Part shown: piece by piece, positions 1-38,254 of the stretch
Position numbering within the stretch: the first letter of the stretch is position 1
How the letters are laid out: every line of letters starts with the position of its first letter
NCBI GenBank assembly: GCA_013204105.1
Contig: JABMOM010000006.1
Location: 1 to 38,254 of the forward strand
Length of the DNA: 38,254 bases
Direction of reading: 5' to 3'
Source of the DNA: Flavobacteriales bacterium
Lineage (GTDB): Bacteria > Bacteroidota > Bacteroidia > Flavobacteriales_G > Salibacteraceae
The notes under the pieces: model-generated
Databases searched by the model: none
Told to the model about the DNA's origin: nothing
What the model saw: only the letters and a program-made list of their open reading frames with translations
Program-made: the position numbers and the translations under genes

Positions 1-290
1 CATTAGCACATTGAAGTTGCAGTTGCAGTTGCAGTTGAAATTGAAGTTCCTCAAATTGTTCTCGATACAATCACGCCTGCGGCGTAATCACTCGAACTGA
101 CATCGTAAGGGGGAAGCCTGCGGCGTAACACTCGAACCAACATCCTAGGAGGTATCTTCCAACTGCGCACTGCGTACTGCCTACTGCCTACTGCCCATTC
201 ACTTTTAGTTTTTCACTTTTCACTCCCCCCTACTCCCTACTCCCTATTCCCTAAACCAGAGTCTTGCCTATTCCAAAAGGATACCCCACT
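1..290. repeat. Modular intergenic repeat region, copy 1
   Basis: The gene-free stretch before the first CDS is almost entirely repetitive. It holds a TTGAAGTTGCAGT tandem array (about 11-48), an imperfect palindromic element (58-104), a degenerate second half-copy of that element (about 114-152), a TACTGCC run (about 165-195), and CACTTTT and CCCTACT runs (about 200-250). The same modules in the same order recur at 2388-2584, and partly at 3722-3955, 25111-25185 and the right end. I see no coding potential and no RNA gene. The short ORFs here are simple-sequence artefacts. Confidence 0.8.
58..104. repeat. REP-like palindromic element, copy 1
   Basis: This is an approximately 47-bp imperfect palindrome centred on ACGCC-TGC-GGCGT, flanked by GTTCTCGATACA on the left and CACTCGAACTGACATC on the right. 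A second full copy lies at 2479-2526, with the central stem extended by a C-G exchange on both arms. Function is unknown; the architecture resembles bacterial REP/BIME elements. Confidence 0.65.
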
Positions 291-323
291 TTTGGGAGGA
301 CTGAACCCTGAACCTACCCTAGA

Positions 324-2387
324 ATGCAACTGCCTATTCGTATTCTTAGCCTTGCGCTGCTTTCGTGTTTTTTCAGCCTTGCGATCTTTGCGCAAACGAA
401 GTTTCTTGACGATGTATTTTTTGAACAGATTGCATCGGAGAAGGACATTCCGACCAAGGTGGATTTGATCTATAAAATGGGATTCCACTATTATGGCGTA
501 GGCCTCACTGAGGATGCCCAAGCCTTGTGGAATCAAGCTGGTGAATTATCCCGAGAAGACAACTACCCTATTGGTCTTGCAGTGAACACCTACTTGGAGG
601 GACTGGATCTATACAACCAAGACAAAACCGCCGAAGGAATGCGGATCATGCTGGAAGCCCTTGATCGACTGGATGAACTCCGCTTCAAGGCCCACGTCCA
701 CTCTCCCCTGTCCAACTTCCGAATGGTGCTTAACCGAGAAGGGGAACAACAGGAGAAGTACGAATTCTACCGCAAACGATTGGACCACTACATCAAGTAC
801 GGGCCTATTGAAAGTTCTGCGGCCGCCCTCCACGGCATAGCGAACTATTTCTATTTCATGAACAACTACGAGAAGGCGATCGAATACTACATGCGTTCTG
901 CCAAAATGCATGAGTCGTTTGCAAAGGACATCACCTATTCTGTCGGTGAAATGGTCGTAGGAAATATTTACAGTGAGTGGGGCAATCAAAACAAAGCGCT
1001 CGAGAAGTTCGACGTAATGGACAGTGTGCCCACCGAAGAAAAATTTAGAAATTTTCATTACTACAATAACATCAGCCGCGCATCGCTGCTCGAAAAGGTC
1101 GGCAAGCCCAATGAATCGATTCGCATATACAGAGCATTGCTCAACTCTTCGGATGATCCGAGTCCACCCCTCCGCAGTGCCGCAGCGTTAGAAATTGCCC
1201 GCCTCCTTGCAAAACTCGGCGAGTACGATTCGGTGACGGCCTACTTGAACATCGCCGATTCCTTGGTTCTTCAGTACAGTCTAGAGATCTGGACTCCAGT
1301 AGCCAATGTTGAATTGAATTTCACCAAATTCTTGTACTACAACACCTTGAACGATGACGAGCAGGCCAATCAATTCTTAGCACTTGCCATTGAAGACGCT
1401 GAAAAGGTGAAGCATGTCCCACTCATGCTGAAGTATTACAAAGCAGCATCAGAGCATTTTGCGGCCATCGATGACAATAAGAACTTGGCCTATCACTACC
1501 TGGTCAAGCATGATGCACTCTCGGATTCTTTGGCCAAAAGCGAACGCGAAAACCGCATTGCCGCCTACGAAAACCTCTTGAACGAAGAACGCGTAGAAGC
1601 TGCGCACAAGGCAGAAGTGGAAGAAAAGGACAGTATTCGAAACATCGCCTTTGCTTCTACTCTGATTCTCTTGTTGCTTGCCGTTGGGCTTTTCAGTCGC
1701 GTGCGCTTTATCCGTCGCTCTAGAAAGGTGATCGAACAAGAGCGGGATCGGTCGGATGAACTGCTGCTCAACATCCTACCTGAAGAAATTGCAAAAGAGC
1801 TCAAGGACAGCGGTCGTGCCGAAGCCCGCGACTTTAAAGTAGTCTCCATCCTCTTCACCGATTTCAAGGATTTCACTGCAGCATCTGAGAAGCTGAGTGC
1901 ACAAGACCTGGTTTCAGAGATCAACACCTGCTTTGAGGCCTTTGATCGCATCATGGCCAAGTACCACATCGAAAAAATCAAAACCATCGGCGACTCCTAC
2001 ATGGCGGCGGGCGGACTCCCCGTCCCTACCGATGATTCTGTTAAGAATACCGTCCTGGCAGCTCTTGAAATGCAAGCATTTATAGGCGCTAGGAGCGAGG
2101 AGCTAGGTGCTAGGGGGCTTCCGTTTTTCGAAATGAGGGTGGGTATTCATACGGGGCCGGTTGTGGCTGGCATCGTAGGTGTCAAGAAATTCCAATACGA
2201 CATCTGGGGGGATACGGTGAACACAGCCAGTCGCATGGAGAGTGCGGGTGAAATTGGCAAGGTGAACATCAGCCAAGTTACCCACGACCTATTAAAGGAC
2301 GACCCTCAATTTACCTTCGAAAGCCGTGGAAAGATTGAGGCGAAGGGTAAGGGGGAGATGGAGATGTACTTCATTAGTGAAAAGTGA
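324..2387 (+). CDS. Class III adenylate cyclase with periplasmic TPR sensor region
   Basis: This 687-residue protein has a signal peptide (residues 1-24, ending in FAQ), a long alpha-helical TPR-like region (about 40-420), a coiled coil, one membrane helix (about 450-467), and a C-terminal class III nucleotide cyclase domain (about 500-687). A segment LLNILPEEIAKEL before the cyclase domain is typical of the linker in this family. The metal-binding aspartates are Asp513 (FTDF) and Asp557 (IGDSY). Lys553 and Asp636 (QYDIWGD) are the residues that select adenine over guanine, and Asn643 and Arg647 complete the site, so a homodimeric enzyme making cAMP is predicted. The TPR region would face the periplasm and the cyclase the cytosol. 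The gene stands alone between repeat regions. The stretch 2086-2117 within the cyclase domain is repeat-like at DNA level without disturbing the frame. The ligand sensed is unknown. Confidence 0.9.
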   Translation: MQLPIRILSLALLSCFFSLAIFAQTKFLDDVFFEQIASEKDIPTKVDLIYKMGFHYYGVGLTEDAQALWNQAGELSREDNYPIGLAVNTYLEGLDLYNQDKTAEGMRIMLEALDRLDELRFKAHVHSPLSNFRMVLNREGEQQEKYEFYRKRLDHYIKYGPIESSAAALHGIANYFYFMNNYEKAIEYYMRSAKMHESFAKDITYSVGEMVVGNIYSEWGNQNKALEKFDVMDSVPTEEKFRNFHYYNNISRASLLEKVGKPNESIRIYRALLNSSDDPSPPLRSAAALEIARLLAKLGEYDSVTAYLNIADSLVLQYSLEIWTPVANVELNFTKFLYYNTLNDDEQANQFLALAIEDAEKVKHVPLMLKYYKAASEHFAAIDDNKNLAYHYLVKHDALSDSLAKSERENRIAAYENLLNEERVEAAHKAEVEEKDSIRNIAFASTLILLLLAVGLFSRVRFIRRSRKVIEQERDRSDELLLNILPEEIAKELKDSGRAEARDFKVVSILFTDFKDFTAASEKLSAQDLVSEINTCFEAFDRIMAKYHIEKIKTIGDSYMAAGGLPVPTDDSVKNTVLAALEMQAFIGARSEELGARGLPFFEMRVGIHTGPVVAGIVGVKKFQYDIWGDTVNTASRMESAGEIGKVNISQVTHDLLKDDPQFTFESRGKIEAKGKGEMEMYFISEK

Positions 2388-2584
2388 AATAGGGAATAGG
2401 GAGTAGTTGATTAGTCCATTAGCTAATTAGTGCATGAGCTCATTGAAGTTGCAGTTGAAGTTGAAGTTCCCCAAGGTTGTTCTCGATACATCCACGCCTG
2501 TGGCGTGGCCACTCGAACTGACATCCTGGAAGGGGCCTTCACTTTTCACTTTTCACCATTCCCTAATCCCTACTCCCCACTCCC
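2388..2584. repeat. Modular intergenic repeat region, copy 2
   Basis: Directly after the cyclase stop codon come an AGGGAATAGGGAGTAG run, an ATTAGTCCATTAGC module, a TTGAAGTTGCAG array (about 2443-2469), the palindromic element (2479-2526), and CACTTTT and CCCTACT runs. The order matches 1-290. The repeat ends only at the promoter of the next gene. The short ORFs here are low-complexity artefacts. Confidence 0.8.
2479..2526. repeat. REP-like palindromic element, copy 2
   Basis: Second copy of the element at 58-104. The central hairpin reads CCACGCC-TGT-GGCGTGG, a perfect 7-bp stem. In copy 1 the inner five pairs are the same, but the two outer pairs are absent. The flanks GTTCTCGATACA and CACTCGAACTGACATC are retained. 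Confidence 0.65.
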
Positions 2585-2592
2585 TATCTTCG
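2585..2592 (+). promoter_or_regulatory. -7 promoter box abutting the haemoglobin start
   Basis: TATCTTCG matches the Bacteroidota -7 consensus TAnnTTTG with one change. It is followed by CCCC and then the ATG at 2597, so transcription would begin at or next to the start codon. The identical box and 4-nt spacing precede 9130. No clear -33 TTG is seen because upstream sequence is repeat. Confidence 0.5.
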
Positions 2593-2596
2593 CCCC

Positions 2597-2971
2597 ATGC
2601 CCACCCACGACATCTCCAGCCGTCCTGACGTACAGCTTCTCGTAGATTCCTTTTACGCCAAAGCCACCAAGGACGTCCTCCTCGGGCCGATCTTCTTTCC
2701 GATCATGCAGAGCGGCCGGTGGAGTGAGCACGTAGAGCGTATCTACGACTTCTGGCACAGTCTGCTCTTGGAAGAACCTGTATACCAAGGCAACGCCTTT
2801 GCACCCCACGCCCATATGCCTTTGGAGCAGCGCCATTTTGATCGGTGGATCTTACTTTTTCATGCGACGGTGGACGAACTTTTCATCGGTGAAACCGCGG
2901 ACAAAGCAAAAACCAAGAGCCAAGAAATTGCTGGGATCTTTCTGCACAAAATCGACTTCTTAAAAAAGTAG
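2597..2971 (+). CDS. Group III truncated haemoglobin
   Basis: A 124-residue soluble protein whose size and pattern fit group III (P-type) truncated globins: an N-terminal LVDSFYAKATKDVLLGPIF helix, the FWHSLL segment, and the HAHMPLEQRHFDRW region before the final helices. That His-rich segment (His71, His73, His80) should contain the proximal haem ligand, though I cannot assign which residue it is. Such globins bind O2 or NO with high affinity and are linked to nitrosative or oxygen stress or to low-oxygen respiration. The gene has no partner; the downstream gene begins 30 bp later on the same strand. The start at 2597 is supported by the promoter box ending 4 nt upstream. A larger ORF beginning at 2430 reads through repeat DNA and is not a real extension. 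Confidence 0.88.
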   Translation: MPTHDISSRPDVQLLVDSFYAKATKDVLLGPIFFPIMQSGRWSEHVERIYDFWHSLLLEEPVYQGNAFAPHAHMPLEQRHFDRWILLFHATVDELFIGETADKAKTKSQEIAGIFLHKIDFLKK

Positions 2972-3001
2972 GCAGCCTCCGCTTTATCTTAGTCCTTCAA
3001 G

Positions 3002-3721
3002 ATGAATGCACCACAACAAATCAATGCTAAATGGATCGGCATCATGCTCTTCTATTTGGTCAGCCTCTCTTGGGCCTTCTATATAGGTCGATTTGAAGTG
3101 GTGTACGGTGCGGGAGCCGGCGTAGTCATTTTTCTGCAAGGTTTTGGCTTAGTTGCGATGCTGATCTATGCCCTCGTATCACGGAGTCTTCTTCACAGCT
3201 TCTACATTACACTCATTGTGCTCACGTCTCTGAATACGCTGCTCATCGTAGGACATGAGATCGGTGAGTACCGCCCTACCTACACGTTGACTATTCCTGC
3301 AGACTACGAAGGATGCGTTTACCTGTTTACAACAGACGCGGAACCCTCCGATTTTAATGCAGACACCCACGGCATTGCCTATTCACCCAAAGGAGGGAAG
3401 TATCTCATCAGCGTAGAGCAAGACGGTGTGGATATCACAGATGTATTGCAATCCTCGAACATGAATGCGCTGGTGATCTATTCAGAGGACTCAACCTTGA
3501 TGACCAACTATCACGTCGCCTGCATAAACATCAATGCCGAAAAAAACTACCCCACAGAAAGCTGGGACCGATCCTACCCCCCGTGCATGGACGTAGAAGA
3601 ATTCCAATACCTGATTGAACTAGGATGGATCGATGAAAGTAGACTGCGGGAAACCGTGTATACACGCACCAGCGACGGCACAGACTGGGAGGTGGCTCGG
3701 CTGCAGGGCAGCGGGGATTAG
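3002..3721 (+). CDS. Uncharacterised three-helix membrane protein
   Basis: I do not recognise this 239-residue protein with confidence. It has three predicted membrane helices (about 11-29, 37-59, 64-84), then a soluble region of about 150 residues that begins YTLTIPADYEGCVYLF and holds GIAYSPKGGKYLI and a DG turn. The pattern of a P-x-x-Y-x-G strand followed by a G-x-Y-L-I strand loosely recalls small beta domains such as DUF6843; that is only an impression. A TATCTTAG box at 2985-2992, 9 nt before the ATG, is a possible promoter, so the gene need not depend on the haemoglobin transcript. The last codons (GSGD and stop) fall in GCAGCGGGGATTAG, a string also found at the right end of the window, so the C-terminus may have been reshaped by a repeat. 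Confidence 0.7.
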   Translation: MNAPQQINAKWIGIMLFYLVSLSWAFYIGRFEVVYGAGAGVVIFLQGFGLVAMLIYALVSRSLLHSFYITLIVLTSLNTLLIVGHEIGEYRPTYTLTIPADYEGCVYLFTTDAEPSDFNADTHGIAYSPKGGKYLISVEQDGVDITDVLQSSNMNALVIYSEDSTLMTNYHVACININAEKNYPTESWDRSYPPCMDVEEFQYLIELGWIDESRLRETVYTRTSDGTDWEVARLQGSGD

Positions 3722-3955
3722 TTCGCTGCGCTCACTGAGCTCGGCTTCGCCTCGGTTGGGGAGTAGACCATTAGCTCATCAGCCCATTTGTACATGAGCC
3801 CATTGAAATTGTGTTTGAGTTGAAATTGTATTTCCTGAATTCTGACAGCCGATAGCAGACATCCCTGCTCCCTAATCAACTACTCCTTACTCCCCAGTCA
3901 CTTCTCACTTCTCACTTTTCGTTTTTCACTTTTCACCAATCCCTACTCCCTTATC
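3722..3955. repeat. Modular intergenic repeat region, copy 3
   Basis: This gene-free stretch opens with TTCGCTGCGCTCACTGAGC and GGCTTCGCC motifs. It continues with GGGGAGTAG and CATTAGCTCATCAGCCC modules, a diverged GAAATTG/GAGTTGAAATTG array, and CACTTCTCAC/CACTTTTCAC and CCCTACTCCC runs. The palindromic element of copies 1 and 2 is replaced by unrelated sequence (about 3832-3865). The remaining 3956-4021 before the next gene is A/T-rich and shows no clear promoter match. Confidence 0.75.
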
Positions 3956-4021
3956 AAAAAAAACAGGGGACCACATACTAGAACCACACAAATCACAGTT
4001 TTTTGATAAACCTTTTTTTAT

Positions 4022-4882
4022 ATGCGCCTTACGAACAACCTCATGATGGCACCCCTCCTCCTGTTTGTTGTTCAAGTACAGCCCTTGCTGGCCGACCCAT
4101 CTTCGCTCGACGAACTTGTGGAGAGCGGTATCGTCCAACTGACCTTTACCGGCAACGGAGGTCATACTGAAAACTGCGTGACCTTGCACGCCACCAACCT
4201 CGGTTCTGAATTCCTGACCACGCGTCTTGAACCCGGCCGGACCCTCATCGCAAGCGACAAGGGTGAACAGAACATTGTCATCACTCAAGAACTCATCTTG
4301 GCCATGCATCCAGATCAGACCATCGAACGACAGGTCTTCGGTTTCTGTTTTCAAAGCTTGGACGCAGGGCCTGGATTTGGATCTTCTTTCACCCTCGGCC
4401 CCACCCACCAAGGGTCATTGCAAAAAGTCGCTGCCTTCCTCAATCGCCACCGAGATATACCCGGCTATACGCAACAAGAGGCCATTTGGGTGGTGAGCGA
4501 TTGTCACCCCCTCAGTTCCATCCATGCATACGATGACGCAACAGAGGCACTCGCCCTGTTTGTAGCCGATGCCCTTGGCCTGGAAAAACCTTGGTACACC
4601 ACGGATCATGTCAAAACGGTAGATGAGCTATTTACCCGCCAAGTCCAGCGCATCTACGGCGAAATACCGTTTCAGGTCGCGGCCTATTCCACCTTGGAAA
4701 TTACCATCCTTGATCAAAACGGACGGGTTATGAAACGCCTGGTGCGTTCTACCAACTACGGTCCCGGAAACTATACCCAGCCCATCGACCTTCAAGTGCG
4801 CAACTGGCCCCAAGGTGAGTACGCCATCCGCTTCGAAGAAGCCAAAGAAGGCGTGGTGAAAGAAGAAGTCTTTGAACTGTGA
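4022..4882 (+). CDS. Putative secreted protein of unknown function
   Basis: A 286-residue protein with a likely signal peptide (residues 1-24, ending LLA). The mature part has two visible regions. Residues about 30-180 hold FTGNGGHTENC, an Ile/Val-rich strand pattern, VFGFCF, GPGFGSSFTLGP and TQQEAIW. The last about 65 residues (LEITILDQNGRVMKRL to the end) look like the beta-sandwich of FlgD-like or sorting-type C-terminal domains (DxxGRxM, GxYxxRFE). It lacks the closing basic residues of a typical type IX sorting signal, so surface delivery by that route is uncertain. The ATG at 4022 gives a clean signal peptide. A strong bidirectional terminator follows the gene. I cannot name a family. 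Confidence 0.7.
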   Translation: MRLTNNLMMAPLLLFVVQVQPLLADPSSLDELVESGIVQLTFTGNGGHTENCVTLHATNLGSEFLTTRLEPGRTLIASDKGEQNIVITQELILAMHPDQTIERQVFGFCFQSLDAGPGFGSSFTLGPTHQGSLQKVAAFLNRHRDIPGYTQQEAIWVVSDCHPLSSIHAYDDATEALALFVADALGLEKPWYTTDHVKTVDELFTRQVQRIYGEIPFQVAAYSTLEITILDQNGRVMKRLVRSTNYGPGNYTQPIDLQVRNWPQGEYAIRFEEAKEGVVKEEVFEL

Positions 4883-4913
4883 GGTACTCATACACTAGCC
4901 ATTCGACATAAAA

Positions 4914-4939
4914 AAAGCCCTTCTGTTCGGAAGGGCTTT
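4914..4939. terminator. Bidirectional intrinsic terminator
   Basis: A perfect 10-bp stem AAAGCCCTTC / GAAGGGCTTT (4914-4923 and 4930-4939) with loop TGTTCG, A-rich on the left and T-rich on the right. It sits between the convergent genes ending at 4882 (+) and 4959 (-) and can serve both. Confidence 0.88.
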
Positions 4940-4958
4940 CATTCAACTATTGAATTCA

Positions 4959-5903
4959 TCACGCGAAAACCGCAGCTTCTACTTTTGGGTGAAAGGCATG
5001 AATGGCCTTCCACGCATTGTCCTGGACCCGAACATCGTACAACAAAGGGAAGATATCTCCTTGGTCAATGATCGGTCCGGTGACAGTACTCTCCTTAGAA
5101 GCGTAGAAATGACCGCTTAGGTAAGCTGGGTCCGTAAGTCCATCCACGTAGCGCTTCGCCCCCACTTCCACACCATGTACCATTCCCATCAAGGGCATCA
5201 TGATCGGCATCATGACATACTTAAACATCAACTTCATACCCATGGGAAGCTTGTCCATCACCTTGGTTCCACTTGTTCCTCCAGGACTCATGGTCACGAA
5301 CTGAAGGTCTTGGTGCTTCCGCGCCATCGTCGACATCCATAGGCTCGCCATCAGCTTCACCAGTCCGTAATTTGCCATATCGTCCAATTTCCCATCGTAG
5401 GTTCCATTGATCACCTGCGTGAATTCTTCTGATGAGAAGGTCTTCAACGCCGGTCGTTTGATGTTCATCTTCTTCACGCCGCGCGCCGCTTCTGAACCCG
5501 CGTAAAGCACCGCCTGCTTGATCAGCCCGCGACGAATCATCTCTTCGGTCAGGATGGAATGCCCAAGCATGTTGGCTGCGAACATATTCGTCACTCCTTG
5601 CGAAGTGATACCCAAGGGTTTCTGGCCGCCCATGCCACCCGCATTCAGCACTAATGCATCTACTGGCTCCTGCATTCGATCAACCGCTGCCCTCGCCGAG
5701 TCGGGATCAGAAACATCCACGATGAGGACTTCAAAGATCGACCTACCGGTACTTTCCTCTAGCCATAGCTGTGCCTCTGCTGCTCTGCTTTCATCGCGGC
5801 AAGCAAGCACGATCCGTTCAACTTCTGGACGCAAGGCAAATTGTCTGGCCGCCTCTTTTCCCAAACCGGAATTGGCGCCGGTTATCATAATACTTCTAAG
5901 CAT
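4959..5903 (-). CDS. Short-chain dehydrogenase/reductase (SDR)
   Basis: A 314-residue NAD(P)-dependent oxidoreductase of the SDR superfamily. Visible features are the nucleotide-binding TGANSGLG (residues 8-15), NAGG at 87-90, catalytic Ser137 (YAGSEA), and the YxxxK pair Tyr179/Lys183. The ACRD segment after beta-2 and the overall length resemble the retinol-dehydrogenase/protochlorophyllide-reductase-like branch rather than FabG. Residues 203-260 hold several methionine-rich hydrophobic stretches that might touch a membrane or a lipid substrate. The gene starts 23 bp after the SRPBCC gene and is probably co-transcribed with it. The AraC regulator gene lies just beyond. The substrate cannot be read from the sequence. 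Confidence 0.88.
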   Translation of the reverse strand: MLRSIMITGANSGLGKEAARQFALRPEVERIVLACRDESRAAEAQLWLEESTGRSIFEVLIVDVSDPDSARAAVDRMQEPVDALVLNAGGMGGQKPLGITSQGVTNMFAANMLGHSILTEEMIRRGLIKQAVLYAGSEAARGVKKMNIKRPALKTFSSEEFTQVINGTYDGKLDDMANYGLVKLMASLWMSTMARKHQDLQFVTMSPGGTSGTKVMDKLPMGMKLMFKYVMMPIMMPLMGMVHGVEVGAKRYVDGLTDPAYLSGHFYASKESTVTGPIIDQGDIFPLLYDVRVQDNAWKAIHAFHPKVEAAVFA

Positions 5904-5926
5904 AGTTTCTATTGTTTAATAATAAG

Positions 5927-6469
5927 TTAAGCCAAGGCCGCTGCTAACGGAGCTTTGAATGCATCGTTCAGTTCAGCGTACTCTTTTTTGATCGCCTTAA
6001 TGTTCTCTTTGGTTACCAAAGCACCCGTTTCAGCGTAGTATTTCATTCCAATCAACATGTCGTGGAACTTACTTGACATCGGTCCTTTCATGATTGGAAA
6101 CATAAGCGCAGGCTTTGTGCGCACCTTTGCAGTCATCTTGACAATCGTCTTGAAGGCATTCACTTCCCTTAATTGAATGGTCGCTTTCATCTCAGCAACC
6201 AGAGGTAGGCCGCCTTCCACTATATCAACATCCATTTCATCCATGTCGCCCCTGCTGGCTGAGATCTTTTCACGTACCCAATTGCCTGGTGTGATTTCAC
6301 ATTTGCGTTCGGTGCCTACTTCACCAAGCGGCCCCGATTCATAGTGAGAATTGATGATCAAGGGATTAAAGTTGTTGACCTCGCCAAATTGATGGAAGAC
6401 TAAATCCCAAACATCTGACTTGCTTCGGTTGATCTCGATTTCTATCGTAAATACATTCAGTTTACCCAT
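5927..6469 (-). CDS. SRPBCC (START/Bet v1-like) family protein
   Basis: A 180-residue protein with the SRPBCC hydrophobic-cavity fold pattern: an N-terminal beta strand IEIEINRSKSDVWDLV followed by the HQFGEVNNFNPL helix region, alternating strands, and a long C-terminal helix from about residue 130. Members bind or convert hydrophobic ligands. The combination with the SDR gene 23 bp downstream suggests that both act on one hydrophobic compound; this is inference from context. The gene has its own candidate promoter (TAGGTTTG at 6498-6505) and a TTTCAA/TTGAAA inverted repeat in its leader, and it is separated by 71 bp from the AraC gene on the same strand. Confidence 0.75.
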   Translation of the reverse strand: MGKLNVFTIEIEINRSKSDVWDLVFHQFGEVNNFNPLIINSHYESGPLGEVGTERKCEITPGNWVREKISASRGDMDEMDVDIVEGGLPLVAEMKATIQLREVNAFKTIVKMTAKVRTKPALMFPIMKGPMSSKFHDMLIGMKYYAETGALVTKENIKAIKKEYAELNDAFKAPLAAALA

Positions 6470-6471
6470 GC

Positions 6472-6487
6472 TTTCAATTTGTTGAAA
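6472..6487. promoter_or_regulatory. Inverted repeat in the SRPBCC/SDR leader, possible operator
   Basis: TTTCAA-TTTG-TTGAAA is a perfect 6-bp inverted repeat with a 4-bp spacer. It lies between the -7 box (6498-6505) and the ATG at 6469. It could be a regulator site or an mRNA hairpin. No second copy was noticed near the AraC gene's own start. Confidence 0.3.
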
Positions 6488-6497
6488 TTTGATGGAG

Positions 6498-6505
6498 CAA
6501 ACCTA
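6498..6505 (-). promoter_or_regulatory. -7 promoter box for the SRPBCC-SDR unit
   Basis: On the minus strand TAGGTTTG matches TAnnTTTG exactly. The start codon is 28 nt downstream, leaving a leader of roughly 20 nt. No TTG is evident at the usual -33 distance, which would fit an activator-dependent promoter. Confidence 0.45.
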
Positions 6506-6540
6506 GAGGGAACGTCGTGGCTATACGTTGCTATTTCGGC

Positions 6541-7386
6541 CTAAGACTTGTCAATTTGGGTCAATCGATATTCTCTGGGCCATTTTCCGAATACTTGAAA
6601 GAAGGCCTTACTGAAGTGTGCGGCACTCTCAAATCCGCAATCCCAGGCAATTTCGTTGATCTGCAGCGCTGACTGAAGAAGTAGTTCAGACGCCTTGGTT
6701 AAGCGTTTTTCTCTGAAGAACTTTGCCGGCGATGTGCTATAAAACCGTTTGAAGTCGCGCTTAAAGGTGCTTTCACTGCGGTTGGTCAACAAGGCCAATT
6801 CGGGTATACTCAAGTTGTGGTAGAGGTTCGCCTCAATGACTCGGTCGAATTCAATCTGCTGAGGCTCATACATCCTGCCAAGCACCTCCGCCAAAAGAGG
6901 TTCCGCCTTCCCAGACTGCAACAGGATCATCAAGAGCTCTTGCATCTTCAATTCAATGAAGGGCTCCGAGGCTGAGTCCGGATGCTCGAGGTAATACATC
7001 AAACCATCCACATAGTTGTTCAGTTGTTCATTCTCGGCAAAGCGCACCGCAGAAACCTCCTCGCGCCGTATGGGAACAGCGAAGGTTAGCTTGCCATCTT
7101 TCACCAGCTGACGTACCAATTCAGGATTGAAATGAAACCCAACGCTCTTGTGTTCGTTGCCTGGATAGGCGTCTACAAAGCATCCGATGTAGTTACCACA
7201 CTTCATCAATACAGAGTCATGCTTATGAATGACCACCTTTTCAGTAGGGGAATAGATCTCTCCCGTTCCGTTCAATATATAGTAGAGGCATGCATCATTG
7301 TCCATGATATTGGGCCTCCTCATCTCTTGATCCGTGACCATCATCTCGGCAAACACATGTCCGTGAAGCTTTAGTTGACCTTTCAT
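6541..7386 (-). CDS. AraC-family transcriptional regulator
   Basis: A 281-residue regulator. The C-terminal 100 residues form a two-helix-turn-helix AraC domain: LSIPELALLTNRSESTFKR for the first HTH, and INEIAWDCGFESAAHFSKAF followed by the family hallmark FGKWPREYR for the second. The N-terminal part (about 1-165) is a cupin-like sensor region of the kind seen in ExsA-type Bacteroidota regulators (DNDACLYYILNGTGEIYSP). It is likely to control the adjacent SRPBCC-SDR genes, which lie 71 bp downstream on the same strand. This is inferred from position only. The exact -7 match TAACTTTG ends 7 nt before the ATG. Confidence 0.9.
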   Translation of the reverse strand: MKGQLKLHGHVFAEMMVTDQEMRRPNIMDNDACLYYILNGTGEIYSPTEKVVIHKHDSVLMKCGNYIGCFVDAYPGNEHKSVGFHFNPELVRQLVKDGKLTFAVPIRREEVSAVRFAENEQLNNYVDGLMYYLEHPDSASEPFIELKMQELLMILLQSGKAEPLLAEVLGRMYEPQQIEFDRVIEANLYHNLSIPELALLTNRSESTFKRDFKRFYSTSPAKFFREKRLTKASELLLQSALQINEIAWDCGFESAAHFSKAFFQVFGKWPREYRLTQIDKS

Positions 7387-7393
7387 CGTGAGA

Positions 7394-7401
7394 CAAAGTT
7401 A
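7394..7401 (-). promoter_or_regulatory. -7 promoter box of the AraC gene
   Basis: On the minus strand TAACTTTG is an exact TAnnTTTG match that ends 7 nt before the ATG at 7386. A TTGAC lies 26 nt further upstream, slightly too far for a standard -33 box. Confidence 0.5.
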
Positions 7402-7494
7402 AATGCACGCACCGCTCAGTCCGTTGTCAATTTAGGTCATGTTTGGTTTTGGAAAGGAGTGACGTACTATGGGGCTCGCAGGAAAGACTGATAA

Positions 7495-8325
7495 TCAATC
7501 CAATTCATCCAAATGGTCGACCGTGAAATAGTCTTCGGGCAAGACTACATTTAAATGGTAGTCAAAGTATTCGTACTGCTCGAGTAATCCCTTCTCATCG
7601 TATACCTGTATCAACATGGGAAGACCGTGTTCGGCATCCACATGCAACTTGATGTGCTTGCCATAGTAAATAGGAAGCTTGAGTTTCATTCCTCCGCAAT
7701 CGTCATGGTACTGGCTCACCCCTTCGTTGCGCTCGATGATTAAGTATGCCGAAATATTTAATTTACGGGCAATATCTAGGACCGTCTCTCCTTCCTCGCC
7801 AACATAGTCGCGAAACCCCCAATCATCCGCTGAAGCCTCAATTACAAACTCTTCATTGCCCTCCCGAACGACACGCCGGCAGTAAAACTTCTCCCCCATC
7901 AATTCATATTGATCCCGAATAATGCTGAAGATAAAGTTGCAACCTGCATCTGAAATGGTGTAGTGATTCAGTCCGCGAAAGATCTTTCCATTGATGTCTA
8001 AGGAGAGGTTTGTAAAGGGAAATCCATTGGAGATGTACCAAGCCTCTTCAGAAGATTGTTCAGTATCGTACAAGATGTAATGTCCTTTGTCGTGCATGCG
8101 ACCTGCGGCCTTAAAAGGACTCGGCTGGATGGTGAAATCAAACGAAGCAGTTACCATCTCCCCGTCTTGGCGCTCAACTTTCGCCGATCGGTACTGGACG
8201 TTCTTCATCTTTTCCCATTGGGCGTAGCTGTATTCGAAAATCTCGTCACAACTCACCGTATCTTGAGCATGCAGGAGCCCTACAGATGAAAGGAACATCA
8301 ATGATATAAGCAACAAGCGGCGCAT
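7495..8325 (-). CDS. DUF1571 family secreted protein with LysM-like segment
   Basis: A 276-residue protein with a signal peptide (about 1-20, ending LHAQ). The body matches the Bacteroidota DUF1571 pattern: Cys-x-x-x-x near the start, WEKMKNVQYRSAKVER, PFKAAGRMHDKG, and the block NGFPFTNLSLDINGKIF...NHYTISDAG. A LysM-like stretch follows (about 170-195, GETVLDIARKLNISAYLI), then a closing beta region ending in EDYFTVDHLD. The domain is related to lipoprotein-carrier-like beta folds, and a periplasmic or cell-wall role is likely, but no function has been assigned. A TACATTCG box sits exactly 4 nt before the ATG. It is not obviously linked to its neighbours. Confidence 0.78.
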   Translation of the reverse strand: MRRLLLISLMFLSSVGLLHAQDTVSCDEIFEYSYAQWEKMKNVQYRSAKVERQDGEMVTASFDFTIQPSPFKAAGRMHDKGHYILYDTEQSSEEAWYISNGFPFTNLSLDINGKIFRGLNHYTISDAGCNFIFSIIRDQYELMGEKFYCRRVVREGNEEFVIEASADDWGFRDYVGEEGETVLDIARKLNISAYLIIERNEGVSQYHDDCGGMKLKLPIYYGKHIKLHVDAEHGLPMLIQVYDEKGLLEQYEYFDYHLNVVLPEDYFTVDHLDELD

Positions 8326-8329
8326 AGGG

Positions 8330-8337
8330 CGAATGTA
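8330..8337 (-). promoter_or_regulatory. -7 promoter box abutting the DUF1571 gene start
   Basis: TACATTCG on the minus strand, then CCCT, then ATG (8325). The same 4-nt geometry, and the same T-to-C change at position 7, occur before 2597 and 9130. Confidence 0.5.
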
Positions 8338-8410
8338 GTAGCAATTATCACTGAGTCTACTTTGAGTTTTCCTTTGATTTTAACAGCCCTTGGATCCCAC
8401 GCTAAGCCCC

Positions 8411-8995
8411 TTAATCTCGCAGCATTTCGCTCAAGCTCTCAGCGGTCCATTTCCGCATCCCTTCGGAACGGTGTACGACGGTTCCAGTAGCATCAATGAT
8501 GAAAGTGGTGGGCAGAGAAGTGTACTGCAGTTCTGCGGCAGGATAAGATTGTATGATGTATACAGGAAGGTCCCAGCCTCTATCCGCTAGGAATGCTTTA
8601 ACCTTTTCTGGCTCCTCTGCACTGGCGATGATAAAGACGACATTCTCTTGCATAGCATCCGCCATGTCTACGATGTAAGGCATCTCCGCATTGCAAGGAG
8701 GACACCACGTCGCCCAAAAATTCAGGAAGATGGGCTTTCCAGCAAAGGATGACAACGCATGCTCGTCTCCATCAAGGTCTACCACCTTCCAATTCCAATT
8801 GGCTTCGGTCACAGGCACGGCCGCGTTGGCTTCTACGTTGCTGAAGAGTCCACTCATGAGGATGCCGCGTTGCAGCAAGATCCGACCATCCTTGGTCAAG
8901 ACCATGATGATCAATGCGAGGAATAGGACGTCGGTAAATTTTGACCAACGACTCTTGGCCTTGAACTTCTCCCAGTGTTTCTTCAAATAATTCAC
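8411..8995 (-). CDS. TlpA-type membrane-anchored thioredoxin-like protein
   Basis: An extracytoplasmic thiol-disulfide oxidoreductase of the TlpA/ResA type. It has an N-terminal basic segment (KKHWEKFKAKSRWSK), one membrane helix (VLFLALIIMVL), and a thioredoxin fold with the active site WATWCPPC, the cis-proline segment SLPTTFIID, and a C-terminal helix. Such proteins reduce disulfides in envelope proteins or during cytochrome c assembly. I chose the GTG at 8995 (194 residues) because homologues begin near the Lys-rich segment and a CACATTTG box lies exactly 4 nt upstream. An ATG at 9076 in the same frame would add 27 residues (MSSLWSYWTG...) without a recognisable role. The gene is divergent from arsS. 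Confidence 0.85.
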   Translation of the reverse strand: MNYLKKHWEKFKAKSRWSKFTDVLFLALIIMVLTKDGRILLQRGILMSGLFSNVEANAAVPVTEANWNWKVVDLDGDEHALSSFAGKPIFLNFWATWCPPCNAEMPYIVDMADAMQENVVFIIASAEEPEKVKAFLADRGWDLPVYIIQSYPAAELQYTSLPTTFIIDATGTVVHRSEGMRKWTAESLSEMLRD

Positions 8996-8999
8996 GCTG

Positions 9000-9007
9000 C
9001 AAATGTG
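9000..9007 (-). promoter_or_regulatory. -7 promoter box abutting the TlpA GTG start
   Basis: CACATTTG on the minus strand (one mismatch to TAnnTTTG), then CAGC, then GTG at 8995. The 4-nt spacing equals that of several other genes here and supports the GTG start. Confidence 0.4.
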
Positions 9008-9117
9008 CTTTGAATAAGGACGACCCAGTGTGAGATAGATTACAAACCCTGTCCAGTACGACCAAAGTGATGACATCTGGCTGCCTTAAATCGGAATGAG
9101 CAAAACCCGTCCACCCT

Positions 9118-9125
9118 TATCTTCG
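9118..9125 (+). promoter_or_regulatory. -7 promoter box abutting the arsS start
   Basis: TATCTTCG, then CCCG, then ATG at 9130. Box and spacing are identical to those before the haemoglobin gene at 2597. Confidence 0.5.
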
Positions 9126-9129
9126 CCCG

Positions 9130-10170
9130 ATGTCCACCCCTACCTTGCATCGAAAAGGCAGTCTACTCGCAGCCCCCGGCCAACAATTAAGCTTGTTAGA
9201 GCAAGTTCAAACGGCCGCTTTCACATCCAAGCTGAAAGAGACAGCGGCCTACCCGTTGCGACCAAATGCCTTGGAGGTATTGCAGCTAAACCTCGGCTAT
9301 CAATGCAATCAAACCTGCGCGCATTGCCACGTAGATGCAGGTCCCGACCGCAAGGAGGTTATGTCCAAAGAAACCATGGAAAAGATTGTTGAAGTCCTTT
9401 CCCATCATCCCATTGCCACCCTCGACCTCACCGGTGGCGCCCCCGAAATGAATCCAAATTTTCGGTGGTTTGTCGAGACCGTGCGCCCCTTGGTTGACGA
9501 ACTCATCGTCCGTTCGAACCTGACCATCTTCTCCGCGAATGCCCGCTTTCACGACATGCCGGCATTTTTTGCCGAACAACGGGTACGCGTGATTTCATCC
9601 TTGCCCTGCTATACCGAAGCCAATACAGACCGCCAACGCGGCAATGGCGTATTTCAGCGTTCGATCGAAGCGCTGCGTCAATTGAACCGCGTGGGCTACG
9701 CCCAGTCTGAAACAGGCCTCGAACTCGACCTCGTATTCAACCCCCAAGGAACTTCGCTGCCGGGTCCTCAAGCCGCTTTGGAGGCCGATTACAAACGCAT
9801 CTTGAAGGACGAGCACGACCTCAGCTTTGATCGCCTGTTCTGTATTACCAACCTTCCCATCAGTCGCTTTCTGGACAGCCTGGTCAAAGCGGATCGCTTG
9901 GAGGAATACATGCAAAAACTTGTCGACGCCTTCAATCCAAGCACTATTGCAGGCCTCATGTGCCGAAACACGCTTTCGGTCGGTTGGAACGGAAGGCTCT
10001 ACGATTGTGATTTCAACCAGATGCTTGACCTTGAAATCAAACGGGATTCTGGGCGTCACATCGACGACTTGGACCTCACCCAACTCGCTGATCGCGAGAT
10101 TGTTGTTCATCAACATTGCTTTGGTTGCACTGCAGGGGAAGGGTCCTCTTGTCAAGGAACATTGGTGTAA
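9130..10170 (+). CDS. arsS: Arsenosugar biosynthesis radical SAM protein ArsS
   Basis: A 346-residue radical SAM enzyme. The [4Fe-4S] ligands are the CxxxCxxC at Cys59, Cys63 and Cys66, inside the family signature CNQTCAHCHVDAGPDRKE. TGGAPEMNP follows as the SAM-binding glycine motif. The C-terminal half carries the Cys-rich block of the family: CRNTLSVGWNGRLYDCDFNQ and HCFGCTAGEGSSCQG. ArsS is thought to transfer the 5'-deoxyadenosyl group to a methylated arsenical during arsenosugar formation. The next gene encodes the family glycosyltransferase usually found with it, 9 bp downstream. The arsenite methyltransferase ArsM and other ars genes are not in the window. Some homologues carry selenocysteine near the C-terminus; here all such positions read as cysteine. 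Confidence 0.92.
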   Translation: MSTPTLHRKGSLLAAPGQQLSLLEQVQTAAFTSKLKETAAYPLRPNALEVLQLNLGYQCNQTCAHCHVDAGPDRKEVMSKETMEKIVEVLSHHPIATLDLTGGAPEMNPNFRWFVETVRPLVDELIVRSNLTIFSANARFHDMPAFFAEQRVRVISSLPCYTEANTDRQRGNGVFQRSIEALRQLNRVGYAQSETGLELDLVFNPQGTSLPGPQAALEADYKRILKDEHDLSFDRLFCITNLPISRFLDSLVKADRLEEYMQKLVDAFNPSTIAGLMCRNTLSVGWNGRLYDCDFNQMLDLEIKRDSGRHIDDLDLTQLADREIVVHQHCFGCTAGEGSSCQGTLV

Positions 10171-10175
10171 CTTTG
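10168..10175 (+). promoter_or_regulatory. -7 promoter box built on the arsS stop codon
   Basis: TAACTTTG is an exact TAnnTTTG match whose first three bases are the arsS stop codon. It is followed by TCTT and the GTG start at 10180. The glycosyltransferase gene may thus have its own leaderless promoter as well as read-through from arsS. Confidence 0.4.
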
Positions 10176-10179
10176 TCTT

Positions 10180-10803
10180 GTGACGGATAACGATCGACTC
10201 ATCATTTTTGTGAAAAACCTGGAGAAAGGCCGTGTAAAAACGCGGCTCGCTGCTGATTTGGGAGACGAGCAAGCGATGAACATCTACCACAAATTGCTGG
10301 TCTACACCCGAGAGATCACCAAGCAGCTCAATGCCGACAAAATGGTCTATTACTCGGATAGCATTGATAACAATGACCTTTGGGACAACATGCTTTTTGG
10401 AAAACGCCTGCAAGAGGGTTCGGACTTAGGAGAGCGCATGCAAAATGCCTTAGCGGAAGCCTTCGCGGCGGGAAAACAGCGGGTCATCATCATCGGCAGC
10501 GATTGTCTGGAACTCGAGACCTACATGATCAAAGAAGCCTTTGCCGTTTTGGAGAACAACGATGTGGTACTCGGACCTGCTAAAGATGGCGGCTACTATT
10601 TACTCGGTATGAAAAAGTTCCTTCCTACCCTCTTCGAGGACAAGGAGTGGAGTACGCCTGATCTTTTGATGGATACCATTCTCGACCTAAAGAAGATGAA
10701 CGCCAAGTATTACCTGCTCAAAACCCTGAACGACATCGATACGGCCGCAGACCTCGAAGGTCTTGATAAGTTCCCTGAGCAGAAAGGAGAAGACTGGTTT
10801 TAA
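10180..10803 (+). CDS. TIGR04282-family arsenosugar biosynthesis glycosyltransferase
   Basis: A 207-residue nucleotidyl-/glycosyltransferase-like protein of the TIGR04282 type. The start LIIFVKNLEKGRVKTRLA, the middle VIIIGSDCLELE, and LGPAKDGGYYLLGMK are the family landmarks (nucleotide-sugar binding loop, acidic metal site, Asp-Gly-Gly-Tyr-Tyr loop). The family is found with ArsS and is proposed to act on the sugar part of arsenosugars. The start is GTG at 10180, since no in-frame ATG precedes the conserved LIIFVK strand. Spacing to arsS is only 9 bp. The C-terminus LNDIDTAADLEGL is also typical. Confidence 0.88.
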   Translation: MTDNDRLIIFVKNLEKGRVKTRLAADLGDEQAMNIYHKLLVYTREITKQLNADKMVYYSDSIDNNDLWDNMLFGKRLQEGSDLGERMQNALAEAFAAGKQRVIIIGSDCLELETYMIKEAFAVLENNDVVLGPAKDGGYYLLGMKKFLPTLFEDKEWSTPDLLMDTILDLKKMNAKYYLLKTLNDIDTAADLEGLDKFPEQKGEDWF

Positions 10804-10821
10804 ATCTGCTTCTTTGCAGCG

Positions 10822-12753
10822 ATGTGTGGCATTCTCGGACGCATAGAACTCGGTAAGAACACAGCGGCCTTCAGTGACCTCAAGGCGCTGACGAATACCC
10901 TTGCACATCGTGGCCCCGATCACCAAGGACACCTTATAGATCCTCCAGTAGCCTTAGGGCACGCGCGACTCTCCATCATCGACCTCGACAAACGTTCGCA
11001 TCAACCGATGACCGATCTCAGTGGTCGCTATACGCTTGTATTCAATGGCGAGATCTACAACTACAAAGAATTACGCCAAGAGTGCGAACAACTCGGTTAC
11101 CGCTTCAAGACCCAAAGTGATACCGAAGTTTTACTCGTGCTCTACCTTCATTTCGGTGAAGCTTGTCTCCCCAAGTTGAATGGCTTCTTCTCTTTCGGAA
11201 TCTACGATCGCAAAGAGAAAATGGTCTTTCTGGCCAGGGACCGTTTTGGAATCAAGCCACTGCTCTACTTCGCAGATGAGAAAAGCTTTGGTTTCGCTTC
11301 TGAACTTAGGACCTTGATGAAAATGGGGTTCAAAAAGCAAATTGACAAGGTTTCCCTTTTCACCTATTTCAAGTTCAACTACATCCCTGCGCCTAATACG
11401 ATCCTATGCGATCACTATAAGCTGGAGCCCGGACATTCGCTCAAGGTGAAATGGAGCGGTGATACCATCCAGACCGAAAAGACGAAATGGTATACGGTCC
11501 CGTATGACCCTAACGAGGAAAAGGACCTGAGTGCGCACGACTACAAGCAAGCCCAAAAGGTGCTGAAGCGTTTCTTGCGTGAGTCTGTTCGCAGAAGACT
11601 TGTCGCCGATGTTCCTGTGGGAACTTTCTTGAGCGGCGGAATCGATTCGAGCATCATCACGGCCCTTGCGTCCGAAGAGAAAAGCGACATCGAATCCTTC
11701 AGCATCGGATTTCCGGATCAACCCTACTTTGACGAGACACAGTATGCACAGCGCGTAGCGAAACACTTGGGTGTAAAACATCACATCTTCAATGTGCGCA
11801 ATGAAGAACTCCTGGATTCAGCAGAGCAAGTGCTGGAGCACCTCGACGAACCTTTTGCAGATTCCTCTGCCCTCAACGTCAACCTACTCGCCAAGTATAC
11901 ACGCCAACACGTCAAAGTCGCGCTCAGTGGCGACGGAGGAGACGAGCTCTTTGGAGGCTATCACAAACACGGCGCAGAATTTCAGATACGCAACGCGAAG
12001 CTGCTCGAACATTCCGTGGGAAACATGAAGGGGCTTTGGGATCGATTGCCCGCCTCTAGAAATGGACGGATTGGAAATACGGTGCGCCAACTTCAAAAGT
12101 TCGCAGACGGCTACCAACTCTCTCACCGCGATCGTTACTGGCGATGGGTTGGGATACTTACGGAAGAGGAAGCCAATTACTTTCTGCGAGAGCCCATGCT
12201 CGCACGAGATCAACGCTTGTCAGACGATGCGCATGCATTCAAGAAGCGCAAAGACAATTTACTGAAGCACATTTCCAAGCAAGGCACCTTGAACGAGGTT
12301 TTGTTGAGCGACATGCTCATGGTCTTGCCCAACGACATGCTCTACAAGGTCGACAGTATGTCGATGGCGCATTCACTTGAAGTAAGGACTCCCATGCTCG
12401 ATCAGCATGTAGTGAAGCACGCCTTTCGCCTCCCCGTCATGTTCAAGGTGAACCATGGCATGAAAAAGAAAATCCTGCAAGACAGCTACCGCGATGTATT
12501 GCCTGCAGAGGTGTTTTCCAGAAAGAAAAAGGGCTTTGAAGTCCCGTTGTTGGATTGGTTCCGAGGGCCCATGAAACAGCGCTTCCAAGAGCTCAGCGAA
12601 GACATTGAGCTCTTGGAAGATCAAGGCCTCTTCAACCCTAACGCTGTTTTCAACTTGAGAAAGAAACTGTATTCGAACAATCCCGGAGATGCTCCGGCCA
12701 GCGCTTGGGCATTCGTGGTCTTTCAATCTTGGTATAAGAAGCACATGCAATGA
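10822..12753 (+). CDS. asnB: Glutamine-hydrolysing asparagine synthase (AsnB-type)
   Basis: A 643-residue two-domain enzyme. The N-terminal Ntn glutaminase domain begins with the nucleophile Cys2 (MCGILG) and holds HRGPD, LGHARLSIIDL and FNGEIYN. The C-terminal synthetase domain carries the ATP-binding PP-loop SGGIDSS near residue 271 and SGDGGDELFGGY. It would hydrolyse glutamine and transfer ammonia to a beta-aspartyl-AMP. It overlaps the following glycosyltransferase gene by 4 nt (ATGA) and heads a polysaccharide locus. AsnB paralogues in such loci often amidate uronic acids or other carboxylates rather than make free asparagine, so the physiological substrate is open. A TCTTTG-like box 5 nt before the ATG is a weak promoter candidate. 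Confidence 0.92.
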   Translation: MCGILGRIELGKNTAAFSDLKALTNTLAHRGPDHQGHLIDPPVALGHARLSIIDLDKRSHQPMTDLSGRYTLVFNGEIYNYKELRQECEQLGYRFKTQSDTEVLLVLYLHFGEACLPKLNGFFSFGIYDRKEKMVFLARDRFGIKPLLYFADEKSFGFASELRTLMKMGFKKQIDKVSLFTYFKFNYIPAPNTILCDHYKLEPGHSLKVKWSGDTIQTEKTKWYTVPYDPNEEKDLSAHDYKQAQKVLKRFLRESVRRRLVADVPVGTFLSGGIDSSIITALASEEKSDIESFSIGFPDQPYFDETQYAQRVAKHLGVKHHIFNVRNEELLDSAEQVLEHLDEPFADSSALNVNLLAKYTRQHVKVALSGDGGDELFGGYHKHGAEFQIRNAKLLEHSVGNMKGLWDRLPASRNGRIGNTVRQLQKFADGYQLSHRDRYWRWVGILTEEEANYFLREPMLARDQRLSDDAHAFKKRKDNLLKHISKQGTLNEVLLSDMLMVLPNDMLYKVDSMSMAHSLEVRTPMLDQHVVKHAFRLPVMFKVNHGMKKKILQDSYRDVLPAEVFSRKKKGFEVPLLDWFRGPMKQRFQELSEDIELLEDQGLFNPNAVFNLRKKLYSNNPGDAPASAWAFVVFQSWYKKHMQ

Positions 12754-13964
12754 GCGAAGGGAAGGAGAAAATACGCGTACTGAGGATCATCAACCGATTC
12801 AATTTGGGTGGCCCGACGTTCAACGTTGCTTATTTAACGCGCTACCTCGAGCATCCCTTTGAGACCAAATTAGTAGGTGGCCTCAAGGACGAAAGCGAAG
12901 CATCCTCGGAGTTCATCCTGCAGCGCTTGGAGATTGAACCCATCATCATTTCTGAGATGAAACGCAGTATCTCACCTATCCACGATTTCAAAGCCTACCG
13001 AGAGATTGAAGCCATCATCCGAGATTATCGCCCCCACATTGTGCACACCCATGCTTCAAAGGCTGGTACCATAGGACGGCTCGCAGCGCATCGCAATGGC
13101 GTGCCGATCATCTTGCACACCTTTCACGGACACGTGTTCCACTCCTACTTTAACTCCTTCACCACCTACGTATACAAACGCATTGAACGCTATTTAGCAA
13201 AGCGATCAACGCGCATCATAGCGATCAGCGACATTCAGCGCTATGAACTCGGGGTCCTGCATAGAATTACTCGTCAAGAAAAGATCGAGGTGATCCCCCT
13301 CGGATTCGACCTGCATCGGTTCCAGGAAAATCAAGCGCAAAAGCGAGCGGCCTTTAGAACCCAATACGGACTTAATGATGAGCACGTAGCCATCGGTGTG
13401 ATCGGAAGATTGGTGCCGATCAAGAACCACAAAATGTTCATTGACGCCATCCATTCCCTTTCTAAAACGCACCCTCAAGCACGCTTTTTCATTGTAGGAG
13501 GCGGCGAACTCGATGCGGACTTAAGGGGATACTGCGAAAAAATAGGACTTGGATACAGGTGGATGGAGCCTCCCACAGAGGATGCGCCGCTCGCGTTCAC
13601 CTCTTGGATCAAGGAAGTAGACGTGGCAATCGCAGGATTGGATGTGGTGGCCCTCACTTCACTCAATGAAGGCACGCCTGTTAGCCTGATCGAAGCACAA
13701 GCTGCCGAAAAACCAGTGGTATCCTCGCGCGTCGGAGGCATCGAAGACATCGTGGTGGAAGGTGGCTCTGCCCTGCTCTGCGAAGTTGGAGACACCCAAC
13801 GAATGGTCGTCCACTTGCAACGCCTCATCGAAGATCCAAAGCGCAGGCATGCCATGGGCAAGGTAGGCAGGGCGCACGTAGCTGAACAATACAGCTTCAA
13901 ACGACTGGTAGATGATATGCATAACCTTTACCACACCTTATTGCGCGAAAAAGGAATTCTGTAA
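12750..13964 (+). CDS. Glycosyltransferase family 4 (GT-B fold)
   Basis: A 404-residue GT-B glycosyltransferase. The N-terminal acceptor domain begins IRVLRIINRFNLGGPTFNVAYL and includes HIVHTHASKAGTIGRLAA and HTFHGHVFHSY. The C-terminal nucleotide-sugar domain has IGVIGRLVPIKNH, FFIVGGGELDADL and the ExxxxxxxE signature NEGTPVSLIEAQ, followed by EKPVVSSRVGGIEDIV. It would add one sugar to a lipid-linked intermediate on the cytosolic face. Coupled to asnB by an ATGA overlap and followed 51 bp later by the export lipoprotein. Donor and linkage cannot be predicted. Confidence 0.92.
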   Translation: MSEGKEKIRVLRIINRFNLGGPTFNVAYLTRYLEHPFETKLVGGLKDESEASSEFILQRLEIEPIIISEMKRSISPIHDFKAYREIEAIIRDYRPHIVHTHASKAGTIGRLAAHRNGVPIILHTFHGHVFHSYFNSFTTYVYKRIERYLAKRSTRIIAISDIQRYELGVLHRITRQEKIEVIPLGFDLHRFQENQAQKRAAFRTQYGLNDEHVAIGVIGRLVPIKNHKMFIDAIHSLSKTHPQARFFIVGGGELDADLRGYCEKIGLGYRWMEPPTEDAPLAFTSWIKEVDVAIAGLDVVALTSLNEGTPVSLIEAQAAEKPVVSSRVGGIEDIVVEGGSALLCEVGDTQRMVVHLQRLIEDPKRRHAMGKVGRAHVAEQYSFKRLVDDMHNLYHTLLREKGIL

Positions 13965-14015
13965 AACCGAACTAAAAAAACATTTACTTTGCAATTCAAA
14001 GTGCTTTCTAAGAAT

Positions 14016-14807
14016 ATGAAAATTCAACCAAAAACCCTCATCGCCCTGCTGTTGTTTGCAGGTTTGATGTCGAGCTGTCGACTCTTCGATCCGAGTATAA
14101 TGCTCAAAACCAAGAGAGACTACTCTTTTGCGGTGGCCAGCGATACGATTCCTGATGATTATATCATCCAGCCCGGTGACATCCTCATGTTTCGTCTTTT
14201 TTCCAACCAAGGATTCAAGATCATCGACCTTACTTCCCTCGACGATGGGTCACGTGTCAATGCTGGCTTGAACAACCAAAATGCATTCACCTACCTCATC
14301 GAGGCAGATAGTTCCCTCAACCTTCCGATTATCGGTCGGGCAAAAGTGGCGGGACTGAACCTGAAAGAGGCAGAAACCTTTCTTGAAGACAAGTACAGCA
14401 ATTACTACAACGACCCCTTCGTGATGCTGCAAGTCAATAACCGAAGGGTCATCGTCTACCCCGGGGCAGGTGGGGCAGCGCAAGTGATCAACATCAAGAA
14501 CGAATACACTACTATCATTGAAGCGCTCGCCTTATCTGGCGGCATCTCATCCGGAGGCAAGGCACATAAGATCAAAGTCTTACGAGGAAACCTCGACGAT
14601 CCTCAAGTGTTTCGATTGGACCTAAGTACCGTTGAAGGCATGAAAGAAGCCAACCTCGTTTACATACGCGCCAACGACATTATTTACGTAGAACCATCCT
14701 ACTTCGCAGGAAAGCAAATCCTCCAGACTACGTCATCCATCCTTGGTCTCTTCTCTTCACTTATCGTCACCTACTTCCTAATCGTTCAAGTCACCAACAC
14801 GCCCTAA
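14016..14807 (+). CDS. Wza-like polysaccharide export lipoprotein
   Basis: The protein has 263 residues from the ATG at 14016. That start gives a proper lipoprotein signal: a basic MKIQPK, a hydrophobic core, then GLMSSC with the lipid-bearing cysteine near residue 21. A TTG at 13989 would add nine residues and spoil the signal. The mature part holds the poly_export motif DYIIQPGDILMFRLF and an SLBB-like domain (VIVYPGAGGAAQVINI, LALSGGI), and ends in a hydrophobic helix LFSSLIVTYFLIVQV that may cross the outer membrane, as in Wza. It pairs with the Wzc-like protein directly downstream (6 bp gap) to form the export channel. A TTACTTTG box at 13984-13991 (one mismatch) could start this unit. 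Confidence 0.88.
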   Translation: MKIQPKTLIALLLFAGLMSSCRLFDPSIMLKTKRDYSFAVASDTIPDDYIIQPGDILMFRLFSNQGFKIIDLTSLDDGSRVNAGLNNQNAFTYLIEADSSLNLPIIGRAKVAGLNLKEAETFLEDKYSNYYNDPFVMLQVNNRRVIVYPGAGGAAQVINIKNEYTTIIEALALSGGISSGGKAHKIKVLRGNLDDPQVFRLDLSTVEGMKEANLVYIRANDIIYVEPSYFAGKQILQTTSSILGLFSSLIVTYFLIVQVTNTP

Positions 14808-14813
14808 TCCCTC

Positions 14814-15386
14814 ATGGACGCCCCTATCGCAAACCCAACACACGAGGCACCCGCGGGCAGCAATGCGGATGGAGGCCAAAGCATCGACTTTGACCTAGGC
14901 CTATTGATCCATATCCTGCGGAAGAGCTGGTATTGGATGGTGTTGATCGTAGCCTTGTTCATGGGTGGGGCCTTTACCTACATCCACTACACCCAGCCGA
15001 TCTATGAAGCTTCCAGCGTAATCCAAATCGTAAAGGAAAACCAAGCCAATCGCCTGCTCAACGTCCAGGAATTTCATGAATCTGAAGACATTTCCAAGGA
15101 CATAGAATTGTTGCGCTCAGAAGAGTTCTTCAAACGCGTCATTGAAAGCTTAGACATGAGCATCAGCTATTACGCAGAAGGTGAGATCCTCCGCAACGAG
15201 CGCTTCAGGAACAGTCCATACGACATCAAATGCGCCAACCTGGACCCCTTGCTTTACGACCACCCGATCTACATCGATTTTGAGACCAACACCACTGGCA
15301 CCATCACCTTACCTCGCTCCAAAGATGCCGTCATACCCTTTGTGGTCGGTGACACCGTGGAAGCCGAAGGCATCATTTCCAAGTGA
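14814..15386 (+). CDS. Wzc-like polysaccharide co-polymerase/tyrosine kinase, N-terminal part
   Basis: A 190-residue ORF with the Wzz-type chain-length domain start: FDLGLLIHILRKSWYWMVLIVALF (first membrane helix about 39-58) and HYTQPIYEASSVIQI, then ELLRSEEFFKRVI. It stops at 15384-15386 after VEAEGIISK, where the next ORF begins on a GTGA overlap in the -1 frame. Joined across the break the text reads EGIISK-VTDRFISNFL, as expected for one continuous Wzc-like protein. The bases AAGTGACG would become AAG GTG ACG with one extra G. The simplest reading is a one-base deletion or a sequencing error in a single 830-residue gene. Two translationally coupled polypeptides remain possible. Confidence 0.75.
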   Translation: MDAPIANPTHEAPAGSNADGGQSIDFDLGLLIHILRKSWYWMVLIVALFMGGAFTYIHYTQPIYEASSVIQIVKENQANRLLNVQEFHESEDISKDIELLRSEEFFKRVIESLDMSISYYAEGEILRNERFRNSPYDIKCANLDPLLYDHPIYIDFETNTTGTITLPRSKDAVIPFVVGDTVEAEGIISK

Positions 15387-17323
15387 CGGACCGCTTTATT
15401 TCGAACTTTCTGAACTCCCACGACTACGGAGAAAATTCCTACTCCTTTACCATCAATACGCCCTTTGCAAACCTCCGTTCACTCTATCCAAATTACCGCA
15501 TTGACTTGTTGAACGCTTCGGCTAAAACGGTGCGTATCACCGTACAGAACAACGACGCAGCCAAGGCAACCACCATCGCCGATGAGATCGCAGCTGAGTA
15601 CATGGAGTACGATAAGGAACGCCAGAGCCAAAGCGCCTTGAAGATCCTCAAGTTTATCAACGAACAGCTCGGTGAAGTATATACCCGCCTGAAAGATTCC
15701 GAATCGCTGATTCGAGATTTCAAAAAGGAAAACCGACTTGCCGATAACGATGACATCGCCCGTACTTACATCAACCGATTGAACGACTTGGAGCAGGACA
15801 AAGCCGCCTTGCAAATTCATGTTGACCTCTTGAAGCAGCTGAAAAAGAACATCGATCGAGAGAATACGGGTGTGGATATCAATGAATTGATGCCCGTTTT
15901 AGCCGGTTCAGAATTTGAGCAAAAAGTGGAGTCGCAGATCGTTCGCTTACAGGACATGGTAATGCGACGCAATAATCAATTGACGTCGGCTACCGAGGAA
16001 AACCCAACGATCATGATCTACGATCAACAGATCGAGACCCAAAAAACCCTTATACTCAGAAGCCTGGATGCCTTGGAGGAGAAATTCATGCACGGGGTCA
16101 GCACTACCAGCTCGAAGATCGATGAGATCGAACAGAATTTCGTCAACCTCCCAAGCAAAGAAATCGAATACGCTCGTCTTGAACGCGTATTCATTTCGAA
16201 CGAAAAGTACTACACCCTACTCCTGGAGAGGAAAACAGAATATTCGATCTCCGAAGCAGGATTCGTATCTGAAAACAGGGTGCTGAGCAGGGCGAAAATC
16301 CCACAAGACTCAGTCAGTCCACGAAGAGCCGTGATCTATCTCTCCTCCGTCTCTGGAGCCCTGATTTTCATTTTACTTGTCATAGCGGGACGCTACCTTC
16401 TCAACAACGAGCTCAATGGCGTACAAGACCTTTCACGCTTGATCAATCCACAAATCAGCTTGCTCGGTGTGGTTCCGAAGTACAGCAAGAACATTCCGCT
16501 CTCGCAGTTGATCGTCGACAAGAATCCTAAATCGGTGATGGCAGAATCGTTCCGAAGTCTTCGGACGAACCTCGACTTTTTCGAATCCAAGGGAGAGAAA
16601 AAAGTTATTGCCGTGACCTCTACCATTTCGGGTGAAGGAAAGACCTTCGTGGCAATCAACCTAGGGGGTATCCTCGCCTACAGCTCCAAGCGCGTCATCC
16701 TGCTCGACCTCGACATGCGGAAGCCACGTATCCACAAAGGCTTTAGCACGACCAACGAATATGGGATGAGCACCTACTTGAGCAACAGAGACTCCTTGGA
16801 CCAGATCATTCGAAAGAGTGAACTGGAAGGATTGCACTTCATCACCGCGGGTCCCGTGCCTCCCAATCCGAGTGAATTGATGATCAATGGTAAGTTGAGC
16901 GAAGCGATCGATGAACTCAAGAAAGACTATGACATCATCATCATTGACAATCCACCCGTAGGATTGGTGACCGATGGTATCACGAGTTTGAAGATGGCCG
17001 ATTACCCACTCTACATCTTCCGAAGCGAGTATTCTAAAAAAGCCTTCGTACAGAACGTCAACCGAATCTTCGTCGAGAACAAGATCAAGAACTTATCGGT
17101 GGTCCTCAACAGCGTCAACCTCGACCGTGCGCGGTATGGAAGTTACGGCCGTCAGTATGGTGGCTATGGTTACGGATACGGTTATGGTTATGGTTACGGC
17201 TATGGTTATGGATACGGCTATGGATATGGCTACACTTCGGGCAACGGATATTACGTGGAAGAAGATGAATCGGATGATACGTCAGGAATTCTGCGAAATT
17301 TGAAGCGCAATAAAGACAAATGA
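15383..17323 (+). CDS. Wzc-like tyrosine autokinase, main C-terminal part
   Basis: A 646-residue ORF (GTG first codon, probably not a native start) that continues the Wzz/GumC domain. It has long coiled-coil helices (about 80-260), the IEYARLERVF segment, a second membrane helix (about 326-348), and a bacterial tyrosine kinase domain. The Walker A motif is STISGEGKT (about 413-421), Walker A' is VILLDLDMR (about 448-456) and Walker B is YDIIIIDNPP (about 516-525). The C-terminus is a tyrosine cluster: 17 Tyr between about residues 585 and 624, twelve of them in an uninterrupted Gly-Tyr run. Autophosphorylation of such a cluster controls polymer length and export in this family. The stop overlaps rfbC by ATGA. 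Confidence 0.88.
   Translation: MTDRFISNFLNSHDYGENSYSFTINTPFANLRSLYPNYRIDLLNASAKTVRITVQNNDAAKATTIADEIAAEYMEYDKERQSQSALKILKFINEQLGEVYTRLKDSESLIRDFKKENRLADNDDIARTYINRLNDLEQDKAALQIHVDLLKQLKKNIDRENTGVDINELMPVLAGSEFEQKVESQIVRLQDMVMRRNNQLTSATEENPTIMIYDQQIETQKTLILRSLDALEEKFMHGVSTTSSKIDEIEQNFVNLPSKEIEYARLERVFISNEKYYTLLLERKTEYSISEAGFVSENRVLSRAKIPQDSVSPRRAVIYLSSVSGALIFILLVIAGRYLLNNELNGVQDLSRLINPQISLLGVVPKYSKNIPLSQLIVDKNPKSVMAESFRSLRTNLDFFESKGEKKVIAVTSTISGEGKTFVAINLGGILAYSSKRVILLDLDMRKPRIHKGFSTTNEYGMSTYLSNRDSLDQIIRKSELEGLHFITAGPVPPNPSELMINGKLSEAIDELKKDYDIIIIDNPPVGLVTDGITSLKMADYPLYIFRSEYSKKAFVQNVNRIFVENKIKNLSVVLNSVNLDRARYGSYGRQYGGYGYGYGYGYGYGYGYGYGYGYGYTSGNGYYVEEDESDDTSGILRNLKRNKDK
17165..17233 (+). repeat. 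In-frame hexanucleotide repeat coding a Gly-Tyr run
   Basis: Eleven 6-bp units of the form TAYGGN plus a final TAC encode alternating Tyr and Gly at the end of the tyrosine kinase. Synonymous third-base changes (TAT/TAC, GGT/GGA/GGC) break perfect identity between units. Gain or loss of units keeps the reading frame. Confidence 0.85.
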
Positions 17324-17862
17324 CGCTCAAAGAAACCCCGCTTCAAGGCTTACTCATCCTACAACCCACCGTCCACTCCGACGAGAGGGGTTACTTTTTT
17401 GAAAGTTTTCGGGCCTCCCTTCTAGAAGCACATGGTTATGATCTCCGCTTTGTGCAAGACAACGAATCCAAGAGCAACAAAGGAGCTGTGAGAGGTCTGC
17501 ACCTGCAGGCCCCCCCCTTCGGTCAGGACAAATTATTACGCGTGGTGCGCGGTGCCATTTATGATGTGGCTGTGGACGTTCGCAAGGACTCACCCACCTA
17601 CGGCAAGTACTTCGGCATCGAACTGAACGAAGGCAACAAAACAACCCTCTTCATTCCGCAAGGCTTCGCCCATGGATTTTGTTGCCTTGAAGACAACAGC
17701 ATTGTGCAGTACAAATGCTCCAATTACTACGACAAATCTTCTGAGTGTGGTGTAGCCTGGGACGACCCAGAAATCGGCATCGAATGGCCGGTAGCGGATC
17801 CTATCGTCTCTGAAAAGGATGCTATGTTGCCTCATATGGCGGATTTCAACTCCCCCTTCTAA
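17320..17862 (+). CDS. rfbC: dTDP-4-dehydrorhamnose 3,5-epimerase
   Basis: A 180-residue cupin-fold epimerase (RfbC/RmlC). Landmarks are DERGYFFESF, VRGLHLQAPPFGQDKLLRVVRG with catalytic His61, DVAVDVRKDSPTYG, FIPQGFAHGF and VQYKCSNYYDK with the catalytic tyrosine. It converts dTDP-4-dehydro-6-deoxy-glucose to the L-configured intermediate on the way to dTDP-L-rhamnose. RfbA, RfbB and RfbD are not in the window, so rhamnose synthesis needs genes elsewhere. It overlaps the kinase ORF by 4 nt and is clearly part of that operon. Confidence 0.93.
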   Translation: MTLKETPLQGLLILQPTVHSDERGYFFESFRASLLEAHGYDLRFVQDNESKSNKGAVRGLHLQAPPFGQDKLLRVVRGAIYDVAVDVRKDSPTYGKYFGIELNEGNKTTLFIPQGFAHGFCCLEDNSIVQYKCSNYYDKSSECGVAWDDPEIGIEWPVADPIVSEKDAMLPHMADFNSPF

Positions 17863-17964
17863 ACTCCCTTTTCGCTCTTCTCCGCGTGGTGTTTACAACT
17901 CTCGGGACTTATTTTCAGCCATTCAGACTACTCGGCTAACTTCGCTTTTGCACTAAGGTTCAAT

Positions 17965-19053
17965 ATGTCAACTGTCTCTCTATTCATCATTTTCGGTGTG
18001 TTTGCAGTCATCAGCGTGCTGTTCAACTTCCTCTTTTTGAAGTGGACCAGAACGCTGGGTACAAAGAATTTAGCCCCCAGCGAAGAAGAGCGTTGGAGTG
18101 CTGCTTACAAGCCTGCCATCGGGGGCATCTCTTTCTACATCATTTTCTTGGTGAGTTATGTCGTGTACCTCTTCATCCACAATCCCGAACTGCACACGGC
18201 TGAAGAGATGAGTCACCTAGGCATGCTCATCGTGGTCACGCTCGGCTTTTTTACTGGCCTTGCAGACGACGCATTCAACACCTTGCCTTGGTTGAAGTTC
18301 AGTGCACAGCTGACGTGCGGAGTCCTGCTCCTGCTTTTCGATATTCGGATTGAGTTCTTTGAACTGGCTTGGGCAGACAGCTTGCTGACCATTTTTTGGA
18401 CGGTCGCAGTGATGAACAGCATCAACATGCTCGACAATATGGATGGGGTCACAACGGTGGTCAGCATTTTTATTCTGTTGGCAGCCGCGGTATCCGAGGA
18501 CCCTCTTGCGAACCACAACTTCTTCTACACCTTTATTTGTGGTGGAACCGTAGCCGCGCTCTCCGGCTTTCTGGTCTTCAACTGGCATCCTTCCAAGATC
18601 TTCATGGGCGATACAGGCAGTCAAATGATCGGCGCACTGCTAGCCACCGTGGGCGTTCTGTTCTTTTGGAACAATGATTACGTGATGATGGAGCATACTT
18701 GGTACTCAAAACTCGCTATCGTAGCGACTGCCTTTGTCATTCCCATTGCAGACTCGCTTACCGTAACCATCAATCGAATGGGACGAGGACAATCACCTTT
18801 TGTTGGGGGCAAGGATCATACTACCCATCACCTGTCCTACGCAGGTCTCTCCGATCGTCAGGTGGGATATGTTATGCTAGCCATCGCCAGTGTGTCGGTT
18901 GCGTTGATCGCTTTACTGCGCTACGTAGACCCTGAATTTCAATGGATGCTGCAATCTGCACTCCTGGTCTTTGCCTTTCTCGTGATCGGCTTTCTGTACA
19001 GCTCAACACGCTGGAAACGATCCCGGGACATCTTCGAATCAAAACATCTATAA
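17965..19053 (+). CDS. WecA/MraY-type undecaprenyl-phosphate sugar-phosphate transferase
   Basis: A 362-residue polytopic membrane enzyme of the polyprenyl-phosphate N-acetylhexosamine-1-phosphate transferase family. Visible motifs are GLADDAFN (Asp pair that binds Mg2+), NSINMLDNMDG, FNWHPSKIFMGDTGS, and the cytosolic His loop GGKDHTTHHLSY. About ten membrane helices are expected. It attaches the first sugar phosphate to the lipid carrier and so starts synthesis of the O-antigen, capsule or other glycan. MraY itself is less likely given the polysaccharide context. It lies about 100 bp after rfbC and 13 bp before the transglycosylase gene. Confidence 0.9.
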   Translation: MSTVSLFIIFGVFAVISVLFNFLFLKWTRTLGTKNLAPSEEERWSAAYKPAIGGISFYIIFLVSYVVYLFIHNPELHTAEEMSHLGMLIVVTLGFFTGLADDAFNTLPWLKFSAQLTCGVLLLLFDIRIEFFELAWADSLLTIFWTVAVMNSINMLDNMDGVTTVVSIFILLAAAVSEDPLANHNFFYTFICGGTVAALSGFLVFNWHPSKIFMGDTGSQMIGALLATVGVLFFWNNDYVMMEHTWYSKLAIVATAFVIPIADSLTVTINRMGRGQSPFVGGKDHTTHHLSYAGLSDRQVGYVMLAIASVSVALIALLRYVDPEFQWMLQSALLVFAFLVIGFLYSSTRWKRSRDIFESKHL

Positions 19054-19066
19054 CGCATCTGCATTC

Positions 19067-20092
19067 ATGAAACGAACGCTCAACGCTGCCCTCATCTTCA
19101 TCGCAATCTCAAGCACTTCCTTGGTCGCCATCCAACTCTTTACTGCTTCCACGTTTGAAGGTCAAGAGAACGAGAAGTACCATGAGAATTTCGAAAACAG
19201 CTACAACATATTCGCACTGAATCTGCCCACTACCATGGATTTCGCCGGTGAAGCGGTGCCCTTGAATCTCATCGACGTGCGCGAGAAAATGGACCGGGAG
19301 CTGCTCGTCAACACCTATTGGCAGTCGCAGACCTTGTTGCTTCTAAAACGCAGTCACCGCTGGTTCCCTCTGATCGAAAAGATCCTCGAAGAAGAAGGCA
19401 TTCCAGACGACTTCAAGTACCTCGCCCTGATGGAAAGTGGATTGACACAAATTGTCTCTCCTGCCGGTGCCACGGGCTTTTGGCAATTGATGAAGGATGC
19501 TGCAAGGGAGAGGGGCCTCGAGGTCAACAACGACATCGACGAACGCTACCACATCGAAAAATCGACATATGCCGCCTGCGCTTACCTGCGTGACGCAAAG
19601 GAAAAATTCGGTTCATGGACCTTGGCTGCGGCATCGTACAACATGGGCATGTCCGGCATCAACGTTCAACTCGAGCGGCAAAAAGCCACGAATTACTACG
19701 ACCTCGTTCTAAATGAAGAGACTTCGCGCTACATCTTTCGCATTCTCGCGGCCAAGACCATACTCGGAGATCCGAAGTCCTACGGCTTCAATTTTCGCGA
19801 GGATGATCTTTACAAGCCTTTGAAATTCAAAGAAATAAGCGCCAACCAAACGATTCCCAATTTGGCCGATTTCGCTTTTGAAAATGGCATCAATTACAAG
19901 ACCCTCAAGTACTTGAACCCATGGATGAGAGACAACCACCTCCCAAACAGTTCCGGTAAAGCCTACGTGATCAAACTTCCGACTGAACCTCTTTCTGCTG
20001 AATTAGTGAATGACAAGGAGCAAGTTGCTAATTTCGCGCGCTCACGTCTAGACGGTACCGATGAAAGTGGAGAAGGAAATACAACTGAATGA
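19067..20092 (+). CDS. MltD-like lytic transglycosylase with LysM domain
   Basis: A 341-residue envelope protein with an N-terminal signal or anchor helix (about 5-25). It has an SLT-type goose-lysozyme-like domain (about 95-235) with catalytic Glu123 in LALMESGLTQ, followed by SPAGATGFWQLM and AASYNMGMSGI, and a C-terminal LysM-like region (about 255-315, TIPNLADFAFENGINYKTLKYLN). It would cleave glycan strands of peptidoglycan non-hydrolytically. Two roles fit the position: opening peptidoglycan for the polysaccharide export complex, or general wall turnover. The stop codon lies 32 nt inside uvrA, so the two genes are tightly packed. Confidence 0.88.
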   Translation: MKRTLNAALIFIAISSTSLVAIQLFTASTFEGQENEKYHENFENSYNIFALNLPTTMDFAGEAVPLNLIDVREKMDRELLVNTYWQSQTLLLLKRSHRWFPLIEKILEEEGIPDDFKYLALMESGLTQIVSPAGATGFWQLMKDAARERGLEVNNDIDERYHIEKSTYAACAYLRDAKEKFGSWTLAAASYNMGMSGINVQLERQKATNYYDLVLNEETSRYIFRILAAKTILGDPKSYGFNFREDDLYKPLKFKEISANQTIPNLADFAFENGINYKTLKYLNPWMRDNHLPNSSGKAYVIKLPTEPLSAELVNDKEQVANFARSRLDGTDESGEGNTTE

Positions 20093-22922
20093 GGCTCAAA
20101 TCGAAATACTCGGTGCTCGTGAGCACAATCTCAAGGACATTGACATCAATATTCCGCGCAACAAACTGGTGGTCATCACCGGACTGAGCGGAAGCGGTAA
20201 GTCCTCCCTCGCTTTTGATACGATCTACGCTGAAGGCCAGCGACGTTACATCGAAACATTTTCTTCCTACGCACGCCAGTTCATTGGTGGATTGGAGCGT
20301 CCTGATGTGGACAAGATCAACGGCCTAAGCCCCGTCATATCCATCGAACAGAAGACGGTAAACAAGAACCCCCGCTCCACCGTAGGTACGATCACAGAGA
20401 TCTACGATTTTCTTCGACTGCTTTACGCAAGGGGCTCCGAAGCATTCAGTTACGTTACCGGTGAGAAGATGGTCCGCTACAGCGACCAGCAAATCATCGA
20501 CCTCATCCTTGAAAAATACATGGGGGCGGAAATCACCCTCCTCTCTCCCCTTGTAAAAGGACGCAAAGGACATTACCGTGAGCTGTTCGAGCAGGTCGCT
20601 CGTAAGGGCTTTTTACGCGTGCGCGTAGACAGTAGCCTAGAAAAGATCAAGCACCGCATGCAAGTGGACCGTTACAAGGTGCACGACATTGAATTGGTGG
20701 TGGATCGACTCACCATTGACAGCACGAACCTCAATCGATTGAAGCAATCCATCCTCACGGCATTAAAAGAGGGGAAGGGACAACTCATGCTGCTCGAGTC
20801 GGACGATGCGACCTTACGCTATTACAGTCGTTCACTGATGTGCCCTACCAGTGGCGTTTCTTACGACGAGCCAGCGCCGAACCTCTTTTCGTTCAACAGC
20901 CCTTACGGTGCTTGCCCTAAATGCAACGGATTAGGAGAGGTACGTGAAATTGACGAGGATAAAATCATCCCCGACAGAAATCTATCCATCAAGCGCGGTG
21001 GTTTGGCCCCGCTTGGAGAGTACAAGCGCAACTGGGTCTTCAAGCAGATAGAGCTTCTCGGCGAGAAATACGACTTCAAGCTGAGTACTCCACTCAAAGA
21101 AATTTCTGACAACGTCTTGAAGGTCATTCTATACGGAACCAACGAACAACTCGAGATCAAGAGCGAGACCCTTGGCGTGACCAAATCATACGACATCAAG
21201 TTTGACGGGGTTGCTAATATATTGATGGATCAATTCGAAGACGGCGCAACGTCCAATTACCAGCGCTGGGCATCGGCCTTCATGAATAAGGTGCCTTGCA
21301 CCATGTGTGAGGGAACCCGACTGAAGAAAGAGTCGCTCTACTTCAAAATCGACGAAAAGAACATCTCCGAATTGGCGGCCATGGAATTGGCAGAACTCGG
21401 AGATTGGTTCTCAGATCTAGAAACGCGCTTGAACGCTCGGCAGAAGCTGATCGCTGAAGATGTGCTGAAAGAGATCCGGAGCCGCATTCGTTTCCTACTT
21501 GAGGTTGGGATTGACTACCTAACCCTCAACCGATCGGCACGCACCCTGAGTGGTGGAGAAGCCCAACGCATCCGACTCGCCACCCAAATAGGATCTCAGC
21601 TCGTAGGCGTGTTATACATCCTCGACGAGCCGAGCATTGGACTCCACCAGCGCGACAACCATCGACTGATTGAAGCCCTGAAGGAGTTGCGTGATTTAGG
21701 GAACAGCGTGATCGTCGTAGAGCACGACAAGGACATGATGATGGAGGCAGACCATGTCATCGACGTAGGACCGCGGGCCGGAGTGCATGGCGGAGAAATC
21801 GTAGCGCAAGGAACGCCAGCAGAGATTCTGGCATCGGGTTCCATGACTTCCAAATTCTTAAGCGGCGAGGAAGAGATCGCCATTCCATTCAAACGCAGAA
21901 AAGGCACAGGTAAATCGATCGTCTTGAAAGGGGCAAACGGGCACAATCTAAAGGACATCGATGTGGAATTCCCATTGGGTAAATTCATTTGCGTCACGGG
22001 TGTTTCTGGAAGCGGCAAGTCGAGCCTCATCAATGGCACCCTCTACCCCATCCTTACCGCGTTCTATACCACTTCTCAGAAAAAGCCCCTTGCGCACAAG
22101 AGTATCAGCGGACTCAAGCATATCGACAAGGTCATTGAGATCGATCAATCAGCGATCGGAAGGACGCCTCGATCCAATCCTGCGACATACACGAACGTCT
22201 TCACCGATATCCGTCAATTGTTCACCGAACTCTCCGAGTCGAAGATTCGCGGTTACAAGCCGGGGCGATTCTCCTTCAATGTAAAGGGAGGCCGCTGTGA
22301 GACCTGTCAAGGAGGAGGCGTGAAGACCATCGAAATGAATTTCCTTCCCGATGTGTACGTCGAATGTGAAACCTGCGGCGGCAAGCGTTACAACCGCGAA
22401 ACGTTGGAGATTCGGTACAAAGGCAAGAGCATCAGCGATGTACTGGACATGACGGTGAACCAAGCGGTGGAGTTCTTTGAGCACATTCCATCCATCTTTA
22501 TTCGCATCAAGACCCTGCAAGAAGTTGGCTTGGGCTACGTGAAGCTGGGACAAAGCTCCACTACCCTTTCTGGGGGCGAAGCGCAGCGGGTAAAATTGGC
22601 GACTGAGTTGGCACGAAGGAGCACCGGAAACACCTTCTACATTCTCGATGAGCCTACCACGGGATTGCATTTCGAAGACATACGTATGCTCCTTGAAGTG
22701 CTGAATACCCTAGTAGATCAAGGCAACACCGTCTTGGTAATCGAACACAACTTGGACATCATCAAGGTCGCCGACCACGTCATCGACATCGGACCCGAAG
22801 GGGGAGGAAAAGGGGGAAGCTTATTGGCCGCTGGCACACCTGAGGAGATTGCAAAGCTGGATTTCAGCTATACGGGCATCCATCTGAAAAAGGAGTTCGA
22901 TTGGCACTACGCCAACCAATGA
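20061..22922 (+). CDS. uvrA: Excinuclease ABC subunit A
   Basis: A 953-residue UvrA. Two ABC ATPase modules are complete: Walker [10 protein letters not shown] and GVSGSGKSS, and signatures [12 protein letters not shown] and [12 protein letters not shown] with Walker B LDEPS/LDEPT. The second zinc module is intact (CETCQGGG ... [10 protein letters not shown]). The first reads MCPTSG ... ACPKCNG, i.e. one of the four usual cysteines is Ser, as I recall from other Bacteroidota UvrA proteins. With UvrB it scans DNA for bulky lesions. The ATG at 20061 places the conserved [14 protein letters not shown] at the usual distance and makes a 32-nt overlap with the transglycosylase gene. Confidence 0.97.
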
Positions 22923-23687
22923 TCACAAGCGAATACCGACCCCTAAGCCGATAGCAATGAGCGCAATGGGCTGGTCAACTGCTACCACTTCTTCGTTGAC
23001 GACGCCGAACACATTTTCGACCTTCATCCTAGCCGTTGTGCGCTGAACATCCCACGTCATGATCAGATCAATGTCCTCGTCTACGTGCAAACGAACGTTG
23101 GTCCCAAAGCCAAAAACGAGCCCACTGGTCACCGCTTCCTTTTGCAGCCAGGAGTACTGAAAATAGCCCGTAACGCGATCATAGCCTTCTAGAAAAACCT
23201 CAGGACGTCGAACGTAGATGTATCCGAGGCCAAGGCGAACGTCGAGGTCTGCGATTTCTCCAGGTAGTATTCCAATCAAGTTAGCCACCGCTGTATGCAT
23301 CACCCACGGATCTTCGGATCGCGCGTAAAACATCGAATTGGGTATCCTGATGCGATACCAATCCACAAAGCCCTCATGGTCATAGCCGAATTGATGCCGA
23401 TTCCAACGGATTCCCATCCCTATATGCTTGCCGAGAAAGTGCGAGGCTTCCAAAAAATTAATCGTAAAACCCGTCTTGGCAAATCCTGCGTCAGATGCAT
23501 CGGCCTCCTTAAAGGCGAAGTTGCCGAGCGGGAAACAGATGCCAGCAGAAGCGGCAAGCAAGCCATTGTCACCTACGTATTCCTCGACATACTTCTCTGG
23601 CGGCGTCGGCACGAAGCCGTTTTCCTGCCCCCAGAGGTCAGCGACAAGGAAAAAGATCACAACGAAAAAGCAAAGGGTCTTATGCAT
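22923..23687 (-). CDS. Putative outer-membrane beta-barrel protein
   Basis: A 254-residue protein with a signal peptide MHKTLCFFVVIFFLVADLWG. I chose the ATG at 23687 for this; an upstream ATG at 23714 would add nine residues before the signal. The mature protein has alternating hydrophobic/polar strands with many Gly and aromatic residues (MGIRWNRHQFGYDHEGF, RLGLGYIYVRRPEVFLEGYDRV, GLVFGFGTNVRLHVD, IALIAIGLGVGIRL), the look of a small outer-membrane barrel with a C-terminal strand. No family name is assignable. Its stop codon is directly adjacent to that of uvrA (convergent, no gap). Confidence 0.65.
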   Translation of the reverse strand: MHKTLCFFVVIFFLVADLWGQENGFVPTPPEKYVEEYVGDNGLLAASAGICFPLGNFAFKEADASDAGFAKTGFTINFLEASHFLGKHIGMGIRWNRHQFGYDHEGFVDWYRIRIPNSMFYARSEDPWVMHTAVANLIGILPGEIADLDVRLGLGYIYVRRPEVFLEGYDRVTGYFQYSWLQKEAVTSGLVFGFGTNVRLHVDEDIDLIMTWDVQRTTARMKVENVFGVVNEEVVAVDQPIALIAIGLGVGIRL

Positions 23688-23840
23688 GATAACGTCCTGT
23701 GCTAAGCTATTCATAGGCCTTTCACACCGAGCGAAGGAAGCACATTTCCATGAGTTGACGAAAAACAGGAAGGGAAGGTCGAAAAAGGCTGGTCAATCCA
23801 TTCTGTTTTCTTCCATTTGTAGTCCACAGAATCACATACC

Positions 23841-25109
23841 ATGAGCAACGACGAATTGAAGCATAAAATGCGCCCCGAGAGTTTAATGATGTCCTACGGC
23901 TACAAACCAGAACTCTCCGAAGGCGCCATTAAGTGTCCCATTTTCCAGACATCCACCTTCGTATTCAAGAGTGCTGAAGAAGGCAAAGGATTCTTTGAAA
24001 TCGCCTACGGTCTGCGCGAGAAAGGTCCTACCGAAGAGATGGGTTTGATCTACAGTCGATTGAACAATCCAGACTTGGAGATCCTTGAAAACCGCCTGAC
24101 CCTATGGGATGGTGCGGAAGACTGTGCTGTCTTCGAGAGCGGCATGTCGGCCATCAGCACCGTAATGCTAGAATTCCTCTCCCCGGGTGATTATGTCCTG
24201 TACAGCAACCCCCTCTACGGAGGAACCTATCACTTCGTGAAGGCGGTATTGAGCCGATTCGGCATCCACTCCATGGCATTCAATGCCCATGAGTCCGAAG
24301 CCAACATCGACAAACTCATTCAAGAGAACGGAATTCAGGATAAAGTGAAGATGATCTACATCGAAACACCTGCAAATCCAACGAATGCCCTGGTAGATAT
24401 GGAAGCTTGCGCTAAGCTCGCTAAGAAGTATTCTACTGAAGATAGCCAGGTAATTTTTGCGGTAGACAACACCTACATGGGTCCGCTGTGGTCTCAACCA
24501 TTAAAGCACGGAGCCGATGTAGTCGTTTATTCTGCGACCAAATACATCGGGGGACACAGTGATTTGATCGCTGGTGCAGTTTTAGGAAATCAGGAGGTCA
24601 TCACCCGCGTGAAGACCCTGCGTACGTTTCTAGGCAACATGGCGGGGCCATGGACGGGATGGTTGCTCATGAGAAGTTTGGAAACCCTTAAGGTGCGCAT
24701 GACCGAGCAGGCAATGAACGCCAAGAAAGTCGCCGAATTCCTTCGGGATCATCCGAAAGTGGCGAAAGTGCACTACCTAGGATTCTTAACAGAAGAAGCA
24801 GATCCTGAGAACTATCGCATCTTCAAGAAACAACTCACCTCTGCTGGAGCCATGATCTCCTTTGACATCAAAGGAGGCGAAGCAGAAGCATTCAGGTTCC
24901 TCAACGCCTTACAGCTCATTCATTTGGCCGTAAGTCTTGGAAGTACCGAGAGTCTTGCAGAGCATCCCTCCACCATGACCCACTCTGACGTCACTCCAGA
25001 AGACAAAGCGCTTTATGGGATCAGCGACGCATTGGTGCGCCTATCCATCGGGGTAGAGAACTACGAGGACTTGAATTCCGATATAGGACAAGCGCTAGAT
25101 AAAGTCTAA
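23841..25109 (+). CDS. Cystathionine gamma-synthase/methionine gamma-lyase family PLP enzyme
   Basis: A 422-residue PLP-dependent enzyme of the Cys/Met metabolism family. The Schiff-base lysine is Lys234 in YSATKYIGGHSDLIAGA. Other landmarks are YSRLNNPDLEILENRL, the cofactor loop ESGMSAIS, ETPANPTN, FAVDNTY, and the C-terminal SLGSTESLAEHPSTMTHS. Family members perform gamma-elimination or gamma-replacement on sulfur amino acids. The sequence alone does not separate cystathionine gamma-synthase from methionine gamma-lyase. The segment GYKPELSEGAIKCPIFQTSTF and the inserted FFEIAYGLREKG mark a subgroup I associate with Bacteroidota. It is monocistronic, with a TCCATTTG box at 23812-23819 about 20 nt upstream. 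Confidence 0.88.
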   Translation: MSNDELKHKMRPESLMMSYGYKPELSEGAIKCPIFQTSTFVFKSAEEGKGFFEIAYGLREKGPTEEMGLIYSRLNNPDLEILENRLTLWDGAEDCAVFESGMSAISTVMLEFLSPGDYVLYSNPLYGGTYHFVKAVLSRFGIHSMAFNAHESEANIDKLIQENGIQDKVKMIYIETPANPTNALVDMEACAKLAKKYSTEDSQVIFAVDNTYMGPLWSQPLKHGADVVVYSATKYIGGHSDLIAGAVLGNQEVITRVKTLRTFLGNMAGPWTGWLLMRSLETLKVRMTEQAMNAKKVAEFLRDHPKVAKVHYLGFLTEEADPENYRIFKKQLTSAGAMISFDIKGGEAEAFRFLNALQLIHLAVSLGSTESLAEHPSTMTHSDVTPEDKALYGISDALVRLSIGVENYEDLNSDIGQALDKV

Positions 25110-25110
25110 C

Positions 25111-25185
25111 AAAGGCCCATCAGCAAATTGCAGTAGCAGTTGCAATTGAAGTTGAAGTTGCATTTGCAGTTGCAATCGCAGTTCA
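25111..25185. repeat. TTGCAGTTGAAG array, repeat copy 4
   Basis: A degenerate 6/12-nt array (GCAGTT, GAAGTT, GCATTT and similar; core about 25128-25184) between the PLP-enzyme gene and the small membrane-protein gene. It matches the arrays at 11-48 and about 2443-2469 but lacks the palindrome and the CCCTACT tract. Confidence 0.7.
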
Positions 25186-25204
25186 TCTTCCTGATAGCGA
25201 ATGG

Positions 25205-25369
25205 CTAGCCTTTAGCAAAATATCGCACAATCAGCACGATCACGCAGATCAGAAACATGAAGATCGAGATCCGATTGATCCCGTGCATCAGCCTTAGGTT
25301 GATATTCGTCTCCCCCTTCTGAAACATGGTCAGCGGGTTGAGGTAGGTAAGTATGCGCTTGATGAACAT
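25205..25369 (-). CDS. Small conserved-looking membrane protein, 54 aa
   Basis: This gene is short but convincing. It reads 54 codons from ATG at 25369 to TAG at 25205-25207. The first half is polar (MFIKRILTYLNPLTMFQKGE, then TNINLRLMHGINR); the second half is one membrane helix (ISIFMFLICVIVLIVRYF) ending in basic AKG. The segment NINLRLMHGINRISIFMFL is strongly reminiscent of a small single-helix protein family common in Bacteroidota (possibly DUF6728; from memory). A CAACTTTG box lies exactly 4 nt before the ATG, the same geometry as for six other genes here. It is divergent from uvrB. Function unknown. Confidence 0.78.
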   Translation of the reverse strand: MFIKRILTYLNPLTMFQKGETNINLRLMHGINRISIFMFLICVIVLIVRYFAKG

Positions 25370-25373
25370 GGTG

Positions 25374-25381
25374 CAAAGTTG
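25374..25381 (-). promoter_or_regulatory. -7 promoter box abutting the small membrane-protein start
   Basis: CAACTTTG on the minus strand (one mismatch), then CACC, then ATG at 25369. It supports both the reality and the start of the 54-residue gene. Confidence 0.45.
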
Positions 25382-25399
25382 TGCATTTTAGAACAGACG

Positions 25400-25430
25400 T
25401 TGCTCATCAATGTTCATCAGTGTAAATTTG
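25400..25430 (+). promoter_or_regulatory. uvrB promoter with -33 TTG and -7 TAAATTTG
   Basis: TTG at 25400-25402 and the exact -7 match TAAATTTG at 25423-25430 are separated by 20 bp, within the range reported for Bacteroidota promoters. The leader to the TTG start at 25458 would be about 20 nt. Confidence 0.55.
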
Positions 25431-25457
25431 TGGTTTGCACTAAATTGAACGAAGGCT

Positions 25458-27476
25458 TTGGATTTCACACTACGCTCCGACTTCTCTCCCACAGGTGATC
25501 AACCCGCGGCCATTCAACAGCTCGTTGAGGGCATCGACCAAAACGTTAAGCACCAAACACTCCTCGGAGTAACCGGTTCTGGAAAGACCTTCACGATGGC
25601 CAATGTCATCCAGCAGACCCAGAAACCCACACTGATTTTAAGCCACAATAAGACCTTGGCGGCGCAACTCTATGGTGAGTTCAAGCATTTCTTCCCAGAG
25701 AACCGCGTCGAGTACTTTGTAAGCTACTACGACTACTACCAGCCGGAGGCGTATATGCCTTCTTCCGATTTGTACATCGAAAAGGACTTGAGCATCAATC
25801 AGGAGATTGAAAAACTCCGTTTAAGTACTACGTCTGCTCTCTTGAGCGGTCGGCGTGATGTCATCGTGGTCAGTTCGGTCTCGTGCATCTACGGCATGGG
25901 AAACCCCAGCGATTTCTATGAGAACATCATCCAGGTCAAGACGGGTGAAAACATCGGCAGGAACAAGCTGCTCCATCGCTTGGTAGAAGCACTTTACTCG
26001 CGCACAACGGCCGACTTTCAACGCGGTAATTTCCGTGTAAAAGGAGACACAGTAGACGTCTTTTTGGCCAATGCAGACAACGCCTTTCGTTTTCACTTCT
26101 TTGGAGAGGAAGTCGAGACCATCGAATCGATCGATCCATTCAACAATACCGTGCTTGAAGAGCTCGACGAAGTAAGGATCTATCCGGCTAACATCTTTGT
26201 CACGACCAAAGATCGGATGCGCAGTTCAATGGTTCAAATCCAGGACGACCTTACCGAACGCCTCGATCAATTTATAAACGGAGGACAGCCACTTGAAGCC
26301 AAGCGCTTGGAGGATCGTGTGAATTACGATCTTGAGATGATGCGCGAATTAGGCTATTGCTCCGGCATCGAAAACTATTCACGCTATTTCGATGGCAGGC
26401 TACCAGGGTCTCGCCCGTTCTGTCTGATCGATTACTTTCCTGATGACTACCTGATGATTGTGGACGAAAGCCACGTGACCATGCCCCAAATCAGTGCGAT
26501 GTACGGCGGTGACCGATCCAGAAAGGAAAACCTGGTAGAATATGGCTTTCGATTGCCAGCAGCAATGGACAATCGCCCCTTAAAGTTTGAAGAATTTCAA
26601 GGATTACAAAATCAGGTCATCTACGTGAGCGCTACCCCAGCCGATTTAGAACTAAGACTATCCGAAGGCATTGTCGCCGAGCAAGTGATCCGGCCAACTG
26701 GACTGTTGGACCCCATCATAGAAGTACGATCTACCACCAACCAAATCGACGACCTCCTCGAAGAGATTCGATTGCGGATCGAGCTCCAGGAGCGCGTGCT
26801 GGTCACCACCCTTACCAAACGCATGGCAGAGGAACTCGCCAAGTACTTGGTCGACGTCAACATCAAGACCCGTTACATCCACTCCGACGTAGACACAATG
26901 GAGCGCGTGGAGATTTTGCGGGAATTGCGCATGGGCACAGTGGATGTGCTGGTAGGTATCAACTTGCTCCGAGAAGGACTTGACCTTCCTGAAGTTTCGC
27001 TTGTCGCTATTCTCGACGCGGATAAAGAAGGTTTCTTGCGCAGTAATCGCTCCCTCACCCAGACCATCGGTCGAGCGGCCAGACACCTGAGTGGTAGGGC
27101 AATCTTGTATGCGGATAGAGTGACCGACAGCATGGCGCGTACCATGGATGAGACCAACCGCAGAAGGGCGAAGCAACTTGCCTACAACGAGGAACACGGC
27201 ATCACCCCAACAGCGATCAAGAAAAGCATGGATGCCATGATCCAATCGCAATCGTCGGTGCGGGGTACCGCATACACTTCTTCTTCAGACTTGGAAATGG
27301 GCATTGCCGCTGACCCTGTGATCGCGTACATGAGCGCGGAGCAACTCGAAAAAGCCATCAAGGAGACCAAGCGAAACATGGAAAAAGCGGCGAAAGAACT
27401 CGACTTCATGCAGGCTGCCCAATACCGGGATGAATTGTTTGCCTTGCAAGCCAATTTGGAAGGGAAGAAGAGGTAA
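25458..27476 (+). CDS. uvrB: Excinuclease ABC subunit B
   Basis: A 672-residue UvrB. It begins with the family opening MDFTLRSDFSPTGDQPAAI, read from a TTG start at 25458; no ATG fits. Helicase motifs include Walker A GVTGSGKT, the beta-hairpin YYDYYQPEAYMPSSD that locks onto DNA, DESH (motif II), and TIGRAARHLSGRAILYAD (motif VI). The C-terminal UVR domain (about 628-668, EKAIKETKRNMEKAAKELDF) contacts UvrA/UvrC. With UvrA it forms the damage-recognition complex of excision repair. uvrA lies 2.5 kb upstream on the same strand but with a separate promoter. Confidence 0.97.
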   Translation: MDFTLRSDFSPTGDQPAAIQQLVEGIDQNVKHQTLLGVTGSGKTFTMANVIQQTQKPTLILSHNKTLAAQLYGEFKHFFPENRVEYFVSYYDYYQPEAYMPSSDLYIEKDLSINQEIEKLRLSTTSALLSGRRDVIVVSSVSCIYGMGNPSDFYENIIQVKTGENIGRNKLLHRLVEALYSRTTADFQRGNFRVKGDTVDVFLANADNAFRFHFFGEEVETIESIDPFNNTVLEELDEVRIYPANIFVTTKDRMRSSMVQIQDDLTERLDQFINGGQPLEAKRLEDRVNYDLEMMRELGYCSGIENYSRYFDGRLPGSRPFCLIDYFPDDYLMIVDESHVTMPQISAMYGGDRSRKENLVEYGFRLPAAMDNRPLKFEEFQGLQNQVIYVSATPADLELRLSEGIVAEQVIRPTGLLDPIIEVRSTTNQIDDLLEEIRLRIELQERVLVTTLTKRMAEELAKYLVDVNIKTRYIHSDVDTMERVEILRELRMGTVDVLVGINLLREGLDLPEVSLVAILDADKEGFLRSNRSLTQTIGRAARHLSGRAILYADRVTDSMARTMDETNRRRAKQLAYNEEHGITPTAIKKSMDAMIQSQSSVRGTAYTSSSDLEMGIAADPVIAYMSAEQLEKAIKETKRNMEKAAKELDFMQAAQYRDELFALQANLEGKKR

Positions 27477-27727
27477 GAGCACAGCCATTCAAATAATTCC
27501 ATCGAACAGCCATCCGGATTGCATGACTTTGATCAATTAAAAATGCTTTGCAATACTGAAAATGTGATGAATAGCCAAGTACCATCTACCTTTGCATGCA
27601 AATCAAGGGAGTATCGAAAGAACTTATATCTAAGATTACCCGCCCTCATTTTGAAAAAAAAATAATTATAGGGATGTGACCATCTCTTTGCTATTCCTTA
27701 CGTCTATACGGCTATAAAAACTACGCG
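27477..27727 (+). promoter_or_regulatory. Intergenic region with two candidate promoters
   Basis: This 251-bp region holds no ORF of note. TACCTTTG at 27587-27594 is an exact -7 match, but lacks a TTG at the right distance. TCTCTTTG at 27683-27690 (one mismatch) is nearer the next start codon (leader about 30 nt). An A-tract lies at about 27654-27662. No terminator for uvrB was recognised. Confidence 0.4.
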
Positions 27728-29104
27728 ATGAAAACACCTTTACTTCTTCTTCTTTCTGGTCTGCTAACAATCAACGGATTAGCTCAAACCGACCTGATCA
27801 CGAACGGCTCTTTTGAGAATTCAACTTCTCCTTGGACTGGCTGGTCATCCTCTGTTGTTAACGGTGATCTCTGGGCTGGCCTCGGCAATTGCGGTGGTGC
27901 CACAGGAACTGATTACGCTTGGGCGGGCGATCAAAATGAATCCGCCGGTGTAAACAACCTTGAAGAGAATATGTATCAACAAGTTACAATCCCTTCTAAC
28001 ACGACAGCAGCGGTTTTGTATTTCGATGCATCCATCAACACTTCCGAAAGCGGAGGAACGTATGACCAGATGACCATTGAGATCCAAAATACCAGCGGCA
28101 CTACCTTGGAATCACTTGGCGGATTGAGCAATGCTAGCGGTGACGCTGGGATCTCAGGTTGTCAAACTTGGGCAGGTTACTACGTAAACATTCCAAATAC
28201 ATATTGGGGCTCGACGATCCGTGTTGCTTTTGAATTTTCAACGGATGCTTCTAACCCTACCATATTTCGTGTGGATGACATAGAGTTGTTGGTTACGAAT
28301 TCTAATTGCAGCTATACCCTCTCTGCTTCAAGCTACACCGCTCCTGACAACACTGCTAACACTTATACAAACGTCGCAACCGTGACCGCAGGTTCTGGAT
28401 GCGACTGGACTGCATCGGTTACGACAGGCAGTGCTTGGTTAAGCACTACCTCTTCCGGTAGTGGGAATGGAAACATCTCCATCGGCGTATTGGAAAACAC
28501 GACAGGTGCTTCTCGTTCAGGCACCATCACTGTTCAAGGTCAGACCTTAAATGTCACACAACCTGCTTTGACATGTGAGTACACCATTTCTCCTGAGCTC
28601 TATATCTGTCCTGACTACACTTCAGGAACCTTGACGGACATTGCGATCATTAATACATCCAGTGGATGTGACTGGGATGCAAACGTGCTTGAAGGAGGAA
28701 CTTGGTTGATTTCCAATTCCAACGGAACCGGCAGCGGAACGATCAACATTACGGTACTCGAAAATAACAACGAAACGCCGAGGAGCGGAACCATCGTTGT
28801 TGAAGGAGAGACCCTTTTGGTGCAGCAACCGGCAAATCCGTGGTTGACAGGAATCGAAGGCTTGAAGAGTGCTGATTTGGAAGTTTTCCCTAATCCAGCA
28901 AGCGATCAGCTTACCCTCCACGTTTCAGAAATCTCTTCTGGAACAACCTATCGCATTATCGATGCTATAGGAAGGACTTTCAAGCAAGGCACAGTACGCA
29001 GCAATTCAGAATCCATCTCCCTTGAAGGAATGAGCGCAGGCACTTACATGATCCTGATCGAATCGGATGAAGATCGTATCAGCAGGCATTTCATTAAGAG
29101 ATAA
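27728..29104 (+). CDS. Secreted protein with two BACON-like domains and T9SS sorting domain
   Basis: A 458-residue surface or secreted protein. It has a signal peptide (1-19, ending GLAQ), then an N-terminal jelly-roll-like region (about 20-190) that opens LITNGSFENSTSPW, as in carbohydrate-binding modules. Two BACON-type Ig-like repeats follow (about 194-283 and 284-375), each with CxY(T/S) start, GCDW, WL and SGTI.V.G(Q/E)TL.V.QP. The C-terminus (about 385-458) is a type IX secretion sorting domain (VFPNPASDQLTL, GRTFKQGTV, GMSAGTYMILIES, final basic HFIKR). BACON domains are associated with carbohydrate or mucin binding. No catalytic domain is visible, so an adhesin or glycan-binding role is plausible. 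A strong terminator follows. Confidence 0.88.
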   Translation: MKTPLLLLLSGLLTINGLAQTDLITNGSFENSTSPWTGWSSSVVNGDLWAGLGNCGGATGTDYAWAGDQNESAGVNNLEENMYQQVTIPSNTTAAVLYFDASINTSESGGTYDQMTIEIQNTSGTTLESLGGLSNASGDAGISGCQTWAGYYVNIPNTYWGSTIRVAFEFSTDASNPTIFRVDDIELLVTNSNCSYTLSASSYTAPDNTANTYTNVATVTAGSGCDWTASVTTGSAWLSTTSSGSGNGNISIGVLENTTGASRSGTITVQGQTLNVTQPALTCEYTISPELYICPDYTSGTLTDIAIINTSSGCDWDANVLEGGTWLISNSNGTGSGTINITVLENNNETPRSGTIVVEGETLLVQQPANPWLTGIEGLKSADLEVFPNPASDQLTLHVSEISSGTTYRIIDAIGRTFKQGTVRSNSESISLEGMSAGTYMILIESDEDRISRHFIKR

Positions 29105-29125
29105 CTCGCTGAAATATAAGTTTGG

Positions 29126-29153
29126 AAAAGGGGCGCTTTGTCGCCCCTTTTTT
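29126..29153 (+). terminator. Intrinsic terminator after the BACON/T9SS gene
   Basis: A perfect 10-bp stem AAAAGGGGCG / CGCCCCTTTT with loop CTTTGT, followed by two more T. It begins 21 nt after the stop codon at 29104. Confidence 0.92.
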
Positions 29154-29250
29154 ATGCCCAATCGTTTTATAATTCTTGGAACTGGTAAAACTGGCGCAAT
29201 GCTTGTAAGGAATTCGTCAATCATTCTACTTAATCGTATAATTCACTCGT

Positions 29251-29688
29251 ATGAAAACAATTCAATCCATTCTGCTTTTGACCATCGCGGCCTTGTTCCT
29301 GCAAGGCACGCCCGTGAAGGAGTCGGAGCCCGTTGGGATCCAGTTCTTTGAAGGAACTTGGGAAGAAGCATTGCAAACCGCCAAACAAGAAAATAAATTG
29401 GTCTTTCTCGACGCATACGCCAGCTGGTGTGGTCCCTGCAAGCTCCTCAAACGAAACGTCTTCCCTCAATCAGAGGTCGGGACATATTTCAATGAGCACT
29501 TTGTAAGCGTGGCCATCGACATGGAAAAAGGGATCGGACGGAAATTAGCGCAGCAATATCGCGTCACGGCGTATCCAACCCTCTTCTTCCTGGACGGTGA
29601 TGGAAACATCGTCAAGAAAGCCATCGGATACCACAATGCAAGTCAATTGCTCCAAGTGGCAAAATCCACAGAGCATTCGGATTCATAA
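29251..29688 (+). CDS. Exported thioredoxin-family protein
   Basis: A 145-residue protein with an N-terminal hydrophobic signal segment (about 5-20) and a thioredoxin fold. It carries the active site ASWCGPCK (Cys60, Cys63), TAYPTLFFLD with the cis-proline, and GYHNASQLLQV at the end. The segment FFEGTWEEALQTAKQENKLVFLD is typical of DUF255-like/thioredoxin_7 periplasmic reductases of Bacteroidota. A role in periplasmic disulfide reduction is likely; the partner is unknown. A terminator follows, so it is monocistronic. Confidence 0.87.
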   Translation: MKTIQSILLLTIAALFLQGTPVKESEPVGIQFFEGTWEEALQTAKQENKLVFLDAYASWCGPCKLLKRNVFPQSEVGTYFNEHFVSVAIDMEKGIGRKLAQQYRVTAYPTLFFLDGDGNIVKKAIGYHNASQLLQVAKSTEHSDS

Positions 29689-29710
29689 ATACATAGGTAG
29701 GTTAAGGTTG

Positions 29711-29744
29711 AAAAGCCGGTTGTTCATTTCGACGATCGGCTTTT
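29711..29744 (+). terminator. Intrinsic terminator after the thioredoxin gene
   Basis: AAAAGCCG pairs with CGGCTTTT at the base. In RNA the inner GTTGTT/GACGAT continue the stem with G-U pairs, giving 14 pairs around loop CATTTC, followed by CTTTT. Its T-tract runs directly into the -7 box of the next gene. Confidence 0.75.
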
Positions 29745-29750
29745 CTTTTG
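29743..29750 (+). promoter_or_regulatory. -7 promoter box overlapping the terminator tail
   Basis: TTCTTTTG (one mismatch to TAnnTTTG), then CACCC, then ATG at 29756. The box shares its first bases with the terminator T-tract. Confidence 0.4.
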
Positions 29751-29755
29751 CACCC

Positions 29756-30502
29756 ATGAGAATCTCATTCGCATTTCTTTCCGCGCTCGTGCTCTTTGTC
29801 TCGTGTTCAACGAAACCTCAGACAGCACAAGAGATCATTGACGAGACGATCGAGCGAGCGGGTGGCGCACGCTACGAACTTTCTCATATCCAATTTGATT
29901 TCCGAGATCACAGTTATTCAATCCTGCGCAGCGGCGGCTTGTTTGAATACACGCGAACGACCTACCTCACCCCCGACTCTGTCCTGCGCGATGTACTCGA
30001 GAATTACGGCTTCAAGCGTTTCCTCAACGACTCCATGATCTCCGTTCCAGACTCCATGGCTGGGAAGTACCAAGCTTCCGTGAATTCCGTGGCTTACTTC
30101 TTCAGCCTGCCTTATGGATTGAACGACATCGCCGTGCACAAGGAGCTTATCGGAACCAAACGCATCAAGGGAAGGGATCACTTTAAAATAAAAGTGTGGT
30201 TTGATGCGAATGGAGGCGGCGAAGACCACCAGGATGAATTCTACTATTGGATCGATCAGGACTCACTTCAGGTCAACTACCTGGCATATAGTTATCAGGA
30301 CGATGGCGGCGGAATGCGCTTCCGTGAAGCAGTGGAACCGAGGTATATCCGAGGGATTCGGATCGTAGACTACCTTAATTACAAAGCTTCAGATGCTTCC
30401 GTGAAACTGGAAGCGATTGACGATGCTTTTGAGCAAGGCGGGCTCGAGTTGTTGTCGCGCATTGAAAACGACAATGTAACCATCTCGTTGTTAGAGGACT
30501 AG
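29756..30502 (+). CDS. DUF6503 family lipoprotein
   Basis: The protein has 248 residues from the ATG at 29756. The signal MRISFAFLSALVLFVSCS ends in a lipobox with Cys17, so the protein is lipid-anchored. A longer frame starting at 29597 reads antisense-like text and the terminator and is not real. The body follows the DUF6503 pattern: TAQEIIDETIERAGG, IQFDFRDHSYS, LPYGLNDIAVHKELIG, KIKVWFDANGGGEDHQDEFYYWID, YLAYSY, GGGMRFREAVEPRYIRGIRIVDYLNY. The fold is probably an LolA-like half-barrel that binds hydrophobic ligands; function unassigned. It stands alone in its transcription unit. Confidence 0.85.
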   Translation: MRISFAFLSALVLFVSCSTKPQTAQEIIDETIERAGGARYELSHIQFDFRDHSYSILRSGGLFEYTRTTYLTPDSVLRDVLENYGFKRFLNDSMISVPDSMAGKYQASVNSVAYFFSLPYGLNDIAVHKELIGTKRIKGRDHFKIKVWFDANGGGEDHQDEFYYWIDQDSLQVNYLAYSYQDDGGGMRFREAVEPRYIRGIRIVDYLNYKASDASVKLEAIDDAFEQGGLELLSRIENDNVTISLLED

Positions 30503-30610
30503 ACATTGCAATTTCTTATACATTTTAGGGCTGAGCAACGTAAATTGGACTAATCTTGCACCCGATTTAATCATCAGCAACTTCGAAAAAATGAGCTTTA
30601 TTCCTCAACG

Positions 30611-31651
30611 ATGAACATCTGCTTCATCATGTATCCTTGGGACCGCGTAGAGGCCCTCACGGACACAACGCTTCGTATGATCCATGAAGCCTACCTGCGA
30701 AACCACAACGTAGGTATCATGACCCCTAGCAACTTAACAATCCGCAACAACGACGTCTTCGGATTCGTGCGCATGATCGAAGAGAGCGATCGATTGCAAA
30801 AGGACACCGTAAAGTTTCATAAACAGGTCAAATTCAAGGAAGAACTGCTACCCATGTCTGGGTTTGATGTCATCTTTCTGCGTGCCAACCCACCGGTAGA
30901 CAACACCATGCTCAACTTCCTGGATGCCATCAAGGATGAGGTATTCATCGTGAATGATGTAGACGGGATCCGAAAAGCCAACAATAAATTGTACACCGCA
31001 GCCATGTTTCACGGAAAGGCAGGGGTCATTCCTGAGACCCACGTATCCAAGAACAAGGAGTACCTCAAGCGCGTCATTTCCGAATCTAAGTCAGACAAGA
31101 TGATCCTCAAGCCGTTGGACGGTTACGGAGGCAGTGGTGTGATCTTGCTCGAACGGAAGGCTTCGGCAAGTGTGAGCTCCTTGCTTGATTTTTATATCCA
31201 CGGGCAGAAGGAACAGAAGTACGTCATCGTGCAAGAGTATGTAGAGGGCGCTGACGAAGGCGATGTGCGCATCCTCATGCTCAATGGCAAGCCGATCGGA
31301 GCGATGAAACGCGTTCCAGCAAAGGATGAGGCCCGTTCCAACATCCATACCGGTGGCACGGCAATCAAACATGTGCTTTCTAAAGTAGAGCAAAAGATAT
31401 GCGACCTGATGGGTCCACGCTTGGTAGCGGATGGATTGTATTTCGTCGGTTTGGACGTCATCAACGGCAAATTGATCGAAGTCAACGTCCTCAGTCCTGG
31501 TGGCATTACCCGCATCAATAAACTGAACCGCGTCAAACTTCAGCAAAAGGTCATGGACTTCGTAGAGGACGTTGTTATCGCCAAGGAGTCCGCGTTGAAC
31601 AGAAAGCTTGCACACCAACTCACCGTGAAAAATGCAAAAGCTAAGTCTTGA
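30611..31651 (+). CDS. gshB: Glutathione synthase-family ATP-grasp ligase
   Basis: A 346-residue ATP-grasp enzyme similar to GshB. It has the substrate-binding N-terminal domain (MNICFIMYPWDRV, FDVIFLRANPPVDN, NDVDGIRKANNKLYTA), the ATP-grasp core KMILKPLDGYGGSGVILL, and the metal/substrate end YFVGLDVINGKLIEVNVLSPGGI. GshB joins gamma-Glu-Cys and glycine with ATP. No gamma-glutamylcysteine ligase gene is present in the window, and the gene overlaps a predicted hydrolase by 20 nt, so a related ligation (another peptide or amide product) should be kept open. TAATCTTG at 30551-30558 (one mismatch) is a weak promoter candidate. The start at 30611 was chosen because MNICFIM aligns with the family beginning. 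Confidence 0.87.
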   Translation: MNICFIMYPWDRVEALTDTTLRMIHEAYLRNHNVGIMTPSNLTIRNNDVFGFVRMIEESDRLQKDTVKFHKQVKFKEELLPMSGFDVIFLRANPPVDNTMLNFLDAIKDEVFIVNDVDGIRKANNKLYTAAMFHGKAGVIPETHVSKNKEYLKRVISESKSDKMILKPLDGYGGSGVILLERKASASVSSLLDFYIHGQKEQKYVIVQEYVEGADEGDVRILMLNGKPIGAMKRVPAKDEARSNIHTGGTAIKHVLSKVEQKICDLMGPRLVADGLYFVGLDVINGKLIEVNVLSPGGITRINKLNRVKLQQKVMDFVEDVVIAKESALNRKLAHQLTVKNAKAKS

Positions 31652-33620
31652 GGAAATCATCGCCAATATCGAGCAAGGAATATGCTTTGAGGCGAACCAT
31701 GAGGATGCATTCTTTGTAAAGATTCAAGAATATGTGCCCTACGTGTGCACGGCCATTCACGCAGGAACGCGCTTCCGAAAAGAACTAGAAGACGTTTGCC
31801 TATTGAGTGCTGAAGAGCGTTTCTACGAAGAGGATCCCCACACCGAGCAGTTCATCCAATCCCTTCCCATTACATTGGTCGGCAACGATTCAAGGTACGA
31901 GTACGACCTCAACCGATCTCCCGAGCTCGCAATCTATGACGTGGCGTGGGGAAAGCAAGTGTGGAAACGTTCGTTGACAGAAAAGGAAAAAGCTTTATCG
32001 CTCCAAAAACACGCAAACTTCTACGCCGTTGTTCGCACCCTGGTTCAAAAGCTTGAGAAGGATTTTGGAGCTTCTGTGATCTACGACATCCATTCTTACA
32101 ACTACAAGCGCCACAAAACCACCTACTTGTTCAACATTGGCATCGAGAACATCGACGTACGGCGCTACAACAGTCAGTTGAGCTTTTGGAAACGCGAATT
32201 ACTCAAGATCAAAGTTCGCCGTCTCCAATCAGACGTCTCGGTCAACCACATCTTTTTCGGTCGAGGCTACCTTCTAAAATTGGTGCAAGAGGAATTCAAT
32301 GAGTCGCTCGTGCTGGCAACCGAAGTCAAGAAGATCTTCATGGATGAAGATACCGGCGTCGCTTTCCCGCTCATCATTCAATCGATCGCAAAGGGACTCA
32401 AAGCAGCCATCATCAATCACGCACAGCATTTCACCAATGCCATGACGACGATTGATGTCAAGCGAAAGAACACCCTACTCCACGGTGGATTGCAACCAGA
32501 ACTCCTTCATTTGGATAAAGAGCTCTATCGCCTGGCCAAGGACTTTGAGGTACTCGGTTACGTGAACCCACTGAACGTAGAACAGGAAAAGAAGAAGTTC
32601 TTTCGATCCAAATTCATTCGAAACCCAGAGTTCAGGTACAGACCGCTAACGATCGATCCGCACATTTTCAAATCCTTGATGTATCGTCTCGATGTAGACA
32701 GCTTGGAAGACGTGCACATACGCCAGGTGTACATTGACATCATTCGATCTTATACGGACAAGGTAGACCTGCTCAACAGCTTGGGTACAGAGAATTTTCT
32801 CTACAATTCGCTCCGCTACTTCGGTGAACCTTCGGCGCAAGACATTGCCAATGCGACGTTCCTGCTCTACACGAGTGAATTGCCTCAGTTTGAAAACGAG
32901 GCCCTGTTGGACACGAATGATGTAAAAGCAGCCTTCATCGCTGAAGGGAAACGTTATGGCTTCGAATTCAAAGTGCAGGAAGTTAGCCACATACCTTCCG
33001 ACGCACTTGTCATCAATTCCAAGAAATTGCTGATGCTCAAGAAGGGGGCGCGCTTCACCCAGACACGCCTGAACGCATTGCTAAACCATGAAATCGGCGT
33101 GCACATGGTCACGACGATGAACGCCCAGGAGCAGCCGTTGCGCTTTCTAAGTTTGGGTCTTCCGCGAAACACGTATACCCAAGAAGGACTCGCCATCATG
33201 AGTGAATTGCTCAGTGGATGCTTGTCGATTGGTCGACTCAAAGAGCTTGCCTTGCGCGTACTGGCCGTACATTCTTTGACTAAGGGGAATGACTTCAGAA
33301 CTACCTATGAGATGCTGAAGGATACCTATAACGTCAATGAGGATAAACTGTACTACTTGGTAACCCGTGTGTACAGAGGGGGTGGCTTCACCAAAGACTA
33401 CCTATACCTGAAGGGATTCAAGGCCGTACTGGAAATGCAAGCGCAAGATGTGAAGCTGGATAACCTGTTCCTCGGGAAGACTTCTCATTCTCATTTGACC
33501 ATCCTCAATGAATTGGTTGACCGTGGAATACTACAACAGCCACGCTACCGATGCGAGTCGTTTGAGCATCCTAAGGAAATGGACCCTATCCTGAAATACC
33601 TCACCAACAGCCTCAAGTAG
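31632..33620 (+). CDS. Fusion: N-formylglutamate-amidohydrolase-like domain + QEGLA (DUF1704) metallopeptidase
   Basis: A 662-residue two-domain protein. Residues about 1-260 resemble the N-formylglutamate amidohydrolase superfamily: IHAGTRF at 42-48, EEDPHTEQFI near 66-74, GNDSRYEYDLNR at 84-95 and YDIHSYN at 151-157. Residues about 285-662 belong to the DUF1704/QEGLA family, annotated in databases as 'flavohemoglobin expression-modulating QEGLA motif protein'. It shows the HExxxH site NHEIGVH (His486, Glu487, His491) and QEGLA at 517-521, whose Glu518 is the expected third metal ligand. Eukaryotic relatives of this family (MATCAP/TMCP) are carboxypeptidases that trim the terminal tyrosine of tubulin. 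The gene overlaps gshB by 20 nt, so it is co-translated. Substrate unknown; the 'flavohemoglobin' label is not informative. Confidence 0.85.
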   Translation: MQKLSLEEIIANIEQGICFEANHEDAFFVKIQEYVPYVCTAIHAGTRFRKELEDVCLLSAEERFYEEDPHTEQFIQSLPITLVGNDSRYEYDLNRSPELAIYDVAWGKQVWKRSLTEKEKALSLQKHANFYAVVRTLVQKLEKDFGASVIYDIHSYNYKRHKTTYLFNIGIENIDVRRYNSQLSFWKRELLKIKVRRLQSDVSVNHIFFGRGYLLKLVQEEFNESLVLATEVKKIFMDEDTGVAFPLIIQSIAKGLKAAIINHAQHFTNAMTTIDVKRKNTLLHGGLQPELLHLDKELYRLAKDFEVLGYVNPLNVEQEKKKFFRSKFIRNPEFRYRPLTIDPHIFKSLMYRLDVDSLEDVHIRQVYIDIIRSYTDKVDLLNSLGTENFLYNSLRYFGEPSAQDIANATFLLYTSELPQFENEALLDTNDVKAAFIAEGKRYGFEFKVQEVSHIPSDALVINSKKLLMLKKGARFTQTRLNALLNHEIGVHMVTTMNAQEQPLRFLSLGLPRNTYTQEGLAIMSELLSGCLSIGRLKELALRVLAVHSLTKGNDFRTTYEMLKDTYNVNEDKLYYLVTRVYRGGGFTKDYLYLKGFKAVLEMQAQDVKLDNLFLGKTSHSHLTILNELVDRGILQQPRYRCESFEHPKEMDPILKYLTNSLK

Positions 33621-33712
33621 CTTGCTTATTCCTTCAGAAGATGTAACATTGAAGCCGCATCGAACGCTCGTTTGTCACGCGTGATTCCATGCAGCCTTCA
33701 ACACAATTGCAC

Positions 33713-34558
33713 ATGAGTACACCCAACTGGAAGACCGTCAAGGAATACGAAGACATTACCTATCAAAAGACCGACGACGGCGTTGCTCGGATCGCATTTA
33801 ACCGACCAGAGGTGCGCAATGCATTTCGTCCGAAAACCGTAACAGAACTTTACCAAGCTTTTGTGGATGCTCGGGAAGATACCAGCATCGGAGTGGTCTT
33901 GTTTTCAGGTGAAGGACCCAGCGCCAAGGACGGTGGATGGGCTTTTTGCAGCGGAGGCGATCAAAACGCTAGAGGTCATCAGGGTTACGTAGACGACGAC
34001 GGCATGCCTCGCTTGAACATCCTCGAGGTGCAACGCCTGATTCGTTTCATGCCGAAGGTGGTCATCGCGGTAGTTCCGGGATGGGCTGTTGGGGGTGGAC
34101 ACAGCCTGCACGTTGTTTGCGACCTCTCATTGGCCAGCGAGGAACACGCGATCTTCAAGCAAACCGATGCCGACGTGACCAGCTTTGACGGAGGATATGG
34201 CTCTGCCTACCTCGCGAAGATGGTAGGACAAAAACGCGCCAGGGAGATCTTTTTCTTAGGCAGAAACTACTCGGCACAAGAGGCCTTCGATATGGGGATG
34301 GTCAACGCGGTAATTCCCCACGATCAACTCGAACAAGAGGCATACAATTGGGCGCAAGAAATCCTCCAAAAGTCTCCGACATCGATCAAAATGCTCAAGT
34401 TCGCTTTCAACTTAACGGACGATGGCATGGTCGGGCAGCAGGTCTTTGCAGGTGAAGCAACACGCTTGGCGTACATGACCGACGAAGCAAAAGAAGGACG
34501 TGATGCTTTCCTTGAGAAGAGAAAGCCTAACTTCAAGGATATCAAGTGGATACCTTAG
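33713..34558 (+). CDS. menB: 1,4-dihydroxy-2-naphthoyl-CoA synthase
   Basis: The protein has 281 residues from the ATG at 33713; an ATG at 33689 would add eight residues (MQPSTQLH) with no counterpart in the family. The crotonase-fold motifs are specific for MenB: FCSGGDQNARGH, VPGWAVGGGHSLHVVCDLSLA, TDADVTSFDGGYGSAYLAKMVGQKRAREIFFLGR and the end FLEKRKPNFKDIKWIP. It closes the second ring of the naphthoquinone head group in menaquinone synthesis. No other men genes are adjacent. It is transcribed in the same direction as the gshB unit, 92 bp downstream, and converges on the DUF3784 gene. Confidence 0.95.
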   Translation: MSTPNWKTVKEYEDITYQKTDDGVARIAFNRPEVRNAFRPKTVTELYQAFVDAREDTSIGVVLFSGEGPSAKDGGWAFCSGGDQNARGHQGYVDDDGMPRLNILEVQRLIRFMPKVVIAVVPGWAVGGGHSLHVVCDLSLASEEHAIFKQTDADVTSFDGGYGSAYLAKMVGQKRAREIFFLGRNYSAQEAFDMGMVNAVIPHDQLEQEAYNWAQEILQKSPTSIKMLKFAFNLTDDGMVGQQVFAGEATRLAYMTDEAKEGRDAFLEKRKPNFKDIKWIP

Positions 34559-34580
34559 TGAAATTTTAGAATAATTTTCC

Positions 34581-34886
34581 TCACTTCTTGTACCTCTCTC
34601 CATTGGATTGGATGATCATTACGAGCACGCCTACTACAACCACCAGCGACTGCATCATGGCTTGATAGCCTTCCAGCCCGAGGTCAGCGCTGAAGTATTC
34701 GACAAAGATCAAAACCGCCCCAATGCCGAAAAAGGTATTGCGCATCAATCGGGCGACATCTTCAATCTTCACTTTGGCTTTTTCCTCCTTGGACATGGTA
34801 TTGTAGCCAGCGATCAGAGCGTAGAGCTTGAAGCGCTCAATCGCCCACCCCAACACCATCAAGAAGATCGCAATCCAATACCCCAT
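34581..34886 (-). CDS. DUF3784 family small membrane protein
   Basis: A 101-residue protein with three predicted helices (about 1-20, 49-67, 74-93). A soluble linker after helix 1 contains GYNTMSKEEKAKVKIEDVARLMRN, which is the DUF3784 hallmark (N-x-M-S-x-x-E-K). Function unknown. It lies 23 bp downstream of the CESA-like glycosyltransferase on the same strand and may be co-transcribed; a TATTTTTC box exactly 4 nt before its ATG suggests a promoter of its own. Confidence 0.8.
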   Translation of the reverse strand: MGYWIAIFLMVLGWAIERFKLYALIAGYNTMSKEEKAKVKIEDVARLMRNTFFGIGAVLIFVEYFSADLGLEGYQAMMQSLVVVVGVLVMIIQSNGERYKK

Positions 34887-34890
34887 GCCT

Positions 34891-34898
34891 GAAAAATA
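34891..34898 (-). promoter_or_regulatory. Possible -7 box abutting the DUF3784 gene start
   Basis: TATTTTTC on the minus strand (final G replaced by C), then AGGC, then ATG at 34886: again a 4-nt spacing. It is the weakest member of the set. Confidence 0.25.
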
Positions 34899-34909
34899 GT
34901 AAAACTGAT

Positions 34910-36391
34910 TCAGCCTTGAAAAGCGTGCTTGAGACTAAGACCTCCCACCGCAAGAAAGCCAACCGCAAGCAAGAGATGAAACGGCAACAACCCGACATCT
35001 CCAATGCTTACCCCTTTCCATGCGGCCCAGAAAAAAACGGAGGAAAGCAACACCTCACCCCAAACCAGCTTGGAAACGCGTCGCGCGCGGTATCCACTAC
35101 CTATCCAACTCCCTTCTCGCTCAACGATGCTGAACTTAGGTGTTCGAACAAATGGCGTGCGCCGACCGGCGTACCCCTCAAACACTGCTACGGCATTGTG
35201 CAAGCTCATACCCATCGATAAGGACAAGAAGGAGAAAAACCGAATAAGGAAGCCCCCAACAGAGGGTGAATACTCAAAGCGCCTCACGGAAGTCCAATAG
35301 AATGCCATCAACAAAAAGAGGCTCGCAACGAACACCATACCCCCCATTAACAGAAAGGAATCAAGCGCGTGGCGCTGCTTCACAAACATCAACGGAATAC
35401 TGAGTGCCGCTGAAGCAAAGACACTGATGAAGATGAAGGAATTCATCAGGTGAAAAAACGCATGTACTTTCACCCGCATCGTAACCCGGTCGGACCTCAA
35501 TACGGCAGGCAGGTTTTTGATTGCGCATTCTGCAGCACCCTTCGTCCATCGGTATTGCTGTGTCTTCAAGGCATTCATTTCAGCAGGTAATTCTGCGGAG
35601 GCTTCAACATCCTCCCTAAAAACAAACTTCCACCCCTTCAACTGGGCGCGGTAACTCAAATCCAGGTCTTCCGTTAAGGTATCACTGCTCCAACCACCAG
35701 CATCCACAATAGCCGCCTTGCGCCAAACGCCAGCCGTTCCATTGAAGTTGATGAAACAATCGCCTGCGTTGCGACCACCCTGCTCGACCGTAAAGTGTGC
35801 GTTGAGACCGAAGGCTTGCATTGCAGTTAGTGGGCTGTAATCAGCGTTTAAATGTCCCCAGCGTGTCTGCACGACGCCAACCTGTGGATCTTGAAAGTGT
35901 CTTACCGTCTCCAATAGAAAATCGGCGTCCGGGAGGAAATCTGCATCAAAGATGGCAACGAGCTCGCCTTTAGCAAGTTGTAAGCCATGGGCTAGCGCCC
36001 CTGCCTTAAACCCTTCGCGTGACGAGCGACGCACATGCACTACATCCACACCTTTCGCCGACCAATGCGCAACGCGCTCTTCGATGATTTCTCGCGTACC
36101 ATCGGTGCTATCATCCAACACCTGAATCTCCAAGCGATCGCCGGGGTAGTCTAAGACTACCACTTGATCGATCAATCTGGCCGCGACATAGCGTTCATTG
36201 TAAATGGGCAATTGCACGGTAACCAACGGCCTATCCAAACCAAGCGCTAGCGATTGCTGACCGATACGTCGACGGTAGCGCATCACAAGGTCGAGTTGAG
36301 CAAGGCTGTACAAAAAAATGAAGAGCAGAAAGAAGCTGTACAAGCCTATAACGAGCCATTCAAACCAAAGCCACGGTACTGTTTCAAGCAT
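34910..36391 (-). CDS. CESA-like membrane glycosyltransferase, family 2
   Basis: A 493-residue processive-type GT2. It has one N-terminal membrane helix (about 10-33), a cytosolic GT-A domain with VLDDSTDGTR (Asp93/94), FDADF (Asp149, Asp151), TLTEDLDLS (Glu241, Asp242, catalytic base region) and QQYRW (278-282), then about four membrane helices (from about 305 to the end). The D, DxD, ED, QxxRW set is that of cellulose, hyaluronan and glucomannan synthases and of single-addition glucosylceramide-type enzymes. The length and layout fit the beta-glycan synthase-like group common in Bacteroidota. It overlaps the upstream small GT2 gene by 8 nt, implying one operon and possibly one product. Confidence 0.88.
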   Translation of the reverse strand: MLETVPWLWFEWLVIGLYSFFLLFIFLYSLAQLDLVMRYRRRIGQQSLALGLDRPLVTVQLPIYNERYVAARLIDQVVVLDYPGDRLEIQVLDDSTDGTREIIEERVAHWSAKGVDVVHVRRSSREGFKAGALAHGLQLAKGELVAIFDADFLPDADFLLETVRHFQDPQVGVVQTRWGHLNADYSPLTAMQAFGLNAHFTVEQGGRNAGDCFINFNGTAGVWRKAAIVDAGGWSSDTLTEDLDLSYRAQLKGWKFVFREDVEASAELPAEMNALKTQQYRWTKGAAECAIKNLPAVLRSDRVTMRVKVHAFFHLMNSFIFISVFASAALSIPLMFVKQRHALDSFLLMGGMVFVASLFLLMAFYWTSVRRFEYSPSVGGFLIRFFSFLSLSMGMSLHNAVAVFEGYAGRRTPFVRTPKFSIVEREGSWIGSGYRARRVSKLVWGEVLLSSVFFWAAWKGVSIGDVGLLPFHLLLAVGFLAVGGLSLKHAFQG

Positions 36392-37082
36392 ATTTGAACA
36401 AGGTTTTCAGGATCTTATACCCCGCTAAGATACTGCCCTTCCATGTGCCCGACACCTTAGAAACCCCGATCCTTCTGCGGTAGTTTGCGGGTATTTCTGC
36501 GCAGCGCAATTTCGCTTTCACGGCCTTGATTTGCATCTCAACCGTCCAGCCGTAATTGAGATCCTTCATTCCAAGCATCAGCAAAGACTCCATTCGAATG
36601 GCGCGGAAAGGCCCTAAATCTGTAAAGCGCTCGCCATACAGCACCTTGAGCAGCCAGGTAGCAAGGGCATTTCCAAACACCTGTTGAGGCATGAGTGCAC
36701 CATGCTCTCGTTTCCCTAAGATCCTACTACCGATGACCATATCCGCTTGACCCATCAGAATTGGCGCGACCAAGTCCTTGAGCTGAGAGGCATCATCTGC
36801 ATGATCTCCATCCATAAACACGACTACGTCTGACGCCACCTGCAATCTGCTCAAGTATTCGATTCCAGCCAAGCAAGCAGCGCCATAACCTCGGACCGAC
36901 TCACGCAGGACAATGGCGCCTGCAGTGGCAGCCACCTGGGCCGTTGCGTCGGTAGAATTATTATCCACCACCACCACATGCCGAACGCCTTGGGCGAGTG
37001 CGTCAACCACCACCAAACCCACCGCATCCTGTTCATTTAATGCGGGAATTATAACATCTATATAAGTCTCTTTACCAGTCAA
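36384..37082 (-). CDS. Dolichol-phosphate-mannose-synthase-like glycosyltransferase, family 2
   Basis: A 232-residue GT2 without membrane anchor. It shows VIIPALNEQDAVGLV, VVVDNNSTD, VVFMDGDHADDAS with the DxD at Asp91/Asp93, and VIGSRILGKREHGALMPQQVFGN, then RIGVSKVSGTWKGSI near the end. These are DPM1/UGP-like features, consistent with transfer of a sugar to a polyprenyl phosphate. The start is TTG at 37082, since a TAA immediately precedes it in frame and no ATG lies before the conserved IDVIIPALNE strand. It overlaps the CESA-like gene by 8 nt; the two probably act in one pathway. Confidence 0.87.
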   Translation of the reverse strand: MTGKETYIDVIIPALNEQDAVGLVVVDALAQGVRHVVVVDNNSTDATAQVAATAGAIVLRESVRGYGAACLAGIEYLSRLQVASDVVVFMDGDHADDASQLKDLVAPILMGQADMVIGSRILGKREHGALMPQQVFGNALATWLLKVLYGERFTDLGPFRAIRMESLLMLGMKDLNYGWTVEMQIKAVKAKLRCAEIPANYRRRIGVSKVSGTWKGSILAGYKILKTLFKYA

Positions 37083-37188
37083 TTAATTAATCTATAATAA
37101 TCTTATTATTTAAGCGTAACAATAGGCCACTTGATCTACGGCTTTGGACATAAAGTCGTCGTTGGAGAGGGCATTGCTCTGACGGAGT

Positions 37189-37764
37189 TTAACCACGGAT
37201 CCAGTTCCTTAACATATCCATTCCGTGTTCAGTCATGATGCTCTCTGGGTGAAATTGCACCCCAAACAAAGGCAGACTTACATGCTCAATCGCCATGACG
37301 AATCCATCATCGCTCACGGCACTTACTCGAAATTCGTCGGGAACATCTTCCGGTTGAAATGCCCAACTGTGGTACCTACCCACCTGCACGTGATTTGGAA
37401 GACCGTGGAACAAGCGAGCACTCACATCAATGCTTATGCGCTCTTTTGCCCCGTGCTGTACCTTGGGCATATTGACCATTTCGGCGCCAGCTGCGTGTAG
37501 GATGCATTGCATGCCCAGGCACACGCCTAGAATGGAGCGAGTACCCTTATAGACTCGGATCAATTCAGGGACGATTCCAGCTTCCTCCGGCACACCTGGC
37601 CCCGGGCTTATGAGGACGTGACTAAACAGTCCCACCTCATCAAGGGTCAAGGCATCGTTTCTGCGCACTTCGACCTGCACGTCCAATGCCTCGAGTAAAT
37701 GCACGAGGTTGTACGTGAATGAATCGTAATTATCGACGACCAATATGCGCTGGGTATCATGCAT
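37189..37764 (-). CDS. pabA: Anthranilate/aminodeoxychorismate synthase glutamine amidotransferase
   Basis: A 191-residue class I glutamine amidotransferase. The start ILVVDNYDSFTYNLVHLLE, the oxyanion loop SPGPGVPEEAG, the nucleophile Cys82 in GVCLGMQ, and the His172/Glu174 pair in QFHPES complete the triad. It supplies ammonia to PabB (for 4-aminobenzoate and folate) or TrpE (for tryptophan). Neither partner is in the window, so pabA and trpG cannot be told apart. It is divergent from the RidA-family gene with only 33 bp between the ATG at 37764 and the upstream candidate start at 37798. Confidence 0.92.
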   Translation of the reverse strand: MHDTQRILVVDNYDSFTYNLVHLLEALDVQVEVRRNDALTLDEVGLFSHVLISPGPGVPEEAGIVPELIRVYKGTRSILGVCLGMQCILHAAGAEMVNMPKVQHGAKERISIDVSARLFHGLPNHVQVGRYHSWAFQPEDVPDEFRVSAVSDDGFVMAIEHVSLPLFGVQFHPESIMTEHGMDMLRNWIRG

Positions 37765-37775
37765 GCTTCGGGGGT

Positions 37776-37783
37776 CAAAAATC
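37776..37783 (-). promoter_or_regulatory. Candidate pabA -7 box
   Basis: GATTTTTG on the minus strand (one mismatch to TAnnTTTG), 11 nt before the pabA ATG. It abuts the opposite-strand box at 37784-37791. Confidence 0.35.
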
Positions 37784-37791
37784 TATATTTG
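37784..37791 (+). promoter_or_regulatory. RidA-gene -7 box
   Basis: TATATTTG is an exact TAnnTTTG match. It ends 6 nt before the ATG at 37798 and 36 nt before the ATG at 37828. Confidence 0.5.
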
Positions 37792-37827
37792 GATCGGATG
37801 AAACACCCCTCCAAACCGAATGAAGCC

Positions 37828-38211
37828 ATGAAAAAGATTATTGAGAGCAAAGAAGCCCCTGCACCGATCGGTCCATACTCACAGGCAGTGATGTACGGCG
37901 ACATGCTGTACATAAGCGGTCAGATCGCCATCAACGCCGCCACCGGAGAGATGGACAACGCCAGTATAGAAGCAGAAACCGAGCGGGTGATGCACAACCT
38001 AGAAGCGATACTCAAAAAAGCGGGGATGGATTTCAGCAATGTCCTGAAGTGCTCGATCTTCCTCAGCGACATGGGCGATTTCAGTACTGTAAATGAGGTA
38101 TACGGGAAATACTTCACATCAGAACCACCGGCAAGAGAAACCGTCGCCGTGCGCACCCTACCCAAAAATGTAAACGTGGAGATCAGCTGTATCGCGGGCC
38201 GAAATAGATAG
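37828..38211 (+). CDS. ridA: RidA family enamine/imine deaminase
   Basis: The protein has 127 residues from the ATG at 37828, where the conserved opening (MKKIIESKEAPAPIGPYSQA) begins. An ATG at 37798 would add ten residues (MKHPSKPNEA). Because the promoter box sits 6 nt before 37798, the longer form cannot be excluded. Family motifs are GPYSQAV, MLYISGQIAINAATGEM, ETERVMHNLEAILKKAG, NVLKCSIFLSDMGDFSTVNEVYGKYF, PPARETVAVRTLPKNVNVEISC with the arginine that binds the substrate carboxylate. RidA removes reactive 2-aminoacrylate made by PLP enzymes. It is divergent from pabA. Confidence 0.92.
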   Translation: MKKIIESKEAPAPIGPYSQAVMYGDMLYISGQIAINAATGEMDNASIEAETERVMHNLEAILKKAGMDFSNVLKCSIFLSDMGDFSTVNEVYGKYFTSEPPARETVAVRTLPKNVNVEISCIAGRNR

Positions 38212-38254
38212 GGAAGGCTGCTGGCTGCTGGCTGCTTCGCAGCGGGGATTAGGG
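38212..38254. repeat. Repeat tract at the right end
   Basis: Three GGCTGCT units run into a GCTGC-TTC-GCAGC hairpin and then GCGGGGATTAGGG. GCAGCGGGGATTAG is also found at 3709-3722. The tract continues beyond the window. Confidence 0.6.

Follow-up and report, generated by a model that had tools for sequence, protein, structure and literature searches.

A fused FGase-like and QEGLA/MATCAP-like protein encoded directly behind a GshB-like ligase gene in a Flavobacteriales bacterium

Gene organization at the locus

In the window (i.e. the whole stretch of 38,254 nucleotides that was analysed), we focused on an open reading frame that begins with ATG and encodes a single chain of 662 residues, with an N-terminal half of the N-formylglutamate amidohydrolase (FGase) type and a C-terminal half of the QEGLA/MATCAP type (Table 1). 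The ORF list, Pfam and NCBIfam all agreed with the original prediction, made from the DNA letters, of one chain carrying IHAG (H43, G45) and DIHSYN (D152-N157) in its first half and NHEIGVH (H486-H491) and QEGLA (517-521) in its second. Its structure was predicted with a mean pLDDT of 93.2 and a pTM of 0.89, and both halves are probable metal-dependent hydrolases. A search of a viral collection returned nothing.

The main functional clue, absent from the original prediction, is the overlapping GshB-like ligase gene upstream. The overlap of 20 bases suggests translational coupling of the two genes. The ligase is a member of NF009110 (PRK12458 'glutathione synthetase'; 425.9 bits, cut-off 408), matches the Pfam domain GSH-S_ATP (4.4e-55) and has its ATP-grasp core residues in common with E. 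coli GshB.

Table 1. Coordinates of the features of the ligase and fused genes in the window
Feature	Coordinates	Strand	Evidence
GshB-like ATP-grasp ligase (NF009110/PRK12458 type), 346 aa	30611..31651	+	NF009110, GSH-S_ATP, core residues
Overlap of ligase 3' end and fusion start, 20 bases	31632..31651	+	ORF coordinates, DNA
Fused FGase-QEGLA(MATCAP) gene	31632..33620	+	ORF list, Pfam, NCBIfam, predicted structure
FGase-like half, residues 1-272	31632..32447	+	Pfam PF05013; 2q7s Z 25.0, 2odf Z 22.1
FGase motif H43-x-G45	31758..31766	+	Invariant in alignment A2 (17 rows)
FGase motif D92-x-N94-R95	31905..31916	+	Invariant in alignment A2
FGase motif D152-x-H154	32085..32093	+	Invariant in alignment A2
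FGase E231	32322..32324	+	Invariant in alignment A2
Linker, about residues 273-287 (approximate boundaries)	32448..32492	+	Gap separating both structure matches
QEGLA/MATCAP-like half, residues 288-662	32493..33617	+	PF08014, TIGR02421; 7z5g Z 26.0
HExxxH metal site H486-E487-H491	33087..33104	+	114/114 rows; aligns with MATCAP HEIGTH
QEGLA with E518	33180..33194	+	E518 in 114/114 rows; aligns with MATCAP/TMCP EEG motif

Two predicted hydrolase folds in one chain

The C-terminal half was recognized by Pfam MATCAP (PF08014; 1.3e-97, residues 321-660, 327.5 bits for a cut-off of 27) and by the NCBIfam QEGLA model TIGR02421 (375.6 bits, cut-off 338.65), and its predicted fold (residues 308-662) matched human MATCAP (7z6s/7z5g; Z 26.0, 293 aligned, rmsd 2.9). 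Scores above both cut-offs, the HExxxH motif with its Glu and the predicted human MATCAP fold place this half with TIGR02421/PF08014 (QEGLA, DUF1704), and the predicted kinship with MATCAP/TMCP is borne out by both sequence and predicted fold. H486, E487, H491 and E518 were identical in all of the 114 compared rows, ligase present or absent, so that the predicted preservation of the HExxxH/Glu518 site in homologues held as well; on alignment grounds, E518 is proposed as the third metal ligand. According to the available part of PMC10499314, MATCAP/TMCP remove C-terminal Tyr and Glu from tubulin, whereas the bacterial form seen in the window has an FGase half attached, is tied to a ligase gene and lacks tubulin as a target; the word 'bacteria' does not occur in the available passages of a MATCAP1 paper. 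Animal PF08014 relatives have recently been shown to edit tubulin tails, and the bacterial label, which refers to flavohaemoglobin expression, is chemically silent, as originally stated; in the accessible portions of the literature the phrase was found in one paper, as a label only.

Pfam FGase (PF05013) matched residues 36-173 of the fusion (1.6e-14, 55.1 bits, cut-off 28.9). The FGase fold, on which the two-hydrolase reading had been made to depend beforehand, was recovered over residues 24-272, the best match being the FGase 2q7s (Z 25.0, 237 aligned, rmsd 2.3); the next structural matches beyond FGases were mainly M14 carboxypeptidases (Z about 11-12.5). The profile of alignment A2, compared by sequence with solved chains, gave no match. 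This half shares with the PF05013 family, of which HutG is a member, its predicted fold and probably also the HxG, DxNR, DxH and E motifs of canonical FGases, but differs in being fused and in its weak sequence match. Among the 40 fused rows of alignment A3, G45 and D152 were present in all, H43 and D92 in 39, N94 in 38, H154 in 37, E231 in 36 and R95 in 35. R95 is proposed as a putative carboxylate-binding Arg and E231 as a putative general base. We do not favour a plain FGase of the histidine pathway, since the neighbour that is conserved is a ligase and Pfam found no Hut enzyme among the 20 window proteins scanned. Nor is a merely structural role favoured for the window's FGase half, because its motifs are invariant in alignment A2; the damaged copies found at other loci may be merely structural.

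In the 'long' QEGLA of the neighbour type, the N-domain looks like an FGase-like domain that has decayed. This domain gave no match in a Pfam scan of one member (L023), matched the FGase profile (probability 95.7, E 8.8e-9) and aligned with 2q7s at Z 12.9 (173 aligned, rmsd 3.2), many other rows being at Z 9-10. Because plain Foldseek ranked 2q7s only 26th (E 0.022), after nucleoside phosphorylases and others, the decayed-FGase reading depends on the profile match and the VIA alignment.

Distribution of the cassette and state of the FGase site

The profile searches that had been proposed for the phylum were carried out on 296 of its genomes. QEGLA was found in 16, the ligase (at least 396 bits) in 15, every one of them among these 16, and the window's FGase clade in 14, 13 of which lay inside the QEGLA set; in genome G128, FGase occurs in the absence of QEGLA. 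The named loci comprise the best 80 out of 566 confirmed ones and are biased towards the window's own type. Forty of these best 80 were fused and in 32 the ligase, FGase and QEGLA genes were adjacent but separate, the ligase lying near FGase/QEGLA in 65 (33 fused and 32 separate). The expectation that in proteobacteria the two hydrolase genes are neighbours rather than fused was half right: three alphaproteobacterial plasmid records have FGase then QEGLA, but Gammaproteobacteria have fusions too and account for 13 of the 40 fused loci (among the best 80 of 566). An apparent QEGLA-ligase fusion (L031, 914-residue frame) was rejected as an ORF-picking artefact, QEGLA being in another frame. Among the literature listed, judged by titles and abstract beginnings and in part from capped lists, no paper described a ligase-FGase-QEGLA cassette; a chlorite-dismutase paper that lists an FGase yielded nothing of use either.

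Across 98 loci, the FGase site was intact in 78 and not intact in three of those with a ligase, and intact in two of the 17 without, so that it was damaged or absent in 15 of the ligase-less loci. When phylogenetically independent pairs were compared on the QEGLA tree, in most cases six to seven of them pointed the same way and none the opposite way (median p 0.0156, range 0.0156-0.125), on trees built by a quick method and carrying a long-branch warning, foremost for L018. The tree-controlled comparison of four core residues in 59 fused proteins was not significant (four the same way, none opposite, two undecided, p 0.125). A second set of 16 fused loci, none more than 73 % identical to those compared before, included two pairs that are 95-97 % identical. 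Fifteen of them had the ligase, 14 of these with a fully intact FGase site; the sole ligase-less locus had a damaged FGase site. Absence of the ligase at the 17 loci refers to a whole-genome check (16 genomes; L165 lies in the genome of L092 and L018 in G186); absence at L170, which is outside these 17, refers to a 14-kb plasmid stretch. L088, apparently frameshifted, was left outside the trees and assigned as fused by hand, and at L116 we scored the ligase as present although a contig end truncates it.

FGase was wholly absent from nine of the 17 ligase-less loci, three of the nine being second copies in genomes with another cassette, and seven fused proteins with no adjacent ligase (L070, L075, L079, L098, L119, L165 and L170) had a damaged FGase site and an intact QEGLA site. 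Exceptions were L068, which kept the ligase and has a damaged FGase site, L178, with ligase and a single D68S change, L122, with an intact FGase site and no ligase found, L074, likewise intact with ligases only elsewhere in the same genome, and L030 and L032, with ligase and QEGLA but without FGase. QEGLA was also found alone, without FGase or ligase. Since the FGase site is mostly damaged or missing where no ligase lies nearby and the QEGLA site was intact in every row compared, FGase is tied to the ligase, whereas QEGLA can exist by itself. The original suggestion of a single substrate handled by the two active sites in turn is therefore only partly supported: FGase does accompany the ligase, but the FGase site is damaged in the seven fusions without an adjacent ligase and in L068 while QEGLA is intact there or stands by itself elsewhere.

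Possible functions of the ligase and the double hydrolase

Because the double hydrolase sits directly behind an amide-forming ligase gene, these genes probably serve to build, and then trim, a small peptide-like molecule or a protein tail. More precisely, we give even chances to the proposal that the fusion is the hydrolase part of a three-activity ligate-and-trim cassette whose substrate is an N-acyl compound or a peptide of the glutamate type. The GshB-like ATP-grasp enzyme, as its family suggests, would use ATP to couple an amino acid or amine to a carboxylate group, carried either by a small glutamate-like peptide or by an N-acyl amino acid. Judging from fold and motifs, the FGase half, as a probable metal-dependent amidohydrolase, would then cleave an amide bond of the compound that depends on the ligase, either to take off a cap or to break the product down; the co-loss of ligase and FGase supports the dependence of this step on the first. 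By homology with MATCAP/TMCP, the QEGLA half would be a metallocarboxypeptidase cutting the C-terminal residue off a peptide, and its persistence in the absence of ligase and FGase suggests that it could act on a broader pool. Fusion and gene overlap would hold the activities together. In favour of this reading are the linkage, conservation and fold data above and the strong induction of such a gene pair at low salinity in Photobacterium damselae (see below). It is weakened by the p of 0.125 among fused proteins, by the absence of any FGase from nine of the 17 ligase-less loci, by the exceptions named above, G128 included, and by the fact that the window ligase also passes NF003573, a glutathione synthase model, and may thus perform plain glutathione chemistry. 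The tie to the ligase and the loss pattern of the FGase site make the QEGLA substrate question directly testable.

If the ligase were a glutathione synthase, both halves would salvage glutathione-like peptides or other gamma-glutamyl thiols, which we consider unlikely. The retained GshB core residues and the matches to NF009110 and NF003573 (285.4, cut-off 272) fit such a role, but the second glutathione synthase equivalog, TIGR01380, scored 242.3, below its cut-off of 299.05. A rhodanese-cluster gene, found between ligase and FGase in 4/80 loci (best 80 of 566) and likewise in L023 and L026, also speaks for this role. However, the gamma-glutamylcysteine ligase PF04262 was found in none of 23 QEGLA genomes and GCS2 in nine, and the GCS2 gene of the window's genome, one of the nine, adjoins a different ATP-grasp frame. 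The ligase differs from the NF009110 'glutathione synthetase' type in occurring only with QEGLA in the phylum sample.

Also unlikely in our view is a protein-tail editing cycle, in which the ligase would extend a protein C-terminus or side-chain carboxylate and both hydrolase halves would reverse this, as TTL/TTLL and CCP/MATCAP do on tubulin and RimK and RimB on the ribosomal protein RpsF. TTL presumably has the ATP-grasp fold, and the cassette resembles tubulin tail editing (TTL/TTLL, CCP, MATCAP/TMCP) in pairing an ATP-grasp ligase with a MATCAP-type carboxypeptidase, to which the FGase half adds its M14 carboxypeptidase matches; the FGase-M14 likeness is one of broad fold only, and the tubulin system is eukaryotic. 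The tubulin C-terminal Tyr and Glu on which MATCAP/TMCP act (PMC10499314, available part) fit a tail substrate, and the accessible text of PMC11957791 describes a bacterial precedent, the polyglutamylation system RimK/RimB(/RimA), in which an ATP-grasp ligase is coupled to a dedicated protease, sometimes as a hybrid enzyme. RimB is, however, a retropepsin-like aspartic protease, whereas the window combines two metallo-hydrolase folds with a GshB-type ligase; this ligase resembles GshB, whose substrates are small molecules, more closely than it does RimK (its TIGR00768 score of 90.6 is below the cut-off, 143.4), and the halves have predicted FGase and MATCAP folds, with no retropepsin-like partner. 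Nor does any third protein accompany the cassette from lineage to lineage; the most frequent further gene cluster occurs at 25/80 loci (best 80 of 566). A still more speculative idea, which we hold to be quite improbable, is that bacteria use the cassette as a kit for editing peptides or C-terminal tails, built from the tubulin-code fold classes (ATP-grasp ligase, M14-like hydrolase and MATCAP carboxypeptidase), and that eukaryotic MATCAP/TMCP descended from the trimming arm of such a kit.

Many named carriers belong, as we take it, to marine or saline genera, which would count for a compatible-solute module that both produces and degrades a capped dipeptide of the glutamate type for osmotic adaptation, as would a symporter gene of the SDF type (for Glu/Asp or dicarboxylates) on the ligase side at 25/80 loci (best 80 of 566; family from L023). 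Although both genes are strongly induced at low salinity in the available RNA-seq table of Photobacterium damselae ('GshB' RS17020 38-fold, QEGLA RS17025 27.5-fold), this explanation is very improbable, for these data come from a single paper on a single species, co-induction of ligase and hydrolase fits neither pure synthesis nor pure breakdown, and relatives are also present in soil rhizobia. Annotated 'glutathione synthase' genes next to QEGLA, such as this salinity-regulated one, may make something other than glutathione.

Architecture and predicted fold of the fused protein

The four motifs on which the original prediction of a fusion relied are all found in a single frame, in which an FGase domain precedes a MATCAP domain (see table). 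The protein scored 375.6 bits against TIGR02421 of NCBIfam (cut-off 338.65), and its AlphaFold2 model, built from 54 alignment rows, reached a mean pLDDT of 93.2 and a pTM of 0.89. All 12 chains retrieved with this model by Foldseek at E ≤ 0.001 were either human MATCAP (7z5g, 7z6s) or members of the FGase family (2q7s, 2odf). When the predicted model was compared using VIA-align, residues 24-272 matched 2q7s with Z 25.0 (next-ranked after FGase: M14 carboxypeptidases, Z ≤ 12.5) and residues 308-662 matched MATCAP with Z 26.0 (next-ranked: DUF885 and M32 peptidase structures, Z ≤ 16.7). MATCAP chains were also retrieved by sequence, at 9.5e-17, using a profile of 18 QEGLA domains; in this alignment, HEIGVH pairs with HEIGTH and QEG with EEG. 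The likely metal site of TMCP is described as HExxxH plus one residue of the EEG motif (PMC10499314).

Features of the window, of its genome and of related loci
Feature	Location	Strand	Remark
GshB-like ATP-grasp ligase	30611-31651	+	NF009110, 425.9 bits
FGase-QEGLA fusion	31632-33620	+	662 residues
FGase domain PF05013	fusion residues 36-173		Pfam, E 1.6e-14
MATCAP domain PF08014	fusion residues 321-660		Pfam, E 1.3e-97
Long QEGLA	L023, L024, L025, L027, L028, L029, L030, L032		N-terminal domain of about 225-260 residues
Fused gene in two frames	L088:5266-7143		apparent frameshift or assembly error
Cluster c3 gene (example)	L115:1683-3008		
Thioredoxin-like frame	29251-29688		
DUF6503 frame	29597-30502		
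Radical SAM protein	9130-10170		C-terminal domain DUF3641
Adenylate/guanylate cyclase catalytic domain	324-2387		TPR match below cut-off
GCS2-type ligase (423-residue frame) adjoining another ATP-grasp frame (494 residues)	G000:C26:105825-107458		window's genome

H486, E487, H491 and E518, i.e. the HExxxH site and the glutamate expected to accompany it, were identical in 114/114 rows that took in the fused proteins as well as QEGLA of the separate, long and lone kinds (L088 excluded), so that their predicted preservation in homologues holds. The FGase side was inspected row by row at 12 positions in A3, the alignment that includes 40 fused rows: G45 and D152 were present in 40/40, H43 in 39/40, H154 in 37/40, E231 in 36/40 and R95 in 35/40. 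Six rows deviated (L068, L070, L075, L079, L098 and L119), every one gammaproteobacterial by record title, and two more damaged copies were found beyond A3 (L165 in genome G352, and L170 on a Vibrio plasmid). Damage occurs chiefly in two lineages, Marinobacterium and Shewanella, plus Thiomicrorhabdus and one Vibrio. Judged from these alignments, both active sites are retained by most homologues.

A ligase partner and the forms of the cassette

The ligase gene shares 20 bases at its 3' end with the start of the fusion. Its product matched E. coli GshB at 2.5e-34 (phmmer), and an ATP-grasp core (KPL.G.GG, GD.R, R.N and an E.N..SP end) is common to 13 aligned cassette ligases and E. coli GshB. 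Among 296 genomes of the window's phylum, Bacteroidota by the names of its closest relatives, QEGLA was present in 16 and the cassette ligase in 15, all QEGLA carriers (14 above the curated cut-off and G002 at 396.5 bits; next-best score 214.8). The FGase clade of the fusion (at least 261 bits) occurred in 14 genomes, 13 of them QEGLA carriers, the exception being G128; a 15th, weak match (G196, 22.8 bits) was excluded from the count. Within the window's order, QEGLA was found in 8/42 genomes, always fused and always with the ligase, which adjoins the fusion, whole, in six, is interrupted by a contig end in G313 and lies on another contig in G319, where the fusion itself is split over contigs.

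Forms were compared over the best 80 of 566 confirmed relatives, in one scan of named genomes (ARRANGEMENTS). Forty loci were fused (33 with a ligase nearby), 32 had separate genes and a ligase, and eight carried a lone QEGLA without ligase. The fused loci of this set belong to Bacteroidota (24), Gammaproteobacteria (13), Planctomycetota (1) and Bdellovibrionota (1), one being unassigned; the separate form of this set falls within one supported, mainly flavobacterial clade of the QEGLA tree. In the records of three plasmids, from Sinorhizobium, Aminobacter and Shinella, QEGLA comes after FGase and is followed by a glutathione synthase/synthetase in the latter two and by a stretch with no listed gene in Sinorhizobium. 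The expectation that the two genes are neighbours in proteobacteria thus applies to this group but is incomplete, given the 13 fused gammaproteobacterial loci.

A third form, long QEGLA (609-643 residues, eight loci), has its own ligase in each case and, at 6/8 loci, a separate FGase with intact motifs. For its N-terminal domain, Pfam gave nothing in L023, the only member submitted, but the domain matched the FGase profile (probability 95.7, E 8.8e-9) and, as a model, 2q7s (Z 12.9); Foldseek placed 2q7s only at rank 26 (E 0.022), which is not telling by itself. The domain lacks the HxG, DxH and E motifs, and the preferred interpretation is an FGase that has decayed, which suggests that the fusion is old. 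The QEGLA tree is unrooted, and the direction between fusion and separation is not readable from it.

Several genes accompany the cassette. A rhodanese-type gene lies between ligase and FGase gene at L106, L109, L121, L134, L023 and L026 (family confirmed in L106 and L023, the other four assigned by clustering), a possible hint at sulfur chemistry. In flavobacteria, cluster c3 genes, 58-89 % identical to an SDF-type Glu/Asp or dicarboxylate symporter of L023, occupy the upstream side at 25 of the best 80 of 566 loci. Just upstream of the window's ligase, the thioredoxin-like and DUF6503 frames share 92 bases; the start of the latter may be overcalled.

FGase state and presence of the ligase

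Over 98 loci, ligase nearby and intact FGase coincided in 78, only the ligase was found in 3, only an intact FGase in 2, and neither in 15 (six damaged, nine without FGase at the locus). The QEGLA tree gave nine independent pairs differing in the ligase, of which FGase state differed the same way in six or seven and the opposite way in none, except one in 1/200 draws (median p 0.0156, range 0.0156-0.125). For fused proteins only, scored at four core residues, the table was 49, 1, 2 and 7 (Fisher 8e-7, not tree-corrected), but here the result from the tree counts against the link: too few pairs were available, four of them changing the same way and none the opposite way (p 0.125). Sixteen extra fused loci, none sharing more than 73 % identity with the earlier set, included 15 with a ligase, 14 of them with a fully intact FGase and L178 with D68S; the other, Vibrio HDW18, had no nearby ligase and carried D68A and H154Y.

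Whole genomes were checked for the ligase in 22 cases, and it was above cut-off in eight, plus a 392-bit one in G350. No ligase passed the cut-off in the genomes that hold L070, L075, L079, L098 and L119 (damaged FGase sites) or L083, L104, L112, L124 and L132 (lone QEGLA, no FGase); their weaker ATP-grasp matches (≤ 232 bits) probably belong to common enzymes of the GshB or RimK type. In the genomes of L086, L087 and L092, another copy is present that does have an FGase. The exceptions are L068 (ligase, damaged FGase), L122 and L074 (intact FGase without nearby ligase), L030 and L032 (no FGase) and G128 (no QEGLA). The overall distribution suggests that the FGase half is of use only alongside the ligase, whereas the QEGLA half can serve a purpose by itself.

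Proposed chemistry and expression

FGase enzymes cleave N-acyl-glutamate-like amides. By family, the ligase would form an amide on a carboxylate, the FGase half would hydrolyse an amide in the ligase-linked compound, and the QEGLA half would act as a carboxypeptidase, removing a C-terminal residue; MATCAP/TMCP enzymes are described as removing Tyr or Glu (PMC10499314). Both sites had been proposed to work on one substrate in turn. FGase state tends to track the ligase and QEGLA persists independently, which argues against this as a constant rule and for a branched scheme, in which the ligase and the FGase half would share a compound and the carboxypeptidase could serve other peptides too. The simplest common substrate would be a glutamate-like peptide or N-acyl compound. 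Cassettes that pair a ligase with a hydrolase are known, RimK/RimB being one. Glutathione itself is less likely, because PF04262 was found in 0/23 and GCS2 in 9/23 QEGLA genomes, and the GCS2 gene of the window's genome adjoins a different ATP-grasp frame. That pairing recurs in G186, G211 and G171 and looks like a separate amide-ligase module.

The families are already known, PF08014 being called MATCAP in Pfam; the paper listings and abstract openings searched described neither a fused protein of this sort, nor its link to a ligase, nor the pattern of FGase decay. A transcriptome table for Photobacterium damselae at low salinity lists 'GshB' RS17020, treated by its authors as glutathione synthetase, as up 38.4-fold and 'QEGLA' RS17025 as up 27.5-fold (PMC10308900). 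From the adjacent tag numbers and the gene order of two Photobacterium replicons (L204, L205), where the ligase immediately precedes an intact fusion, we infer that the two genes are the cassette pair.
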